DNA from: Silicimonas sp.
GTDB taxonomy: Bacteria > Pseudomonadota > Alphaproteobacteria > Rhodobacterales > Rhodobacteraceae
DNA length: 64,000 bases
Assembly: GCA_013002465.1 (NCBI GenBank)
Contig: JABDJO010000099.1
Coordinates: 1 to 64,000 of the forward strand
Reading direction: 5' to 3'
A program made the translations under genes and the position numbers. Under the pieces are notes generated by a model that ran no database searches, was not told the origin of the DNA, and worked only from the letters and a program-made list of their open reading frames with translations. Shown here in pieces: positions 1 to 64,000 of this stretch. Position 1 is the stretch's first letter. Every line of letters begins with the position of its first letter.

Positions 1-38
1 AGACACGAGAAACAAAAAGCCGACTAGCCTGAGCGCGC

Positions 39-389
39 CTAACGAAACTCTGCAAGATCGTCGTGGGCGGTTTCCAGGGCCACCAGCGTGTCACGCTCAA
101 GTCGACGCAAAAGATACAGCCCGGCGAAACGCGATTTGCTCCAATGCACGATGGCCGGGATCGCCTCGTCCAGAACATGCACGGTCAGCGCGGTGCCAGG
201 CGCGAAATTCTCGGGCACCGAAAGCTTCATCCCGTTGAAACTCACGTCCAGAATAATCGCCCTGAGGCGTTCGCCATCGACGTCAATCTCGGCCTCGACC
301 CGGGTCTTGCGCCGGTTCGGGCTGTAACGCCGGTTGAATTCCTGATGCATCATCAATGACGCGACCTTCACACAAGGACGGTCCATCAT
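39..389 (-). CDS. PilZ domain protein
   Basis: A 116-residue protein that is almost entirely one PilZ domain, the usual cyclic-di-GMP receptor module. The N-terminal RRKTR cluster (about residues 26-30) and the DVSFNG motif (about 48-53) match the two halves of the PilZ ligand site (RxxxR and D/NxSxxG). No signal peptide or membrane segment is visible, so it should be cytoplasmic. Two adjacent ATG codons open the frame (at 389 and 386) and neither has a strong ribosome site. It is followed on the same strand by nothing in this window, so its partner is unknown. In this family the output is often motility or surface-polysaccharide control, but nothing here identifies the target. Confidence 0.85.
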   Translation of the reverse strand: MMDRPCVKVASLMMHQEFNRRYSPNRRKTRVEAEIDVDGERLRAIILDVSFNGMKLSVPENFAPGTALTVHVLDEAIPAIVHWSKSRFAGLYLLRRLERDTLVALETAHDDLAEFR

Positions 390-417
390 CGCGCCAAAAT
401 GTTAAGATATCCTGTCG

Positions 418-1131
418 TCAGCCCTTCTGGTCGAACAGCAGCTTGTCCGAGGCCAGTTTGTCTTCTTCCGATTGCGTCCGGTTGCGCAGCTCTTCGCCCA
501 CGGCCTTGCCGCGTTTGACGCCCGGTCGGGCGCCAACTTCGTCCAGCCAGCGCGCCAGATTGGGCTTGGCGTCCAGGGTTTGCTCCTGGCCCTCCCAGCC
601 CTGGACCCAGGGCCAGATCGCCATGTCGGCAATTGAATAATCGCCAGCCACGAACCGGTTCTCGCTCAACTGGTCATCCAGAACACGATAAAGCCGCGAC
701 ACCTCGTTGCGATAGCGGTCCTGGGCATAGGGCAGGACCTGCGGCGGCGTGCGCCCCGGGGCATAGCGCAGGAAATGATGGGCTTGCCCGGCCATCGGCC
801 CGATACCGCCCATTTGCCACATCAGCCATTGCTCGACCCGCACCTGTTCGCGCTCGTTCGAGCCATAAAACTGACCGGTCTTGCGGGCCAGGTACAAAAG
901 AATGGCCCCCGATTCAAAGATCGAGATCGGCGTACCGCCGGGACCGTCAGGATCGACGATCGCAGGCATCCGGTTGTTCGGGGCGATCTTCAGAAACCCC
1001 GGGTCGAACTGGTCTCCCTTGCCGATATCGACCAGGTGAACCTCATAGGGCAGGCCCATTTCCTCCAACGCGATGGTGATCTTCCAGCCGTTCGGCGTGG
1101 GCCAGTAATAAAGGTCGATAGGGGCGGGCAT
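418..1131 (-). CDS. YfcG-like glutathione S-transferase
   Basis: A 237-residue cytoplasmic glutathione transferase of the nu/YfcG type. The N-terminal thioredoxin-fold half starts with LYYWPTPNGWKI, and the TPNG segment corresponds to the Thr/Asn glutathione-activating region of this class, which reduces disulfides rather than conjugating xenobiotics. The segment with NNRMPAIVD and the ESGAILLYLA motif are the usual glutathione-binding signatures, followed by the all-helical C-terminal half. I chose the ATG at 1131 because AGGACA lies just upstream and the homologous domain starts there; a longer in-frame reading back to 1260 would run into the metZ leader. It is divergent from metZ. Confidence 0.9.
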   Translation of the reverse strand: MPAPIDLYYWPTPNGWKITIALEEMGLPYEVHLVDIGKGDQFDPGFLKIAPNNRMPAIVDPDGPGGTPISIFESGAILLYLARKTGQFYGSNEREQVRVEQWLMWQMGGIGPMAGQAHHFLRYAPGRTPPQVLPYAQDRYRNEVSRLYRVLDDQLSENRFVAGDYSIADMAIWPWVQGWEGQEQTLDAKPNLARWLDEVGARPGVKRGKAVGEELRNRTQSEEDKLASDKLLFDQKG

Positions 1132-1223
1132 GGGTGTCCTTTCGCGATTGGATCCAAAGTGACAGGTTTGCCCCCAAGCGCAAGCATATGGCCTTGGACG
1201 ATCCGCTTTCAGCGGCCAAACGC

Positions 1224-1252
1224 TTGACCAAAGCCACAAGGCAGAGTACCAG
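1224..1252 (+). promoter_or_regulatory. Candidate promoter for the metZ leader
   Basis: TTGACC at 1224-1229 is followed after 17 bases by TACCAG at 1247-1252. The -35 match is good and the -10 match is weak. Transcription from it would start near 1258-1260, exactly where the first stem of the SAM-II riboswitch begins, which is the arrangement expected for this compact aptamer. Confidence 0.4.
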
Positions 1253-1258
1253 ATTTCC

Positions 1259-1314
1259 ACGTGGCGATTTGTTCACCGGATTGCGGGCCACGTTAAATAA
1301 TTCCGCTAAAGAGG
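1259..1314 (+). promoter_or_regulatory. SAM-II riboswitch upstream of metZ
   Basis: The stretch has the layout of the alphaproteobacterial SAM-II aptamer. The first stem is a perfect pairing of 1260-1265 (CGTGGC) with 1287-1292 (GCCACG), extended by an A-T pair. Its loop begins GATTTG and ends ATTGCGG, and the 3' tail contains TTAAAT and GCTAAAGAGG, which match the conserved GAUUU, AUUGC, AUAAAU and GCUAAA-AGG blocks of the family as I know it. The loop bases GCGG (1283-1286) can pair with CCGC (1303-1306) to form the pseudoknot. It lies 68 bases before the metZ start. SAM binding should lower metZ expression. No covariance-model search was possible. Confidence 0.85.
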
Positions 1315-1331
1315 TCTGGGACGTGACTAAG

Positions 1332-1364
1332 CCCCCGGCGCTCAAGCGGTGGGGGTTTTGTTTT
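1332..1364 (+). terminator. Terminator-like hairpin between the riboswitch and metZ
   Basis: CCCCC (1332-1336) pairs with GGGGG (1351-1355) around an inner CGC/GCG stem, followed by TTTTGTTTT (1356-1364). This is the form of an intrinsic terminator and sits between the SAM-II aptamer and the metZ ribosome site (GGAAAGGAG, 1365-1373). It could make the riboswitch act on transcription instead of, or besides, translation. Confidence 0.7.
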
Positions 1365-1381
1365 GGAAAGGAGCCGTCCCC

Positions 1382-2563
1382 ATGGCCGACAATTGGAAGA
1401 CACGGACGAAACTGGTCCACGAAGGCATCCGGCGCAGCCAGTACGGCGAAGTCGCCGAGCCGATATTCCTGACCCAGGGGTTTGTCTATGACAGCGCCGA
1501 ACAGGCCGCGCAAAGGTTTGAAAAGGCGGGCGAGGATGAATTCATCTATGCCCGATACGGCAACCCCACGGTGCGGATGTTCGAAGAACGCATCGCATCC
1601 ATTGAAGGCACCGAAGACGGCTTTGCCACCGCGAGCGGCATGGCGGCCGTCAGCGCGGCCCTGACCTCGATGCTGAAAACCGGGGACCACGTGGTTTCGG
1701 CGCGGGCCCTGTTCGGGTCCTGCCTTTATGTGCTGGAAGATGTGCTGACGCGGTTCGGGGTCGAAGTCACCTTCGTCGACGGCACCGATCTTGACGCCTG
1801 GCGCGCGGCCATGCGCCCCGACACCAAGGCGGTATTCCTGGAAAGCATGTCAAACCCGACGCTTGAGGTCATCGACCTGAAATCCGTCGCCGCGATTGCA
1901 CACGAGGTCGGGGCGACGGTCATTGTCGATAACGTATTCACAACCCCCGTCTTCAGCCGCGCGGTCGAACTTGGGGCGGATGTCGTCGTCTATTCGGCCA
2001 CAAAGCATATCGACGGCCAGGGCCGGGTTCTGGGTGGTATCGTTCTGGGCACAAGGGAGTACATCCGCAAGACCCTGGAACCTTACGTGAAACACACCGG
2101 CGGTGCGATGAACCCATTCACGGCCTGGTTGATGCTGAAGGGTCTGGAAACCATGGATTTGCGGGTGCGCGCGCAGGCCGAGACCGCACTGAAACTGGCC
2201 AAAGCACTGGAGGGCGATCCAAGGCTTGGCCGCGTGATCTATCCGGGCCTCGCTTCGCATCCCCAGCACGACATCGCCATGGCGCAACTGGAAAAGGGCG
2301 GCACGGTGGTGACACTGGAACTGAAGGGTGGCCAGGCCGAGGCGTTTCGTGTTCTGAACGCACTGAAGATCGTGGTGATCTCGAACAACCTTGGCGACAC
2401 CAAGTCAATCGTGACCCACCCGGCGACCACGACCCACCAACGGTTGAGCGAGGACCAGCGCGATGCGCTTGGGATTTCGCAAGGCGTGGTGCGTCTTTCC
2501 ATCGGGCTTGAAGATGCCGACGACCTGATCGACGACGTCAGCCGGGCACTGGACGCGGTTTGA
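1382..2563 (+). CDS. metZ: O-succinylhomoserine sulfhydrylase
   Basis: A 393-residue PLP enzyme of the Cys/Met metabolism family that makes homocysteine from O-succinylhomoserine and sulfide in methionine biosynthesis. Visible signatures are YARYGNPTVRMFEERIA near the N-terminus, the GSCLYVLEDVL segment, and SATKHIDGQGRVLGG, whose lysine (K208) is the PLP Schiff-base residue. The long C-terminal substrate-binding part ends normally. The start at 1382 is chosen because GGAAAGGAG precedes it by about 8 bases; an upstream in-frame start would lie in the terminator hairpin. MetZ is assigned over cystathionine enzymes from sequence resemblance and from the SAM-II riboswitch in its leader. It overlaps the following GNAT gene (TGATG). 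Confidence 0.93.
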   Translation: MADNWKTRTKLVHEGIRRSQYGEVAEPIFLTQGFVYDSAEQAAQRFEKAGEDEFIYARYGNPTVRMFEERIASIEGTEDGFATASGMAAVSAALTSMLKTGDHVVSARALFGSCLYVLEDVLTRFGVEVTFVDGTDLDAWRAAMRPDTKAVFLESMSNPTLEVIDLKSVAAIAHEVGATVIVDNVFTTPVFSRAVELGADVVVYSATKHIDGQGRVLGGIVLGTREYIRKTLEPYVKHTGGAMNPFTAWLMLKGLETMDLRVRAQAETALKLAKALEGDPRLGRVIYPGLASHPQHDIAMAQLEKGGTVVTLELKGGQAEAFRVLNALKIVVISNNLGDTKSIVTHPATTTHQRLSEDQRDALGISQGVVRLSIGLEDADDLIDDVSRALDAV

Positions 2564-3051
2564 TGCGACAAATCCGATCCTATCAAACCGGCGACGCCCC
2601 GGCGCTTGCTGAAATCTTCCACCGGGCGGTGCGCGAAGGCGCCTCTGGCGTCTACTCGGAAGCCGAACGCGCCGCGTGGTCACCCACCATGCCCCGGGGC
2701 GACGCCTGGGAACGCCGCCTGGCCTGTGCCGAAACGGCCGTTGCCGAAGAAGGCGGGCGACCCGTCGGTTTCATGACCCTCGACCTTCAGCAGGGTTATC
2801 TGGACCTGGCTTTCGTCTTGCCCGAAGTCATGGGACAGGGCGTCGCCTCATCCCTTTACGCGGTGATTGAAAGCCGCGCCCGTGCCGCAGGTCTTGGCCG
2901 CCTGACCTCCGAAGCCAGTCTTCTGGCCGAGCCGGTCTTTGCTGCGCGGGGCTGGCGGGTGCTTCGCCGTCAGACCGTCGTGCGAAGCGGTATTGAAATC
3001 GCCAACGCCATCATGGAGAAAGAGCTGTCAACAAAAGAGGTTGCGGCGTGA
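2563..3051 (+). CDS. GNAT family N-acetyltransferase
   Basis: A 162-residue acetyl-CoA-dependent acetyltransferase of the GNAT fold. The first strand-helix unit (MRQIRSYQTGDAPALAEIFH) is typical, and LAFVLPEVMGQGVASSLY (around residues 84-101) corresponds to motif A with a QGVASSL form of the Q/RxxGxG/A pyrophosphate loop. The C-terminal part (AEPVFAARGWR) resembles the usual F-Y-x-K-x-GF end. The ATG at 2563 overlaps the metZ stop codon by one base, so it is probably translated from the metZ message. The substrate cannot be read from the sequence. Confidence 0.88.
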   Translation: MRQIRSYQTGDAPALAEIFHRAVREGASGVYSEAERAAWSPTMPRGDAWERRLACAETAVAEEGGRPVGFMTLDLQQGYLDLAFVLPEVMGQGVASSLYAVIESRARAAGLGRLTSEASLLAEPVFAARGWRVLRRQTVVRSGIEIANAIMEKELSTKEVAA

Positions 3052-3094
3052 ACATCATGTATGTGTGGCAAAGCGCATTCGGCGGGGGCGGCAG

Positions 3095-3838
3095 GTGAAA
3101 CCTGTCCTCATCCTGCAACTCAGACCCGAGGACGAAGCCTCGGACGGCGAATTTCGCGCGTTTCTCGACAAGGGCGGGCTTGATCCGGCTCAGGTTAGAC
3201 GCATCCGGCTTGAGACGGACCCCTTGCCCGGCGATTTCTCGCTTGATGCCTACTCTGCCGTCATCGTCGGTGGCGGGCCGGGGTGTGTCAGCGACGACCC
3301 TGCCACCCGTGACCCGATGGAAGCGCGCGCCGAAGCCGAACTTCTCGCCCTCATGCCCAGGATCGTATCCGGCGACAAACCCTTCCTTGGGTGCTGTTAC
3401 GGCATCGGCCTATTGGCGCATCACCTGGGCGCGCGGGTCTCAAAGGACCGGTATTCCGAACCGGTCACGCCTGTGCCCTGCGATGTGACCGACGACGGGG
3501 CAAAGGACCCGCTTTTGCAAGGATTGCCCATGCGGTTCAACGCCCTTGTCGGCCACAAGGAGGCGGTGCAGGAACTTCCCGAAGGCACGGTACACCTGAT
3601 GTCATCCAAAGCCTGTCCATTTCAAATGATCCGGGCCGGCAACAACGTCTATGCCACCCAGTTTCACCCCGAAGCCGATGGCCAGGTTTTTGCCGACCGC
3701 ATCCGCATCTATCGCAACCGGGGCTATTTCGCGCCCGAAGAGGCCGATCAATTGACCGAGACATGCATGTCGGCCGAGGTCTCGCAACCCGAACGCATCC
3801 TGCGCCGCTTCGTTCAGCGCTATGTGGAAGGCGCCTGA
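3095..3838 (+). CDS. Class I glutamine amidotransferase-like protein
   Basis: A 247-residue stand-alone class I (triad) glutamine amidotransferase domain. GGGPG forms the oxyanion strand, GCCYG carries the nucleophile (C101 in this start), and QFHPEAD carries H191 and E193 of the triad. No synthase domain is fused, so it resembles the GuaA-like solitary GATases that hydrolyse glutamine or a gamma-glutamyl compound. The start is a GTG at 3095 preceded by a GGCGGGGGCGG stretch; the residues before it in the same frame do not resemble the family. It follows the GNAT gene by 43 bases and probably shares its transcript. The physiological substrate is unknown. Confidence 0.85.
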   Translation: MKPVLILQLRPEDEASDGEFRAFLDKGGLDPAQVRRIRLETDPLPGDFSLDAYSAVIVGGGPGCVSDDPATRDPMEARAEAELLALMPRIVSGDKPFLGCCYGIGLLAHHLGARVSKDRYSEPVTPVPCDVTDDGAKDPLLQGLPMRFNALVGHKEAVQELPEGTVHLMSSKACPFQMIRAGNNVYATQFHPEADGQVFADRIRIYRNRGYFAPEEADQLTETCMSAEVSQPERILRRFVQRYVEGA

Positions 3839-3908
3839 GGCCAGGCACTCAACTGCCAACCGCCTGCGGGCATTCCGCGACGACGGTAAAGGCGTTAGGA
3901 TCGCACCC

Positions 3909-4487
3909 ATGACAAAGGATGCCCTGAACTGGCTCTGTACCTGCGGCAAGGTCGAAATCTCCCTGTCGCCCGTCAAAGGATCGCGTTGTGTTTGCTACTG
4001 CGCCGATTGCCAAGCGTTTTTGCGGTATCTGGGGCGCGAAGACCTGTTTGAACCCGCCAGTGGCACAGATCTGTTGCAGGCCATGTCCGATCAGGTGCAG
4101 GTGACCAAGGGGGCAGAGAACCTCGCCTGCCTGAAGCTGAGCGAAAAGGGGCCGCTTCGCTGGTACACCCTCTGTTGCAACACACCGATCTGTAATGGCG
4201 GATCGACCCGTAAGGTGCCGCTTGCCAGCATGTTCGTGCGCCATTTCAGTGATCCCGCCCAACTTCCGGCCGTCATGGCGCGGGTCAACCGCAAGACCGC
4301 GACCGCCCAGATCACCGGCGATCCGGGCAGCGCGGGGCGCCTGATCCGGTCCTTTCTCGGCCGCGCCTTTCTAACGCTGATCACCGATCGGTTCCGCAAA
4401 ACCCCGTTTTTCGACGCCTCCGGCGCCCCTGTGGCCAAACCCCTGCGGTTGTCCAAGGAGCAACACGCCAAGGCCTATGGCGGTTGA
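3909..4487 (+). CDS. DUF6151-type cysteine-rich protein
   Basis: A 192-residue protein related to the GFA/CENP-V zinc-binding fold. Near the N-terminus LCTCGKV and CVCYCADCQAFL give two paired-cysteine knuckles, and a third cysteine group occurs at CCNTPICNGG around residue 95. I recognise this arrangement as the family called DUF6151; the biochemical function is not established. It lies just upstream of trkH, with 33 bases between, and a second GFA-type gene follows trkH. The start at 3909 fits the beginning of the conserved domain. No signal peptide is seen. Confidence 0.75.
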   Translation: MTKDALNWLCTCGKVEISLSPVKGSRCVCYCADCQAFLRYLGREDLFEPASGTDLLQAMSDQVQVTKGAENLACLKLSEKGPLRWYTLCCNTPICNGGSTRKVPLASMFVRHFSDPAQLPAVMARVNRKTATAQITGDPGSAGRLIRSFLGRAFLTLITDRFRKTPFFDASGAPVAKPLRLSKEQHAKAYGG

Positions 4488-4520
4488 CTTGGGGCCATTG
4501 CCCGCACAAGTCTCGCGCCC

Positions 4521-5969
4521 ATGATTGATCTCAGACCCGTTGGATACGTGATTGGCCTGGTGGTCGCCCTTTTGGGGCTGACCATGCTGGTGCCGATGCT
4601 TGTCGATCTGGCGGAAGGCAACGGTCACGCGGGCATCTTTCTGGAGGCCGCCATCGTCACGGTCCTGACAGGTGGCTTGATCGCCCTTGCTTCGGCCAAC
4701 GCGGTCTCGGGCGGCATGACCACACAGCAGATCTTCATCCTGACAACGGGGGTTTGGGTGGTTCTGCCCCTGTTCGGAGCGATCCCGTTCCTGCGGGGCG
4801 CCACGGGCGCGGATTTCACCGATGCCTATTTCGAGGCGATGTCAGGGCTGACCACCACCGGATCCACGGTCTTTTCGGGGCTCGACGACCTGCCATCGGG
4901 GCTGTTGTTGTGGCGCTCGATGTTGCAGTGGTTCGGCGGGATCGGGATCATCGTCGTTGCCATGGCGTTTCTGCCCGAACTCCGGGTCGGGGGCATGCAG
5001 ATCTTCCGCTCGGAAGGTTTTGACACCGACGGCAAGGTCCTGCCACGCGCCGCCGAGATCGCGTCGCGGATTTCGATCGTCTACCTGGTGCTGACTTTGG
5101 CCTGCACGGGCACCTATCTTATTGTGGGCATGTCGGTCTTCGATGCCATCAACCACGCCATGACCACGATCGCCACCGGCGGTTTTTCGACCCACGACAC
5201 ATCGTTCAGCGCCTTTCAGGGCAATATCGAATACGTGGCGGCGCTGTTCATGGTGTTGGCCAGCCTGCCGTTCGTACGCTATGTGCAACTTCTGGCCGGA
5301 TCATCGCGGCCCCTTTTGCGCGACAGCCAGATCCGGGCCTTCGTGGCGACGCTTCTGGTCATGATCCTGATCGTCGCGATGTACCGCCTGATGGCCCTGG
5401 GCGAGGCGATCGGCCCGGCGTTTCGCCAGACCATCTTCAACATCACATCAATCGTCACCGGCACCGGGTACGCCAGTACCGACTATCAGCTATGGGGACC
5501 GTTCCCGGTCGCGGTCTTCTTCTTTGCCGGTCTGATCGGCGGCTGTGCCGGATCGACCTGTTGTTCGGTCAAGATCTTCCGCTATCAGCTTCTGGTCAAG
5601 GCGGTCGCCAACCAGATCCGGCGCATCCACAGCCCGCACGGGGTGTTTCAGTTGAAATACGCAGGCAAGACCCTGACCGAGGATGTATTGTCGTCGGTCA
5701 CGGTGTTCCTGACGCTGTTCATCGTGACACTTGGGGTTGTCGCGGTCCTGTTGTCAGCCACGGGCCTTGATTTGGTGACCTCGATCTCGGGCGCGGCGAC
5801 GGCGATTGCCAATGTCGGCCCGGGCCTGGGTGACATTATCGGACCGGATGGCAATTTCGGTGCGTTGAACCCGGCCGCCAAATGGATCCTTTTGTCGGCC
5901 ATGCTTGTTGGACGGCTGGAACTCATGGTGGTCTTCGTCTTGTTCACCTCGCGCTTCTGGCGCGCTTAG
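4521..5969 (+). CDS. trkH: TrkH family potassium uptake protein
   Basis: A 482-residue inner-membrane potassium channel subunit. The four pore-loop repeats of the Trk/Ktr family can be located: GLTTTGSTVFSG, TIATGGFSTHDTS, VTGTGYASTDY and AIANVGPGLGD, each with the selectivity-filter glycine. Long hydrophobic segments between them fit the two-helix-pore-two-helix repeat. TrkH normally needs a TrkA gating ring; no trkA is in this window, which is common because the genes are often apart. The ribosome site before the ATG is weak. The gene is flanked on both sides by small cysteine-rich GFA-type genes. Confidence 0.95.
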   Translation: MIDLRPVGYVIGLVVALLGLTMLVPMLVDLAEGNGHAGIFLEAAIVTVLTGGLIALASANAVSGGMTTQQIFILTTGVWVVLPLFGAIPFLRGATGADFTDAYFEAMSGLTTTGSTVFSGLDDLPSGLLLWRSMLQWFGGIGIIVVAMAFLPELRVGGMQIFRSEGFDTDGKVLPRAAEIASRISIVYLVLTLACTGTYLIVGMSVFDAINHAMTTIATGGFSTHDTSFSAFQGNIEYVAALFMVLASLPFVRYVQLLAGSSRPLLRDSQIRAFVATLLVMILIVAMYRLMALGEAIGPAFRQTIFNITSIVTGTGYASTDYQLWGPFPVAVFFFAGLIGGCAGSTCCSVKIFRYQLLVKAVANQIRRIHSPHGVFQLKYAGKTLTEDVLSSVTVFLTLFIVTLGVVAVLLSATGLDLVTSISGAATAIANVGPGLGDIIGPDGNFGALNPAAKWILLSAMLVGRLELMVVFVLFTSRFWRA

Positions 5970-5996
5970 GTCGCAATCATTGGAAAAAGGGGGATC

Positions 5997-6371
5997 ATGA
6001 TGTCAGACGATCAAACCGGGGGCTGTCTTTGCGGCGCATGCCGTTACCGTGTCTCCGGACGGGTCGAATTCACGATCAGATGTTATTGCCGCGATTGCCA
6101 GAAGGTATCGGGGGGTGGGCATTTGCCGCAACTGGCGGTCCGTGCCGCCGACTTTTCACCCTCGGGGCCAGTGGCGATTCACCGCGCGACCTCGGATGCC
6201 GGCAGCGATCTGGAGTTTGCCTTTTGCGGGTCCTGTGGTTCACCCCTGTTCAAGGTCACGTCAAAGCGGCCGGACCTTGTATTCGTGATGGCGGGATCCC
6301 TTGACGATGCGCGCGACTTTGAAGTCCAGCACGAGGTCTACGAGGCGGCTCGCCAGCCCTGGGATAAATAG
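5997..6371 (+). CDS. GFA (CENP-V/glutathione-dependent formaldehyde-activating type) family protein
   Basis: A 124-residue small zinc protein of the GFA/CENP-V fold. Three cysteine groups are visible: GGCLCGACRYRV near the N-terminus, CYCRDCQKVSGG around residue 30-40, and FCGSCGSPLFKV around residue 80. These match the structural and catalytic zinc sites of the family. Despite the family name, activity towards S-hydroxymethylglutathione is not assured for most members. A GGGGG stretch lies just upstream of two consecutive ATG codons (5997 and 6000). It follows trkH by 27 bases on the same strand. Confidence 0.88.
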   Translation: MMSDDQTGGCLCGACRYRVSGRVEFTIRCYCRDCQKVSGGGHLPQLAVRAADFSPSGPVAIHRATSDAGSDLEFAFCGSCGSPLFKVTSKRPDLVFVMAGSLDDARDFEVQHEVYEAARQPWDK

Positions 6372-6377
6372 GGCCGC

Positions 6378-7319
6378 CTAGGTCAGACCGACAAGCTCGG
6401 CGGACACATCATAAAGCCGCGCACCAAGGGCATCGTCGCCGACAAACCGGCTGGGCGAGGCCATGGGCCATCCCCCGGGACGGTCGGCCTTGTTCTTGTA
6501 AAGCGTACCGACCTGGCTGAAATAGGCGCCGTTGTGGGCGGTAACCCCGTCGTCCAGCAGGCAATGCAACGTGGTTTGCGCACCTTCCCAGGGCGAGATC
6601 ATGCCCATCAGTTTCAAAACCGGGTAGGCCAGAAAGTTCTGCACCCAAAGCGGCATGGTGTGCGATGCAAGATTGGACTGAACCCAGCCGGGGTGCAGAC
6701 TGACCGACGTAACACCGCTGTCTTCCAGCCGTTGTCCCAAGTGGCGGGCGTACAGCACCAGGGCCAGCTTTGAATCGTGATAGGCCTGAAAACCGTCGTA
6801 TTTGCGCGCCGTCCAGTTCAGATCGTCGAAATCCAGATCTCCGTTTTCGTGATAGACGCTTGATGTCGCAATGATCCGGGAAGGGGCCGAAGCTTTCAGC
6901 ACCGGCAGCAAAAGCTCGCTCAAAAGAAACGGCCCCAGGTGATTGACGCCGAACTGGGTTTCAAATCCGTCGTCGGTGACCCCTTTGGGCGTATTCATGA
7001 CACCGGCATTGTTGACCAGACCGTCCAGTCCGTCGTGACCTTCGTTGAAGGCGGTCACAAATTCACGCACCGAGGCAAGCGAACCCAGATCAAGTGCCAT
7101 GACCTTGGCGTTTCCGTCATCCTTTTCGTTGATCTCGTCTGCCAGGGGTTGTGCGGCCCGAGTGTTGCGGCAAGCCATGATCACTGCGGCCTTCTGACGG
7201 GCAAGTTGACGTGTCACTTCCAGCCCGACGCCCGAGTTTGCACCGGTGACAATATAGGTCTTGCCGCTCAGGTCCTTGGCCAGGTTATCGGCAGAGCACA
7301 TGCGGGTTTGCGGGGCCAT
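6378..7319 (-). CDS. Short-chain dehydrogenase/reductase (retinol-dehydrogenase-like)
   Basis: A 313-residue NAD(P)-dependent oxidoreductase of the SDR superfamily. TGANSGVG is the cofactor-binding TGxxxGxG motif, NNAGV stabilises the central sheet, and SSVYHENG followed by YHDSK supplies the Ser and YxxxK of the catalytic site. The length and the pattern ACRN after the first strand resemble the extended retinol-dehydrogenase/protochlorophyllide-reductase-like group. The ATG at 7319 is selected because GAAAGGA precedes it; an upstream in-frame ATG at 7349 is possible. It is convergent with the GFA gene, whose stop codon is only seven bases away. The substrate is unknown. Confidence 0.9.
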   Translation of the reverse strand: MAPQTRMCSADNLAKDLSGKTYIVTGANSGVGLEVTRQLARQKAAVIMACRNTRAAQPLADEINEKDDGNAKVMALDLGSLASVREFVTAFNEGHDGLDGLVNNAGVMNTPKGVTDDGFETQFGVNHLGPFLLSELLLPVLKASAPSRIIATSSVYHENGDLDFDDLNWTARKYDGFQAYHDSKLALVLYARHLGQRLEDSGVTSVSLHPGWVQSNLASHTMPLWVQNFLAYPVLKLMGMISPWEGAQTTLHCLLDDGVTAHNGAYFSQVGTLYKNKADRPGGWPMASPSRFVGDDALGARLYDVSAELVGLT

Positions 7320-7404
7320 GGCGATCCTTTCGGTTCCCACCATAGACAATTAGCCCGGCGTATCCAGCTGTCAGCCATATGGCGCGAATGACGACGCGAC
7401 AGGC

Positions 7405-9108
7405 TTAATTCCAGCAGCTTACCAACACGGTCAGATCAGCTGCCAGAAGCGTCAGGTCCTCGGGCGCCATTTCCTCGCCGGGATCGGCCGCCGCCGGGTT
7501 GACGCCATTGGCTGACAGGAACTCGGCCAGAACCGGCGCGTCGGCGGCGAAGGCCACATCGTCGGGCAGTTTGCGCGCGGACGCCCCACGGTCCAGCAGC
7601 ATCCCCATGACCGCCCCCGAACCGTCAAAGACCGGCCCTCCGGCATCGCCGGGCTCGCTGATGACCGACAGGCGCTGCACCCGGTCGTCGCCGTTCAACC
7701 CCTTGAGGTCGGCCAGCGTGCCATAGGTCAGCGAAGGCGCCGACAACACGCCGCCAAAGCTGAACCCGGAAACCGCAACATCCGACTGCAAGCGCGGCTC
7801 GACCGCGGCAAGGCGGGCCACCGACAAGGGGGCGAGCGTTTGACGGGGTTTCAGGATGGCAAGGCCAAGACCTGTATCCTCGGCGGCGATGTCGGCCTCT
7901 GTGGCTTCGTTCAACGTGATGCGGCCACATTGGCGCACCGCCTCGTATGTGGTCAGAACCGTGCCTTCGCCGTCAATGAAAAAGCCCGACCGCGCCCGTT
8001 CCGCGCGCCGGATTTCCAGACCCGACAGCAGGTCGATGTTCTGCGGCCCACTTCCGGCATTGTCCGGCAACACGCCCGAGTTCGTACGAAAACTTTCCTG
8101 CATGGCAGACAGGGCCAGCCGGAACCGTTTGTCGTCGCCCTGGGGCCAGATCAGGGCATATCCCTTGACCGTGCCCGACGCGACGCGGGCATAGATGTAC
8201 GAGGTGATCTTGTCGTTGCTGCCCTCGATCGTGAAGGAATCGCGTCTTAGCGCACGCGGGCCATCGACCGGCGCCACTTCAAGGGTCTGCAGGATGTCAT
8301 AAAGCGCGGCCAGCGTGGTGGTGTCGCCGCTCTGGCTAATCAAAACAAGGCGAACCCCGTCGTCGGTGGTCGGCTTGAAATGGGCAAACGGCGCATCGTA
8401 GCGGTCGAATTCAACCATTTGTGCCGGAATATCCACCTCGATCCCAAGCGTCGGATCCACCAGGGGCCGGATATCCAGCGACCGTACAACGCTTTGATAA
8501 CCCTCGATCAATTCGCGCCGTTGCAGGGTGGTCAGAACTCCGGTCGGCTCATAGCGCTGCGCTTCCTGCCAGGCGGCCATGGCGCGGCGGGTTCCGGGAC
8601 CGAACGAGGCGTCGATGGTGGAATTATAAAATCCCTCCCACTTCAGCGCGACCTGCAATTCGGCGCGTTCCTCGCGGCTCAATTGTCGTTCGCCCTGGCG
8701 GGCCTCGGTGACGGTTTCCTCGCCGGGTTCAAGGGGGGGCAGGGGGTCTGCTGGCGTTTCGGCCCCGCTTCCCGGCAGCGCCGCCTGGCGTCCGTCGCCA
8801 AAGACCTGATCCTGAAAGCTGCGCCCGTCCGACACGAAGGCATCCGAAGGCACCTCACGCGAAACACGCAGTTCCAGAAGCTTCAGGCGCGCCTCGTCCT
8901 CGCCATAAGGGCCAAGGGCGATGACATGCCAGTTCGTGCCGGTCCGAAAGGCGTTCACGTCCGGCAAACGACTGGCATAATCGGCGGCGCGTTCCAGGGC
9001 CGAGGCCTCGGAGGGCTGGGCCTCGATCTGAACCCAGGCCTGGGCGTGGGCGAATACGGCCCAGAAAGAAAACCCGCAAACAGCGATACACACCTGCAAT
9101 AATCTCAT
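7405..9108 (-). CDS. Exported SPOR/peptidoglycan-binding protein with a degenerate trypsin-like domain
   Basis: A 567-residue protein that starts with a clear signal peptide (cleavage likely after AHA-Q). It then has a SPOR-like region (about residues 25-85), a peptidoglycan-binding repeat (about 150-200, with GFYNSTIDASFGPGTRRAM), and a C-terminal trypsin-fold domain (about 365-530). In that domain the usual HVV histidine is replaced in LTTYEAV (E389), the DLALL aspartate in GLGLAIL (G415), and the GDSGGP serine in GDAGGP (A489). I therefore infer a non-catalytic scaffold or sensor in the periplasm. The start at 9108 gives a proper signal peptide; an upstream TTG adds only three residues. 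It diverges from glyQ. Confidence 0.85.
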   Translation of the reverse strand: MRLLQVCIAVCGFSFWAVFAHAQAWVQIEAQPSEASALERAADYASRLPDVNAFRTGTNWHVIALGPYGEDEARLKLLELRVSREVPSDAFVSDGRSFQDQVFGDGRQAALPGSGAETPADPLPPLEPGEETVTEARQGERQLSREERAELQVALKWEGFYNSTIDASFGPGTRRAMAAWQEAQRYEPTGVLTTLQRRELIEGYQSVVRSLDIRPLVDPTLGIEVDIPAQMVEFDRYDAPFAHFKPTTDDGVRLVLISQSGDTTTLAALYDILQTLEVAPVDGPRALRRDSFTIEGSNDKITSYIYARVASGTVKGYALIWPQGDDKRFRLALSAMQESFRTNSGVLPDNAGSGPQNIDLLSGLEIRRAERARSGFFIDGEGTVLTTYEAVRQCGRITLNEATEADIAAEDTGLGLAILKPRQTLAPLSVARLAAVEPRLQSDVAVSGFSFGGVLSAPSLTYGTLADLKGLNGDDRVQRLSVISEPGDAGGPVFDGSGAVMGMLLDRGASARKLPDDVAFAADAPVLAEFLSANGVNPAAADPGEEMAPEDLTLLAADLTVLVSCWN

Positions 9109-9264
9109 GGCAACCAAGTCCCTAGTCAGCCCCCTGGGATGGGGCGTTTCCGTTCTTTACCCAAACCGGATACGACTTGCACGCGGATTTAAAAGGCGGT
9201 CGATTGACCGGACCCCATGGGTTGCCTATTCAGAACCCGATTTTTCCCGGTAAGGAGTGCCTTT

Positions 9265-10188
9265 ATGGCCACCCCAGATCGCCCGACCAGCTTTCAGGAG
9301 ATCATTCTCCGCCTGCAGACCTATTGGGCCGGCAAGGGATGTGCCGTGCTGCAACCCTATGACATGGAGGTCGGGGCAGGGACGTTTCACCCGGCAACCA
9401 CGCTTCGGTCCCTTGGCGAAAAGCCCTGGGCGGCGGCCTACGTTCAGCCTTCGCGGCGTCCGACCGACGGACGCTATGGCGAAAATCCGAACCGGCTGCA
9501 GCACTACTACCAGTTCCAGGTGCTGATCAAACCCTCGCCGCCTGACTTCCAGGCGCTCTACCTCGGTTCGCTCGAAGCCATCGGCATCGACATGGAGTTG
9601 CACGACATCCGGTTTGTCGAAGACGACTGGGAAAGCCCGACACTCGGCGCCTGGGGACTGGGTTGGGAAGTTTGGTGCGATGGCATGGAAGTCTCGCAAT
9701 TCACGTATTTCCAACAGGTTGGCGGCCACGACTGCAAACCGGTCTCGGGCGAATTGACCTATGGGCTGGAACGTCTGGCAATGTATGTCCTGGGCATCGA
9801 CCACGTGATGGACATGCCTTTCAACGACCCCAATTCCCCGATTGCCTTGTTCTATGGGGACATTTTCATGCAGACCGAAGAGGAATACTCCCGCTGGAAT
9901 TTCGACGTGGTCGATACCGATGTCCTGCTGCGCCATTTCGAAGACGCCGAAGCCGAATGCGCGCGCATTCTGGCCGCCGACGATGTCGACCTGAAGACCG
10001 GCAAGCGCATCGTGATGGCGCATCCGGCCTATGACCAGTGCATCAAGGCAAGCCATGTCTTCAACTTGCTGGATGCGCGCGGCGTGATCTCGGTTACCGA
10101 ACGGCAGGCTTACATCGGACGGGTGCGCGCATTGGCCAAGGCTTGCGCGGATGCCTTCGTCACGACCGACGCGGCGAAGGTGGCGTGA
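9265..10188 (+). CDS. glyQ: Glycyl-tRNA synthetase alpha subunit
   Basis: A 307-residue class II aminoacyl-tRNA synthetase subunit that activates glycine and forms an alpha2beta2 enzyme with GlyS. The opening [19 protein letters not shown] and the [19 protein letters not shown] segment are highly conserved in bacterial GlyQ, as are [20 protein letters not shown] and the length of about 300 residues. A TAAGGAG ribosome site at 9251-9257 supports the ATG at 9265. The stop codon overlaps the start of a 16-codon ORF, and glyS follows after two intervening genes, an arrangement I know from Rhodobacteraceae. Confidence 0.97.
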
Positions 10189-10238
10189 TGGTCTTCGTCG
10201 CGCAAAACGGCCTACACCTTGGGATTGAAGGCATATGA
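10188..10238 (+). CDS. Tiny coupled ORF between glyQ and the VOC gene (16 codons)
   Basis: The ATG at 10188 uses the last base of the glyQ stop (TGATG). The reading frame encodes [16 protein letters not shown] and ends in a TGA that overlaps the ATG of the VOC gene at 10235 (ATGA). It therefore bridges two genes with coupling junctions at both ends. The peptide resembles nothing I know. It may be a real micro-peptide or only a ribosome bridge that carries translation from glyQ to the next gene; a chance arrangement is also possible. Confidence 0.4.
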   Translation: MVFVAQNGLHLGIEGI

Positions 10239-10588
10239 CACTCACCTCCGCCATCCCCGTCCTGCGTGTTTCGGACTATCCCCGCGCCCGCGCCTTCTGG
10301 ACCGACACCCTCGGCTTTTCCATCGCTGAAGAGGGCGGCGATCCGCCCCGTTTCGGCATCTTCCGCAAGGACAAGGCGACCGTCTTCGTCGATGCCTGGC
10401 ACGGCGCGGATACCCACCCCAGCCCGGGCTGGCGCGCCTATCTCCATGTCGATGACGTGGACGCATTGGCCGCGTCGCTCGACTGGCCCGACACCGAAGG
10501 CCCGACCGATGCCGTCTATGGTATGCGCGAACTTGTGGTCATCGACCCTGACGGCAACCGGCTCTGTTTCGGGCAGGATGTGTCATGA
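10235..10588 (+). CDS. VOC-family protein (bleomycin-resistance/glyoxalase-like)
   Basis: A 117-residue protein with a single vicinal-oxygen-chelate module pair. The N-terminal PVLRVSDYPRARAFWTDTLGF and the C-terminal ELVVIDPDGNRLCFGQ are typical of the glyoxalase/bleomycin-resistance group, whose members form dimers and either bind toxic small molecules or catalyse metal-dependent reactions. Here the metal-ligand pattern is incomplete by eye, so a binding role is as likely as catalysis. GAAGG precedes the ATG by five bases. The gene lies inside the glyQ-glyS cluster and overlaps the following gene by four bases (ATGA). Confidence 0.85.
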   Translation: MTLTSAIPVLRVSDYPRARAFWTDTLGFSIAEEGGDPPRFGIFRKDKATVFVDAWHGADTHPSPGWRAYLHVDDVDALAASLDWPDTEGPTDAVYGMRELVVIDPDGNRLCFGQDVS

Positions 10589-11115
10589 ATGGAAAGGTCG
10601 TCGCGATGATCCTTGTCCTTTCCGGTGCCATTGCGGGCGGGGCCATGTATTACCTGCAGGTCTACGGCTTTTACGAAGAAGTTCAGGCGACAAATGTTGC
10701 AGATGTGCAAGTGACAGCCCTCGAATCGGGGGCACCCGAGGTCATCTTGTACGAAAACTTCAAGGCGATTGACGCCGAAAGCTCCCCCTTGCGATATCGC
10801 GCCTGCTTTGAAACACCGATGAGCCAGGCGCTTCTGACCGAGACCTACCAGGTCTATGACACCCCCGTGCCCACGGTCGCACCGGGGTGGTTCGATTGCT
10901 TTGACGCCGAAGCCATCGGCGCCGCACTGGAAAACGAAACTGCCATCGCCTTTCTGGGCACCGCGAACATTGTCTATGGCTTTGACCGGGTCGTGGCGAT
11001 CAGCGAGGACGGCAAGGGGTTCGTCTGGCACCAGATCAACGACTGCGGCGAAAAAGCCTTTGACGGCGATCCCCTTCCGGCCCATTGCCCGCCCCCACCA
11101 GAGGCCGGGGAATGA
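10585..11115 (+). CDS. DUF6446-like membrane-anchored protein
   Basis: A 176-residue protein with one N-terminal membrane helix (about residues 5-27, VVAMILVLSGAIAGGAMYYL) and a soluble domain expected in the periplasm. Two cysteines (CFETPM and WFDCFD) plus a late pair near the C-terminus (NDCGE, HCPPPP) could form disulfides. I associate this position between glyQ and glyS in Rhodobacteraceae with the family DUF6446, whose function is unknown. Translation is coupled to the VOC gene (ATGA) and glyS begins 36 bases downstream. The link to glycyl-tRNA synthesis may be only transcriptional. Confidence 0.75.
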   Translation: MNGKVVAMILVLSGAIAGGAMYYLQVYGFYEEVQATNVADVQVTALESGAPEVILYENFKAIDAESSPLRYRACFETPMSQALLTETYQVYDTPVPTVAPGWFDCFDAEAIGAALENETAIAFLGTANIVYGFDRVVAISEDGKGFVWHQINDCGEKAFDGDPLPAHCPPPPEAGE

Positions 11116-11151
11116 TGCCCGCCGGCGACTTGACCAAGAATGGACCCATCC

Positions 11152-13377
11152 ATGCCTGATCTATTGATCGAGCTTTTCTCGGAAGAAATCCCGGCCCGCA
11201 TGCAGGCCCGTGCGGCCGATGACCTGAAACGCCTGATGTGCGACGGCATGGTCGACGCCGGGCTGACCTATTCGGGTGCCGCCGCCTTCGCCACGCCCCG
11301 CCGGTTGACCCTTGCCGTCGAAGGCCTCTTGGGCGAAAGCCCGGCAACGCGCGAAGAACGCAAAGGCCCCCGCACCGACGCCCCCGAAAAGGCGCTCGAA
11401 GGCTTCCTGCGCTCCACCGGTCTCACCAAGGACCAACTGGAGGCGCGCGACGACAAGAAGGGCCAAGTCTGGTTCGCCATGATCGAACGTGAAGGCCGCC
11501 CCGCCGACGACATCGTGGCCGAGGTGCTTCAGGCGACCATCCGGAACTTCCCCTGGCCGAAATCCATGAAATGGGGCACCGGTGGCCTGAAATGGGTCCG
11601 CCCCCTGCATTCGATCCTCGCCATCCTGACCGACGCCGACGAAACCCGCATCGTCCCCCTTAAGATCGACGACATCAGCGCCGGTGACACGACCCGGGGC
11701 CATCGCTTCATGGCGCCGGGGTCGATCACCGTCACCTCGTTCGAAGACTACGCGGCGAAACTGAAAGCCGCCCATGTAGTCCTGTCCGCCGACGACCGCG
11801 CCGAAGCGATCTGGCACGATGCCACCCAACAGGCCTTTGCCAAGGGTCTTGAGGTCGTCGAAGACAAGGGCCTTTTGGCCGAGGTCGCTGGCCTTGTCGA
11901 ATGGCCCGTCGTTCTGGTCGGCGAGATTGGCGCGGATTTCCTGAGCCTGCCGCCCGAGGTCCTTCAAACCTCGATGAAGGAACACCAGAAGTTCTTCTCG
12001 CTAAAGGATAAATTCGGCCGTATCACCCATTTCGTCACCGTCGCCAACCGCGAAACCGCCGACCATGGCGCGACGATCCTGGCAGGCAACCAGAAGGTGC
12101 TTTCAGCGCGTCTGGCCGATGCCAAGTTCTTCTGGGAAAACGATCTGCGCATTGCTTCGACCGACATCACCCAATGGACCGACGGGTTGGAAAACGTGAC
12201 TTTCCACAACAAGCTTGGCAGCCAGAAGGACCGCATCAAACGCATCGCGGCCCTCGCGCGCGAAATCGCACCGATTGTCGGCGCCGACGCGGACGAAGCC
12301 GAAACCGCCGCCCTTGTGGCCAAGGCCGATCTGTCCTCCGAGATGGTGTATGAATTTCCCGAACTGCAAGGCGTGATGGGCGAATATTACGCGCAGGAAG
12401 CCGCGCTGTCGGACGAAATCGCCGCCGTTGCGCGAGAGCATTACCAACCCCTCGGCCCCTCGGACGACGTGCCAAGCGCGCCGCTCTCGGTGGCCGTCGC
12501 ACTCGCCGACAAGATCGACACGCTGACCGGCTTCTGGGCGATTGACGAAAAGCCGACAGGGTCGAAGGACCCGTTTGCGCTGCGCCGTGCGGCGCTCGGG
12601 ATTATTCGGTTGGTGCTGGAGAATGGGGTCAGAGAAACCTGGCGAATGATCGTGCTACGAAAGATTGTCGAACATGACTTAGATGTTGAATTTCGCGAAC
12701 TTGATAGAAGCAAAGAGCTTTTAGAAGAAGCTTTCGAAGCTGTAGGAAAGCCGGAGTTCTCCGAGGCGATGGGGGAACAATTGGCTAACGAGTTGATTGC
12801 CAAGAACCTTGCTGAAAACCCTGACGCCGTCCTTGTCGCTATGCAAAATGCTGCCAGCCTCCTCTCCTTCCTCCACGACCGCCTCAAGGTCTACCTCCGC
12901 GACCGTGGCATCCCCCACCACGTCATCGACGCCTGCCTTGTCATGCCAAACGCCGACGACCTCACGCTTCTCGTGAAACGCGCCGAAACCCTTGCCGCTT
13001 TCCTCAAAACCGATGACGGCGAGAACCTTTTGCAAGGCTTCAAACGCGCCCACAACATCCTGAAGCAGGCCGAAGAAAAGGACGGCGTCGAATACTCCTA
13101 TGGCCCCGACCCGAAACTGGCCGAGACCGAAACCGAAACCGCGCTGTTCGCCGCCCTCGACACCGCCGAAGCCAAGATCGCACCCGCCATGGAGGCCGAG
13201 GATTTCGCCACCGCCATGGCCGCAATGGCAGACCTGCGCGCCCCGATCGACGGGTTCTTCGACGGTGTTCAGGTCAACGCCGAAAGCCAGATCCTGCGGC
13301 GCAACCGGCTGAACCTTTTGCACCGGATCAGCGCGATCTGCCTGTCGGTCGCCGACCTCACGCGGATCGAAGGCTAG
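11152..13377 (+). CDS. glyS: Glycyl-tRNA synthetase beta subunit
   Basis: A 741-residue subunit that binds tRNA(Gly) and partners GlyQ. The N-terminus MPDLLIELFSEEIPARMQ, the GPRTDAPEKALEGFLRSTGL region, the central PKSMKWGTGGLKWVRPLHSI segment and a C-terminal DALR-like anticodon domain (about 600-741) agree with the family and the usual length. An ATG at 11140 would add four residues; I prefer 11152 because GGA lies at a normal distance and homologues start with MPDLL. The segment at about 12600-12840 has clearly lower GC and different codon choice from the rest of the gene, yet the reading frame is intact. Confidence 0.96.
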   Translation: MPDLLIELFSEEIPARMQARAADDLKRLMCDGMVDAGLTYSGAAAFATPRRLTLAVEGLLGESPATREERKGPRTDAPEKALEGFLRSTGLTKDQLEARDDKKGQVWFAMIEREGRPADDIVAEVLQATIRNFPWPKSMKWGTGGLKWVRPLHSILAILTDADETRIVPLKIDDISAGDTTRGHRFMAPGSITVTSFEDYAAKLKAAHVVLSADDRAEAIWHDATQQAFAKGLEVVEDKGLLAEVAGLVEWPVVLVGEIGADFLSLPPEVLQTSMKEHQKFFSLKDKFGRITHFVTVANRETADHGATILAGNQKVLSARLADAKFFWENDLRIASTDITQWTDGLENVTFHNKLGSQKDRIKRIAALAREIAPIVGADADEAETAALVAKADLSSEMVYEFPELQGVMGEYYAQEAALSDEIAAVAREHYQPLGPSDDVPSAPLSVAVALADKIDTLTGFWAIDEKPTGSKDPFALRRAALGIIRLVLENGVRETWRMIVLRKIVEHDLDVEFRELDRSKELLEEAFEAVGKPEFSEAMGEQLANELIAKNLAENPDAVLVAMQNAASLLSFLHDRLKVYLRDRGIPHHVIDACLVMPNADDLTLLVKRAETLAAFLKTDDGENLLQGFKRAHNILKQAEEKDGVEYSYGPDPKLAETETETALFAALDTAEAKIAPAMEAEDFATAMAAMADLRAPIDGFFDGVQVNAESQILRRNRLNLLHRISAICLSVADLTRIEG

Positions 13378-13552
13378 GGGCCTCCGCCCTTTCGCCTCGC
13401 CCCCAAGCTTCATCTTGCAAAAAATATGCATGGCACGCCGCCGGGGCCTGAAATTCCGGTCTGCCGGATTGCAACGGTCCCGCCAGGGCATGTCGCGATG
13501 TCCTTGATCGTTAATCGAACCGGCGTATGCTGCTGCGAAAGGAATCGCCGCA

Positions 13553-16123
13553 GTGCAGAAACGCGTTGAAATAGAAGAATTTGTCGTCGTGGACGACACC
13601 GCGCCCCTGGCCGATGAAACCCACGGCGGGCGCGCCAAATGCCTACAGCGCCTCATTCGGCTCAATCTGCCGGTGCCTTTGACTGTCGCCTTGCCGTTCG
13701 CCACCGTGCGCGCCCTGGCCCAGGCAAACCCGGTCGATACCCACGCGATCCTGTCGCACTTCGGCGATGCGCCGCTGGTGTCCGTGCGCCCCTCGTCCGA
13801 GGATCCCGACTGGGGCGGGCCCGGTGCGATCCAAAATATCGGCATGAACAATGCCCGCCACGCCGAATTTGCCAACCTTCTGGGTCACGCGGCGGCGGAT
13901 CAACTATATATCCGGTTCATCCAGACCTATTCGATGCAGGTTGCCCATCTTGACTCTGACGCGTTCGATTTGCCGGGGGATGCCAACGCTGACGACCTTG
14001 CCCGGATGCTGGCGGCTTATGAAACCGAGATGGACGAACCCTTCCCGCAGGACCCGGCGCGGCAGTTGGAAGATGTGCTGAAATCCATGGCGCGCGCCTG
14101 GGAGGGAACGACGGCCAGGCTTTTGCGTCAAGCGCGGGGCGCACCTGCGGATGCGGGGCTTGGGCTTGTGGTGCAGCGGATGGCGCCCGGGATGGGGCCG
14201 CCTGAATCGGGATCCGGCGTGATCCAGTTCGTGTCCTCGGACACCGGTGAGTCGCAGATTACCGGGCGGTATCTTGGCCAAAGCCAGGGCCGTGATGCGC
14301 TGTTTGACGAAAGCGCCGTCTATCTGACCCGCGATCCGCGCGGCACGTCCCTGGAAGAGCTTTTTCCCGAGGGCTTTGACAAGCTGGTCGAATTTGGCGC
14401 GATCTGCCGGAAATTCCTGCGCGAAGAGATGCAGATCGAATTTGCCCTCGATGGCGGGCGGATCAGCGTGCTGGACGCCGTGCGCGTGCAGCGTCGTCCC
14501 GATGCCGCGGTCGCCATCGCCGTGGCCCTGGCCGAGGACGACGTGATCTCGCGCGAAGAGGCGGTGCTCAGGATCGAACCTGGGTTCCTGTCGCATCTGA
14601 TGCACCGTCAGATCGACCCGGAAGCACCGCGCGACCTTCTTGCAACCGGCGTGGCCGCCAGCCCCGGTGCCGCCACCGGAAAGCTTGTGTTCACCTCGCC
14701 CGAAGCCCAGGCTGCCGCCGCGCGCGGCGAAGCGGTGATCCTGGTGCGCCGCGAAACCTCGCCCGAGGATATTCGCGGCATGCACGCCGCCCAGGGCGTT
14801 CTGACCGAACGCGGCGGGGTGACCAGCCATGCCGCCATGGTGGCGCGCGGGCTGGGATTGCCGGGCGTTGTCGGCGCGTCGGAAATCGCCATTGATCAGC
14901 GCGAAAAGAAACTCACCACCTCGGACGGACGGGTGTTGAACACCGGCGACATGGTCACGATCGACGGCACCACCGGCACGGTTCTGGCCGGCGCCTTGCC
15001 GCTTCTCGATGCCGCGCAGGGCGACGCCTTTCGCCGTTTGCTTGAATGGGCCGACGATGCGCGCGATATCGAAGTCCGCGCCAATGCCGACACCTATTCC
15101 GAAGCCAAGGTCGCGCTTGCGTTCGGCGCCGAAGGGATCGGCCTTTGCCGGACCGAACATATGTTCTTCGAAGACGACCGTCTGACACTGATGCGCGAGA
15201 TGATCTTTGCCGAAACGCCCGAGGGCCGCGAAGCCTCGCTTGAGCGCCTGGTTCCCTTGCAAGTACAGGATTTCACGCATCTTTTCGAACTGATGGAGGG
15301 CCGACCGGTCTGCATTCGCCTGTTCGATCCGCCATTGCACGAATTCCTGCCGCAAAGCCGCGATGGTTTGCGCGAACTTGCCGATGCGATGACGCTGCCG
15401 CTTTCGAAGGTGACACGGCGGGTCGAAGCGCTTAGCGAATTCAACCCGATGCTGGGAATGCGCGGTGTGCGGCTGGGGATCACCTTCCCCGAAATTTACG
15501 AAGCCCAGGCGGCCGCCATTTTCATCGCGACGGTTCACGCCAGCACCCCCGAACGCCCGGTCGTGCCCGAGATCATGATCCCGCTGGTTTCGGCCAGCCG
15601 CGAGGTCGAAATCATGCGTGGCCGGATCGAATCCGTGGCGGCCGCCGTGCGCACCCAGTCGGAAACCGATTTCGACTACAAGCTTGGCGTCATGGTTGAA
15701 ACCCCGCGCGCGGCCCTGCGCGCCGACGAGATCGCCAGTCAGGTTTCGTTCATGAGCTTTGGCACCAATGATCTGACCCAGATGACCTATGGCCTGTCGC
15801 GCGACGATGCGGGGCGGTTCATGACCCAATATGTTCAGCAGGGTGTTTTTCCCGAGGACCCGTTCCACCGGCTGGACCACGAAGGCGTGGGCGAATTGCT
15901 GTCGCTCGGGGCCGAGCGGGCCAAAGCGGCGAACCCGGATCTGACCCTGTCGATTTGCGGTGAACACGGCGGCGATCCGGATTCGATCGACTTTTGCCGC
16001 GCCGCGGGTTTCGATTATGTCAGCTGTTCGCCGTTCCGCGTGCCCGTGGCGCGCCTCGCCGCAGCCCACATCGCATTGCGGGAAAAGCATCCCGCAGGGC
16101 AGAAATTTCCTGACCAACAGTAA
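13553..16123 (+). CDS. Pyruvate phosphate dikinase-like PEP-utilising enzyme
   Basis: An 856-residue protein with the three-part plan of pyruvate phosphate dikinase. The central swivelling domain has ERGGVTSHAAMVARGLG with the phosphorylated histidine H426. The C-terminal TIM-barrel domain keeps GIGLCRTEHMFF, NPMLGMRGVRLG and SICGEHGGDP with C802. The N-terminal ATP-grasp part is shorter and diverged: the usual VSVRSGA-GMMDTVLNLG block reads VSVRPSSEDPDWGGPGAIQNIG. It therefore probably handles PEP and a phosphohistidine, but ATP/AMP chemistry should not be assumed. The GTG start at 13553 has AAAGGA nine bases upstream. Its place after glyS is one I recall from other Rhodobacteraceae. Confidence 0.85.
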   Translation: MQKRVEIEEFVVVDDTAPLADETHGGRAKCLQRLIRLNLPVPLTVALPFATVRALAQANPVDTHAILSHFGDAPLVSVRPSSEDPDWGGPGAIQNIGMNNARHAEFANLLGHAAADQLYIRFIQTYSMQVAHLDSDAFDLPGDANADDLARMLAAYETEMDEPFPQDPARQLEDVLKSMARAWEGTTARLLRQARGAPADAGLGLVVQRMAPGMGPPESGSGVIQFVSSDTGESQITGRYLGQSQGRDALFDESAVYLTRDPRGTSLEELFPEGFDKLVEFGAICRKFLREEMQIEFALDGGRISVLDAVRVQRRPDAAVAIAVALAEDDVISREEAVLRIEPGFLSHLMHRQIDPEAPRDLLATGVAASPGAATGKLVFTSPEAQAAAARGEAVILVRRETSPEDIRGMHAAQGVLTERGGVTSHAAMVARGLGLPGVVGASEIAIDQREKKLTTSDGRVLNTGDMVTIDGTTGTVLAGALPLLDAAQGDAFRRLLEWADDARDIEVRANADTYSEAKVALAFGAEGIGLCRTEHMFFEDDRLTLMREMIFAETPEGREASLERLVPLQVQDFTHLFELMEGRPVCIRLFDPPLHEFLPQSRDGLRELADAMTLPLSKVTRRVEALSEFNPMLGMRGVRLGITFPEIYEAQAAAIFIATVHASTPERPVVPEIMIPLVSASREVEIMRGRIESVAAAVRTQSETDFDYKLGVMVETPRAALRADEIASQVSFMSFGTNDLTQMTYGLSRDDAGRFMTQYVQQGVFPEDPFHRLDHEGVGELLSLGAERAKAANPDLTLSICGEHGGDPDSIDFCRAAGFDYVSCSPFRVPVARLAAAHIALREKHPAGQKFPDQQ

Positions 16124-16135
16124 ATTACCGGCGAT

Positions 16136-16160
16136 TTCGGCAATTTTCCGCCGAATTTGT
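16136..16160 (+). terminator. Candidate terminator after the PPDK-like gene
   Basis: TTCGGC (16136-16141) pairs with GCCGAA (16150-16155) over an eight-base A/T-rich loop, followed by TTTGT. It starts 12 bases after the stop codon. The stem is short, so termination may be partial. Confidence 0.45.
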
Positions 16161-16289
16161 CCTCATTCATGAACACTTTGTGCAACTTGTCGCACTGGAT
16201 CTTCGGTGTTCCTTTGGGTATCCGCTCCTGACTGCGACGAGGGCATGTTTCCGCCACAAGGGAATGTGTGTTCCGAGAAGGGGGCGACT

Positions 16290-16961
16290 ATGACAAGATC
16301 CAAGTTCTGGGTGGCAATTGCCATAGGACTGATGTGCAGCAGCTTGCCTGCGGGCGCTGATGTCATACTTGGCACATCCAACAATCCGACTGTCGAACTG
16401 GACAGCCGGTTGTCGCACCTGTTCGATGCCGAAAGCCGGTCGATCAAGACCCTGCATCAGCGCGGCATGTCGCGCCTGGTCAAGGCCCCCGAAGGGGCCG
16501 CCGACAGTCTCAGGTCACGCGAAGCCCTCGATGCGATGCCGGTCGCCAAGGGCGGCAAGGAATGGTCCTGCCTGACCGAAGCGCTTTATTTCGAAGCGCG
16601 CGGAGAAACCGTCAAGGGCATGTTCGGCGTGGCCGAAGTGATCCTGAACCGGGTCGAGGATCCGCGCTATCCGGCCAGCGTCTGCGGCGTCGTCAATCAG
16701 GGCACCGGCGAAAAATTCCGCTGCCAGTTCACCTATACCTGCGACGGACGCCCCGAGGTTATCGGCGAAAAGCGCTCTTATGCGCTTGTCGGCAAGATCG
16801 CCAAGGTCATGCTTGCGGGTGCGCCGCGCATCCTGACCGACGGCGCCACGCATTATCATACGAAAGCCGTGCACCCGAAATGGTCCAAGGTCTTTCGCCG
16901 CACCACGACAATCGGTTTTCACCATTTCTACCGTCAACCGAACCGGCTTGCCTCGCGCTGA
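16290..16961 (+). CDS. Cell wall hydrolase, SleB family
   Basis: A 223-residue exported protein. The signal peptide runs to about residue 22 (MTRSKFWVAIAIGLMCSSLPAG). The C-terminal Hydrolase_2 (SleB) domain begins near residue 90 with CLTEALYFEARGE, where the glutamate is the expected catalytic residue of this lysozyme-like fold, and continues with GVAEVILNRV, YPASVCGVVNQG and CQFTYTCDG. It should cut peptidoglycan glycan strands in the periplasm. The ATG at 16290 is preceded by AGAAGGGGG; reading further upstream adds residues that would ruin the signal peptide. It stands alone between the PPDK-like gene and glmM. Confidence 0.9.
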   Translation: MTRSKFWVAIAIGLMCSSLPAGADVILGTSNNPTVELDSRLSHLFDAESRSIKTLHQRGMSRLVKAPEGAADSLRSREALDAMPVAKGGKEWSCLTEALYFEARGETVKGMFGVAEVILNRVEDPRYPASVCGVVNQGTGEKFRCQFTYTCDGRPEVIGEKRSYALVGKIAKVMLAGAPRILTDGATHYHTKAVHPKWSKVFRRTTTIGFHHFYRQPNRLASR

Positions 16962-17042
16962 TCGAGACTGCGGGAAAACCACTGTCCGAACCCACGGACT
17001 GCGTGGTATAAGCGCGCAAAACATGTGGTCAGGGCGAGCAGA

Positions 17043-18383
17043 ATGACACGCAAACTATTTGGAACCGACGGCGTTCGGGGCCGTGCAAACAGCCATCCCA
17101 TGACGGCCGAGAACGCCTTGCGCCTTGGCGCGGCGGCCGGTCGGTTCTTTCGCCGCGACGGATCTCCGGCGCACCGTGTCGTCATCGGCAAGGACACCCG
17201 GCTTTCAGGCTATATGTTCGAAAACGCGTTGACGGCGGGGTTCACATCGACGGGCATGAACGTTCTGTTGCTGGGGCCGGTGCCGACCCCTGCCGTGGGA
17301 TTGCTGGTCACGTCGATGCGCGCCGATGTCGGTGTCATGATCTCGGCCAGCCACAACCCCCACGAAGACAACGGCATCAAGTTCTTCGGCCCCGACGGGT
17401 TCAAACTGTCGGACGAGGCCGAGGCCGAAATCGAAGCGATCATGGCTGGCGACATTGAACCGGCAAGTGCGGCCAACATCGGACGCGCGCGGCGTATCGA
17501 CGACGGCCTCTATCGTTATGTCGAACGGGTGAAATCCACGTTTCCCGCTGATCTCAATCTGGATGGCCTGAAGGTGGTGGTCGATTGCGCGAACGGCGCC
17601 GCCTATCGCGCCGCGCCCCAGGTCTTGTGGGAACTGGGCGCGGAACTTGTGGAACTCGGGGTTTCCCCCAATGGCCTCAACATCAACCACGACTGCGGCT
17701 CGACCAGCACCGGGCAAGCCTCCGAAGCGGTCCGGCGCGAAGGCGCGGACGTCGGCATCTGCCTTGATGGCGACGCCGACCGGGTGATGATCCTTGACGA
17801 AACCGGGCAGGTGGCCGGCGGCGATCAGATCATGGGGCTGTTCGCGGCCCGATGGGCCGAGGAAGGCCGGCTGGCGGGCAACACACTGGTGTCGACCGTC
17901 ATGTCCAACCTTGGGCTTGAGCGTTTTCTTGGCGACAAGGGCATCACGCTGCATCGCACCAACGTCGGCGACCGCTATGTGGTCGAGGCGATGCGCGCGG
18001 GCGGCTTCAACCTTGGGGGCGAGCAATCGGGCCACATCGTGATGACCGACTATGCCACCACCGGCGACGGGCTTTTGGCCGGGCTTCAGTTCCTGGCCGA
18101 AATGAAACGCACCGGACGTCCGGCCAGCGCATTGCGCCAGACCTTCACACCCGTTCCGCAGAAACTGACAAACGTGCGTTTTGATCCCGCCTCGACCCCG
18201 CTTGAAGCCAAGACCGTAAAGTCGGCCATCGCCGATGCCGAAGCGCGGCTGGTGGGGCAGGGGCGTTTGCTGATCCGAAAATCCGGTACCGAACCCCTGA
18301 TCCGGGTCATGGCCGAATGCGAAGACGACGGGCTTCTCAATCAGGTCATTACCGACGTCGTGCGCGCGGTCGAAGCCGCCTGA
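17043..18383 (+). CDS. glmM: Phosphoglucosamine mutase
   Basis: A 446-residue enzyme that interconverts glucosamine 6-phosphate and glucosamine 1-phosphate on the route to UDP-GlcNAc for peptidoglycan and [19 protein letters not shown] is the family N-terminus. [12 protein letters not shown] contains the phosphoserine S103, DGDADRVMI is the metal loop, GEQSGH is the sugar-binding loop and [12 protein letters not shown] the phosphate-binding loop. Length and motif order are normal. The ATG at 17043 is used because homologues begin with [10 protein letters not shown]; a GTG 18 bases upstream is a less likely alternative. The intergenic stretch downstream holds no gene. Confidence 0.97.
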
Positions 18384-18706
18384 GCGTACGCCGAGATCAC
18401 GGGTTGGCAAGATTTTCCCGGGATAACCCCTTCTTGAAAGCTTTCACGCATGGCAACATCCATGCACCCGATGCTCTGGCCCCAGAGACCACCTTTGACC
18501 AAGGTGCAGGGGTCGTCCGCTCGGACCGGGGCGTGGCCGAGAGGCTCACGTCAGGACACACCAGAGCGCAGCCTTCGTGGCGGCGCCGTCACATACTTCG
18601 GGCGAGACCGACCCGGACCAACTGACCAGATTTGTACGCTTCCATTGACCCGAGGATGATTTGGGTCAGGACGCCCCGGGGCAGCGCCCCAGACCCCCGT
18701 GGGGGA
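18384..18706. other. Intergenic region between glmM and the DMT exporter
   Basis: I see no convincing gene, tRNA or riboswitch in this 323-base convergent gap. It holds a small hairpin (CACCTT-tgacc-AAGGTG, near 18490-18506). Next to the exporter stop codon is a GC-rich palindromic block (about 18670-18706) that contains GGGGCGCTGCCCC on the minus strand. That core recurs at 32465-32479 and probably belongs to a dispersed intergenic palindrome that can act as a terminator. Confidence 0.6.
18670..18706 (-). repeat. Dispersed GC-rich palindrome, copy 1
   Basis: Read on the minus strand, the block immediately after the exporter stop codon has two hairpins: CCCCCACGGGGG and GGGGCGCTGCCCC. The second core is shared with the element at 32465-32505. 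Position at the 3' end of genes suggests a transcription-termination role. Confidence 0.5.
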
Positions 18707-19621
18707 TCACTTCGCGTGGCCGAACAGGCGCTTGAGCGCCCCCCATTGCGACAAGCCAACTCCGGCCAGAATCAAAGTCATCGCCAGGAATAACGACGCT
18801 TCAAGAGGTTCGCCCAACACCAGGACCCCAAGGATCACAGACCAAAGCGGCACCTGGTAATTCGTCAATGACATGAACACCGGGCCTGCTGTCCGCACCA
18901 CCTGGATCCGCAGCATGTTGGCGGCCGCGGTCTGCACCAGACCCAGGGTCACGATCACCAACAGCGCCATGCCTGTGGGCCAACCGGGCCAGCCCTCGGC
19001 CAGAAGGGCCGCGACAACCACCAGCGCGGCGCCAATCCACAAGGTCACCGCCGAAAGCCCGACGGGATCAATCGGCGGAATACGCCGCATCAAAATCGAC
19101 GAAACCGCATAGCAGCCAGCGGCAAGCAGACAGGCCAGACGCCCGGCCAACTCGCCCTCGACACCGGTCGAGCGGAACGCGTCCGGCCCGATCAAAATCA
19201 CCACGCCCACAAACCCGATCATAAACCCGAGGGTCTTGCGCAAGTTCAAACGTTCGCCCGGCACCAGGAAATGCGCAAGCGGCAGAACCATCAGCGCCAC
19301 CGCCGCCATGGTGACCCCTGCAAAACCCGCCGTCACCACTTGCTGACCCCAGCTTAGCGCCATGAAGGGTACCGCCGTGCTCAGCAAACCAACCGTGACA
19401 AGCACCACCCAGGATCCCCGTTCAGCCGTCAGATAAAGCTTTCGCCCCCGCAGTTGCCAGACGATCGAGGTCACAAGCCCCGCAAGCGCAATCCGGAACG
19501 CTGCGATCCAGAACGGCGTGACACTTTCAAGCGCCAGTTCAACAAACAGAAACGACGCCCCCCAGACAAAGCCAAGGATGGCGACCATAACCCAGCTTCC
19601 GAGGGTGATGTCGGGAGTCAT
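18707..19621 (-). CDS. DMT superfamily (EamA) transporter
   Basis: A 304-residue integral membrane protein with about ten hydrophobic helices in two EamA repeats, as in drug/metabolite exporters. The first repeat opens with ILGFVWGASFLFVELAL and contains FMALSWGQQVVTAGFAGV, and the second ends with a matching helix set before a short basic tail (ALKRLFGHAK). Members export amino acids, nucleobases or other metabolites; nothing here identifies the substrate. The single ATG at 19621 fits the family start. It is transcribed away from the neighbouring ArsR gene. Confidence 0.9.
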   Translation of the reverse strand: MTPDITLGSWVMVAILGFVWGASFLFVELALESVTPFWIAAFRIALAGLVTSIVWQLRGRKLYLTAERGSWVVLVTVGLLSTAVPFMALSWGQQVVTAGFAGVTMAAVALMVLPLAHFLVPGERLNLRKTLGFMIGFVGVVILIGPDAFRSTGVEGELAGRLACLLAAGCYAVSSILMRRIPPIDPVGLSAVTLWIGAALVVVAALLAEGWPGWPTGMALLVIVTLGLVQTAAANMLRIQVVRTAGPVFMSLTNYQVPLWSVILGVLVLGEPLEASLFLAMTLILAGVGLSQWGALKRLFGHAK

Positions 19622-19778
19622 GCGCTGATCCGTCCTGCGTGTCGAAGCTTTTGGCCTGTCCGCATCGTTTGAACCGGACTTGCCCCGACACCTTGTGGCG
19701 GTCCCGCCCTAAGCGCGCAAGCGGCTTTTGCGTCCGAAACGGGCGTTGGCGCTGCAGTTGATGGCTCGGGCAACCGGG

Positions 19779-19810
19779 TTGACTTCAATGTAAGTCTAAG
19801 CTTACGGTAA
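19779..19810 (+). promoter_or_regulatory. ArsR-gene operator/promoter with GTAAG half-sites
   Basis: TTGACT (19779-19784) is a good -35 box. Downstream lie three alternating half-sites: GTAAG (19790-19794), CTTAC (19801-19805) and GTAAG (19807-19811), so that GTAAG-tctaag-CTTAC and CTTAC-g-GTAAG both form inverted repeats. They end three bases before the ATG of the regulator at 19814, the position expected for ArsR-type autorepression. Confidence 0.55.
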
Positions 19811-19813
19811 GTC

Positions 19814-20122
19814 ATGGCTAACGAATTGATCTTTGCCGCCCTCGCCGATCCAACCCGGCGCCGCGTGTTCGAACAGCTTGCCGCCAGGCCCTCGTCAGTC
19901 ACCGCGCTGGCCAGAACCCTGCCGGTGTCGCGCCCCGCCGTGTCGCAGCACCTGAAGGTTTTGTCCGATGCCGGGCTGGTCACCGTTCGCGCCGAGGGCA
20001 CGCGCCGCATTTATCGCGCCGCGCCCGACCAACTTGCCGACCTCAGGGACTGGCTGGACCGCATGTGGTCCAACGCGCTTAACGCCTTTGCCGAAGCTGC
20101 TGAAAAGGAACGACAAAAATGA
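19814..20122 (+). CDS. ArsR family winged-helix transcriptional regulator
   Basis: A 102-residue regulator composed of one winged helix. LADPTRRRVFEQL is the typical opening of the ArsR group that partners SRPBCC proteins, and SRPAVSQHLKVLSDAGLV is the recognition helix-turn-helix, followed by the wing (EGTRRIYRA). The metal-binding CxC motif of classical ArsR/SmtB members is absent, so a metal signal is unlikely. It overlaps the next SRPBCC gene by four bases (ATGA), and GTAAG inverted repeats lie at its start, suggesting autoregulation. Confidence 0.9.
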   Translation: MANELIFAALADPTRRRVFEQLAARPSSVTALARTLPVSRPAVSQHLKVLSDAGLVTVRAEGTRRIYRAAPDQLADLRDWLDRMWSNALNAFAEAAEKERQK

Positions 20123-20562
20123 CCACCGATCCAATCGTCAAAACTGTCAACGTGGGGCTTTCACCTGCCGATGCGTTCGATCTTTTCACCGCCCGAATGG
20201 ACACGTGGTGGCCCTTGGACCGAAACTCGGTCTCGGCCGGGCAGGGCGCGGCGTCGAAGTCCCTCACTTTGACGCCCGGAATGGGCGGCGAACTTGTCGA
20301 GATCGGCCACGACGACACGCGTCATTTATGGGGCCACGTGCAGGAATGGAAGCCGGGGTCACTTGTCGCGCTGTCCTGGCATCCGGGCAAGATGGCTGAC
20401 CAGCAGACCCATCTGCGCGTCACCTTCGAGGCCGACGGCACGGGCACAAAGGTCACGCTTACGCACTCGGGCTGGGAGGCCTTGGACGACGGCGCCAAGA
20501 TGCGCGGCGGTTATAACGAAGGCTGGGTTGGCGTGCTGGAACGGTTTACGGCAACCGCCTGA
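20119..20562 (+). CDS. SRPBCC (AHSA1-like) domain protein
   Basis: A 147-residue protein that is a single START/Bet v1-like SRPBCC domain of the AHSA1 type. The pattern VGLSPADAFDLFTARMDTWW, followed by the strand-rich middle and the C-terminal NEGWVGVLERF helix, is characteristic. The fold makes a deep pocket for hydrophobic ligands; no enzymatic residues are known for the group. It is translationally coupled to the ArsR regulator, so the two probably form a regulator-effector pair. It is convergent with a second ArsR/SRPBCC module, ending two bases before the other module's stop codon. Confidence 0.9.
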   Translation: MTTDPIVKTVNVGLSPADAFDLFTARMDTWWPLDRNSVSAGQGAASKSLTLTPGMGGELVEIGHDDTRHLWGHVQEWKPGSLVALSWHPGKMADQQTHLRVTFEADGTGTKVTLTHSGWEALDDGAKMRGGYNEGWVGVLERFTATA

Positions 20563-20564
20563 CA

Positions 20565-21002
20565 TCACTCCATCAGCGCCGACATGGGTTTCCGGCACAA
20601 CGGATCCGGGGGCACGGTGCCGCCCGTGGCCACGACGCTTAGTCGCGCCAGGTGGTGATCCCAGCCTCGGGCCGCCAAACGATCGAAAGGCAAGGGCAAC
20701 CCCGAATGCCGGATCGTTACCCGGCAACCGCCAACTTCGCCCGCAAGAGTGATTTCGATCCGGCTGCCCGTGCCACCACCGGGTGCGTCGATGATCTGCA
20801 CGATCCGCGTGTCGCTGACCGCGTCAAAGCGCCCGGTGATCACGCCCGCTTTGCCCATGTCCAAGCGATAGATGCCGCCCGGAACCGGGTCCAGCACGGC
20901 CTCGATCCCGGCCCATTGGCTCATTTTTTCGGACTGTGTGAAATAGGTGAAGACCAGCCGGGGCGGCGCGTCGATCCAAAGCGATTTTTCAAGTTCGGCC
21001 AC
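20565..21002 (-). CDS. SRPBCC (AHSA1-like) domain protein
   Basis: A 145-residue second SRPBCC protein. SLWIDAPPRLVFTYFTQSEKMSQW is the typical first strand and helix of AHSA1-type domains, and DPVPGGIYRLDM follows as the next strands; the C-terminal helix (GWDHHLARLSVVA) is also normal. It overlaps the upstream ArsR gene by 14 bases and is probably translated with it. Sequence identity to the facing SRPBCC gene at 20119-20562 is low by eye, so these are two different modules rather than a recent duplication. Confidence 0.9.
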   Translation of the reverse strand: MAELEKSLWIDAPPRLVFTYFTQSEKMSQWAGIEAVLDPVPGGIYRLDMGKAGVITGRFDAVSDTRIVQIIDAPGGGTGSRIEITLAGEVGGCRVTIRHSGLPLPFDRLAARGWDHHLARLSVVATGGTVPPDPLCRKPMSALME

Positions 21003-21321
21003 GATGCGCTTCCTTTTCGGCCAGTGCCTTCAGACGCGGCAGGCCATCGTCCCAGAACTGTCCAAAGAACTGACCCAGATCGCTCAGCGCTTTCTTGTCG
21101 GCGCTGTAAAATCGCGTCGTGCCTGCGCTTTTCACGGTCACTAACCGTGCCTCTCGCAAGATCCGCAAATGGCGCGATACCGCCGGTCGGGTCATCTCGA
21201 ATTGGCCCGCGATTTCTCCCGCAGGGTATTCTTTTTGCCCGACCAGACCAAGGATCTTCCGCCGGGTCGGATCGGCAAGTGCGCGAAATCGCTCATCTAT
21301 CAGGGTCGATGCAGCGTGCAT
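20989..21321 (-). CDS. ArsR family winged-helix transcriptional regulator
   Basis: A 110-residue regulator. FRALADPTRRKILGLV is the conserved ArsR opening, TRPAVSRHLRILREARLV is the DNA-reading helix-turn-helix, and SAGTTRFYSAD is the wing. The CxC metal motif is missing. I chose the ATG at 21321 because the family starts there; the longer reading to 21507 runs through the neighbouring monooxygenase gene in another frame. The gene begins four bases after the stop of the exported monooxygenase-like gene and overlaps the SRPBCC gene downstream, forming a three-gene operon. Confidence 0.9.
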   Translation of the reverse strand: MHAASTLIDERFRALADPTRRKILGLVGQKEYPAGEIAGQFEMTRPAVSRHLRILREARLVTVKSAGTTRFYSADKKALSDLGQFFGQFWDDGLPRLKALAEKEAHRGRT

Positions 21322-21325
21322 GATG

Positions 21326-21706
21326 TCACTTGATCCAATGGGGTCGGGCCATGTGAAACTCGGGCTGACCAGCCAGAAGCGGTCCGGCCTCGGCCATGTA
21401 GTCGGCAAACCAGGGGGCCTGGCTGTTGGCCTCGAAGGCGGCTTGGGTTTCATAGACTTCGGTGATGCGGATGGTGTCGGGATCGGCCATGTCAAGCGCG
21501 AAGACATAGCGCACCTGATCGTCGTTTTCCGCCGCGCGGCCTTGCAGGTGTTTTTCCCATAGCGTCACCAGGGCATCCCGCTGGCCTGGTTGGGTTTTGA
21601 CGGTCAGAAACAGGGCAACTTCAGCCGTGGGGTACTCCTTTGAAGATTGGGCGAGGACCGGAGCGGCCAGTGCCAGGGACAAAAGGATTGCTGCGAACAG
21701 GCGCAT
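21326..21706 (-). CDS. Exported antibiotic-biosynthesis-monooxygenase (ABM) domain protein
   Basis: A 126-residue protein with a signal peptide of about 19 residues (MRLFAAILLSLALAAPVLA) followed by a single ABM domain. ALFLTVKTQPGQRDALVTLW and the strand ending in ITEVYETQAAFEAN match the dimeric ferredoxin-like fold of putative quinol monooxygenases such as YgiN. Catalytic function is not certain for most members. It is the first gene of an operon with the ArsR and SRPBCC genes. An ACGTAA-caa-TTACGT inverted repeat 30 to 45 bases upstream is a likely operator. Confidence 0.85.
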   Translation of the reverse strand: MRLFAAILLSLALAAPVLAQSSKEYPTAEVALFLTVKTQPGQRDALVTLWEKHLQGRAAENDDQVRYVFALDMADPDTIRITEVYETQAAFEANSQAPWFADYMAEAGPLLAGQPEFHMARPHWIK

Positions 21707-21735
21707 GAGAAGTCCTCTTATGTAAACGAATCCTT

Positions 21736-21750
21736 ACGTAACAATTACGT
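21736..21750 (-). promoter_or_regulatory. Inverted-repeat operator of the ABM-ArsR-SRPBCC operon
   Basis: ACGTAA (21736-21741) and TTACGT (21745-21750) form a perfect six-base inverted repeat with a three-base spacer in an A/T-rich promoter region. It lies 30 bases upstream of the first gene of the operon that encodes the ArsR regulator, so it is the natural binding site candidate. Confidence 0.55.
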
Positions 21751-21808
21751 TAATTAAAAATCCCGATCCGTCAAGACGGTCTTTTTTTGGCAGATTTCCA
21801 TTGTCGGC

Positions 21809-22420
21809 TTAGCGGCCCAGATAGGCCGCAAGAAATGACACCATCAGAATTGCGCCGACAAACAACCAGAACAAGTCATTCCGACCGAAGCGCTGGCCGG
21901 TAGCGGGTTGCGGAATGTCGCGCGCCGCGCGGTCAGGACCGAGGCCAAGTTTGCGGCTTTTGACGGTGAAGCCTTCGGATTCGAACAAGCTGCGCGAGCC
22001 GACATTCCAATCCGAAACCGTGGCATCAAGGCTGTCCCAGTCATGGGTATCCGCCAACCCCTTGGCGTGCTCGATCATTGCCCGCGCCACGCCCTGGCCG
22101 CGAAACTCGGGCTGTACATAGATGTCCTGAATTTCGACCGCGTAATACTGGGTCTCGGGGTCCGTGGGAAGGTCGGAAAGCCGGTAGTACCCGGCGAAGG
22201 TGCCATCATTCATGGCAACGAACAGGTTCGGGCTTTCGTTCAGTGCCTTGCCCGAAGCATCGGTAAAGGCCTGGTCGATAAAGGTCTTGATGGCCAGGTC
22301 GAAATAATTCCCCGGCCAATCCTGCGGCGACGCCTCTCGGTGCGCCCGATAGGTTTCCTCGCAGAGCGCGGTGATCTTCGCACGAAGACTGGCCGGGGCG
22401 TTTCGGATGTGGATCGTCAT
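21809..22420 (-). CDS. GNAT acetyltransferase with a C-terminal membrane helix
   Basis: A 203-residue protein. Residues about 1-165 form a GNAT domain; VEIQDIYVQPEFRGQGVARAMIEHA contains the acetyl-CoA loop in the R-G-Q-G-V-A form, and NVGSRSLFESEGF is the usual C-terminal motif. After a linker rich in charged residues the protein ends with one strongly hydrophobic segment (DLFWLFVGAILMVSFLAAYL), so the enzyme is probably anchored to the inner membrane with the catalytic part in the cytoplasm. That tail is unusual for the family. The gene lies between the ABM operon and ilvC on the same strand. Confidence 0.85.
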   Translation of the reverse strand: MTIHIRNAPASLRAKITALCEETYRAHREASPQDWPGNYFDLAIKTFIDQAFTDASGKALNESPNLFVAMNDGTFAGYYRLSDLPTDPETQYYAVEIQDIYVQPEFRGQGVARAMIEHAKGLADTHDWDSLDATVSDWNVGSRSLFESEGFTVKSRKLGLGPDRAARDIPQPATGQRFGRNDLFWLFVGAILMVSFLAAYLGR

Positions 22421-22454
22421 AACTGAAAGGGGCCCGATCCGGGCCCCTGTCCAA

Positions 22455-23522
<1,068 letters not shown>

Positions 23523-23645
23523 CTATCGAAATGTCGCGCGGATGCAATCGCAGATGCGCCCCAGGGGCTCCATGACGTCATTTGTCCGCTTCACATTGTT
23601 CGAACCCGGTGCCACTGTGCCGCGCAGATCCGAACAGGAGCGCAC

Positions 23646-24839
23646 ATGGTCTCGGTGACCGAGCAGTACGACCTATTTCCTTATCCCGAGCGCGATCCCG
23701 CGGATGAAAGGCACCGATTAATCGCCGGATCTCCGTCGCACCCGCTGGAAATGGACCATTTCCTTTGGTCGGGGCATCGTGACTGGTCAAAACCGCTGCG
23801 GGCCCTTTTTGCCGGCGGTGGCACGGGGGACGGTCTGATCCAATTGGCCACACTCTTGCAAAGTGCGGACAGGCCCTATGAGATCACTTATGTGGATTTG
23901 TCCCGCGCGGCGCGCCGGATCGCCGAGGCTCGGGCCGAGATGCGTGGCCTGACCGGGATTTCCTTTGTCACGGGTAGTTTGCTAGAGGCCGGCTCGCTTG
24001 GCGTGTTCGACTATATCGACTGCTGCGGGGTGCTGCACCACCTGCCCGATCCGGCCGCCGGTTTCGCCGCCTTGCGCGACGCATTGGCCGAAGGTGGTGG
24101 GATGGGGTTCATGGTCTATGCTCCCTATGGGCGGTCGGGGGTTTATCCCCTGCAAGAGGCGTTCAACTCCCTGTTTTCGGGCCTGCCGCCCGAAGAGCGG
24201 CTGAAACGGGGACGCGAGGTGCTGGGTCGGCTTTCGGATGGGCATCCGTTTCGGACGAACCCGAATCTGGGCGACCATCTGCAAAGCGACGCCGGGTTCT
24301 ATGATCTGCTGTTGCACGGACAGGACAGATCATTTTCGGTCAGCGAACTTCTGGCGGTCATGGATGACACCGGGTGGGATCTCGTTTCCTTCACAACGCC
24401 GGCACTTTACGATCTGGCAAGGTTCGCCTCCGTGCCCGAGGGCATGCCCGTCGAAACCCAGTGGGCGCTGGCGGAAAAGCTGAACGGCGCGATCAGAACG
24501 CACGTGGGCTATGCTGTCTGCAAGGGCGGTCCGCGCCGCCCGGCCAGTGGCAGGGACCTGTCGTCGGTGCCGCACTTGAAGGGCGTGAAACCGGGTCCAC
24601 TTGCCCAGGCGGTGGCGAACGGGCGGGCCCTTCCGGTGGTGCAGGGTGCGCTGCGAACCGAGATCACCTTGCCCGCCGGTGCCGCCACGATCATCGCCGC
24701 AATAGACGGGCGACGGTCGCTGGCAGAGGTCGCGCAGGCTGCGCGGGTTGATCCGATTGCCTTCGGCGCGGTGTGGTCGCGGCTGGAGGCCGCGCTTGTG
24801 CCTTGGGGGCTTCTTTTGTACTCGGGCCTGTCGCGATAG
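23646..24839 (+). CDS. Class I SAM-dependent methyltransferase with an extra C-terminal domain
   Basis: A 397-residue protein. The N-terminal 35 residues contain QYDLFPYPERDP, then a Rossmann methyltransferase domain with the SAM loop LFAGGGTGDGLIQLA (about 57-71), an acidic strand end (YVDLSRAA) and the DYIDCCGVLHHLPDP motif. The last 130 residues form a separate domain (from about PHLKGVKPGPL) that looks like a small regulatory or substrate-binding module. AGGAG precedes the ATG at 23646 by six bases, so the much longer open reading upstream, which is antisense to ilvC, is not coding. The substrate is unknown; the next gene is a PLP enzyme. Confidence 0.85.
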   Translation: MVSVTEQYDLFPYPERDPADERHRLIAGSPSHPLEMDHFLWSGHRDWSKPLRALFAGGGTGDGLIQLATLLQSADRPYEITYVDLSRAARRIAEARAEMRGLTGISFVTGSLLEAGSLGVFDYIDCCGVLHHLPDPAAGFAALRDALAEGGGMGFMVYAPYGRSGVYPLQEAFNSLFSGLPPEERLKRGREVLGRLSDGHPFRTNPNLGDHLQSDAGFYDLLLHGQDRSFSVSELLAVMDDTGWDLVSFTTPALYDLARFASVPEGMPVETQWALAEKLNGAIRTHVGYAVCKGGPRRPASGRDLSSVPHLKGVKPGPLAQAVANGRALPVVQGALRTEITLPAGAATIIAAIDGRRSLAEVAQAARVDPIAFGAVWSRLEAALVPWGLLLYSGLSR

Positions 24840-24909
24840 GGTGCTTGGGATCGAATTGCGGCTGCAAACCTGGAATTGGGCCGGTGGCCCGCACGGAAAG
24901 GAAACCCGA

Positions 24910-26040
24910 ATGACGGCGCTCAGAAACGACATCGACCCGGACGGATTGCTGGAATACTCGGTGGTTTTCACCGACCGGTCGCTCAATCACATGAGTGCCG
25001 CCTTTCAAGAAGTGATGCGCGATATCTCGTCGATGCTGCGCGAGGTCTACAACGCCGACGGCGTCGCCATCGTCCCCGGCGGCGGCACCTATGGGATGGA
25101 GGCCGTGGCGCGGCAACTGGCCGAGGGCGAAACCGTCATGGCGATCCGGAACGGGTTCTTTTCCTATCGCTGGAGCCAGATATTCGAGGCGGGCAAACTT
25201 CCCGCCGAAGAAATCGTGATGATGGCGCGCCGCACCGGTAACGATCCGCAGTCGCCCTTTCAGCCTGCGCCGATCGACGAAGTGGTGGCGCGCATCCACG
25301 AGGCCAAACCGGCGGCGGTGTTCGCCCCCCACGTCGAAACCTCGTCGGGCATGATCCTGCCCGACGACTATATCCGCGCGGCTGCCGCGGCGGTCCATGC
25401 CGAAGGCGGGTTGTTCGTTCTGGATTGCATTGCGTCCGGGTGCATCTGGGTCGACATGAAGGCGCTTGGGGTGGATGTGCTGATCTCGGCGCCACAAAAG
25501 GGCTGGTCGGCCTCGCCCTCGGCCGGGCTGGTCATGATGTCCGAGGCCGCCCTGGAACGTGTCAGGGCACGCAAATCGTCTAGTTTCGCGGTCGATCTGG
25601 GCAAATGGCTGACCATCACAGAGGCCTACGAAAACGGCGGTCACGCCTATCACGCCACGATGCCGACCGACGCATTGCGGGGCTTTCGCGATGTCATGGC
25701 GGAAACCCGCGAACTTGGGTTCGAGCGGTTGCGCGACGCCCAGTGGGACCAGGGCCAGAAAGTGCGCGCACTTCTGGCCGAACGGGGCTTTCGCTCGGTG
25801 GCGGCCGAGGGGTTCGAAGCGCCGGGCGTGGTGGTTTGTTATACCGACAACGCCGAGGTGCAGACCGGCCGGGCCTTCGCCGCAGAAGGGGCGCAAATCG
25901 CGGCGGGTGTGCCCCTGATGGTGGGCGAGGGCGACGATTACAATAGCTTCCGGCTGGGATTGTTCGGCCTGGACAAGTTGATGGATGTCGACGCCAGCGT
26001 GTCGCGGTTGCGGGACATCCTGGACCGGGTCGGCGCTTAG
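24910..26040 (+). CDS. Class V-fold PLP-dependent aminotransferase
   Basis: A 376-residue PLP enzyme of the alanine-glyoxylate/serine-pyruvate aminotransferase group. VPGGGTYGMEAVARQLA is the phosphate-binding part, HVETSSGMILPDDYI and FVLDCIASGCIW surround the ring-contacting aspartate, and ISAPQKGWSASP supplies the Schiff-base lysine. The C-terminal small domain ends with the usual FRLGLFGLDKL segment. AAAGGAAA precedes the ATG. It follows the methyltransferase by 70 bases on the same strand and may share its transcript. Substrate specificity between glyoxylate, serine and related amino acids cannot be fixed from sequence alone. Confidence 0.85.
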   Translation: MTALRNDIDPDGLLEYSVVFTDRSLNHMSAAFQEVMRDISSMLREVYNADGVAIVPGGGTYGMEAVARQLAEGETVMAIRNGFFSYRWSQIFEAGKLPAEEIVMMARRTGNDPQSPFQPAPIDEVVARIHEAKPAAVFAPHVETSSGMILPDDYIRAAAAAVHAEGGLFVLDCIASGCIWVDMKALGVDVLISAPQKGWSASPSAGLVMMSEAALERVRARKSSSFAVDLGKWLTITEAYENGGHAYHATMPTDALRGFRDVMAETRELGFERLRDAQWDQGQKVRALLAERGFRSVAAEGFEAPGVVVCYTDNAEVQTGRAFAAEGAQIAAGVPLMVGEGDDYNSFRLGLFGLDKLMDVDASVSRLRDILDRVGA

Positions 26041-26063
26041 TCGGCGACTGCCTTCCCGGGACT

Positions 26064-27278
26064 TCAGACCGAAGACGGTGCCTTGCGCGCGCGTCCAAGG
26101 CCCGCCTGCATGACCCTTTGCCGCAAGGGCGCGATGTCGTGGACGGTTCTCAATCCAAGGGATCTCAGGGCCTGGGCCGGGGGCGCGTCCGAGCGGCAAA
26201 GCCGGTTGTAAAGGTCGATGATGCGGGCGCGGGCGCGGATGTCGGCCTCGCGCGCTTTGGCATAACGGTCAAGATAGGGGCGTGTGCCAAGGCTGTCGGG
26301 CGCCTTCCGCGCAAGATCGAGCAACAGCCGGATGTCCATCAGCGAAGTGTTCAACCCTTGCGCGCCGATCGGTGGCAGCACATGGGCGGCTTCGGCCACA
26401 AGGGCGACGCGGCGGGCGGTCAGGGCCTTTGCCTTTTGGGTGACCACGGGCCAGACCTGGCGCGGCGACGAAAGCGAAAGCGGGCCAAGAACGTTGCATG
26501 ACCGCAAGGTTGCGGCGCGCGCAAAGGCGTCGTCGTCAAGGGCATGAAGGCGCAGGGCTTCGGGTCCGTCGTTCATCCAGACCACGGCGGATGCGGGTTG
26601 GCCCCGGTGATCGGGCAAGGGCACCAGAACGAAGGCGCCGCCTGACAGGTACAGCTCGGTCGAAACCGCGTTGTGGGGCACCTCGTGGGTCACCGCGAAG
26701 GCCAGGGCCTTTTGCCCATAGCGCGTGATCTCGACGTCGATGCCCGCGGCTTCGCGTAAGGGCGACGCGCGGCCGTCGGCGGCTATCGCAAGGCGTGCGG
26801 CAATCCGGGTGCCATCGCCAAGCGTGATCCGGGCCTCGCCGTCGCGGCTAAGAAGGTTCGAGAACCCGGTGCCGAATTTCAGCGTAAGGCCATCGGTCGT
26901 GGTGGCCCGTTCGGCCAGCACCTGTCGGGTCAGCGCATTGGGCAGGTTCCAGCCAAAGGCCACGGCCCCCAAATCGTCCGAACGAAAGGCCCGCTCGGTC
27001 CGGATGGCGGGGGGATCGCCCGCGCTGTCGATGACGCGCAGGGTTTCCAGCGGGGTCGCGGCGACGGCCAGGTCTGGCCAGACGCCGATCTCGTCCAGAA
27101 GCGCGCGCCCCGGTTGCAGATAGGCGGTCGAGCGCAAATCACTTTGGTCGGAAGGTTCGGGCAGGGGGCCGGGGTCGGCCAGCACGGTCGAAAAGCCGCT
27201 GTGCGCGAACCCCAGGGCCGCGACTAGGCCGGCGATGCCGCCGCCGGATATGAAGATGTCGCAGGATGCTACGCTCAT
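26064..27278 (-). CDS. UbiH/UbiF/COQ6-type FAD monooxygenase
   Basis: A 404-residue flavoprotein hydroxylase. The N-terminal GGGIAGLVAALGFAHSG is the FAD dinucleotide loop, ADGRASPLREAAGI is the DG motif that contacts FAD and NADPH, and HVLPPIGAQGLNTSLMDIRLL is the second FAD motif (GDAAH-type) in the form seen in ubiquinone hydroxylases. Length is normal. It probably hydroxylates the ring of a ubiquinone precursor. The exact position (C5, C6 or C1) cannot be assigned. It is convergent with the aminotransferase gene, their stops lying 23 bases apart. Confidence 0.88.
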   Translation of the reverse strand: MSVASCDIFISGGGIAGLVAALGFAHSGFSTVLADPGPLPEPSDQSDLRSTAYLQPGRALLDEIGVWPDLAVAATPLETLRVIDSAGDPPAIRTERAFRSDDLGAVAFGWNLPNALTRQVLAERATTTDGLTLKFGTGFSNLLSRDGEARITLGDGTRIAARLAIAADGRASPLREAAGIDVEITRYGQKALAFAVTHEVPHNAVSTELYLSGGAFVLVPLPDHRGQPASAVVWMNDGPEALRLHALDDDAFARAATLRSCNVLGPLSLSSPRQVWPVVTQKAKALTARRVALVAEAAHVLPPIGAQGLNTSLMDIRLLLDLARKAPDSLGTRPYLDRYAKAREADIRARARIIDLYNRLCRSDAPPAQALRSLGLRTVHDIAPLRQRVMQAGLGRARKAPSSV

Positions 27279-27326
27279 GGGTCCGAGACTAGTTCCGATT
27301 GAGGCGGCGTAAAGGGCCGGATTGTC

Positions 27327-27971
27327 TCAGGTCAGCCGACCAAGAAACCCAGTCAGATCGGTGGCGTGATGCTGGATGTGGGGGGCCTCGACAGCCTCGG
27401 GCGCCACCAGCACGGTACACATGCCAAGGGCCAGGGGTTCGGCCAGGTTGCGCGGATCGTCTTCGAACATGGCGGCGCGGGCGGGGGCAAAGCCGTCGTG
27501 GTCGATGATCGCCTGAAAGGCGGCGCGCTCGGGTTTCGGCAGGAACCCCGCATGTTCGACCCCATAGACCGCATCGAATGGCGCCGTGAGCCCGCGCGCA
27601 GCCAAAACGCGGCGGGCATAGGGTTCGGACCCGTTGGTATAGACGATCTTGCGCCCCGGCAGGGCGTCGATGGCTTGCGCAAGGTCGGGGTCGGGAACAA
27701 GGTGATCCATCGAAATGTCATGGACGTCTGTGAGGTAGGGGGCGGGATCGACGCCGTGTTCGCGCATCAGCCCCGCAAGCGTCGTGCCATATTGCGCCCA
27801 ATATGTCTTTCGCAGCGCGTTGGCCGTGGGTTCGTCGACGCCCACGACTTCGGCCACCCAGGCCGTCATGCGTACTTCGATCTGGTCAAAAAGCCGGGCC
27901 TCGGGGGGATATAGCGTGTTGTCGAGGTCGAAAATCCAGGTGTCGACATGGGCAAAGGCGTGCTTGGGCAT
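27327..27971 (-). CDS. HAD-family pyrimidine 5'-nucleotidase
   Basis: A 214-residue phosphatase of the haloacid dehalogenase superfamily. WIFDLDNTLYPPEARLFDQIEVRM contains the nucleophile and general acid aspartates (DLDNT), IVYTNGSEPYARRV is motif II with its threonine, KPERAAF gives the lysine, and MFEDDPRN is the acidic motif. This form with TLYPP is that of the SDT1-like pyrimidine 5'-nucleotidases, which dephosphorylate UMP and CMP. The start at 27971 is where the family begins although the ribosome site is weak. It diverges from the GntR regulator. Confidence 0.85.
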   Translation of the reverse strand: MPKHAFAHVDTWIFDLDNTLYPPEARLFDQIEVRMTAWVAEVVGVDEPTANALRKTYWAQYGTTLAGLMREHGVDPAPYLTDVHDISMDHLVPDPDLAQAIDALPGRKIVYTNGSEPYARRVLAARGLTAPFDAVYGVEHAGFLPKPERAAFQAIIDHDGFAPARAAMFEDDPRNLAEPLALGMCTVLVAPEAVEAPHIQHHATDLTGFLGRLT

Positions 27972-28093
27972 GAACGCAGGTTTAGCCTTTGATCGGGCCA
28001 AGCGCCACGCGGTTTTGGCAAGAAAAGTCGCGTTGTTGGCTTGCATCAGGGGCGGGTTGCCGTAACGTCCGGAACCTGAGGAGGATGCGCCCC

Positions 28094-28765
28094 ATGTCAA
28101 CCGAGACACGTCCCGGCCAGAAAGACGCTTATCAGTTGATCCTGGGGGCGATTGATCAGGGCACCTATCGCCCCGGCGACCGACTGGTGGAAAGCGAACT
28201 GGCCGAGCGCTTTGGCGTTTCGCGCACCCCGATCCGCGAGGCCTTGCAGCGCCTTGAAACCCAGTCGCTTTTGACGCGGGACGGCCGATCGCTGGTGGTG
28301 GCGTCCCTGGATCACAACGAATTGGCCGAGCTTTACGTCGTGCGCTCTGAACTCGAGGCCCTGGCGGCACGGTTGGCAGCTCAGCATGCAACCGACGAAG
28401 AGGTGCGGCTTTTGCGCGAGATGGTCGAAGAGGACCGGGCGCGGGTGCAGGATCCGGGGGCTCTGGCGCGGTCGAACCGGCGGTTCCACCGGCAGGTGCA
28501 TCTGGCCTCGCACAACCGGTTTCTGGTGCGCCAGCTTGACCTGGTTTATCGCTCGATGGCCTTGATGGCGACGACCTCGCTGGCGGCCAAGGGGCGCAGC
28601 GAGGTGGCGGTGGCTGAACATGCGGCCGTGGTCGAGGCGATTGCCCGGCATGATGGCGCGGCGGCCTTCGATGCCTTGAAGGGCCATATCAGCCACGCTT
28701 TCGAAGCCCGGCTTAGGCAGGACGCAGAAGACGCCGCCAGACTGGACGCACCGATCGCCGAGTGA
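28094..28765 (+). CDS. GntR family (FadR/FCD type) transcriptional regulator
   Basis: A 223-residue repressor-type regulator. The N-terminal winged helix has YQLILGAIDQGTYRPGDRLVESELAERF and SRTPIREALQRLE, the family's recognition helix. The C-terminal FCD domain supplies a helical metal and ligand pocket, with NRRFHRQVH and EHAAVVEAI carrying likely histidine ligands. Such proteins respond to carboxylic acids or similar metabolites. GAGGAGG upstream of 28094 defines the start. The 3' end overlaps the glycosyltransferase gene on the opposite strand by 53 bases. The target operon is not evident, since both neighbours are transcribed away from it. Confidence 0.88.
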   Translation: MSTETRPGQKDAYQLILGAIDQGTYRPGDRLVESELAERFGVSRTPIREALQRLETQSLLTRDGRSLVVASLDHNELAELYVVRSELEALAARLAAQHATDEEVRLLREMVEEDRARVQDPGALARSNRRFHRQVHLASHNRFLVRQLDLVYRSMALMATTSLAAKGRSEVAVAEHAAVVEAIARHDGAAAFDALKGHISHAFEARLRQDAEDAARLDAPIAE

Positions 28766-30509
28766 CCGGATAGCGGCCATGGGCGGTCTTGTCCCAGAAA
28801 AAGGGCCGGGTCACCAGTTCGCCAAAACCCTTCCAGGACGCCACGGCCGCCAGGGGAAAGTACAGGTGCATGACCGGCACCCATTTGATCAGCCAGTTGT
28901 GTTTCGGGGTTGCCACCGACAGGGCGGCAATGGCCATCGTTATGATCTCGGACAAAAAGAACAGGGCGGCGATGCCAAGGATGACCGAGGTCGGCAGTAC
29001 GGCTGATACCGGGTGTGCGACGCCAAAGACCATCAGCCAGAATGACCACAGGAACGGGGCCAGCACGAACTGGCTGAGGGTGCCCAGAAACAGGATCTGG
29101 ACACCTAGGAACCGCCAGGGGCCAAGATCCCCAAGAAGCCGGAGGGGATCGCGCATGTGCACGGCCCAAGTCATCGCATAGCCCTTGATCCAGCGTGAAC
29201 GTTGACGGATCCAGGCCGGGATGGTGGCCGTGGCTTCCTCTTCGGTGACCGAATTGACGAAGGCGCAGCGATACCCACGGCGGGCCAGACGCAGACCAAG
29301 GTCGGCGTCCTCGGTCACGTTATGGGCATCCCACCGGCCCAGATCCTCCAAAGCACGGCGGCGGAAAAAGACGGTGGTGCCGCCCAAAGGCATGACCATG
29401 CCCATCCGCACCAGACCCGGCAGCACCAGCCGGAACCAGGTTGCATAATCAATGGCGAAACACCGGGTCAGCCAGTTGCTTTGGGCGTTATAGAAATCCA
29501 GGACCCCTTGCAGGCAGGCAACATCGGGGCCCGCGCGGGCAAAGGCGGCGGCGACTTTCAGCAGTTGGTCGCGCGCAGGCCGGTCCTCGGCGTCATAGAT
29601 GCCCACGATGTCGCCCTTGGTGAAATCCAGCGCATAATTCATCGCGCGCGGCTTTGTTCTGAGCGGCCCTTTGGGCGCGTGAACGATGCGCATCCAGGTG
29701 GGCAACTCGGCGGCTTTCAGGGCGTCTTCGGTGTGCGTGTCGCCGGATTCCAGGATCAGGCAGACTTCAAGCTTGTCGCGCGGATACTCCAGCCGCCCCA
29801 GTCGCGCCACCAGCCGCGAGGCGATATCAAGTTCGTCGAAAAGCGGCACCAGAAGCGACACCCGGGGAAGATCCTTGCGTTGGATATGGCCGGGGCGCGT
29901 GCTGGTCCAGGTCCTGCCCTGGCGCCGCGCCCGGCGGAACGACACAAGTGCTGCGGCGGCGCGCAACAGGCTGAGCGAGACCAGGGTCAGCGCGGCCCAG
30001 GCCGTGATCGCCCCAAGCAACAGATTGGGGAAAAACGCCGCCAGGGCCGAAAGCCCCATCAGGACAACACCCGCGATGGCAGCGGTGCGTGGACCCGACC
30101 AGCCCCGGCAACTTTCATTCAGCGGCGTTCGGATTTCGGCCCGGCGCGCCAGATGGGCCGCGCGCAGTCGCAGGATCTCGGCCTCGATCGCCTCAGGCGG
30201 CTTGGTGCGGCAGACCACATGGCCGAAGCGGGCGCGCAGATGGGGTTCGAGGCGGCGAAACTCGGCCTTCGAGGTGCAGGCCACAGGGCGCGCCGCCCCG
30301 GCGGGTTCCATCGGCAAGATGCGGTTCCTCAGGGCGGTTTCCAGGCCCAGGCGATCCAAGGCGCGGGCATCCGAGCGCCCGGCGTCCGAAAGCGCCCCAT
30401 CGGCGGCAGAGGGGTCGAAATCCGACCTTTGAGACGGAGCAAGCGAAATGGGCGTGAACTTAAACACAACGACAGCGCACCGAAAAACAGAACTGATCGC
30501 ACCCTGCAT
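28713..30509 (-). CDS. Membrane GT2 glycosyltransferase with N-terminal MshEN-like domain
   Basis: A 598-residue inner-membrane glycosyltransferase. Residues about 45-120 resemble the small domain found at the front of type II secretion ATPases (LDRLGLETALRNRILPMEPAG and on). Two membrane helices follow at about 135-185, then a GT-A catalytic domain with SLLVPLFDE, YDAEDRP, TEDADLGL and QRSRW, the D, DxD, TED and QxxRW motifs of processive polysaccharide synthases, then about four more helices. It would make an exopolysaccharide from a nucleotide sugar. The gene has a CtrA-like site 12 bases before its start. Its tail overlaps the GntR gene by 53 bases. Confidence 0.88.
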   Translation of the reverse strand: MQGAISSVFRCAVVVFKFTPISLAPSQRSDFDPSAADGALSDAGRSDARALDRLGLETALRNRILPMEPAGAARPVACTSKAEFRRLEPHLRARFGHVVCRTKPPEAIEAEILRLRAAHLARRAEIRTPLNESCRGWSGPRTAAIAGVVLMGLSALAAFFPNLLLGAITAWAALTLVSLSLLRAAAALVSFRRARRQGRTWTSTRPGHIQRKDLPRVSLLVPLFDELDIASRLVARLGRLEYPRDKLEVCLILESGDTHTEDALKAAELPTWMRIVHAPKGPLRTKPRAMNYALDFTKGDIVGIYDAEDRPARDQLLKVAAAFARAGPDVACLQGVLDFYNAQSNWLTRCFAIDYATWFRLVLPGLVRMGMVMPLGGTTVFFRRRALEDLGRWDAHNVTEDADLGLRLARRGYRCAFVNSVTEEEATATIPAWIRQRSRWIKGYAMTWAVHMRDPLRLLGDLGPWRFLGVQILFLGTLSQFVLAPFLWSFWLMVFGVAHPVSAVLPTSVILGIAALFFLSEIITMAIAALSVATPKHNWLIKWVPVMHLYFPLAAVASWKGFGELVTRPFFWDKTAHGRYPVTRRSVRPVWRRLLRPA

Positions 30510-30520
30510 CGCATCCCGCG

Positions 30521-30536
30521 GTTAATCGGGGATTAA
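30521..30536 (-). promoter_or_regulatory. CtrA-like box before the glycosyltransferase gene
   Basis: On the minus strand the bases read TTAA-N7-TTAAC, the full consensus of the alphaproteobacterial cell-cycle and motility regulator CtrA. It sits 12 bases upstream of the annotated start at 30509. A site this close would put an activated transcription start inside the annotated gene, so it may act as a repressor site or the true start may lie further downstream. Confidence 0.5.
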
Positions 30537-30561
30537 GGGAACAGGGAAAGTTTTTAGCGCT

Positions 30562-31728
30562 TTAACCCGCTCTGACAGTTCGGTTCTCCATGGCATCGGC
30601 AAAGCGGTCGAACAGATACATGCTGTCCACTGGTCCCGGGCTGGCCTCGGGGTGGTATTGCACGGAAAAGACCGGGCGATCGGTCATGCGGATTCCGCAG
30701 TTCGAGCCGTCGAACAGCGACACATGGGTCTCTTTCACGCCATCCGGCAGGGTCTGACTGTCGACCGTGAAGCCATGGTTCATCGAGGTGATTTCCACCT
30801 TGCCCGTCTCGATGTCCTTCACCGGGTGGTTCGCGCCGTGATGTCCGTGGTTCATCTTGACCGTCTCGGCGCCAAGGGCCAGCGCCAGCATCTGATGGCC
30901 AAGGCAAATGCCGAAGACGGGCATGTCCGAGCGTTGAAGCACGCCCTTGATCATCGGCACGGCATAGGTCCCGGTCGCGGCCGGATCGCCGGGGCCGTTG
31001 GACAGGAACAGACCATCGGGTGAAAGCGCCAGAACATCCTCGGCGCTGGCCGTCGCGGGCAGGACCGTCACATCGCAGCCGACACTCGCCAGGCAGCGCA
31101 GGATGTTGCGCTTGGCGCCATAATCAATGGCGACAACCTTGAATTTTGCGTTGTCCTGCGTGCCGTAACCTCCTGGCCAGGTCCACCGGGTTTCGCTCCA
31201 GCGATAGGATTGGGAGCAGGTGACTTCTTTCGCCAGATCGAGCCCGACCAGCCCGGGGAAAGCCCGCGCGGCCGCGACCAGAGCTTCGATATCGAAGTTG
31301 CCCTCGGGATCGTGGGCCATCGCCGCGTGGGGGGCCCCCTGGTGGCGGATGGCGCGCGTAAGACGGCGGGTGTCGATGCCACCTACGCCGATCCGGTCGC
31401 GGCGCTTCAACCAGTCTGACAGGGTTTCACGCGCGCGCCAGTTCGAGGGATCGCCTGGATCCCACTTCACCACCAACCCCTCGGCCACGGGATCGCCGGT
31501 TTCGTCGTCTTCGGGATTGACCCCGGTGTTGCCAATGTGCGGGAAGGTGAAGGTCACGATCTGTCCCGCATAGGACGGGTCGGTCATGATCTCCTGATAG
31601 CCGGTCATGGCGGTGTTGAAGCAGAGTTCGGCGACCCGCTGGCCGGTGGCTCCAAAGCCCTTGCCATAGAAAACCGTGCCATCCGCAAGGGCCAGGGCGG
31701 CAGTGGGTGGTGAGGCGGCGTCCGGCAT
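30562..31728 (-). CDS. carA: Carbamoyl-phosphate synthase small (glutaminase) subunit
   Basis: A 388-residue subunit that hydrolyses glutamine and passes ammonia to CarB for carbamoyl phosphate, the precursor of arginine and pyrimidines. The N-terminal CPSase domain starts with ALALADGTVFYGKGFGA and contains FNTAMTGYQEIMTDPSYAGQIVTFTFPHIGNTG. The class I amidotransferase half has SNGPGDP, GICLGHQ with the nucleophilic cysteine, and the FSVQYHPEASPGP triad segment. AGGGAT precedes the ATG at 31728. carB is not in the window. An inverted repeat overlapping a candidate -35 lies about 50 bases upstream. Confidence 0.97.
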   Translation of the reverse strand: MPDAASPPTAALALADGTVFYGKGFGATGQRVAELCFNTAMTGYQEIMTDPSYAGQIVTFTFPHIGNTGVNPEDDETGDPVAEGLVVKWDPGDPSNWRARETLSDWLKRRDRIGVGGIDTRRLTRAIRHQGAPHAAMAHDPEGNFDIEALVAAARAFPGLVGLDLAKEVTCSQSYRWSETRWTWPGGYGTQDNAKFKVVAIDYGAKRNILRCLASVGCDVTVLPATASAEDVLALSPDGLFLSNGPGDPAATGTYAVPMIKGVLQRSDMPVFGICLGHQMLALALGAETVKMNHGHHGANHPVKDIETGKVEITSMNHGFTVDSQTLPDGVKETHVSLFDGSNCGIRMTDRPVFSVQYHPEASPGPVDSMYLFDRFADAMENRTVRAG

Positions 31729-31774
31729 CGGCGATATCCCTGAAGATGGGTAAACGGTCGTGGGTGTAAGGTGT

Positions 31775-31793
31775 CCTTGACGGCAGGTCAAGG
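31775..31793 (-). promoter_or_regulatory. Inverted repeat in the carA promoter/leader
   Basis: CCTTGAC (31775-31781) and GTCAAGG (31787-31793) are perfect complements separated by five bases. On the minus strand TTGACC (31791-31786) with a 17-base spacer to TACACC would make a carA promoter that overlaps the repeat. It may be an operator or an RNA hairpin. Confidence 0.4.
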
Positions 31794-31908
31794 GTGGTGA
31801 AAATTATGCAAATGCAGCAAAAACAAAGGCTTAGATAAGTTCGCAGCGGTTGCAGGGGCGGGCAGGGTGCAGTAATCTCGCGACTCTCCGGACGGGATGA
31901 GGGACGGT

Positions 31909-32379
31909 ATGGAACTTCGAGACCAGATCAGCGAAGCACTAAAGCAGGCGATGCGCGACAAGGCGGCTGACCGGCTGTCGACGTTGCGGTTGATCAACGC
32001 CGCGATCAAGGATCGCGACATAGACAAACGCGCCGAGGGCGGGGATGCCGGCGATGCCGGTGTCGGGTCCGATGAAATCCTCAGGATCCTTGGCAAGATG
32101 GTGAAACAACGCCAGGAATCGGCGCGCGCCTATGAAGAGGGTGGCCGCGTGGAACTGGCCGAAAAGGAACGTTCTGAGATCACGGTGATCGAGGAATTCC
32201 TGCCACGCCAGTTGAACGAAGGCGAGACCGCCAAGGCCATTGATTCGGCGATTTCCGAGACCGGTGCGAATTCGATCCGTGACATGGGCAAGGTCATGGG
32301 GGCCCTGAAGGCGCGCTATACCGGGCAGATGGATTTCAGTTCCGTCGGTTCCAAGGTGAAGAATCGCCTGGCGTCCTGA
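31909..32379 (+). CDS. GatB/YqeY domain protein
   Basis: A 156-residue soluble protein of the YqeY family, related to the tRNA-binding tail of the GatB amidotransferase subunit. MELRDQISEALKQAMRDKAADRLSTLRLINAAIKDRDID is the conserved opening, LGKMVKQRQESARAYEEGGR forms the middle helices, and DMGKVMGALKARYTGQMDFS gives the C-terminal helix that would touch tRNA. Its cellular role is unknown. An earlier in-frame ATG at 31897 is possible, but GAGGGAC just before 31909 makes the latter more likely. It is divergent from carA. Confidence 0.9.
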   Translation: MELRDQISEALKQAMRDKAADRLSTLRLINAAIKDRDIDKRAEGGDAGDAGVGSDEILRILGKMVKQRQESARAYEEGGRVELAEKERSEITVIEEFLPRQLNEGETAKAIDSAISETGANSIRDMGKVMGALKARYTGQMDFSSVGSKVKNRLAS

Positions 32380-32424
32380 GGCGTTCTTTAGGGGTGTGAG
32401 TTGCGCCGACTTCGTCGTCGCGGC

Positions 32425-32452
32425 GGGCAATTTTTCGCATGAAAAATTGCCC
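32425..32452. terminator. Bidirectional terminator hairpin
   Basis: A perfect 12-base inverted repeat, GGGCAATTTTTC (32425-32436) and GAAAAATTGCCC (32441-32452), with a GCAT loop lies between the convergent YqeY and DUF2244 genes. The internal A and T runs give a T-rich 3' arm on either strand, so it can terminate both transcripts. Confidence 0.8.
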
Positions 32453-32464
32453 TTCTTGAAAAAT

Positions 32465-32505
32465 GGGGGCGCTGCCCCCTCGGCCTTTGGCCTCGCCCCC
32501 GGGGT
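32465..32505. repeat. Dispersed GC-rich palindrome, copy 2
   Basis: GGGGGC-gct-GCCCCC (32465-32479) is followed by GGCC-ttt-GGCC (32482-32492) and a CCCCCGGGGTATTTTT tail. The core GGGGCGCTGCCCC is shared with 18670-18706, and elements of this shape are common at gene ends in Rhodobacteraceae genomes. It sits directly before the DUF2244 stop codon. Confidence 0.5.
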
Positions 32506-32525
32506 ATTTTTCACAGGAAGAAGCG

Positions 32526-32996
32526 CTATCGGATGCGGGATTTCAGGTCGTCGTACAGCCCCTGGCGTTCTTCCGGGGTCAGAAAGGCGCCAAGTTCCAC
32601 TTCGCGCCCCCCGCCGCGAAGTGTCAGGTAGTTTTCGACAGGCCCCTTGGGGCGCAAGTGTACCGTCACCCACGAGGGATTGGCTTTCCAGACCAGTGCG
32701 GGCCCATTTGGGGGTTGGTGGCTGAGGACGACGCTCTGGCCGGTGAGGGTCAGTTGTTCTTCGATCTGGCGCGCCGTCCGGTTCGCCATGATCGCCCGCC
32801 AGACACCCCAGATGGCCAGGGCGATGAAAAGAAGAAGAACCCAGACCACCGGAGAGCCCAGCACCGCCAGAAGCGGCAGTGACACCAGAAGCGCGGTCGC
32901 GCCGATGAACCAGACAAAGCCTTCCGGCGTCATCGACTGGTGGGGCCAGAGGCTGAGCGACGTTTTATCGGCGGATTTGGTCCATTCGTAGGGCAT
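32526..32996 (-). CDS. DUF2244 membrane protein
   Basis: A 156-residue membrane protein that matches the DUF2244 family. SLSLWPHQSMTPEGFVWFIGATALLVSL is the conserved motif (hydrophobic PHxS-x-GF), two adjacent membrane helices lie at about residues 27-75, and a basic cytoplasmic tail with WVTVHLRPKGPVENYLTLRG follows. Function is unknown; members often lie near heme-copper oxidase genes, and here ctaD and a small oxidase-like gene are immediately upstream on the same strand. The ATG at 32996 starts one base after the upstream stop, so translation is likely coupled. Confidence 0.85.
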   Translation of the reverse strand: MPYEWTKSADKTSLSLWPHQSMTPEGFVWFIGATALLVSLPLLAVLGSPVVWVLLLFIALAIWGVWRAIMANRTARQIEEQLTLTGQSVVLSHQPPNGPALVWKANPSWVTVHLRPKGPVENYLTLRGGGREVELGAFLTPEERQGLYDDLKSRIR

Positions 32997-32997
32997 G

Positions 32998-33357
32998 TCA
33001 CCGTCTGCGGTAGCGAAACGCTTGCCGTGCAAAGATAACAAGTGTGGCAAGGCATGTCAGGGCCATAAGCACGCGTCCGGTCATCGAGGCGCGGTTGACC
33101 CAATGGAAGAGGTGCGGGGCGTCGATAATCGCCTCGGGTGCCGTGAGCATGAGCAGGAAACCGGGAAACAGGTTCAGAAGAAGCCCGACAAAGAACGCCA
33201 GCAGCAAAGACACGCGCCAGCGGTTTGCGGTGCGCGCGAGAAGCCCGCCCCGGGGCACAAGAAGCGCCAGCATGAGTGCCGAGATGAGGACCGAGATCAG
33301 CACGGACGATGTGTGGGCAACCACATAGTAGGTATCGTGGAGCGGAGAGTTCAGCAT
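32998..33357 (-). CDS. Small membrane protein with a cytochrome-oxidase-like HDTYYVVAH motif
   Basis: A 119-residue integral membrane protein with about three hydrophobic helices (about 15-36, 50-72, 92-110). Its first 15 residues contain [10 protein letters not shown], identical in nine of ten positions to the [10 protein letters not shown] segment of the ctaD product just upstream, where the last histidine is a heme a3 ligand and the following HFHYV brings the heme a ligand. Here the second ligand is absent (HTSSV). No other oxidase signature follows. It starts 16 bases after the ctaD terminator hairpin and ends one base before DUF2244. It may be an oxidase assembly or accessory factor, or a remnant; the family is not one I can name. 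Confidence 0.75.
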   Translation of the reverse strand: MLNSPLHDTYYVVAHTSSVLISVLISALMLALLVPRGGLLARTANRWRVSLLLAFFVGLLLNLFPGFLLMLTAPEAIIDAPHLFHWVNRASMTGRVLMALTCLATLVIFARQAFRYRRR

Positions 33358-33372
33358 CGCGGTGGTCCAAAT

Positions 33373-33402
33373 GAAAACGGCCCCGGAGCACTCCGGAGCC
33401 GT
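33373..33402 (-). terminator. ctaD terminator
   Basis: On the minus strand ACGGCTCCGGAG pairs with CTCCGGGGCCGT (one G-U pair, inner pairs open to make the loop) and is followed by TTTT. It begins 26 bases after the ctaD stop codon and ends 16 bases before the next gene, so that gene depends on read-through or a promoter hidden in the hairpin region. Confidence 0.75.
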
Positions 33403-33427
33403 TGGTAGATTTCAGACGCTGCCCGCA

Positions 33428-35092
33428 TCAGTGCGACGGCTGTTTGTCCCAGTCTTCGCGCTTGGGAAGGGTTTCAAACGTGTGCGCAGGCGGCGGGGTG
33501 GGCAGGGTCCACTCCAGCGTGTCGGCGTGTTCGTTCCAATAGTTGTTTTCCGTAATCGGCTTGCCCGCCCGGATGGTGTAGAACACGATCCCGATGAACA
33601 GAAGGAACGAGGCAAAGGCCAGGAACGCGCCCCAGCTTGACCATTCGTTCCAATAAGCGAAGGCCTCGGGATAGTCGATGTAGCGCCGTGGCATGCCTTG
33701 CCGTCCCAGGAAGTGCTGGGGGAAGAACGTGAGGTTGGCGCCGATGAACATCGTCCAGAACTGGATTTGGCCCAGTTTTTCCGGGTATTGTCGCCCGCAC
33801 ATCTTTCCAAGCCAATAGTACATTCCGGCAAAGATGCAGAAGACCGCGCCAAGGCTCATCACATAGTGGAAGTGCGCCACGACGTAGTAGGTGTCGTGAT
33901 AGGCCCGGTCGATGCCGGCTTGGGAAAGGACGATGCCCGTGACACCGCCGACGGTGAACAGGAACAAAAAGCCAAAGGCGTAAAGCATCGGCGTCTTGAA
34001 CTCGATCGAGCCGCCCCACATGGTCGCGATCCAACTGAAGATTTTCACGCCTGTGGGCACCGCGATCACCATGGTCGCCAGCATGAAATAGGTCTGCTGG
34101 GTCAGGCTCATGCCGACCGTGTACATGTGGTGCGCCCAGACGACGAAGCCCAGGGCGCCGATCGCGATCAGGGCCCAGACCATGGGCAGGTACCCAAAGA
34201 CCGGTTTCCTCGCGAATGTCGCGATGACGTGGCTGATGATGCCAAAGCCCGGCAGGATGATGATGTAGACTTCGGGGTGTCCGAAGAACCACAGAATGTG
34301 CTGGTAGAGGATCGGATCCCCGCCGCCCGAAGGCTGGAAGAACGTGGTGCCGAAGTTCCGGTCGGTCAGAAGCATGGTGATCGCGCCGGCCAGCACGGGC
34401 AGCGACAGAAGGATCAGCCAGGCGGTGACGAAGATCGACCAGGCAAACAAAGGCACTTTGAAAAGCGTCATACCGGGTGCGCGCATGTTGAGGAAGGTGG
34501 TGATCATGTTGATCGAACCCAGGATCGACGAGGCCCCCGAGAGGTGGACGGCGAAGATCGCCAGATCCATCGAAAAGCCTTGTTCAGCCGTTGAAAGCGG
34601 CGGGTACAGAACCCATCCGACGCCCGAGCCCAGTTGCCCGTTGCCCCCTGGCGACAGGACCGAAGCCACGGCCAGCGACGAACCGGCGACGTAAAGCCAG
34701 TAGGACAGGTTGTTCATCCGCGGGAAGGCCATGTCCGGCGCACCGATGTGCAAGGGCATGAAATAGTTGCCGAAACCACCGAAAAGTGCCGGGATCACCA
34801 CGAAGAACATCATCAGGATGCCGTGGGCTGTGACCAGCACGTTCCAGATATGCCCATTCGGGGCACAGGTGCCGTCGGCAAAGAGCCGCGCGCCTTCTTC
34901 GCACATGAACTGCACCCCGGGGTCCTTCAGTTCCATCCGCATGTAGACGGTGAAGGCGACGGCGACGAAACCGACGATGCCCGAAGTGAAAAGATAGAGG
35001 ATCCCGATGTCCTTGTGGTTCGTCGACATGAACCAGCGGGTAAAGAACCCCGGATCGTGGTGGTCGTGCTCGTGTGCGGCGGCGTCGGCCAT
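33428..35092 (-). CDS. ctaD: Cytochrome c oxidase subunit I (aa3 type)
   Basis: A 554-residue catalytic subunit of the aa3 heme-copper oxidase. [12 protein letters not shown] is the first-helix start. The D-channel entrance is in [13 protein letters not shown], the CuB-tyrosine crosslink and proton-gate glutamate in [15 protein letters not shown], the two CuB histidines in WAHHMYTVG, the K-channel lysine in [12 protein letters not shown], and the heme ligands in [14 protein letters not shown]. Twelve helices are expected. The ATG at 35092 follows GGGAGG and a short histidine/aspartate-rich N-terminus. As in Paracoccus and Rhodobacter, it stands apart from the other oxidase genes. Confidence 0.98.
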
Positions 35093-35450
35093 GCATGCCT
35101 CCCAGAAGCGTGTTTGTGGGCCCCCGTAGCCAAAGACCCGGGGGGTTGCATTCGCTTTTAGGGATATGTCGGGGGCGGGGCAATGGGCGAAGGCCACTTG
35201 AAACGGGAAAAATTGTCACAAGGGCGGTTTTGCGCGAATAGCGCAATCCGCAAGTCGCTTGCCAGCAAATCCGAAACCACCGGCACGCCTTGCCAGGCAC
35301 CTCTTAGGCGTTGCGATGCGCTCGCTCTTTCGGGAATTGCCGAGTCGAATTTGCCCACTATGGCAGCAGCCTGGGGTCGGGAGGCGCGCGATCGACCTGC
35401 GCCGACCTGCCGCGCTGCACATGGACGGCCGCGCCGGTAGTATCACCGCC
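35093..35450. other. Intergenic region between ctaD and the SLAC1/TehA-like gene
   Basis: This 358-base divergent gap must contain the promoters of both genes. I see no convincing ORF, tRNA or riboswitch, and no FnrL-type TTGAT-N4-ATCAA site. Open reading in frame with the downstream gene exists but lacks a start with a ribosome site and does not look like coding sequence. Confidence 0.5.
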
Positions 35451-36443
35451 ATGCCTTACTTTCCTCCACCGCCTCCGCAGCCGACCAAAGTGGGATTGCT
35501 CCGTCGCGTGCCACCGGCCATGTTCCCTGCCGTTTTGGGTCTGTTGGGACTCGTGCAGGTGTGGATACAAGGCGTGCAAATGTTCCCTGTCCCGCGCGAA
35601 TTGGTCGATCTCATGGCGGGTATGGTGACGTTGCTGTTCCTGTTCTGCATCGTGGCATATGTCGCCAAAATCTCTTTTCGCCTCGCGTCCCTGGTTGACG
35701 ATCTGAATACCTTGCCCGGGCGGACCGGACTTGCGGCGGTGGGAGTGGGGCTCATTGTCCAGGCGCGCCTGCTGGGTGAATTCAACAGCATTCTGGCGGG
35801 TCCAAGCCTGGCTCTCGGCGCTGCAGGGGTGCTTGGGGTTGCGCTTTACGTCGGTATCCGCCGATTGCGCGGCACCGACACAAGCGGGCCGCCGACACCT
35901 GCGATGCATCTTGTATTTGTTGGCTTTGTCCCCATTCCGGCGGCGGCGCTGCCGCTTGGCGTGTCGCCTGCGCTGGTCAACGGGCTGATGCTCTATTGTG
36001 CGCTGGCCGCGCTTGTGGTCACCGCAACGACGATCCGGCCCCTGATCACCAAGGGATCGACGCCGCCATTGCGGCCCTTGCAAGCCATTCACCTGGCGCC
36101 TCCGGCATTCATATGCATCGGGATGATGCTGACCGGTCAGACGGGGTTTGGCCTTGTCGCCCTGATCTGGGCAAGCCTTGTGGCTGGTCTTCTGGTGGTC
36201 AGGCTGCGCTGGATGATGGAAGGCGGTTTCAGCGGGTTCTGGAGTGCCTTCACCTTTCCTGCCGCTGCCTATGGGGGCGCCTTGCTGATCACCGCCGAAG
36301 CCGTCGATTCAGACCTTGCGCGATATGCGGGTGCGGTCGTCCTTTTGGCGACCACGTTCTATGTGCCGGTGATCGCAACAAAAGTGCTGAAGCTTTGGGC
36401 CAAGGGCACGCTGGCGGCCAAAACCAACGCGTCAATCGCGTGA
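35451..36443 (+). CDS. SLAC1/TehA-like anion-channel family membrane protein
   Basis: A 330-residue membrane protein with about ten helices. The short proline-rich front (PYFPPPPPQPTKVGLLRRV) is followed by PAMFPAVLGLLGLVQVW, a segment typical of the TDT/SLAC1/TehA group. The family includes tellurite-resistance, dicarboxylate and plant anion channels, so the transported anion cannot be named here. The ATG at 35451 is chosen because the earlier in-frame codons are not family-like. It is divergent from ctaD. Confidence 0.8.
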   Translation: MPYFPPPPPQPTKVGLLRRVPPAMFPAVLGLLGLVQVWIQGVQMFPVPRELVDLMAGMVTLLFLFCIVAYVAKISFRLASLVDDLNTLPGRTGLAAVGVGLIVQARLLGEFNSILAGPSLALGAAGVLGVALYVGIRRLRGTDTSGPPTPAMHLVFVGFVPIPAAALPLGVSPALVNGLMLYCALAALVVTATTIRPLITKGSTPPLRPLQAIHLAPPAFICIGMMLTGQTGFGLVALIWASLVAGLLVVRLRWMMEGGFSGFWSAFTFPAAAYGGALLITAEAVDSDLARYAGAVVLLATTFYVPVIATKVLKLWAKGTLAAKTNASIA

Positions 36444-36696
36444 GTTAGCCTGCCCGCATCCGCAGCTTGCCCGGAAGGCCACGGCCTTTGCGCTTCGGTC
36501 GGGTCGGTGATCCAGCCCAACTCGCTGATGTCGGGCAGCATGTCACAGGCCCGCCCCTAGAGTTCATCGAGGCCCATCAGCGCGTCCAGGTGATGGCGGC
36601 GGAGCGTGCAGGTTGGAAAATATTGCCGCCAGAGGCGACTTTTTTCTTGGAATTGTCAGCGCTCTTGGCAAAGTCTTGGCATGGGAGGTTTGTCAG

Positions 36697-37575
36697 ATGG
36701 TTGACGCTGTTGATTTGGAAGGGGGGCATCTGCCGGAAAGCGCGATCAAGCGGTACTGGGACGATGGGTTTTTGTTCCCGGTGCAGGTGATGAGCGCCGA
36801 GGCCGCAGCCCATGCCCGCGCCGAGCTTGAGGCCGTCGAGCGGGACTGGCTGGATGCCGGGTTGCCCTTGCCCTTGAACACCTACAAGCGGGTCAATGCC
36901 CAGGTGGTGATGCCGTTTCTTGCCGACATCGCCCAAAGCCCCGCCATTCTGGATGTGGTCGAAGGCATTCTTGGCCCCGACATTCTGATCTATGCCGCCG
37001 AGTTCTTCGTGAAAGAGCCCAAGACCAGCCATGTCGTGACCATGCACCAGGATCTGACCTATTGGGGGCTTGGGGCGATTGACGGGATGGTTACGGCCTG
37101 GCTTGCGCTGTCACCGGCAACGCGCGCTTCGGGGTGCATGGATTTCGTGCGCGGCAGTCACAAGAACCCGATCCTGCCGCATGAGGACAGTTTTGACGCC
37201 AACAATCTTCTCAGCCGGGGTCAGGAGGTTGCGGTCGACATTGCCGAAGCCGACAAGGTTCCGATCGAACTTGCGCCCGGGCAGATAAGCCTGCACCACG
37301 GGCTGACGATCCACGGATCGGGGCCGAACACCTCCAATGACAGGCGGATCGGCTGTGTGATCCGGTACATTCGCCCGGACATGGAACAGAAGGTGGGGGC
37401 GAAGGATTACGTGATGCACGCGCGCGGCGAAGACCGGTTCCGGCATTTTGTTCATGCGCCGAAACCAGACGCAAACTTTTCACCCGAAAGCCTTGCGATC
37501 TATGATGAAATCCGCGCCGAGCAATCCCGGACGATGATGAAGGGCGCGACAAAGAAAAACGAGATGTATTCATGA
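36697..37575 (+). CDS. Phytanoyl-CoA dioxygenase (PhyH) family oxygenase
   Basis: A 292-residue Fe(II)/2-oxoglutarate-dependent oxygenase. In MHQDLTYWG, H117 and D119 are the first two iron ligands; in GLTIHGSGPNTSNDRRIG, H206 is the third ligand and R217 the 2-oxoglutarate-binding arginine. The first 80 residues form the usual PhyH lid. GGGAGG at 36683-36688 supports the ATG. Its stop overlaps the start of an HD-domain protein, which recalls the PhnY (PhyH) and PhnZ (HD) pair that hydroxylates and then cleaves a phosphonate. The substrate here is unknown and no phosphonate transporter is in the window. Confidence 0.88.
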   Translation: MVDAVDLEGGHLPESAIKRYWDDGFLFPVQVMSAEAAAHARAELEAVERDWLDAGLPLPLNTYKRVNAQVVMPFLADIAQSPAILDVVEGILGPDILIYAAEFFVKEPKTSHVVTMHQDLTYWGLGAIDGMVTAWLALSPATRASGCMDFVRGSHKNPILPHEDSFDANNLLSRGQEVAVDIAEADKVPIELAPGQISLHHGLTIHGSGPNTSNDRRIGCVIRYIRPDMEQKVGAKDYVMHARGEDRFRHFVHAPKPDANFSPESLAIYDEIRAEQSRTMMKGATKKNEMYS

Positions 37576-38180
37576 TGGACCAGGTCAAATTCACCGCCAT
37601 GAAGGACGGCGACAAGGAAGATTACGACTTTCTGACCGCCCATGAGACCGAATACGCGGCCGGTACGGCGGATCGGTTGTTGAAGGCGCTGGTGTCGCTG
37701 GACGAAAGCATCGCAGGCTATCAGGTGACGCGGCTGGAACACTCGTTGCAGTCGGCCACGCGGGCCTGGCGGGACGGGGCGGATGTGGACTGGGTGGTGT
37801 CGGCGGTTCTGCATGACATCGGCGACATCTTCGCACCCCACAACCACGACGAATACGCCGCCTCGATCCTGCGTCCCTTCGTGCGCGAGCAATGCGCCTG
37901 GGTGGTGGAAAAGCACGGGGATTTTCAACTTTTGTATTTCGGCGAGCATGTGGGTGCGGACCCGATGAAGCGGAAAGCCTACGAGGGCCATCCCTATTAC
38001 GACGACTGCGCCGCGTTCTGCGAGACATGGGATCAGTCCAGTTTCGACCCCGCCTATGACACGCTGCCACTGGAGTTCTTTGCGCCGATGGTGCGCGAGG
38101 TTTTTGCCCGCAAACCTTATGATCCGTCGGTGGTTCGCACAGGCGCGCGTGAACCGCTGGTGGGCACGCCGCGACCATAG
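37572..38180 (+). CDS. HD-domain protein, possible PhnZ/TmpB-like mixed-valent diiron oxygenase
   Basis: A 202-residue helical HD protein. Metal-ligand candidates are H57 (RLEHSLQSA), H81 and D82 (LHDIGD), H90 or H92 (PHNHDEYAA), H115 (VEKHGDFQ) and D154 (ETWDQSS), the H-HD-H-H-D order of the MIOX/PhnZ oxygenases rather than the shorter H-HD-D order of plain phosphohydrolases. The EHSLQ-A element is also close to PhnZ as I remember it, but the substrate-contacting Y-x2-E of PhnZ is not obvious in front of H57. It overlaps the PhyH gene by four bases. A second ATG three bases later is possible. The substrate is unknown. Confidence 0.78.
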   Translation: MMDQVKFTAMKDGDKEDYDFLTAHETEYAAGTADRLLKALVSLDESIAGYQVTRLEHSLQSATRAWRDGADVDWVVSAVLHDIGDIFAPHNHDEYAASILRPFVREQCAWVVEKHGDFQLLYFGEHVGADPMKRKAYEGHPYYDDCAAFCETWDQSSFDPAYDTLPLEFFAPMVREVFARKPYDPSVVRTGAREPLVGTPRP

Positions 38181-38192
38181 GGGCGAAATGCT

Positions 38193-39386
38193 TTAGATCA
38201 CGCCGTCCTGTTTCAGGGTCTTTAGGTCCGCTTCGCTGACGCCAAGGCTGGTCCAGATCTCGGCATTGTGTTCACCAAGACGCGGGGGCGGGGTGTCCAC
38301 GCCCGGGGCCTTGGCATCAAGCTTGATGCCCGTGGTGGCCAGTTGCACGTCGCGGTCGACGCCCGGCACATCGGCAAAGGTCGTGAGGAACCCACGGTCC
38401 CGGACCTGGGGCGTCTCAAGGATAGCGGGCACGCTCAGAACCGCGCCGGCGGGCACGCCGATGGCGGTCAACTCGGTTTCCCAGTCACGGGCGGGGCGGT
38501 GTTTTAGCACCGCTTCCAGGTCGCGTTTCAGGGCCAGCCGGTTTCGCTTGCGGTCTTCGCGGGTTTTGTAGTCGGGGTGATCGCACAGGTGGCCAAGATT
38601 CAGGTGGTTGGCCAGAAGAACCCATTGTTCGTTCTTGTTGGCGGCGATGTTGATGGGCGTGTCTGCGGTGTCGAAGGTGCCCGAGGGGGCGGAGGTTACG
38701 TTCTCGTTGCCATTGGCAGAAGGTTCCACGCCCGCGACCAGATAGTTCGACACGACCCAGCCCATGGTGGCAAGCGTCGATTCCAGCATTGAGATGTCGA
38801 TAAACGTGCCCCTTGGATTTGCGTTCAGGGCGGCGGCGATGGCAAAGGCCGCGGTCAGGCCGCCAACGGTGTCGGCGACGGGATAGCCTGCGCGCAATGG
38901 TGCAGTATCTTTGTCGCCGGTGATCGACATGGCGCCCGAGGCGCCTTGGATGATCTGGTCATAGGCGGGGCGGTGAACCCAGGGGCCGTCCTGTCCGAAG
39001 CCGGAAATGGCGCAATAGATCAGGCGCGGATGGGCGTCGCGCAGGCTTTCATGGTCCAGGCCAAGGCGGGCCATGACGCCAGGGCGGAAGTTTTCGACCA
39101 GGACGTCGGCGGTGTCGACAAGCCGCAGGAACAGGGCTTTGCCCTTCGGGTGCTTTAGATTGAGCGTGACGGATTTCTTTCCGGCGTTCTGGGCCAGGAA
39201 CGAGACCCCCATGTGCCTTTCGCTAAGATCCGGGTCGGCCCCAAGCTGACGGGCCAGATCGCCGCGCCCGACTGCTTCGACCTTGATGACTTCGGCGCCG
39301 AGATGGGCCAGGTGATGGCAGCAAAAGGGGCCTGCCAGTACGTTGGTCAAATCCAGAACGCGGATCCCGTGAAGCGGTTTTGGCAT
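38193..39386 (-). CDS. CaiB/BaiF (class III) CoA-transferase
   Basis: A 397-residue class III CoA-transferase. PLHGIRVLDLTNVLAGPFCCHHLAHLGAEVIKVE is the family's N-terminal Rossmann-like segment, NLKHPKGKALFLRLVDTADVLVENFRPGVM the middle, and SGFGQDGPWVHRPAYDQIIQGASG the loop around the active site, where the catalytic aspartate usually lies in the AYD element. The enzyme moves CoA between two carboxylic acids. GGGAG precedes the ATG at 39386. It is convergent with the HD gene (12 bases apart) and is not obviously part of the same pathway. Confidence 0.9.
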   Translation of the reverse strand: MPKPLHGIRVLDLTNVLAGPFCCHHLAHLGAEVIKVEAVGRGDLARQLGADPDLSERHMGVSFLAQNAGKKSVTLNLKHPKGKALFLRLVDTADVLVENFRPGVMARLGLDHESLRDAHPRLIYCAISGFGQDGPWVHRPAYDQIIQGASGAMSITGDKDTAPLRAGYPVADTVGGLTAAFAIAAALNANPRGTFIDISMLESTLATMGWVVSNYLVAGVEPSANGNENVTSAPSGTFDTADTPINIAANKNEQWVLLANHLNLGHLCDHPDYKTREDRKRNRLALKRDLEAVLKHRPARDWETELTAIGVPAGAVLSVPAILETPQVRDRGFLTTFADVPGVDRDVQLATTGIKLDAKAPGVDTPPPRLGEHNAEIWTSLGVSEADLKTLKQDGVI

Positions 39387-39487
39387 GGTGCGTGGCTCCC
39401 TTTGAGGCCGGAGCCTATGGGCGGCGATGCGCTCTGCAAAGGCCAATATTTACCAACCCGGCCATGGTGGGATGCCGGGCCACTGGG

Positions 39488-40522
39488 TCAGGCGTCGGGA
39501 AGGGTGAACGGAAAACGGGCAGGGTAACTCGCCGGGTTTATGGCACCGGGTTGAGTGCGTTTGCCGGGGTCGCACAGGTCCTTGGGCGGTTCGGGCAGGG
39601 CGGGTTGCAGCCGGTTCGGGGCAACGAGGATCGTGTCGCCCTTCAGGGGCTGACCCCGTGCGACCGCTTCGGGCCAGAGGTCGGCGTATTTCCGGCCAAG
39701 GCAGAATGCGCGCACCGGTCCATTGGGCAGACCATGCCAGAACCAGGCGCGGACCGGGCATTCACGGTCGCGGATTTCCGAATAAAAGACCCGGGTTGCC
39801 GTCGAAATTTCACTGAAAAGCGGCAGAAGTCGCGGGTCATCGAAGGCTTTCGGTCGCAATTCAAACCGCAGGGTCCCGACGAGAAGCTCCTTGCGAATGA
39901 AGTGTTTCGGGTGCCACTTCGCCAATTCGGCCTTGCAGGACAGGCTGAGGAAAATATGCGCGAAGGGCGTTTTGGCTTTCAGGAATTGATCGGGATCTTC
40001 GGCGAAGGCCGCCAGAAGGGGGCCGGTGTCGCCGTTTTCGACACGGCCCTGCAAGGGTTCGTATTGCCCGAACCGGGTCGGCATGGCCTGGGGCAGCACC
40101 TTGGCGATGATCTGAAGCACCTGGGCAAGCCCGTTTCGATGAAAGCCCTCAACGTCTTCGAAAAAAAAGGACATTTCGCCAAGTTTGATGTCTGCCGTGG
40201 GCTGTGCCTCGGGCAGCGGGCCAGAGGTCTTGGCCCCTTGAAATCGCCCGGATTGTTCGTCGATGAGAACGCCGTTGGTGCGCGATATCGTGTCTGTCAG
40301 CCAGTCTTCGAACGCTGCGAGGGCGTCGGTTGTCGGTGCGCCTTCGATATGCAGGCGGTGCAGCCAACGGCGGCGCTTGCCAAGGATGACGTGATAGCCA
40401 TCCGGGATGTCGTCGTCTTCGCAGCGTGCGGGCGGTGCGGCATTGAACAACCCGCCATCCCTGGCAGCGGGCGGATCAAGCGGTGTGGCCTTGGAAAGAT
40501 AGAGATCGAGATCGTAGCTCAC
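39488..40522 (-). CDS. Uncharacterised 344-residue protein coupled to lipB
   Basis: I do not recognise this protein. It starts [15 protein letters not shown], is predicted soluble with mixed helices and strands, has no signal peptide or membrane segment, and contains only a few cysteines (ARCEDD, LSCKAE, REC, DLCD) without a pattern that suggests a metal site. Short YDLDLYL openings also occur in some small immunity-like proteins, which is a weak hint at best. The ATG at 40522 overlaps the lipB stop by three bases, so it is probably translated with lipB. Codon use is like that of its neighbours. Confidence 0.75.
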
Positions 40523-41169
40523 GTTTCAAACACCTCGGCAAACGTTCTTTTCAGCGCCACATCCACGTCCGTCATGGTCACCGGCAGGCCAAGATCGACC
40601 AGCGAGGTCACACCGTGGCCAGTGATCCCGCAGGGGACAATGCCGTCGAAATGCGAAAGGTCGGGGTCGACGTTGATTGAGATGCCGTGGAACGAGACCC
40701 ATTTGCGCAGACGGATGCCAAGGGCGGCGATCTTGTCTTCGCGAGCCGAGCCATCCGGCAGGGGCGGTTTTTCGGGGCGGGCCACCCAGACACCGACCCG
40801 GCCCTCGCGGCGTTCGCCGGTCACGTTGAACTCGGCCAGGGTGCGGATGATCCATTCTTCCAACTGGCGCACGAACAGGCGCACATCATGGCCACGCGCC
40901 GCCACGTCCAGCATGACGTAGCCGACGCGCTGACCCGGTCCGTGATAGGTGTACTGGCCGCCGCGTTTCGTTGCGTGAACCGGAAAGCGATGGGGGTCCT
41001 TCAGATCGGCCGCATTTGCCGAGGTTCCGGCGGTGTACAGGGGCGGGTGTTCGACCAGCCAGATCGCCTCGTCCGCGCTGCCTGCGCGGATCGCGGCGGC
41101 GCGGGTTTCCATGAAGGCAACCGCGTCGTCGTAATCCTGCAAGGCGTCAGAGGTGATCCATTCGACCAT
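40519..41169 (-). CDS. lipB: Octanoyl-[acyl-carrier-protein] protein transferase
   Basis: A 216-residue enzyme that moves the octanoyl group from ACP to the lipoyl domains of 2-oxoacid dehydrogenases, the first step of lipoate assembly. [17 protein letters not shown] is the signature RGGxxTYHGPGQ, [19 protein letters not shown] carries the catalytic lysine and the second substrate strand, and [14 protein letters not shown] contains the acyl-accepting cysteine. Length is normal. It overlaps the downstream unknown gene by four bases. Confidence 0.96.
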
Positions 41170-41258
41170 AGGCCAGACTTTCGGTGTTTGCCCGGCGACT
41201 TGGGCGCGCGACAGGCGGCAATGTCAAGTGTTTGCGCGGGGCAGGCGAGGCGGAAATA

Positions 41259-41286
41259 CCGTGAAATCCTGAGGTTTTCCGTGAAA
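41259..41286 (+). promoter_or_regulatory. Direct repeat of CCGTGAAA upstream of the peptidoglycan-binding gene
   Basis: CCGTGAAA occurs at 41259-41266 and again at 41279-41286, starts 20 bases apart, or about two helical turns. The same region can form a bulged hairpin (CGGAAATACC with GGTTTTCCG). Spacing like this is typical of tandem response-regulator sites, but I cannot name a regulator. Confidence 0.3.
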
Positions 41287-41370
41287 AAGCGGCAAATATC
41301 CTAAGACAAGGCGCCGCAGCCGTGTTAGCCTTTGGCCATATTTCCGCGAGTCCATTAAAGGGGGGATCCC

Positions 41371-42651
41371 ATGAAATTCACATTCATCACCGCGCTTGTT
41401 CTGGCGCTTGGCCTGACGGTTTCGGCACCTGGAAAGGTTGCCGCCGACGCCGGCGACGCGCTGGTTGGCGGCATCATCGGCGGCGTCATCGGTGGCGCCA
41501 TTGTCAACGAGAACAACAAACGGCGCACGACGACCAAGCGGGTCTATCGCCAAAAGGTCTATTCGCCGGAACGGGCCCAGAATCGCGAGGTGCAGACCTC
41601 GCTGAACTATTTCGGCTTCCCGGCAGGCACGCCCGACGGCGTTCTTGGGCGGCGGTCGCGCTCGGCCATTTCGCAGTATCAGGCGCATCTGAACTATCCG
41701 ATCACCGGGTATCTGACCCCCTATGAGCGGGATTTCCTGATCGGCTCTTATCACCGGGCTATCTCCGGCGGGGCCGTGACCAACCAGCAGATCGCGACCG
41801 TTGGAACCCGGGGGCTGTTGCTGCAATACCGGGATCAGGCCGCAGGTGTGACCACGGCTGTGACGCCCGCTCCGGCGGCACCCGAGGCAGTTCAGCCGGT
41901 GACCGAGGCTGCAGCGACTTCCGAGCCTGCCGACACCGGCACCGCGCTGCCGAACTTCCTTGGTGGCGGCGACGGTCTGTCGCTGGCCTCCCATTGCAAC
42001 ACCGTGTCGCTTCTGACCAATACCAACGGCGGGTTCACCACGGTCAGCAACATGGCCGATCCCAATGTGGTGCTGAACGAACAGTTCTGCCTTGCGCGCA
42101 CCTATGCGATCGCCAATGGCGAGGAAATGGCCGCCGCAGTGCAGGGTGTCGGCACGAACGAGATCGCGGCCCAGTGCCAGGCTTTTGGCCCGGTCATGAA
42201 AGATCATGTGGCCGCCTTGTCGCTGAAGCCCCGCGATGCCGTTCTGCAAGGCGTGTCGGGGTTTGTGCTGACCTCGGGCATGGCACCCCAGCAGCTTGCG
42301 GCGACCTCGAAGATCTGCCTGAGCGTCGGGTATCGCACCGATGACATGGACGTCGCCATCGGCTCGGCCCTGTTGCTGACCGCCCTGGGCGAGCAGGTCT
42401 ATGGCGAGTTGATGGGTCACCACCTGAGCCAGGGCTTCGGTGCCACCCGTCGCGGCGACCTTGCGTTTGACTGGTACAATTCGGCGCTGACCGCACTTGA
42501 ATCCGGCCAGCCCGCGGTCTTTGCCCCGGGCCAGCCCGAGCGTGTGGTGCTGTTACGCTCGGCAGTTTCGCCGACGGGTGGACAGGCGGGCACCATGACG
42601 GCGCCGGTTCAGCCGGCCTCGGCCCTGCCGAACTTCACGGTCAAGCAATAG
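41371..42651 (+). CDS. Exported peptidoglycan-binding protein with a glycine zipper
   Basis: A 426-residue exported protein. The signal peptide runs to about residue 25 (LVLALGLTVSAPGKVAA), followed at once by a glycine zipper (GDALVGGIIGGVIGGAIV, about 28-45) that could insert in a membrane or self-assemble. A PG_binding_1 repeat lies at about 70-120 (SLNYFGFPAGTPDGVLGRRSRSAISQYQ). A long proline/alanine-rich linker (about 150-190) leads to a helical C-terminal domain of unknown type with four cysteines (SHCNT, FCLAR, QCQAF, ICLSV) suited to two disulfides. It probably sits on the periplasmic peptidoglycan. Confidence 0.85.
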   Translation: MKFTFITALVLALGLTVSAPGKVAADAGDALVGGIIGGVIGGAIVNENNKRRTTTKRVYRQKVYSPERAQNREVQTSLNYFGFPAGTPDGVLGRRSRSAISQYQAHLNYPITGYLTPYERDFLIGSYHRAISGGAVTNQQIATVGTRGLLLQYRDQAAGVTTAVTPAPAAPEAVQPVTEAAATSEPADTGTALPNFLGGGDGLSLASHCNTVSLLTNTNGGFTTVSNMADPNVVLNEQFCLARTYAIANGEEMAAAVQGVGTNEIAAQCQAFGPVMKDHVAALSLKPRDAVLQGVSGFVLTSGMAPQQLAATSKICLSVGYRTDDMDVAIGSALLLTALGEQVYGELMGHHLSQGFGATRRGDLAFDWYNSALTALESGQPAVFAPGQPERVVLLRSAVSPTGGQAGTMTAPVQPASALPNFTVKQ

Positions 42652-42660
42652 CTGATCCAA

Positions 42661-42685
42661 GGCGCGGCCCCATCCGGGCCGTGCC
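42661..42685 (+). terminator. Hairpin after the peptidoglycan-binding gene
   Basis: GGCGCGGCCC (42661-42670) pairs with GGGCCGTGCC (42676-42685) over a five-base loop with a single G-U pair, nine bases after the stop codon. No T-run follows, so it is either a weak terminator or an mRNA-stabilising structure. Confidence 0.4.
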
Positions 42686-42785
42686 GCTCCCGGCGCGATT
42701 GCGCCATGGCAAGATTTTTTGACCCGCCCCCTTCACAAGCCCAAGCCAGAGCGCTAAGAGACGCGTCACCCAAAGCCGGGACAGT

Positions 42786-42872
42786 GCGGTCGTGGCGGAA
42801 TTGGTAGACGCGCAGCGTTGAGGTCGCTGTGGGGTAACACCCGTGGAAGTTCGAGTCTTCTCGACCGCACCA
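42786..42872 (+). tRNA. tRNA-Leu (anticodon GAG)
   Basis: An 87-base leucine tRNA. Acceptor arms GCGGTCG (42786-42792) and CGACCGC (42862-42868) pair fully, the discriminator is A, and CCA is encoded (42870-42872). The anticodon stem CAGCG/CGCTG encloses the loop TTGAGGT, giving anticodon GAG. The long variable arm typical of tRNA-Leu and a T-arm with GTTCGAGTC are present. It reads CUC and CUU codons. No integrase or duplicated 3' end is seen next to it. Confidence 0.95.
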
Positions 42873-42971
42873 AGACCACCCCATCCTGAGCGGCCAAATC
42901 GGGCTGTCTGTTCGGACAGTTTGATCATTAATCGTCACAATATTGACCGAAATCCAACGAATTGAACGTGG

Positions 42972-43640
42972 ATGGAGGACTGGGTCGCAATAAAATGGAT
43001 GGATTCCATGCAAGAACTTGCAATTGGTGGTGTCAGAACGCACGCCTCGTCCAACCGGTCTAAAAGACTGCGGATGAGCGAGTCTCACTCAGGGTTGAGC
43101 GTTACCGAGTTTTCGAAAAAGCAGAATGACAGCGCCTATTACATGGAAATGGCGTTCAAGCTGGTTGGAGTCCTTTTGATCCCGGCGGGCGGTATCGTGA
43201 TGTTCCTACCCCAGATCGTGGCCGGGCACGCTTCGTCCGTGACGCAGGTTGCCATGCTGGCGGCTTTCGTGTTTTGCGGCGTCGCCCTGCATCGCTGGGC
43301 CGACAAGGGTTTTCGCCGCCGCATTCACATCAATCCGACGCGCCGCGAGTTGTGTATCGGGACGCTGAATGCCGATAACCGATTTTGCCGGCGGTCGTCC
43401 TATGGGGCCGATCTGATCGAGAGTTTCTTCATTGTGCGTTCGAAGGACCCAAAGACCCCTGCCAAGCTGACCATGCGGCTGAAGGCCGGGGCGCGGTCGA
43501 TTTGCCTGTTCGAAGGCAGTGAAGCGGCATTGGTGCCGGTGCTTGAGCGCATCTCGAAGGTGATGCAGCCGCCACAGCAGCGCAACCGGCGGGTCCGCAC
43601 CCAGGCCAATGGCGGATTTATCCGCGTGTCGTTCGGCTAG
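42972..43640 (+). CDS. Uncharacterised two-helix membrane protein
   Basis: I do not recognise this protein. Read from 42972 it has 222 residues, with a charged N-terminus, two hydrophobic segments (about residues 61-84 and 90-110), then a basic cytoplasmic domain (GFRRRIHINPTRREL, LTMRLKAGARSICLF). The layout resembles PH-like or photosynthetic-complex-assembly-type membrane proteins, but no clear family signature is seen. The start is uncertain: in-frame ATGs also occur at 42999, 43008 and 43074, and the last would give a compact protein of 188 residues. It lies 99 bases after tRNA-Leu and converges with the LysR gene. Confidence 0.65.
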   Translation: MEDWVAIKWMDSMQELAIGGVRTHASSNRSKRLRMSESHSGLSVTEFSKKQNDSAYYMEMAFKLVGVLLIPAGGIVMFLPQIVAGHASSVTQVAMLAAFVFCGVALHRWADKGFRRRIHINPTRRELCIGTLNADNRFCRRSSYGADLIESFFIVRSKDPKTPAKLTMRLKAGARSICLFEGSEAALVPVLERISKVMQPPQQRNRRVRTQANGGFIRVSFG

Positions 43641-44527
43641 GCACCACGCGCAAACGTCGCGCTTACGCGTTTTTGCACAATCCGCGCGAGGTCCTCGGCC
43701 AGGGCAATGCCGGTGGCCCGTTCGCGCAACAGGGCCGTCACCGGGCGGCGGTCCGACAACCCCTTGATCCTTCGGAAGGCCAGGTCGTTCGGCAGGATGT
43801 GGGCGACCGTTTCGGGCAGGATGGTGACCCAGGTGCCGGTGCGCACCATGGCAATCAGCGACAGGGTGTTGGGCACGCTGATGTGGGCTTCGGCTATCAC
43901 CCGGCGGACGGCGGGGGTTTCAATCATATCGCAAAGGTTGTTGCTGATGAACCCGGCGGCGGACACATCGTCGATCGTCACCGTTTTCTTTCGGACCGCG
44001 ATCGGATGTGCGGGCGCGGTGATCAGTCCGAAGCGGTCCTCGAACAAGGGGATGCTGCGCACCCCGTTCAGCGTGTGTTTGCCGGACACAATGCCAAGGT
44101 CGGCCTGACCCTGCAAAAGCGCGCGGATGATCTGTTCGGTGTCGGCATCGCGCAGTTCGACCTTCAGGCCGGGATGCCGGTCGGTCAGGGTCTGGATGGC
44201 CGAGGGAAAGACCAGCCCCGCAACCGAGGGCACCGAGGCGATGCGGATCAAGCCATGCGGTGAACGCGCCGAGGTTTCGATCGCGCCGACCGTGGTGTCG
44301 AACTGGCGGATCTGTTCCTGGGACAGCGCAAAGATTTCGGTGCCAAGGGGGGTCAGCCGGTTCTTGCGCTCGCTTTCGAACAGGCGTTGACCCAGGTGGT
44401 CTTCCAACTGCTTCAGCGTCATCGACACCGCCGAGGGCGTGCGCCCCAGGCGCATGGCCGCTTCGGCAAGGTTGCCGGTTTGTGCCACAGTGCTGAAGGT
44501 GCGGAGCATTTCGATCTTTATAGCCAT
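43637..44527 (-). CDS. LysR family transcriptional regulator
   Basis: A 296-residue regulator. The N-terminal helix-turn-helix (MLRTFSTVAQTGNLAEAAMRLGRTPSAVSMTLKQLEDHLG, given here in two halves in my reading) is standard, and the C-terminal part is a periplasmic-binding-protein-like effector domain from about residue 90. I chose the ATG at 44527, where the family begins; the longer reading would cross the whole intergenic operator. It is divergent from the aldehyde dehydrogenase operon, and AATTTC-TTT-GAAATT lies in its promoter region, so it probably controls that operon in response to a pathway intermediate. Confidence 0.92.
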   Translation of the reverse strand: MAIKIEMLRTFSTVAQTGNLAEAAMRLGRTPSAVSMTLKQLEDHLGQRLFESERKNRLTPLGTEIFALSQEQIRQFDTTVGAIETSARSPHGLIRIASVPSVAGLVFPSAIQTLTDRHPGLKVELRDADTEQIIRALLQGQADLGIVSGKHTLNGVRSIPLFEDRFGLITAPAHPIAVRKKTVTIDDVSAAGFISNNLCDMIETPAVRRVIAEAHISVPNTLSLIAMVRTGTWVTILPETVAHILPNDLAFRRIKGLSDRRPVTALLRERATGIALAEDLARIVQKRVSATFARGA

Positions 44528-44530
44528 TTC

Positions 44531-44545
44531 AATTTCTTTGAAATT
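44531..44545. promoter_or_regulatory. Likely LysR operator in the divergent promoter region
   Basis: AATTTC (44531-44536) and GAAATT (44540-44545) make a perfect six-base inverted repeat with a TTT spacer, four bases from the LysR start and 75 bases from the aldehyde dehydrogenase start. The T-N11-A character fits a LysR-type recognition site. Confidence 0.55.
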
Positions 44546-44620
44546 AAGTTCAGTAGTTTGAGTTTGACTGATATTGCCCGTGGCGTCCACCTTAGGGTGA
44601 ATTTCGATCAGGGCAGGACC

Positions 44621-46072
44621 ATGACAGATATCAAACAGAACTTGATCGCCGGCGACTGGGTTGCGGGCGAAGGCGAAGTCGAAAACCGCAATCCTTCGGA
44701 TCTGGGCGACCTTGTCGGGGTTTTCGCACAAGCCAGTGCGGATCAGTTGGACGCAACGCTGGAGCAGGCCCGGCGCGCGCAGGCGGAATGGGCCGGTGTG
44801 GGCATGGAGGCCAAGCAGGCCGTGCTGATGGCCATTGGCAACGAGTTGATGGCGCGCGCCGAGGAATTGGGCCGGTTGCTTAGCCGCGAAGAAGGCAAGC
44901 CCCTGGCTGAAGGCAAGGGCGAGGTTTACCGCGCGGGTCAGTTTTTCACCTATTATGCCGCCGAATGTCTGCGCCAGATCGGGGAAAACGCGGATTCGGT
45001 GCGCCCCGGTGTCGAGGTTGACGTGCGGCGCGAGCCCGTGGGCGTGGTCGCCGTGATCAGCCCATGGAACTTCCCCACGGCCACCGCATCCTGGAAAATC
45101 GCGCCGGCCCTTTGTTATGGCAATGCCGTGGTCTGGAAACCGGCCAATGCAACCCCGGCCTCGGCCGTTGCCCTGGCCGAGATCATCCAGCGTCAGGACA
45201 TCCCCAGGGGCCTATTTTCGCTGGTCATGGGGTCGGGCCGTTCGGTGGGCCAGAAGTTGGTCGAAAGCCCGATGGTCAATGCGATTTCCTTCACCGGTTC
45301 GGTGCCCGTGGGCAAGGGGATCGCGGCGGCGGCGATCCAGAACCTGACCAAGGTGCAGATGGAGATGGGATCGAAGAACGCGCTGGCTGTGATGGACGAT
45401 GGCGATCTGGATCTGGCCGTCGGCGTGGCCTTGGGCGGGGCCTTCGGCGGCACGGGCCAGAAATGCACCGCGTCGTCGCGGCTGATCGTGCATGAGGGCA
45501 TACATGACGCCTTTGTCGAAAAGCTGGTGGCGGGGGCCAAGGCCATGAAGGTGGGTCATGCATTGGAGGACGGCACACAGATGGGGCCGGTCGTCAGCGA
45601 GCAACAGTTGAACGAGAACCTGGCCTATGTCGAGCTTGGCACATCCGAGGGCGCGGAACTGGCCTGTGGCGGTCAACGGCTCGATATGCCGCACCAGGGC
45701 TTTTACATGTCCCCGGGTGTTTTTGTCGGCACCACCAACGACATGCGGATCAACCGCGAAGAGATGTTCGCGCCCCTGACCGCCGTCATCAAGGTGGGCA
45801 GTTATGACGAAGCCCTGGCGACCGTCAACGACACCAACTTCGGTCTGACCTCGGGCATCGTCACGCGCGATCTGGCGCGGGCGACCCACTTTCGCCGGAA
45901 CGCCAGAACGGGGGTGGTCACGGTCAACCTGCCGACGGCGGGAACCGATTATCACGTGCCCTTTGGGGGGCGTGGCGACAGTTCTTACGGCCCGCGCGAG
46001 CAGGGCAAGGCGGCGGCCGAGTTCTATACCACGGTCAAGACGGCTTATATCAGCGCGGGCACCCCGTCATGA
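44621..46072 (+). CDS. NAD(P)-dependent aldehyde dehydrogenase (possibly 2-oxoglutarate-semialdehyde type)
   Basis: A 483-residue aldehyde dehydrogenase. VAVISPWNFPTATASWKIAPAL forms the cofactor-binding region, SFTGSVPVGKGI the Rossmann loop, QMEMGSKNALAVMDD contains the general base E248, and GGTGQKCTASSRLIV the nucleophile C282, at the usual 34-residue spacing. The GQKCTASSR form of the cysteine motif is one I associate with 2-oxoglutarate-semialdehyde and succinate-semialdehyde-type enzymes, but this is not decisive. It is the first gene of an operon controlled by the divergent LysR and overlaps the next gene by four bases. Confidence 0.9.
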   Translation: MTDIKQNLIAGDWVAGEGEVENRNPSDLGDLVGVFAQASADQLDATLEQARRAQAEWAGVGMEAKQAVLMAIGNELMARAEELGRLLSREEGKPLAEGKGEVYRAGQFFTYYAAECLRQIGENADSVRPGVEVDVRREPVGVVAVISPWNFPTATASWKIAPALCYGNAVVWKPANATPASAVALAEIIQRQDIPRGLFSLVMGSGRSVGQKLVESPMVNAISFTGSVPVGKGIAAAAIQNLTKVQMEMGSKNALAVMDDGDLDLAVGVALGGAFGGTGQKCTASSRLIVHEGIHDAFVEKLVAGAKAMKVGHALEDGTQMGPVVSEQQLNENLAYVELGTSEGAELACGGQRLDMPHQGFYMSPGVFVGTTNDMRINREEMFAPLTAVIKVGSYDEALATVNDTNFGLTSGIVTRDLARATHFRRNARTGVVTVNLPTAGTDYHVPFGGRGDSSYGPREQGKAAAEFYTTVKTAYISAGTPS

Positions 46073-47043
46073 GGATCGACTGCCTGCAATATGCCAATTG
46101 GTCGGAAAAGATTTTCCGCCAGATGCGCGAAGGCAAGGTGGACGCGGTGCAGGTGACGATCTCGTACCACGAGATGTTCCGCGAGACGGTGCAGAACTTC
46201 GAACAATGGAACCGCTGGTTCGAGCAGTTCCCGGATCTGATCATGAAGGGTGAGTGGGCCAGCGACATCGACCGCGCACGCGAAACCGGGCGGACGGCGA
46301 TCTTTTTCGGGTTTCAGAACCCCAGTCCCATGGAGGACGACATCGGGCTGGTGGAAATTCTGCACACGCTGGGCGCCCGGTTCATGCAGTTGACCTATAA
46401 CAACCAGTCCCTGCTGGCGACGGGGTGTTACGAGGCCGAGGACCCCGGCATCACGCGCATGGGACGTCAGGTCATCAAGGAAATGAACCGTGTCGGTCTG
46501 GTCATCGACATGAGCCATTCCGCGGATCGCTCGACCATCGAGGCGGCTGATTTGTCCGAGCGCCCGATTGCGATCACCCATGCCAATCCGCATGCGTGGT
46601 CTCCGGCCCTTCGCAACAAGAAGGACGATGTGATCCGTGCGGTCACCGAAAACGGTGGGATGCTGGGCTTTTCGATCTATCCTCATCATCTGAAGGATAA
46701 ATCGGACTGCACGTTGGAAAGCTTTTGCGGGATGATCGGGGATACGGGCGAGAAATATGGGTTTGAGCAATTGGGCATCGGAACCGACCTTTGCCAGGAC
46801 CAGCCCGACAGCGTGGTCGAGTGGATGCGGGTCGGTCGCTGGTCCAAGGAGATCGACTATGGCGAAGGATCGGCGGCGGCGCCGGGGTTTCCGCCGATGC
46901 CGGACTGGTTCAGGGACAACCGCGATTTCGGCAACATCGAAGCCGGTTTGAAGGCGGTCGGCATGAACGACGACGAGGTTCAGGGGATCATGGGCGGCAA
47001 CTGGTACAGGTTCTTTGACGAAAACTTCGGGCCCCGGTCATGA
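46069..47043 (+). CDS. M19 (renal dipeptidase-like) family protein with degenerate metal site
   Basis: A 324-residue barrel protein of the membrane-dipeptidase (M19) family. Late zinc histidines are kept in IDMSHSADRS and AITHANPHAW, and the catalytic-site aspartate in GIGTDLCQD. The N-terminal DxHxD that binds the first zinc reads IDCLQY here, and the bridging glutamate has become glutamine in FGFQNPSP. A binuclear dipeptidase is therefore unlikely; a mononuclear amidohydrolase, deaminase or isomerase would fit better. It overlaps the aldehyde dehydrogenase gene upstream and the unknown gene downstream by four bases each. Confidence 0.85.
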   Translation: MRIDCLQYANWSEKIFRQMREGKVDAVQVTISYHEMFRETVQNFEQWNRWFEQFPDLIMKGEWASDIDRARETGRTAIFFGFQNPSPMEDDIGLVEILHTLGARFMQLTYNNQSLLATGCYEAEDPGITRMGRQVIKEMNRVGLVIDMSHSADRSTIEAADLSERPIAITHANPHAWSPALRNKKDDVIRAVTENGGMLGFSIYPHHLKDKSDCTLESFCGMIGDTGEKYGFEQLGIGTDLCQDQPDSVVEWMRVGRWSKEIDYGEGSAAAPGFPPMPDWFRDNRDFGNIEAGLKAVGMNDDEVQGIMGGNWYRFFDENFGPRS

Positions 47044-48722
47044 AGGCCGACACCAGGATCGCCCGACGCGCGCCGGACCAGGTGATGCGCCTTGGCCGTC
47101 TTGGGTCCCTGCACCAGTGCCGATTGAGTTTCATGCGCCAGTTGACCCGGCGCATGGCACGCGAAGGGTGGCGGATCTCGCGCCCGGTTTTCGACATAGA
47201 TGCCAAAGGGGTGGGGCGCGCGGTTTACACCGCCAGGGGGCCTGAGCGGGCCTATTCCCTGATCGCTTTTGCCCATGATTTGCCGCCCGAGATGCGATCA
47301 GACCGGGTGATTGCCGAAGCCTGGGATGCGACGTTCACGCTGTTTGACGGGGTGCCGAGTGCCGCCGATATCGACCGGCTGGAACAAAATGTGCCGCTGC
47401 AGGAAGCCGGGCGGATCAGCGAAAGCGAGTTGTCCCTTAGCCGCGCCAACCGGTCGGTTCGGCTTTGGGCGCATGTGGTGGAGGCTTTGGCCGAGGGCCG
47501 GCAACCCGACCTCGAACAGATCGACAGCGTGGGGTATCTGATGCGCACGACGGCGGTCTATGGCTCGGGCAAGTTCGGGGCCGCCGACCGCGAGGTGATC
47601 GCGGCGCGCGACGAGATGCAGGCACCGTTTCAGGCCGAGATGCTGTCGGTTTATCTGACCCGGGTCTTCGTGCGCGATCTCATGCAGCACATGGCCCGCG
47701 CCAAAGGGGGCGACAGTGCCGTCGATCTTGACCCGGCCATTGCGCGCCGTTTGGGGATCGGGAACTCAACCGGCCTTGGCATGGCACCCTTCATCGTCAA
47801 CCACCCGGTTCTGTTCAACAACTGGATCATCGTGCGCGAAGAGGCGATTGCCCGCGTCCGCTCGGTTGAAACGGCGTCCAAGGCGGAGGTTGCCGTCTTT
47901 CGCGATCTAGTGGCGCGAAGTGCCTTGTCGGTCGCGCAGTGGCGGTCCGCGCATCCGATCCAGATCGAGAAACTGAAAGACCTCAGCCGGGACATGTCCG
48001 CCCTGCGCGCCCATGTCGAAGACGCCGATCTGGAAGGGGAATACCCCTGGGACCGGCTGGTGATCTGGGCGGAAGAGGCGTTGAGCCAGGAGGGTCAGGA
48101 ACTGGTGGCGTCGCTGATCCTGGAACCTTACGACGATCTGGTCGACGGGTTGGCAAGCTGCATGGCCGATGGCAATGGGCAGGCCTTTCGGATCGACGGC
48201 GCCATGTCGCTGGACGAAGTCACCGCCTTGTTGCACGCCGCCTTTGGGTGGGCGTTGGAAGTTGACTGGGACGCCCGCGAGGAAAACGCCCGCGCCTGGT
48301 ACGTCTCGGAAGAAAAGCTGGAACCGCGCCTTGCGGAACGGTTCGAGGAAGAGGTGGCCGACTATGAACAACCCCTGGCACCGGGGCGCGATGCGGCGCG
48401 CGCCTTTGCCGATCTGAAACTCTGGTCGGGCGAGGGGCCGATTGCCGCGTTTTTGCTGGAACACCCCGAACACCGCCACATCATTCGCCGGATCCAGATG
48501 CACCAAGCCGCGCCCTATGGCGAGATTCGCGACAACACCATCGGGGCCGAACTTTTGCCGATTGATATGCTGAGGGCGAAGCTTTCGTTTTTCGGGGCCA
48601 CGCATTTTGACCCAAGATCGGACCGTTGGGTCCGGATCTGCATGTACGCGGGTGCGCCGTACCCCGAGGAATTGTCAGACGACACGGCGGATCTCTGGGT
48701 TTACCCCGAGGCGGTGTCATGA
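47040..48722 (+). CDS. Uncharacterised 560-residue protein of the ALDH operon
   Basis: I do not recognise this protein. It is large, soluble by eye and without a signal peptide or membrane segment. The first 60 residues are basic (LGRLGSLHQCRLSFMRQLTR), followed by a long helix-rich centre and a C-terminal part with IIRRIQMHQAAPYGEIRDN and DRWVRICMYAGAPYPEEL. No nucleotide-binding, metal or PLP motif stands out. Its start and end overlap the M19 and DUF3726 genes by four bases each, so it is made in step with the enzymes of this operon and probably acts in the same pathway, perhaps as a subunit. It is a clear target for structure prediction. Confidence 0.88.
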   Translation: MKADTRIARRAPDQVMRLGRLGSLHQCRLSFMRQLTRRMAREGWRISRPVFDIDAKGVGRAVYTARGPERAYSLIAFAHDLPPEMRSDRVIAEAWDATFTLFDGVPSAADIDRLEQNVPLQEAGRISESELSLSRANRSVRLWAHVVEALAEGRQPDLEQIDSVGYLMRTTAVYGSGKFGAADREVIAARDEMQAPFQAEMLSVYLTRVFVRDLMQHMARAKGGDSAVDLDPAIARRLGIGNSTGLGMAPFIVNHPVLFNNWIIVREEAIARVRSVETASKAEVAVFRDLVARSALSVAQWRSAHPIQIEKLKDLSRDMSALRAHVEDADLEGEYPWDRLVIWAEEALSQEGQELVASLILEPYDDLVDGLASCMADGNGQAFRIDGAMSLDEVTALLHAAFGWALEVDWDAREENARAWYVSEEKLEPRLAERFEEEVADYEQPLAPGRDAARAFADLKLWSGEGPIAAFLLEHPEHRHIIRRIQMHQAAPYGEIRDNTIGAELLPIDMLRAKLSFFGATHFDPRSDRWVRICMYAGAPYPEELSDDTADLWVYPEAVS

Positions 48723-49348
48723 GCCTGTCTTTGAACGAGGTTGAAGGCCTGGCCAAGAAAGCGGCCCGAGGCACCGGCTATCCCTGGGGGTTGGCCGAAG
48801 AAGCCGCCAAGGCGTCGCGCTGGCTTGCCGCGCGCGGTGTGGACGGCTGTGCGGCCTTGGCGACCCTTCTGAACATGGCCGATGGCCAGGACCTGGCAGC
48901 CTGGCGCCCGGTGCCGGGCGACGTCTGGGCGCCGCCGGGTGGGCATCTGTGCCCGGTGACGGCGGGGGCCTCGTTGGCCGACGGTCTGGTCGATTTGCGC
49001 GAGAAGGCCGTGACCATGGCAGGCGTCGTTTCACCGGTTTTGCTTTTGCCCTTCGCCGCTCAGGTTGCCGCGAGCCATAACGCGTTGGTTAAGGTCCGCT
49101 GGCACAATGGCAGTGCCGTCACGGACGGAGACATCCTGTCCCTTGAAGGCAGCGTACCTGAGGTGGCGGAACAGGTGACGTTAGCCGTGGGAGGCGAAAT
49201 CACCGTACCGCGTGCCCCTTGTTCGCGCCTGACGCCGCCTGACGAAACAAAAGCCTGCCTGGAGCGTTTTGCCCACAGGACCTATGCACCGGCCACCGAG
49301 GAATCACGGCTGAAAGGGGCGGGTGCGGGCCTTTCTGACAACGACTGA
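48719..49348 (+). CDS. DUF3726 family protein
   Basis: A 209-residue protein that matches the DUF3726 family: the opening MSLSLNEVEGLAKKAARGTGYPWGLAEEAAKASRWLA is its hallmark (the stretch is quoted from residues 1-37 only in part here). The remainder has a strand-rich middle (VSPVLLLPFAAQVAA) and a cysteine near the C-terminus. The family has no known function but is usually found next to Ldh-family dehydrogenases, as here, where the latter begins 23 bases downstream. The ATG at 48719 overlaps the previous stop codon. Confidence 0.82.
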   Translation: MSLSLNEVEGLAKKAARGTGYPWGLAEEAAKASRWLAARGVDGCAALATLLNMADGQDLAAWRPVPGDVWAPPGGHLCPVTAGASLADGLVDLREKAVTMAGVVSPVLLLPFAAQVAASHNALVKVRWHNGSAVTDGDILSLEGSVPEVAEQVTLAVGGEITVPRAPCSRLTPPDETKACLERFAHRTYAPATEESRLKGAGAGLSDND

Positions 49349-49370
49349 CCGACCTGGAACGGGGACAACC

Positions 49371-50384
49371 ATGATCGAAACCAAGACACTGAGTTTGAAC
49401 GACATCGAAGACCTGGCGTTCCGCGCTTTGGTTGCCGCTGGCACCACCGAAGCCAATGCCCGCCCCCTGGCTGTGGCGACCGCCGCGACCGAAGCCGACG
49501 GGGTGGCAAGCCATGGTCTGGCCTATATCCCGATCTATTGCGAACACGTCGATTGCGGCAAGGTGGATGGCGCCGCCGTGCCGGTTCTGGACACGCCGCG
49601 CCCCGGGGTTCTGACGGTCGATGCCGCGACGGGATTTGCCCATTCGGCGATTGATCTGGGGTTTCAGCACCTGATCCCCTTGGCCCGCGAACAGGGTGTT
49701 GCAGCACTTGCGATCCGCAATTCCTATAACTGCGGGGTTCTGGGGTATCACACGGGCCGCTTGGCGCGTGCCGGTCTGATGGGGCTTGGGTTCACCAATG
49801 CGCCGGCCTCGATTGCCCCTTCGGGGGGCGCGAAACCGGTGGTGGGCACGAACCCGTTTTCCATTGCGGCACCCAGTCCCGATGGCGAACCCTTGGTCCA
49901 CATCGACCAGAGCGCCAGCACCATCGCCAAGAGCGAGGTCATGAAACACGCCCGCGAGGGCAAACCGATTCCGGTCGGCTGGGCGCTGGACCCCGAGGGC
50001 AACCCCACAACAGACCCCGAGATCGGGTTGACGGGGTCAATGGCGCCGTCGGGTGGTTACAAGGGCGTCGGCGTTGCACTGCTGGTCGAAATGCTGGCCG
50101 CTGCGATGTCGGGGGCAACGCTCGGCATCCATGCTTCGCCTTTCTCTGGCACCAAGGGCGGGCCGCCCAGAACCGGGCAGTTCTTCCTTGCCATTGATCC
50201 CGAAGCAACGTCGGATGGCGGGTATGGCGCGCGCATGGCCGATCTGGTGGCTGCCGTTTCCGATCAGCCGGGCGCGCATCTGCCGGGCGACGGGCGGCGA
50301 GCTGCTCGCAATCGCGCCAGTACCGAAGGCGTCGCCGTCTCAAAAGCCACGCTGGCCCGGATCGAGGGGCTTTTTTCCGACTGA
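49371..50384 (+). CDS. Ldh family (malate/L-lactate/imino-acid) NAD(P)H-dependent oxidoreductase
   Basis: A 337-residue oxidoreductase of the Ldh2/YiaK/DpkA family, which has a non-Rossmann cofactor fold. TEADGVASHGLAYIPIYCEHV contains the catalytic histidine (SHG), AIRNSYNCGVLGYHTGRLA and GFTNAPASIAPSGGAKPVVGTNPFSIAAP are the cofactor and substrate blocks, and HASPFSGTKGG is the C-terminal loop. Known members reduce 2-oxo acids or the cyclic imines pyrroline- and piperideine-2-carboxylate. It is the last gene of the LysR-controlled operon. GGGGAC lies before the ATG at 49371. Which substrate it uses is not readable. Confidence 0.9.
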   Translation: MIETKTLSLNDIEDLAFRALVAAGTTEANARPLAVATAATEADGVASHGLAYIPIYCEHVDCGKVDGAAVPVLDTPRPGVLTVDAATGFAHSAIDLGFQHLIPLAREQGVAALAIRNSYNCGVLGYHTGRLARAGLMGLGFTNAPASIAPSGGAKPVVGTNPFSIAAPSPDGEPLVHIDQSASTIAKSEVMKHAREGKPIPVGWALDPEGNPTTDPEIGLTGSMAPSGGYKGVGVALLVEMLAAAMSGATLGIHASPFSGTKGGPPRTGQFFLAIDPEATSDGGYGARMADLVAAVSDQPGAHLPGDGRRAARNRASTEGVAVSKATLARIEGLFSD

Positions 50385-50555
50385 CCGGATGGGACGCGGT
50401 TAAGAGTCCGGCACCACTGGGGAGCTGGTTTGCGGGTCAAGCGCACCGCATCCCCCAGTTTCGTTCCCTGGTCATCACGTCCCACCATGGATATTTTTAC
50501 CAAGAAGAACGGCCCATTTGAGTGGAGTTTGAGCGCCTTCTTGGAAATGATCCCG

Positions 50556-50969
50556 TCACCCGGCACTCCGTTTGGCCCGGTGATACGTCAAAGCCAGGGC
50601 CGCCATCTGCTGCACCTCCGCCTCGGGCAGGGGGGCGTCCTGTGCCAGATGCACCGCGCGATTGCCTTCAAAGACGAACCCCTCGGAAAACCGGGCGCGG
50701 TAGGTGTCGATCAGGGTCGTCTGGCAATGCACGAACAACGTCACCCGCGCGTTCGGCCCGTCCGACCAGCCGAGGCGCAGCGTGGTGCCGATGCGCGCAC
50801 GCTGCGGCAAATAGGCCGGTTCCCCCCATTTCAGCGTTTCTTCCAGGGGGCCAATCGCTTCGGCCTCGGCGGCCGCGAAGATCAACCCGCGGATCGCCAG
50901 AAGCCTTTCCCTGATCGCGTCTGGGGCAGCGTCGAAGACGCGGGCCACATTCGGTGTTGGTGCGCTCAC
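50556..50969 (-). CDS. DUF1801 domain protein
   Basis: A 137-residue protein of the DUF1801 (YdhG-like) family. The conserved elements are IRERLLAIRGLIFAAA near residue 20, ETLKWGEPAYLP around 45-56 and RVTLFVHCQTTLIDTY. The fold is known from structures, but the function is not. It starts with an ATG that overlaps the stop of the upstream dehydrogenase by four bases, so the pair is translated together. No signal peptide is present. Confidence 0.88.
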   Translation of the reverse strand: MSAPTPNVARVFDAAPDAIRERLLAIRGLIFAAAEAEAIGPLEETLKWGEPAYLPQRARIGTTLRLGWSDGPNARVTLFVHCQTTLIDTYRARFSEGFVFEGNRAVHLAQDAPLPEAEVQQMAALALTYHRAKRSAG

Positions 50970-52051
50970 GGCAGAACCACGATGTTGCCGGTGTGGGTCT
51001 TTTCGATGAAGGCCGTTTGGGCGGTGTGCAGGTCTTTCAGGGGATATGTGGCTGCAAGGGCAGGGCTGAGGTCGCCGCTTTCGATCAGGCCGATCAGTTC
51101 GGGCATCACGGACAGGTCGATCACGGTCGATCCGGTGAATGTCAGGTCGTTCAGGTAGAATGTGCGCAGATCGAAATCGACGATTGGCCCTGCGATTGCG
51201 CCTGAACAGGTATAGCGGCCGCCGCGTTCCAGGATGTCGATCAGGTTAGGCCAATAGGGGCCGCCGACCACATCGGCGACAACGGTGATACGCTCATCGC
51301 CCAGGGCGGCGCGCAGGTCGTCCGGCGCGCGTGGCAGGATGCGGTCCGGGCCAAGGCGCGCGACATCCTCGTGTTTGGGTTCCGATGCCATTGCAATGAC
51401 GCGCGCGCCCCTGATCCTGGCAAGCTGCACGAGCGCTCCGCCGACCCCGCCCGACGCGCCGGGAACCAAAACCGAATCGTGCGCGCCGACCCCGGCCCGC
51501 GTCAGCATGCCAAGGGCGGTGGAATAGGAACAGGAAAAGGTCGCAAGTTCGGCGTCCGTAAAATCTGATCGGACGGTCAGCGCGTTCCGCTCGGGCAAGG
51601 TGGTGTACTGGGCAAAGCCGCCATCACGCTCGGACCCGAAGTATCCGGTCTTGTTCTTGTCGTTCGGATCCTGCGCATCGCGCAGCCAGTTGTCGGTAAT
51701 CACCCGTTCGCCGATGCGGCCCGGATCGACGCCTTTCCCGACCGCCACGATACGGCCGCAGGCATCGGCACCCTGGATGCGCGGAAAGGCGATCGGCGCG
51801 CCGCCCCAACTTGGGTCGTCCTGACCCTCGACCGTGTCGAATGCGTCGCCGGTGGTGCGATCCGTCACTGCCTTTGAATACCAGCCCGAGCGCGTGTTCA
51901 CGTCGGTGTTGTTCAACCCGCAGGCGCCCACTTTGACAAGCACCTCTCCGGTGCCTGGTTCGGGGCGCGGCCAATCGGTATGAAAGACCATTTGATCAAG
52001 GCCACCGTGGCCCATTGTGACCATGGCGTTCATGTTGTCGGGAAGGGTCAA
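50966..52051 (-). CDS. MDR superfamily alcohol dehydrogenase/quinone reductase-like protein
   Basis: A 361-residue medium-chain reductase. The GroES-like N-terminal domain has GEVLVKVGACGLNNTDVNTRSG and FPRIQGADACGRIVAVG. The Rossmann domain has LVPGASGGVGGALVQLAR as nucleotide loop. The cysteine/histidine set of the structural zinc is absent, so it is closer to zinc-independent enoyl/quinone reductases, although the GADACG element resembles the catalytic-zinc region. The first codon is a TTG (52051) without a strong ribosome site, and ATGs at 52033 and 52024 are alternatives. It is coupled to DUF1801. Confidence 0.85.
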   Translation of the reverse strand: MTLPDNMNAMVTMGHGGLDQMVFHTDWPRPEPGTGEVLVKVGACGLNNTDVNTRSGWYSKAVTDRTTGDAFDTVEGQDDPSWGGAPIAFPRIQGADACGRIVAVGKGVDPGRIGERVITDNWLRDAQDPNDKNKTGYFGSERDGGFAQYTTLPERNALTVRSDFTDAELATFSCSYSTALGMLTRAGVGAHDSVLVPGASGGVGGALVQLARIRGARVIAMASEPKHEDVARLGPDRILPRAPDDLRAALGDERITVVADVVGGPYWPNLIDILERGGRYTCSGAIAGPIVDFDLRTFYLNDLTFTGSTVIDLSVMPELIGLIESGDLSPALAATYPLKDLHTAQTAFIEKTHTGNIVVLP

Positions 52052-52119
52052 TTGTGCGTCACTTTTTCGAGTTGAAACCTGGCGGGGGCTTTTGCCCTCA
52101 GGGCGGTACTCTTGCGGAT

Positions 52120-53043
52120 CTATAACAGCGTGTCCACCAGCCGCATGAGGTCCTGCATGTTGGCGTTGTGATCGCGCGGCGCCGGCACCGGTTGAAAGGT
52201 TTGCCGGGTATAGGGGTTTGTTTTGTTGAAGCTTTTGAACAGGGCATCAAGTTCGGGTTCCAACGCAGCGATTACGGCAATGCGGTCGGCATCGGCGACC
52301 ACAAAGGGCGGGCAATCGGCGAAAAGCTGGCCTGCGCGCTGAAGAAGGGCGCGTTGATGCGCGGGCGACATGCCGATCACCTTGGCGTGGCGCATCAGGT
52401 CCGCGACCACGCCGGGAACGCTGGCATTCAGCCGTGCCGGTGGCCCGGGCGGCATGTGACCCTGACCAAGCAGCGCCCGCAACCGGGCCAGCGGAGGACC
52501 GTTTTCATAGACCTCAAGGCAGATCGCGCTCTTGCCGAACACCTCGGCCCAGGTGGTGACATGGGTGGGAAAGTCGAACTCGGGCGTCAGCGAATAGGGG
52601 TCTTTGAGGAACCGGCGGATCGGGGCATGAAATCCGTTTCCCGGCTGTTTGATCTTTTGATTATAGCACGAGATCAGGAAGTTGTCGGGGCGACGCAGGA
52701 AAGTCACGACACGCGTATTCACGCCAAGCCGGTCTTTCAGGCGCGACAATGCCTCGGGCGGGCAGGCGAAAAATTCTTCGCTGGACAACAGCACGCGGTC
52801 GCCCCGGAACCGGTCCAGGGCATAAAGAAGCTCGTCGGTTTCGGTGTCGATGTCGGGTTTGTCGGCGCCGGGGATCGCGCGGTTCTTCAGTGCGAAGGCC
52901 AGGCGATGCTGGGCGGGGTGGTGCCAATTGGTCTTTGGGTAAAGCAGCCCCTCTTTGCGAAGTGCGGGGGCCGCGCGGGCAAACGCGGTCTGAATCGCGG
53001 TGGTGCCGGTCTTGTGCGGCCCGATGTGGATCGTGAGTTCCAT
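52120..53043 (-). CDS. Sulfotransferase-like protein
   Basis: A 307-residue protein of the P-loop sulfotransferase superfamily. The N-terminal IHIGPHKTGTTAIQTAFA is the PAPS 5'-phosphosulfate loop, and VVTFLRRPDNFLISCYNQ near residue 107 is the 3'-phosphate element (R..S). The rest is helical with no membrane segment. The acceptor could be a polysaccharide or small molecule; no polymer genes lie next to it. The start at 53043 is set by the family N-terminus, although the only good ribosome-site match (AAAGGG) lies about 20 bases upstream and fits a different frame. It is divergent from the hemerythrin gene. Confidence 0.8.
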   Translation of the reverse strand: MELTIHIGPHKTGTTAIQTAFARAAPALRKEGLLYPKTNWHHPAQHRLAFALKNRAIPGADKPDIDTETDELLYALDRFRGDRVLLSSEEFFACPPEALSRLKDRLGVNTRVVTFLRRPDNFLISCYNQKIKQPGNGFHAPIRRFLKDPYSLTPEFDFPTHVTTWAEVFGKSAICLEVYENGPPLARLRALLGQGHMPPGPPARLNASVPGVVADLMRHAKVIGMSPAHQRALLQRAGQLFADCPPFVVADADRIAVIAALEPELDALFKSFNKTNPYTRQTFQPVPAPRDHNANMQDLMRLVDTLL

Positions 53044-53103
53044 CTTCGCCCATGAGGAATTACCCTTTCGTTGCTTGTGAGCAAAGGCGTTAACATTTCG
53101 ATA

Positions 53104-53673
53104 ATGCACGACACCGACCTTGAGACCCGCACCGGCCTGCCCGAGGCATTGCGCGTTCTGTTGCAGGATTACCCGCGCGAGGCCTGGGAGGCCGATCCGG
53201 CGTTTTCCGCCCTGATCCGGTTCTGGCTTGACCGGCATCTGATGTTTCGCAAGTTGCTGACAACGCTGAAGCGCGAAGCGGAAAGCGCATTGGATGGCGC
53301 GATCGAAGACCGGGTTCACGGCGCGCATCTGTCGCGCTATGGGCGCATGCTTTTGCAGGAGCTGCACGGCCATCACACCATCGAGGACCAGCACTATTTT
53401 CCGCAGATCAAGGTGCTGGATGACCGCGTGGGGCAGGGGTTCGACATTCTGGACGCCGATCACCACGCCATCGACGGCCATCTTCAGGGGTTTGCCGACG
53501 AGGCCAACGGCGTTCTTGGGGCCATCGGTGCCGGCGATGCCCACAGGGACGCCGTGGCGCGGTTTCGCGTTGGCGTGATCCGGCTGGAGGGGTTTCTTGA
53601 CCGGCATCTGTCGGACGAGGAGGATCTGGTGGTGCCGATCCTGCTGAAATATGCGCCCTCGGGCCTGATCTGA
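53104..53673 (+). CDS. Hemerythrin HHE domain protein
   Basis: A 189-residue four-helix-bundle protein of the hemerythrin class, expected to bind a diiron centre. Candidate ligands are in FWLDRHLMFRKLL, LHGHHTIEDQHYFPQ, DADHHAIDGHL and FLDRHLSDEEDLVVP, the H-HxxxE-H-HxxxD pattern spread over four helices. Such proteins sense or store oxygen, or protect iron-sulfur clusters. The start at 53104 has a poor ribosome site, and a TTG upstream is possible. It is not obviously tied to its neighbours. Confidence 0.88.
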   Translation: MHDTDLETRTGLPEALRVLLQDYPREAWEADPAFSALIRFWLDRHLMFRKLLTTLKREAESALDGAIEDRVHGAHLSRYGRMLLQELHGHHTIEDQHYFPQIKVLDDRVGQGFDILDADHHAIDGHLQGFADEANGVLGAIGAGDAHRDAVARFRVGVIRLEGFLDRHLSDEEDLVVPILLKYAPSGLI

Positions 53674-53825
53674 GGGAACGGATTCGGTCAGGGCAGGTCC
53701 GCGCCCGTCAAGATCAAAGCGCTTTTTTCAATTTCGGGACCTGCGCACGCGGACGTCATGGGTCGTCCATTTCTTTATGTGACTAATCGTTGGCTTGCGG
53801 GTGCAGATAGTGTGCCGCTTTTTAA

Positions 53826-54020
53826 GTGTGGTGCAAACCGTTGAGCGAAACGAAGTCAATGCAAGAATGCCCCCTGCGGATCCATGTCGAATACTCCCGC
53901 AATTGCCGAAATAAGTCGCTGAGTGTTTCGTTGCTTGACCGCGCTATGGCCCTGTTGAGCGAACTTCAGGCGGCCGAAGACTGGCCGACGTCACACCCGG
54001 CAGGGCAGGAGCAGGACTGA
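53826..54020 (+). CDS. Small protein coupled to the ECF sigma factor gene (candidate anti-sigma)
   Basis: A 64-residue reading frame starting at GTG (or 53 residues from the ATG at 53859). Its stop overlaps the sigma-factor start (TGATG). About 70% of its third codon positions are G or C, close to real genes here, which supports coding. The C-terminal half (LSVSLLDRAMALLSELQAAE) would be an amphipathic helix. It occupies the position where NepR, the anti-sigma of EcfG, often lies, but I cannot see the NepR signature convincingly, so the name is only a suggestion. Confidence 0.5.
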   Translation: MWCKPLSETKSMQECPLRIHVEYSRNCRNKSLSVSLLDRAMALLSELQAAEDWPTSHPAGQEQD

Positions 54021-54577
54021 TGCCTGCCCCCGACCCGCGCGAGGACATTGTTGAACACCTGCCAGCCCTATGGGCCTTTGCGGTGTCGCTTACGCGCAAT
54101 GCGACCCTGGCCGATGACATGGTACAGGACACGGCCGAAAAGGCCTGGGCGAATTTCGATCAGTTCAAGCCCGACACGAAACTGCGGGCCTGGCTGTTCA
54201 CCATCCTGCGCAATCATTTTTATTCCCACATCCGCAAGGCGGGGCGCGAGGTGGAAGACATCGACGGCGCCCATGCCGCGCGTCTGGTGACGAAACCGGC
54301 TCATGACGGGTGGCTTCGCCTGAACGAGGTGATGGCGGCCACCGACAAGCTGTCGGCCGAACAGCGCGAGGCACTGTTGCTGGTCGGTGCCTTGGGGTTC
54401 ACCTATGAAGAGGCGGCCCGGATCTGCGGCATCACGCTTGGGACGCTGAAAAGCCGGATGAACCGTGGCCGCACGGCGCTCTGTGACATGCTGGAGGTCG
54501 AAAATGGCGACGACATGGAATTGACGGATCCCGAAATCGCCGCCGTTCTGTCGTCGCACATCAATGGCGCTGCCTGA
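54020..54577 (+). CDS. ECF sigma factor (EcfG-like, group ECF15 type)
   Basis: A 185-residue extracytoplasmic-function sigma factor. Region 2 spans about residues 10-80 (LPALWAFAVSLTRN, DDMVQDTAEKAWANFDQF, KLRAWLFTILRNHFYSHIRK), and region 4 spans about 110-165 (LSAEQREALLLVGALGFTYEEAARICGITLGTLKSRMNRGR). The regions resemble EcfG, the general-stress sigma of alphaproteobacteria. The gene is coupled to a small upstream ORF. A response regulator PhyR is not in this window. The C-terminal 20 residues are a short acidic extension. No membrane anti-sigma factor is adjacent. Confidence 0.88.
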   Translation: MPAPDPREDIVEHLPALWAFAVSLTRNATLADDMVQDTAEKAWANFDQFKPDTKLRAWLFTILRNHFYSHIRKAGREVEDIDGAHAARLVTKPAHDGWLRLNEVMAATDKLSAEQREALLLVGALGFTYEEAARICGITLGTLKSRMNRGRTALCDMLEVENGDDMELTDPEIAAVLSSHINGAA

Positions 54578-54583
54578 TCCCCG

Positions 54584-55987
54584 TCAAATATCGACGATTT
54601 TTCCGGGGTTCATGATGTTGTCAGGGTCGATGGCCTGTTTGATCGCCGCCATGACTTCGGCGCCTGCGCCAACCTCTTTGACCAGGGACGACATCTTGCC
54701 CTGACCCACGCCATGTTCTCCGGTGATCGTGCCATCAAGCTCAAGCGCCAGGTCGCTTAGCCAGGAAATGAAGGTATCGCAGCGGGCACGGTCGTCGGCG
54801 TTGGAATTGTCCAGAAAAATAGTGTTGTGGAAATTGCCGTCGCCCACGTGACCGACGATGGGTGACAAAAGCCCAAGTTCGTCGGATTTCGCCTTTGAGC
54901 GGGTGACTGCTTCGGCGAGGTTCGAGATCGGCACACAAACGTCGGTCGCAATCGCATCCATTCCCGGGCGCGAGGCACAAAGCGCCCAATAGGCATCGTG
55001 CCGGGCCTGCCAGAGCCGGGTGCGGTCTTCGGGCCTGTCGGTCCACTCGAAACCGAAACCGCCGCTGTCCTCGGCGATTTCGCCAAAGGCCTGGGCCTGC
55101 TCGGCAACGCTGCCGGTTGAGCCGTGAAACTCAAGCAGCAGCAACGGGTTGGCGGGCAGATCAAGCTTGGAATAGGCGTTGATCGCCTCGACACAATAGG
55201 CGTCCAGAAGCTCGATCCGGGCGACAGGAATGCCCATCTGGATCGTCATGATGACCGCATTGCAGGCCGCTTCGATCGAAGGAAAGGCACAGCGCGCCGA
55301 GGACATCGCTTCGGGGATGCCGTGCAGCTTCAGCGTCAGTTCGGTGATGATCCCAAGGGTGCCTTCCGATCCGATCATCAACCGTGTCAGGTCATAGCCC
55401 GCACTTGATTTTCGCGCACGCCGACCGGTGCGAATGACCTCGCCCGAGGGCAACACGGCCTCAAGGCTGAGGACATTGTCGCGCATCGTACCATAGCGCA
55501 CCGCATTCGTGCCCGACGCCCGGGTTGCCGCCATGCCGCCAAGGGACGCATCGGCGCCGGGGTCGATAGGAAAGAACAGGCCGGTGTCGCGCAGATGTTC
55601 GTTCAGCGCCATGCGCGTGATGCCGGGCTGGATCACCACGTCAAGATCCTCGGCATGAACCGCCAGTACCTTGTCCATGTGCGTCACGTCGACTGAAAGG
55701 CCACCCGCGGGCGCGTTGACATGGCCTTCAAGCGAAGTTCCGGTGCCAAAGGGGATCAAGGGCACCTTGTGCGCCGCCGCCACACGCACGATTTCGGCCA
55801 CGTCTTCGGTCGAATCCGCGAAGATCACCGCGTCGGGGGGCTGGTTTTCGATCCAGGTTGTGGTGTGTCCGTGCTGCTGACGGATCGCGGCACCGGTGCT
55901 CAGGCGTTCGCCGAACCGCTGTTTCAGCACACCGATTGCGGTTTCGATGCCGCTTTCGTTCCGGGGCAGTGGGGGTGTGAGAAGCAT
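54584..55987 (-). CDS. FAD-binding oxidase, D-lactate dehydrogenase/GlcD-like
   Basis: A 467-residue flavoprotein. The PCMH-type FAD domain has AVIFADSTEDVAEIVRVA, PFGTGTSLEGHVNAPAGGLSVD and DPGADASLGGMAATRASGTNAVRYG. The C-terminal FAD-oxidase domain has SPIVGHVGDGNFHN and GEHGVGQGKM with histidines that bind substrate and metal. This is the D-lactate dehydrogenase (cytochrome-type) and D-2-hydroxyacid dehydrogenase pattern, working at the membrane or in the cytosol with an electron acceptor. The ATG at 55987 is preferred to one at 56023. It converges with the sigma-factor gene. Confidence 0.9.
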   Translation of the reverse strand: MLLTPPLPRNESGIETAIGVLKQRFGERLSTGAAIRQQHGHTTTWIENQPPDAVIFADSTEDVAEIVRVAAAHKVPLIPFGTGTSLEGHVNAPAGGLSVDVTHMDKVLAVHAEDLDVVIQPGITRMALNEHLRDTGLFFPIDPGADASLGGMAATRASGTNAVRYGTMRDNVLSLEAVLPSGEVIRTGRRARKSSAGYDLTRLMIGSEGTLGIITELTLKLHGIPEAMSSARCAFPSIEAACNAVIMTIQMGIPVARIELLDAYCVEAINAYSKLDLPANPLLLLEFHGSTGSVAEQAQAFGEIAEDSGGFGFEWTDRPEDRTRLWQARHDAYWALCASRPGMDAIATDVCVPISNLAEAVTRSKAKSDELGLLSPIVGHVGDGNFHNTIFLDNSNADDRARCDTFISWLSDLALELDGTITGEHGVGQGKMSSLVKEVGAGAEVMAAIKQAIDPDNIMNPGKIVDI

Positions 55988-56144
55988 AAGCGCAAAGATG
56001 CAGCCACATCCTGGCGCACGCAATCGAAATGTTGTCGAAAATCCTCAACAAAATTTCCCGCTTGGTCATTGTTTCGCCACTTTTCACCGGGAAAACTGTC
56101 TTTCGTGGCCCATCTGCCGGGCACGTCGACCCAGGGGGATACTG

Positions 56145-56330
56145 ATGATGAGCATTCTGCCCGCCATCCCTGTGCTGTTGCTAGTTCTTGTGGCCATCTG
56201 GTTTATCTGGCCTGTCGTTGTTGACCCGGTCAGCCGATTGCTGGCGCGCCGCGGGTTAAGCAACGAATGCGACCGGGTGGCCGAACACCTGTTTGACGCC
56301 TGGAACGACCTGCCCACCGATCGCGGGTAA
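56145..56330 (+). CDS. Small single-helix membrane protein
   Basis: A 61-residue protein with one membrane helix (about residues 5-27, LPAIPVLLLVLVAIWFIWPVV) followed by a charged 35-residue tail. CAGGGGGAT at a proper distance before two tandem ATGs (56145 and 56148) makes it a likely real gene despite its size. I cannot assign a family. It precedes clpP by about 120 bases and diverges from the flavoprotein gene. Confidence 0.65.
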   Translation: MMSILPAIPVLLLVLVAIWFIWPVVVDPVSRLLARRGLSNECDRVAEHLFDAWNDLPTDRG

Positions 56331-56368
56331 CGCCCGGTCAATTCGACGCTTGTTGTTGCCGCGTGCCC

Positions 56369-56397
56369 TTGCAGCCCCTTTGCACCGCCACTAAGAC
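56369..56397 (+). promoter_or_regulatory. Candidate clpP promoter
   Basis: TTGCAG (56369-56374) and TAAGAC (56392-56397) are separated by 17 bases, about 55 bases before the clpP start. This fits a housekeeping sigma promoter. I do not see a convincing sigma-32 (heat-shock) site, so any heat induction must come from elsewhere. Confidence 0.4.
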
Positions 56398-56451
56398 TCT
56401 GGAAAGATCCTAAGCGTAAGAACGCGAGTGAAAAAGGCAGGCACGGCACAG

Positions 56452-57081
56452 ATGAACGACCCCATAGAGACTTATATGAACCTTGTTCCCATGGTGGTTG
56501 AACAAACCAGCCGTGGCGAACGCGCTTATGACATCTTCTCGCGTCTTCTGAAGGAGCGGATCGTTTTCGTGAACGGGCCTGTCCATGACGGGATGAGCCA
56601 ACTGATCGTGGCGCAGCTTTTGCACCTTGAGGCGGAAAACCCGTCGAAGGAAATCTCGATGTACATCAACAGCCCCGGCGGCGTGGTGACAGCGGGTCTG
56701 TCGATCTATGACACCATGCAATACATCAGCCCCAAGATCGCGACCTTGGTTGTCGGTCAGGCGGCCTCGATGGGGTCGCTTTTGCTTGCTGCGGGTGAAA
56801 AGGGGATGCGCCTTTCCCTGCCCAATTCCTCGATCATGGTTCACCAGCCCTCGGGCGGGTATCAGGGGCAGGCGACCGACATCATGATACATGCCCGCCA
56901 CACCGAACGGCTGAAGCGGCAGTTGAACGAAATCTATGTGAAACACACCGGGCAAAGCCTGAAAAAGGTTGAAGAAGCGCTTGAGCGCGACAACTTCATG
57001 ACACCGGAAGAAGCCAAGGACTGGGGTCTTATCGACGAAATCGTATCGACCCGTGCGAAACCTGAAAGCGACGATGAATAG
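56452..57081 (+). CDS. clpP: ATP-dependent Clp protease proteolytic subunit
   Basis: A 209-residue serine peptidase that forms the 14-mer ClpP chamber. [13 protein letters not shown] has the nucleophile S106 and [18 protein letters not shown] has H131; the aspartate lies near [16 protein letters not shown]. The N-terminal [19 protein letters not shown] and the [18 protein letters not shown] segment are standard. The ATG at 56452 gives a normal length; an in-frame GTG at 56428 would add eight residues. It is followed by clpX, as usual. Confidence 0.97.
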
Positions 57082-57109
57082 CCGCGTTGGTCCAGCCATG
57101 AATTTGGCG

Positions 57110-57138
57110 TTGTACCCCCTGACGCTCTCGCCTAGGGT
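57110..57138 (+). promoter_or_regulatory. Candidate clpX promoter
   Basis: TTGTAC (57110-57115) and TAGGGT (57133-57138) are separated by 17 bases, 58 bases before the clpX start. It would let clpX be transcribed separately from clpP. Confidence 0.35.
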
Positions 57139-57195
57139 TCGAAGAATGATATTCCGGCCGACAGAGCAGGGCGGGAAAGCCAAAAAGGTTACGTG

Positions 57196-58455
57196 ATGGC
57201 GAACAACTCTGGCGATAGTAAAAACACGCTTTATTGCTCGTTTTGCGGCAAAAGTCAGCACGAAGTCAGAAAGCTGATTGCGGGTCCGACCGTTTTCATC
57301 TGCGATGAATGCGTCGAACTTTGCATGGATATCATCCGGGAAGAGACGAAGTCGGCGGGACTGAAATCGTCTGATGGCGTGCCCAGCCCGAAAGAGATTT
57401 GCGAGGTTCTGGATGACTATGTGATCGGTCAGGCCCATGCCAAGCGGGTGCTTTCGGTCGCTGTCCACAACCATTACAAACGTCTGAACCATGCCGGGAA
57501 ATCCGACATCGAACTGGCGAAATCCAACATCCTGCTGATCGGTCCCACGGGCTGCGGCAAGACGCTGTTGGCCCAGACCCTGGCGCGCATTCTTGATGTG
57601 CCCTTCACCATGGCCGACGCCACGACGCTGACCGAAGCCGGGTATGTCGGCGAGGATGTCGAGAACATCATCCTGAAGCTTCTTCAGGCCAGTGAATACA
57701 ACGTCGAACGTGCACAGCGCGGCATCGTCTATATCGACGAGGTCGACAAGATCACGCGCAAATCCGACAACCCCTCGATCACCCGCGATGTTTCGGGCGA
57801 GGGTGTGCAGCAGGCGCTGCTGAAGATCATGGAAGGCACGGTCGCCAGCGTTCCACCGCAAGGCGGGCGCAAGCATCCTCAGCAAGAGTTCCTGCAGGTC
57901 GATACCACCAACATCCTGTTCATCTGCGGCGGTGCTTTCGCGGGGCTTGAAAAGATCATCGCACAGCGCGGCAAGGGGTCGGCCATCGGTTTTGGCGCCG
58001 ATGTGAAGGACAATGATGACCGCGGTGTCGGCGAAGTGTTCCAGGAACTTGAACCCGAGGATTTGCTGAAATTCGGTCTGATCCCTGAATTCGTCGGCCG
58101 TCTGCCGGTCATCGCCACCTTGCAGGATCTGGACGAAGACGCCCTTGTCACCATCCTGACCGAACCGAAGAACGCCCTGGTCAAACAGTATCAGCGTCTT
58201 TTTGAACTGGAAGACACCCAGTTGAGCTTTACCGAGGATGCGCTGAAGGCCATCGCCCTGAAGGCCATCGAACGCAAAACCGGTGCCCGTGGCCTGAGGT
58301 CGATCATGGAGAATATCCTTCTGGACACCATGTTTGATCTGCCGGGACTGGACAGTGTCGAAGAGGTCGTGGTGAACGAGGAATCGGTCAATGCCGAGGC
58401 CAATCCGCTGATGATCCATTCCGACAGCAAGAAGGAACCGGCAAGCGCGGGGTAA
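57196..58455 (+). CDS. clpX: ATP-dependent Clp protease ATP-binding subunit
   Basis: A 419-residue AAA+ unfoldase that feeds substrates to ClpP. The zinc-binding domain has CSFCGKSQ and CDECVELC near the N-terminus. The AAA+ core has the Walker A loop [10 protein letters not shown], the pore loop GYVGEDVE, the Walker B segment [11 protein letters not shown] and the sensor element EFVGRLPVI. Length is normal. A GTG three bases upstream is a less likely start. It lies 114 bases after clpP. Confidence 0.97.
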
Positions 58456-58621
58456 CTCGGTTGCCGGTATCGCGACTTGGCGCCTGCCCTGACTCTGGAG
58501 ACGGGCAATCCCACCATCAAGCGGCTGGTCGCAGGCGTAAACCATCCGGTGACGTCGCGGGCTCTGGATCTTTGGTTCGGCATGCGGCATACCCCGAACA
58601 AGCAGTTTCAAAGGGTCTGAT

Positions 58622-59002
58622 ATGGGCATTCTGAACACCCTTCTTCGCGCGGTCACCTGGTGGAACAGCCAGACCTGGGGCACGCAGTTTTACACATGGC
58701 GCAAGGGCGAAAAGGTTGGCGAAGACAACCAGGGCAATGTGTTTTACACGTCAAGCGAAGGAAAACGTTGGGTTATTTTCAATGGCGAGGCGGAAGCTTC
58801 GCGCGTTGATCCCGACTGGCACGGCTGGCTGCATTACACTTATGACGAACCGCCGACCAAGTCGCCCCTAGAGCACAAGTCATGGGAAAAGCCGCATCAG
58901 GAAAACCTGACCGGCACGCCCGCGGCCTATGCCCCGGCCGGATCCATTCGAAAAGCGGCCCCGGCGGATCGCACCGATTATGAGGCCTGGGTGCCGGAGT
59001 AA
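58622..59002 (+). CDS. NDUFA12-like accessory subunit of NADH:ubiquinone oxidoreductase
   Basis: A 126-residue protein of the B17.2/NDUFA12 family, the small accessory subunit that alphaproteobacterial complex I shares with mitochondria. [25 protein letters not shown]-like [27 protein letters not shown] and PEDEPP-like YDEPPTKSP are its conserved parts. It sits on the matrix-facing (cytoplasmic) peripheral arm. The nuo genes themselves are not in this window. mlaD follows after five bases. Confidence 0.92.
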
Positions 59003-59007
59003 CCCAA

Positions 59008-59460
59008 ATGTCTGAAAACGTGACAGAAATCGCAACCGGTGCTGGCGTTCTTGCCATTGCGGCCGGGTTTCTTTTTTACCTCAGCCAGGTCGGCGGTTTC
59101 GGTCTGGCGCAATCGGGCATGGACACTTATTCGGCGTCGTTCCGCTCGGCCGAAGGGGTCGGCGTGGGCACCGATGTCCGCCTGGCCGGCGTCAAGGTCG
59201 GGTCGGTTCTGGACATGAAGCTTGACCCGCAAACCTTTCGTGCCAATACGGTTTTCAGCGTTCAAGGTGACGTCGCTTTGCCTGATGACACCGCTGTCGT
59301 GATCGCCTCTGAAGGTCTTCTGGGTGGCAGCTTTATGGAGATTCTGCCGGGCGGATCGGTCTTCAATCTGGAACCGGGAAGCGAAATCGAAGACACCCAA
59401 AGCTCGGTTTCGGTCGTGCAGTTGTTGCTGAAGTTCGTCTCTGGGGGCGAAGACACATGA
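59008..59460 (+). CDS. mlaD: MlaD lipid-asymmetry protein
   Basis: A 150-residue membrane-anchored MCE-domain protein. It has one N-terminal helix (about residues 10-30, GAGVLAIAAGFLFYLSQVGG) and a periplasmic MCE domain with GVGVGTDVRLAGVKVGSVLDMKLDP and the hydrophobic segment GSFMEILPGG. In the Mla system it forms the hexameric channel through which phospholipids pass between outer and inner membrane. The mlaE and mlaF partners lie elsewhere. The DUF2155 gene overlaps it by four bases. Confidence 0.92.
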   Translation: MSENVTEIATGAGVLAIAAGFLFYLSQVGGFGLAQSGMDTYSASFRSAEGVGVGTDVRLAGVKVGSVLDMKLDPQTFRANTVFSVQGDVALPDDTAVVIASEGLLGGSFMEILPGGSVFNLEPGSEIEDTQSSVSVVQLLLKFVSGGEDT

Positions 59461-59876
59461 GACCGCTCGTCCTGGCGCTTGCCCTTCTGGCCCTGCCAGC
59501 CTGGGCGCAGGACACCGTTGTTTCGCCCATCGACGGCGCCATCGCCGTCATCCCTGATGTGCGCGCCGACGAGGTCAAGTCAAAGACCGCCGATGGAGTT
59601 GTTCTAAAGGGTTTGGACAAGGTTTCGGGCGATGTCACCGACCTTACCCTGGGCCTTGGCGAAACCGCCAAAGTGGGGCGGATCGAGGTCACCCTTGGTG
59701 AATGCCGCTATCCCGAAGACAACCCCACGGGCGAGGGATACGCCTGGCTGACCATCCGCGATCCGGGCCGGGAGACAGTGCTGTTCGATGGCTGGATGGT
59801 GGCTTCAAGCCCGGCGCTGAACGCGCTGGATCACCCGCGTTACGACGTTTGGGTCATGCGCTGCACGACCGCCTGA
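59457..59876 (+). CDS. DUF2155 exported protein
   Basis: A 139-residue protein with a signal peptide (MRPLVLALALLALPAWAQ) and a DUF2155 domain. Conserved features are the GLDKVSGDVTDLTLGLGE segment and a pair of cysteines (LGECRYPEDNP and VMRCTTA), which may form a disulfide. Family members are periplasmic and of unknown function. It is coupled to mlaD (ATGA overlap), suggesting a role near the envelope, and its 3' end overlaps aat on the opposite strand by 37 bases. Confidence 0.88.
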   Translation: MRPLVLALALLALPAWAQDTVVSPIDGAIAVIPDVRADEVKSKTADGVVLKGLDKVSGDVTDLTLGLGETAKVGRIEVTLGECRYPEDNPTGEGYAWLTIRDPGRETVLFDGWMVASSPALNALDHPRYDVWVMRCTTA

Positions 59877-60484
59877 GGGTCGGTTTCCAAGGGGCATCCG
59901 TGAATGTTGGCCGGTAACTCAAGCGCTTCCACAAGGCGTCTGTGATAGGCCGCACGTGATATTTCGACAGCGCCCAGGCTGACAAGATGCGGCGTGATGA
60001 ACTGCGTGTCGAACAGCGCAAACCCGGTGCGCCGAAGGTGATCCACCGCCCAGGCAAGGGCCATTTTTGACCCGTCGGTCTGAGTGGAAAACATGCTTTC
60101 CCCAAAGAACGCACCACCCAGGGCCAGCCCGTACATTCCGCCAATCAGCCGGTTTTCTTCCCAGATTCCAAAGGCATGGTCGTATCCCATGCGGAAGAGA
60201 TCATCCATCAACGACCGGATGGTTTCGTTGATCCAGGTTTCGTCCCGGTCCGCGCATCCTTCGATGATGTCATCAAAGGCGGTGTTCAAGGTGGCATGGA
60301 AGGCACCGCTTTTCATCCGGCGCGCCAGCGACCGAGACATGTGAAACCCGTCCAGTGGCAACACCCCGCGCCGACGCGGATCCACCCAATGAACCTTGGG
60401 GTCGTCGCGGCTGGCGGCCATGGGAAAAACGCCCGAGGCATAGGCCCCAAGCAAAAGTTCAGGAGAGAGTGTCCGGTCGCTCAT
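59840..60484 (-). CDS. aat: Leucyl/phenylalanyl-tRNA-protein transferase
   Basis: A 214-residue enzyme that adds leucine or phenylalanine to proteins with N-terminal arginine or lysine, marking them for ClpAP. SPELLLGAYASGVFPMAASRDDPKVHWVDPRRRGVLPLDG is the standard opening (residues about 6-45), and RLIGGMYGLALGGAFFGESMFS is the acyl-transferase core with its GESMFS turn. Length is normal. It lies downstream of accC on the same strand and overlaps DUF2155 tail-to-tail. Confidence 0.95.
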   Translation of the reverse strand: MSDRTLSPELLLGAYASGVFPMAASRDDPKVHWVDPRRRGVLPLDGFHMSRSLARRMKSGAFHATLNTAFDDIIEGCADRDETWINETIRSLMDDLFRMGYDHAFGIWEENRLIGGMYGLALGGAFFGESMFSTQTDGSKMALAWAVDHLRRTGFALFDTQFITPHLVSLGAVEISRAAYHRRLVEALELPANIHGCPLETDPQAVVQRMTQTS

Positions 60485-60523
60485 TGGTGCAGGTTATAGA
60501 TATTGGGCCAGGGCCGATAGCCG

Positions 60524-61870
60524 TCAGTCCAGGTTTGCCTCAAGCCACTTTTCCAGCCAGTGGATGTTGTAGTCGCCGGTTTGAACGGCCGGTTCCTGCA
60601 ACAAGGCGGCAAACAGCGGCACTGTGGTGTCGATGCCGTCAACGATCAATTCCGACAAGGCGCGCGACAGGCGTGCCAGAGCTTCGGGCCGGTCGCGACC
60701 GTGGACGATCAACTTGCCGATCAGGGAATCATAGTAGGGCGGGATCGAATAGCCGTCGTAGATCGCCGAATCCATGCGCACGCCAAGCCCACCCGGGGCG
60801 TGGTATTGGGTGATGCGGCCGGGCGATGGCGAAAAATTCGGAAGCTTTTCGGCATTGATCCGGATCTCGATCGCGTGGCCGTTTATTTTCAGATCATCCT
60901 GGGTGAACGACATGGGTTCACCGGCGGCGACAAGAATTTGTTCGCGCACCAGATCGACGCCGAAGATGCCTTCGGTGACCGGGTGTTCGACTTGAAGACG
61001 TGTATTCATTTCAATGAAATAGAACTCGCCGTCTTCAAAAAGGAACTCGATTGTACCGGCGCCGATGTAGTTGATGTCGGCCACGGCGTCGGCGCAGATC
61101 TTGCCGATGCGCGCCCGGGTTTCGGCGTCGATCGCCGGGCCTGGGGCCTCTTCAAACACCTTCTGGTGGCGACGCTGGAGTGAGCAGTCACGCTCGCCCA
61201 GATGCACTGCGTTGCCCTTGCCGTCGCCAAAAACCTGGATTTCGATGTGACGGGGGCGGCCGAGGTATTTCTCGATATAGACCTCGTCATTGCCGAAAGC
61301 CGATTTCGCCTCGGAGCGTGCGGTGCGAAAGGCGTTGTCCATCTCGGCGGCGCTTTTTGCCAGTTTCATGCCACGCCCGCCGCCGCCGGCAGTGGCCTTG
61401 ACGATCACGGGATAGCCGAACTCTTCGCCAATCGCCATCGCGTCTTCGAGCGTGGGCACACCGCCGTCAGAACCCGGTACGCACGGTACGCCTAGATTTT
61501 TCATCGTGTCCTTGGCGGTGATCTTGTCGCCCATGACACGAATATGTTCAGCCGACGGGCCGATGAACGTGATCTCGTGATCTTCGAGGATCTGCACGAA
61601 CTTCGCGTTTTCCGACAGGAAACCATAGCCTGGGTGGATCGCCTGGGCGCCGGTGATTTCACAGGCCGAAACGATGGCGGGGATCGACAGATAGCTGTCG
61701 GTTCCGGGTGGTGGGCCGATGCAGACGCTTTCGTCGGCCATGCGGACATGCATCGCGTCGGCGTCAGCGGTTGAATGCACGGCAACACTGCGGATGCCCA
61801 TTTCGCGGCAGGCACGAATCACGCGCAGCGCGATCTCTCCGCGGTTGGCAATCAGGACCTTGTCGAACAT
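60524..61870 (-). CDS. accC: Biotin carboxylase subunit of acetyl-CoA carboxylase
   Basis: A 448-residue ATP-grasp enzyme that carboxylates the biotin on AccB, the first step of fatty acid synthesis. [26 protein letters not shown] opens it, [14 protein letters not shown] is the glycine-rich ATP loop, [16 protein letters not shown] contains the metal-binding glutamates and the biotin-region arginine, and [10 protein letters not shown] belongs to the C-terminal domain. Length is typical. accB lies six bases upstream and aat downstream, an order I recall as common in this family. Confidence 0.97.
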
Positions 61871-61876
61871 CGCCGC

Positions 61877-62374
61877 TTACTCGACAACCATCAGGGGTGC
61901 GCCGAATTCAACCGGAGCGCCGTCTTCGACAAGGATGCGCTTGACCGTTCCGGCCCGTGGTGCGGGGATTTGGTTCATTGTCTTCATGGCTTCGACAATG
62001 CAAAGCGTCTGGCCTTCGCTGACCGTTTCGCCGACCTTGACGAATGTGGGTGTGCCGGGTTCGGGCGACAGATAGGCGGTGCCCACCATGGGCGAAATCA
62101 CGGCGCCGGGCAGAGCGGCAGGATCGCCGCCATCGCTTGCCGGGGCCGACGGAGCTTCGATTGCCGGTGCAGGCGCCGCTGCTGGTTGCAGCGCAGGTGC
62201 CGCCATCTGGACCGCCATCGGTGCCGCCGCAGTGACGCGGCTGACGCGTACGTTCAGGCTGCCGTCGTCGGCATAGTCCCGTTTGACCTGTAATTCGGAA
62301 AGATCGTTGTCGCTCAACACCTCGGCCAAAGCCTTGATGAACGCGACGTCATCGTCGTGCGAACGGTTTGCCAT
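61877..62374 (-). CDS. accB: Biotin carboxyl carrier protein of acetyl-CoA carboxylase
   Basis: A 165-residue carrier protein. The N-terminal helix ([19 protein letters not shown]) leads to an alanine/proline-rich linker (about 50-90) and the C-terminal biotinyl domain with [14 protein letters not shown] and [12 protein letters not shown], where the lysine carries biotin. The ATG at 62374 has GAGGGG upstream. It is the first gene of accB-accC. Confidence 0.96.
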
Positions 62375-62551
62375 TGATGCCCCTCGGTTCTGCCCGGTTT
62401 TCGTGCTCGTTGTCGCCCAAGTGTATAGGCAAATCCTCGCTAAAGGAAAAGCGACTTCGCACCGTGTTGTGGAAGGTATCAAAAATTTACCAGTTGATAA
62501 AAAATTTCGATGTGGCAGTCTAGAGGCAGGCACAACGCAAGGGAGTTACCG

Positions 62552-63889
62552 ATGACAAACTCGCCGCGCACCCCCGGTGTGGTCTCCGGGCGGCTTTCGG
62601 ACGAGGCCTTGGCCCAGAATTTTTCCGACCTGCATCCACCCTATGACGGGCACGAGGCGATGGTGGCCGCGGATCGCTGTTATTTTTGCCATGACGCGCC
62701 TTGTGTGACGGCCTGTCCGACGACGATCGACATTCCGTTGTTCATTCGCCAGATCCAGGCCGGCAGTCCCGAGGGGGCGGCGAAAACCATCCTTGATCAG
62801 AACATCCTGGGTGGCATGTGCGCCCGGGTCTGTCCGACCGAGACGCTTTGCGAAGAGGCCTGCGTGCGCGAGGCGGCTGAAGGAAAGCCGGTCGAGATCG
62901 GGCGTTTGCAGCGCCATGCGACCGACAGTTTGATGGCGAAGGGCATCCACCCCTATGACCGCGCCGAAGCAACCGGCAAGCGCGTGGCCGTTGTTGGTGC
63001 GGGCCCCGCGGGGTTGGCCTGTGCGCACCGATTGGCAATGAAGGGGCACGACGTTGTCCTGTTCGATGCAAGGCCGAAACCCGGGGGTCTGAACGAATAC
63101 GGGATCGCAAGTTACAAGACGGTGGGCGGTTTTGCTCAGGCCGAGGTTGACTGGCTGATGCAGATCGGCGGGATCGAAACGGTCTATGATCATCGTCTGG
63201 GCGAAGGCGATCTGACTCTGACGGGGCTGGCCGAAACGTATGATGCGGTGTTTCTTGGGATCGGGCTGGCGGGGGTCAACGCCCTGTCGGCGCCGGGCAC
63301 TGAGACGGACAACGTGCTGGATGCCGTTGGTTTCATTGCGGATTTGCGTCAGGCGGATGATCTGTCGTCGCTGTCTGTTGGGCGCTCGGTGGTGGTGATC
63401 GGCGGCGGCATGACGGCCGTCGACGCAGCAGTGCAATCCAAGCTTTTGGGTGCTGACGAGGTGACCATGGTCTATCGCCGGGATCGGGCGGCGATGGCGG
63501 CCAGCGGGTTCGAACAGGATTTGGCGGCCTCGAAAGGGGTGCGGTTGATGTTCAATGCCCAACCGGTGGCGGTCCATGGCAATGGCGCGGTGCGCGAAGT
63601 CGAGTTCGAGCACACGGAAAGCGGCCCCGAGGGTCTTTCGGGGACGGGCGAGACGTTTCGTATTGCCGCCGATCAGGTGTTTCTTGCCATCGGACAGACG
63701 CTGGAGGGCGCGCCCGAGGGCCTTGAGATTGAACGTGGCAAGATCAAGGTGGACCCAAGCGGTCGCACGTCCTTGGCCAAGGTTTGGGCGGGCGGCGATT
63801 GTGCCACGGGCGGCGATGATCTGACGGTGACCGCCGTCGCCGAGGGCCGGGACGCGGCAGAGGATATTCATCAGACGCTCACAGCCTGA
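62552..63889 (+). CDS. preT: NAD-dependent dihydropyrimidine dehydrogenase subunit PreT
   Basis: A 445-residue iron-sulfur flavoprotein resembling the small subunit of glutamate synthase. Two [4Fe-4S] cysteine groups lie at CYFCHDAPCVTACPTTI and CARVCPTETLCEEAC near the N-terminus. VAVVGAGPAGLACAHRL binds FAD, VVVIGGGMTAVDAAVQ binds NAD, and VWAGGDCATG closes the FAD site. With PreA it reduces uracil or thymine using NADH. The ATG at 62552 has GGGAG upstream. preA starts 84 bases downstream, which supports the assignment over a glutamate synthase subunit. Confidence 0.92.
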   Translation: MTNSPRTPGVVSGRLSDEALAQNFSDLHPPYDGHEAMVAADRCYFCHDAPCVTACPTTIDIPLFIRQIQAGSPEGAAKTILDQNILGGMCARVCPTETLCEEACVREAAEGKPVEIGRLQRHATDSLMAKGIHPYDRAEATGKRVAVVGAGPAGLACAHRLAMKGHDVVLFDARPKPGGLNEYGIASYKTVGGFAQAEVDWLMQIGGIETVYDHRLGEGDLTLTGLAETYDAVFLGIGLAGVNALSAPGTETDNVLDAVGFIADLRQADDLSSLSVGRSVVVIGGGMTAVDAAVQSKLLGADEVTMVYRRDRAAMAASGFEQDLAASKGVRLMFNAQPVAVHGNGAVREVEFEHTESGPEGLSGTGETFRIAADQVFLAIGQTLEGAPEGLEIERGKIKVDPSGRTSLAKVWAGGDCATGGDDLTVTAVAEGRDAAEDIHQTLTA

Positions 63890-63896
63890 GACAAGG

Positions 63897-63917
63897 CGTC
63901 CCGGGCGTGCTCCGGGA
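63897..63917 (+). repeat. Stem-loop between preT and preA
   Basis: GTCCCGG (63897-63903) and CCGGGAC (63911-63917) form a perfect seven-base stem with a seven-base loop in the 84-base preT-preA gap. No T-run follows. It may be part of a dispersed palindrome, or an attenuating RNA structure. Confidence 0.4.
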
Positions 63918-63972
63918 CTTTGGGCGGCGTCGAGGCCCCGGATCTGGTTCGGGGCAGGACAGGAGAAAGCGG

Positions 63973-64000
63973 ATGGCTGATTTAACGACCGATTTCGTGG
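63973..64000 (+). CDS. preA: PreA, dihydropyrimidine dehydrogenase subunit (partial, 5' end only)
   Basis: The ATG at 63973 is preceded by AGGAG and opens a reading frame that starts MADLTTDFV before the window ends. This is the N-terminus of PreA as I know it (MADLxTxF-x-G-I-K-S-P-N), and it follows preT on the same strand. Only nine codons are visible, so the call rests mainly on position and this short match. Confidence 0.75.

Follow-up and report, generated by a model that had tools for sequence, protein, structure and literature searches.

What does a PhyH-type oxygenase do together with an HD-domain protein when their genes overlap? The question is raised by a locus in Silicimonas sp. 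(Rhodobacteraceae), of which a stretch of 64,000 nucleotides (the window) was analysed. The original prediction likened the two proteins to PhnY and PhnZ, which hydroxylate and then cleave 2-aminoethylphosphonate, and proposed either a different phosphonate or another hydroxylated compound as substrate. The HD-domain oxygenases described in a review are MIOX, PhnZ and TmpB only (PMC8177086), and NCBIfam additionally lists a hydroxymethylphosphonate HD enzyme. In the chemistry common to MIOX, PhnZ and TmpB the substrate carbinol binds Fe1 and O2 binds Fe2, and the superoxo takes the hydrogen of the carbinol, after which the bond next to it is broken (PMC8177086). TmpA and TmpB convert 2-trimethylaminoethylphosphonate to glycine betaine and phosphate.

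Results

The gene pair and its enzymes

The predicted anatomy was recovered in full: both open reading frames were found, with an ATGA common to the two, and all six ligands of the order H-HD-H-H-D are present in the HD protein and conserved among its relatives.

36697–37575, forward strand: PhyH-type Fe(II)/2-oxoglutarate oxygenase, 292 amino acids (Pfam PhyH, E-value 2.3e-29)
37045–37053, forward strand: H117-Q118-D119, with ligands one and two of the iron triad (H117, D119), both conserved without exception among the aligned PhyH sequences
37312–37314, forward strand: H206, distal iron ligand, invariant in the PhyH alignment
37345–37347, forward strand: R217, probable 2-oxoglutarate arginine, invariant, 11 residues past H206
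37572–37575, forward strand: ATGA, 4-base overlap of the PhyH stop with the HD start
37572–38180, forward strand: HD-domain protein, oxygenase-like, 202 amino acids (Pfam HD, NCBIfam, fold)
37710–37721, forward strand: I47-A48-G49-Y50, site of the PhnZ/TmpB YxxE loop, motif absent (PhnZ alignment, family columns)
37731–37733, forward strand: R54, three residues before H57, invariant in the alignment of the window's group
37740–37742, forward strand: H57, metal ligand, invariant
37812–37817, forward strand: H81-D82, HD dyad, invariant
37824–37826, forward strand: D85, at the position of PhnZ His62
37845–37847, forward strand: H92, metal ligand, invariant in alignment A1 and retained in the family rows
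37914–37916, forward strand: H115, metal ligand, invariant
37926–37928, forward strand: Q119, at the position of PhnZ Lys108
38031–38033, forward strand: D154, metal ligand, invariant
38193–39446, convergent with the HD gene: CaiB-type CoA-transferase
43637–47043: LysR gene divergent from genes for an aldehyde dehydrogenase and an M19 dipeptidase

The HD gene is present in a single copy in its own genome. Including the window, the PhyH-HD pair was found at 36 loci, mostly in Rhodobacteraceae and often with a divergent LysR gene; the identical 4-base overlap occurs in 20 of the 36, and in nearly all others the genes are at most 35 bases apart. Because the pair recurs at so many loci and the overlap is repeated, the pairing is not due to chance. 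The CaiB-like CoA-transferase and SLAC1 of the window were discarded as members of the pathway, as neither is found beside the pair in relatives. The LysR, aldehyde dehydrogenase and M19 dipeptidase genes lie at least 5 kb from the pair and are possibly a separate catabolic unit.

The first enzyme scores 103.6 bits against the Pfam PhyH model (PF05721, cut-off 22) and carries the HxD...H...R residues of a PhyH-type Fe(II)/2-oxoglutarate oxygenase; R217 we take to be the 2-oxoglutarate arginine from what is known of the PhyH family. Its best solved relative is ThoJ (6zyk/6zyl, named as such in the title of the PDB entry), and the proteins that its structure model (pLDDT 88.8) resembles most are ThoJ, SyrB2 and amino-acid hydroxylases. 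A search within 1.5 kb of 30 TmpB/Phn-HD genes gave no relative of the window PhyH, a result compatible with either a near or a distant relation to PhnY.

The HD protein stands apart from PhnZ and TmpB

The window HD protein narrowly passes the Pfam HD model (24.4 bits, cut-off 22) and narrowly misses that of MIOX (PF05153; 21.8 bits, cut-off 25). Its NCBIfam matches are limited to three families, all of them below cut-off, i.e., Phn-HD (TIGR03276; 33.8 bits against 214.6), TmpB (NF049941; 29.8 bits against 300) and the hydroxymethylphosphonate dioxygenase PhnZ1 (NF052439; 28.5 bits against 300). Membership of PhnZ, TmpB, PhnZ1 or MIOX was rejected on these curated cut-offs and on motifs. A column comparison of 138 sequences showed that PhnZ and TmpB carry YxxE, mostly HDxGH and a Lys four residues past the fourth ligand, whereas the window's family has a Gly with Tyr or Phe after it in most cases, then HDxGD, and Phe-Gln. 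The YxxE motif, said earlier to be out of register, is in fact replaced, with Y-I-G-E of PhnZ aligned to I-A-G-Y. The position of PhnZ His62 is Asp in all rows of the new family and His in nearly all of PhnZ and TmpB; that of Lys108 is Gln in all rows of the new family and Lys in all of PhnZ and TmpB. His62 and Lys108 are presumably the phosphonate contacts of PhnZ.

The fold is that of the oxygenases. A model was built with AlphaFold2 from the protein and 55 relatives (mean pLDDT 90.9), and in a Foldseek search of the PDB its significant matches were PhnZ (4e-6) and TmpB (1e-5) only. The VIA-align Z scores were 17.0 for PhnZ, 16.2 for TmpB, and 11.2 and 10.1 for MIOX; among the HD hydrolases listed none exceeded 8.0. 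The fold by itself is compatible with hydrolysis. The tree sets the window's family apart from PhnZ and TmpB by a fully supported branch whose length is 1.76 changes per column to either side of the root. The original prediction was thus sound in likening the layout and the HD fold to PhnY/PhnZ, and also in holding that the protein is no canonical PhnZ, given the low family scores, the missing YxxE and the long branch; a firm placement among phosphohydrolases, which it had named as evidence against itself, was not what the Foldseek search returned. We conclude that the HD protein belongs to a family of HD oxygenase-like enzymes that is new to description and stands apart from PhnZ and TmpB. 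By analogy it would be a mixed-valent diiron oxygenase that uses O2.

This family is widespread. Its profile was found in 109 of 385 sampled Alphaproteobacteria genomes (73 of 277 genera), including genomes of 1.2–1.8 Mb, some with about 30% GC, and also on proteobacterial plasmids outside Alphaproteobacteria. One plasmid relative is annotated as "inositol oxygenase family protein".

The HD gene has different hydroxylase partners

The neighbours of HD genes in other taxa include several kinds of oxygenase. In Mesorhizobium, Ensifer and Rhizobium the HD gene follows or lies near genes for a PF04909 protein, which matches 8sm7, SfbO and AibH1H2, and a Rieske ferredoxin. At two loci (L031, 6503–8624; L279, 5520–7585) HD forms one unit with a Rieske ferredoxin and a dinuclear oxygenase of the AibH type. 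Other taxa have a TauD-family protein directly upstream of HD, below the TmpA cut-off, with TmpA and gamma-butyrobetaine dioxygenase as best solved relatives, and a more distant HD clade has GbcA/CntA-like Rieske oxygenases nearby. According to the tree, the PhyH, AibH-type and carnitine contexts all fall inside one clade of closely related HD proteins, and the HD protein of a locus with PhyH as partner (L117) is sister to one with a TmpA-like partner (L121; support 98). Hydroxylases are swapped in front of the same HD family, which fits an HD substrate whose hydroxyl group is installed by various enzymes or is already there, as in carnitine.

The other neighbours point to quaternary amines. 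In Hoeflea and Defluviimonas the HD gene is flanked by those for a beta-keto acid cleavage enzyme (BKACE) and a fusion of carnitine 3-dehydrogenase with a thioesterase, an association that recurs in a distant low-GC genome (L134). The Pseudomonas plasmid pF045_1 (L272, 6872–12829) encodes a TmpA-like protein, HD, a choline-binding protein, a choline dehydrogenase and an aldehyde dehydrogenase; a divergent LysR gene and one for a large CoA-transferase lie upstream. A choline-binding protein is also encoded near HD in Ensifer, and a choline dehydrogenase at locus L125.

Some surroundings are of a different kind. In many genomes HD occurs alone near valS or purF. In two small genomes of 29–30% GC (L114, L120) a purF-like gene lies on one side of HD and a pair of genes for glutamate-cysteine ligase and glutathione synthetase on the other, with no hydroxylase neighbour. 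A purine or glutathione role, suggested by purF and glutamate-cysteine ligase in the small genomes, was set aside as these are regarded as housekeeping neighbours. On a Phaeobacter plasmid (L270, 8004–10486) HD is followed by genes for a protein of the sterol-desaturase/fatty-acid-hydroxylase family and a PanB-like protein; the former family is also found 3' of HD at loci L041 and L069. Locus L159 has a TmpA/TmpB pair and a second butyrobetaine-hydroxylase-like gene, and its contig also carries a carnitine dehydrogenase gene at a distance of about 2 kb.

Ten-kilobase regions around HD genes were compared with 80 control regions at arbitrary positions in the same genome set. The neighbour queries were picked from HD loci after inspection and the relatives share ancestry, i.e., are not independent, and read in this light GbcA/CntA-like Rieske oxygenases were present in 13 of 80 regions around divergent HD genes against none of the controls (p = 7e-5), TmpA-like proteins and PhyH in 7 of 80 each, again against none, and any quaternary-amine family in 25 against 2. 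Acyl-CoA dehydrogenase showed no enrichment (5 of 80 divergent HD regions, 8 of 80 controls). Within the window's own group, PhyH lies within 5 kb of HD in 35 of 80 relatives, and an AibH-type oxygenase with Rieske ferredoxin was found in 14 of 80, both against 0 of 80 controls. Across the 385 genomes HD co-occurs with carnitine dehydrogenase at an odds ratio of 11.6 (23.5 for the closer HD group) and with the unrelated inositol gene iolE at 3.3 (5.2), these being raw ratios that ignore phylogeny and genome size.

Discussion

Proposed function of the pair

We infer the substrate class, step order, product and O2 chemistry of the pair as follows. The reading that we favour, tentatively, is that PhyH hydroxylates a quaternary-ammonium acid and that HD oxidatively cleaves the product, perhaps to glycine betaine. 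With Fe(II), O2 and 2-oxoglutarate, PhyH would place a hydroxyl group on an aliphatic carbon of a small acid of the betaine or carnitine type. The putative HD diiron enzyme would bind the product through the new carbinol and, with O2, would cut the adjacent bond, most likely C-C and not C-P, to leave glycine betaine or another shortened betaine. The hydroxylation step may in relatives be carried out by TmpA/butyrobetaine-hydroxylase-like enzymes, by AibH-type enzymes with Rieske ferredoxin or by Rieske oxygenases, or the HD substrate may arrive already hydroxylated, like carnitine.

One close parallel is the TmpA/TmpB system. It shares with the window pair the HD fold and the logic of a hydroxylase followed by an HD enzyme, and relatives of the window HD protein use TmpA-like hydroxylases and sit amid quaternary-amine genes. 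It differs in that the partner of the window HD protein is PhyH and not TmpA, and in the long branch between the HD families. An analogous carboxylate route would have PhyH hydroxylate a betaine-type acid and HD make the C-C cut. Beta-alanine betaine is one candidate, as by analogy it would keep the TmpA geometry with a carboxylate replacing the phosphonate; a carnitine-type acid is another candidate and a better fit to the operons, and the data do not choose between the two. No quaternary-amine genes flank the window pair itself, and the link comes from its relatives. The carnitine operon of the same genome holds no HD gene. The carnitine route reaches glycine betaine without an HD step. In the open-licence literature no HD protein in carnitine metabolism and no PhyH-HD pair in Rhodobacteraceae was found.

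A broader claim, which we regard as doubtful, is that these HD proteins are widespread undescribed diiron oxygenases that yield glycine betaine by cutting a C-C bond of hydroxylated betaines, e.g., of a carnitine-type acid or of 2-hydroxy-beta-alanine betaine. This would amount to a TmpA/TmpB route for carboxylates, with at least three unrelated hydroxylases exchanged ahead of one HD enzyme. Distant members of the family may act on other substrates.

Do the two enzymes act together?

It is unlikely, yet worth weighing, that PhyH and HD act separately. The PhyH product would then be used by other enzymes (e.g., by carnitine dehydrogenase if it resembles carnitine), and HD would be an accessory step of quaternary-amine catabolism with its own substrate. 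PhyH was found in 32 of 168 Rhodobacterales genomes, with HD adjacent in 21 of the 32. Nine of the 32 have no strong HD gene on the contig of PhyH, and in the seven of these nine where the PhyH neighbourhood was read no HD homologue was found in it. Conversely, a strong HD gene is present in 50 genomes, in 29 of which no PhyH adjoins it, and HD is solitary in many genomes. One chromosomal site near valS is seen with PhyH alone in some genomes and with HD alone in others, and LysR remains with PhyH where HD is missing, which would agree with separate roles. At loci L280–L286 PhyH is kept without HD, mostly near a valS-sized gene and in some with LysR. The genes are thus separable and the partnership of the enzymes, though real, is not obligatory; strict obligate pairing was rejected because each gene survives without the other in related genomes. 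A lack of dependence between the two enzymes, which the original prediction had named as evidence against itself, is seen in part. The tight overlap in most pairs and the repeated pairing of HD with unrelated oxygenases argue against wholly separate action.

Which substrate?

It is rather improbable that HD is an oxygenase for some other hydroxylated small molecule (a polyol, hydroxy acid or amino acid) and that the quaternary-amine neighbours concern part of the family only. MIOX cleaves a polyol, the PhyH model is nearest to ThoJ, SyrB2 and amino-acid hydroxylases, and the remaining HD neighbours are diverse. Against this stand the independent carnitine, choline and betaine contexts in the window's own clade. 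MIOX resembles the window HD protein in its diiron ligand order and fold, and its C-C cutting provides a chemical model; the window protein is shorter, below the Pfam cut-off and in no inositol context.

Phosphonate is an unlikely substrate class for the pair. The corresponding scheme, in which PhyH hydroxylates C1 of a phosphonate and HD cuts the C-P bond to release phosphate, is likewise rather improbable, even though layout and fold class are shared with PhnY/PhnZ and TmpA-like partners occur among relatives. The pair is like PhnY/PhnZ in joining a PhyH-type 2-oxoglutarate oxygenase to an HD oxygenase fold with six ligands in a two-gene unit; it is unlike in the Asp and Gln at the His62 and Lys108 positions, which like the YxxE are replaced family-wide, and in having no phosphonate context around it. 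The scores fall far under the Phn-HD, TmpB and PhnZ1 cut-offs, PhnZ1 being matched as an HD oxygenase family and yet at less than the value that defines it. Relatives of the pair keep company with carnitine, choline and betaine genes, not with recognised phosphonate genes. Moreover, another contig of the genome (C12, L222) encodes a TmpA (513 bits, cut-off 400) and a TmpB (325.6 bits, cut-off 300). The order there reads as aminotransferase, phosphohydrolase-like protein, aldehyde dehydrogenase, TmpA, TmpB, second aminotransferase and EamA-like transporter, and judged from its genes this cluster appears to handle phosphonates. With a true TmpA/TmpB elsewhere in the genome, the pair in the window must be counted as a separate system. 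The C-P lyase PhnJ was absent in a search of the genome. The earlier remark that no phosphonate transporter is near was correct, as the window contains no relatives of phosphonate-binding proteins and those of the genome are confined to other contigs. Of the two substrate options first proposed, another hydroxylated compound is upheld; phosphonates as the leading class give way to the contexts of relatives, the changed phosphonate-side positions and the TmpA/TmpB cluster elsewhere in the genome.

HD phosphohydrolases are reported to be marked by an Arg at the third residue ahead of the first ligand His (PMC8177086). Nearly all members of the window's family in the 138-sequence comparison have this Arg, as does the window protein (R54), so the sequence is compatible with hydrolysis. 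YqeK illustrates that six ligands by themselves are no proof of oxygenase chemistry. That HD is a dinuclear phosphohydrolase or other hydrolase adjoining oxygenases by chance is nevertheless very improbable and was ruled down as the first-choice reading, since its fold is far more like that of oxygenases, its specific family matches are solely to oxygenases and its redox-enzyme neighbours are of several unrelated kinds.

Implications

A further HD oxygenase family, with members in over a quarter of the sampled Alphaproteobacteria, would extend this chemistry beyond phosphonates. If quaternary-ammonium acids are indeed cleaved by the pair, this would be an unrecognised route in betaine or carnitine turnover, relevant to marine carbon and nitrogen cycling. 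The partnership with HD also offers a physiological lead for the orphan AibH-type dinuclear monooxygenases. Enzymes of the AibH/SfbO type are amidohydrolase-related dinuclear C-H monooxygenases that use a Rieske ferredoxin, and their newer members are orphans (PMC10811679). A homologue of AibH2/SfbO with a Rieske ferredoxin partners HD in relatives from Mesorhizobium and Rhizobium, unlike in the window, where this type of oxygenase is absent; HD may be a clue to the substrate of the orphan 8sm7 homologues. In Ensifer (L015) a Rieske-ferredoxin-like fragment (7821–7967) lies immediately upstream of HD, and a complete unit of AibH-type oxygenase, ferredoxin and aldehyde dehydrogenase is found about 4 kb away.
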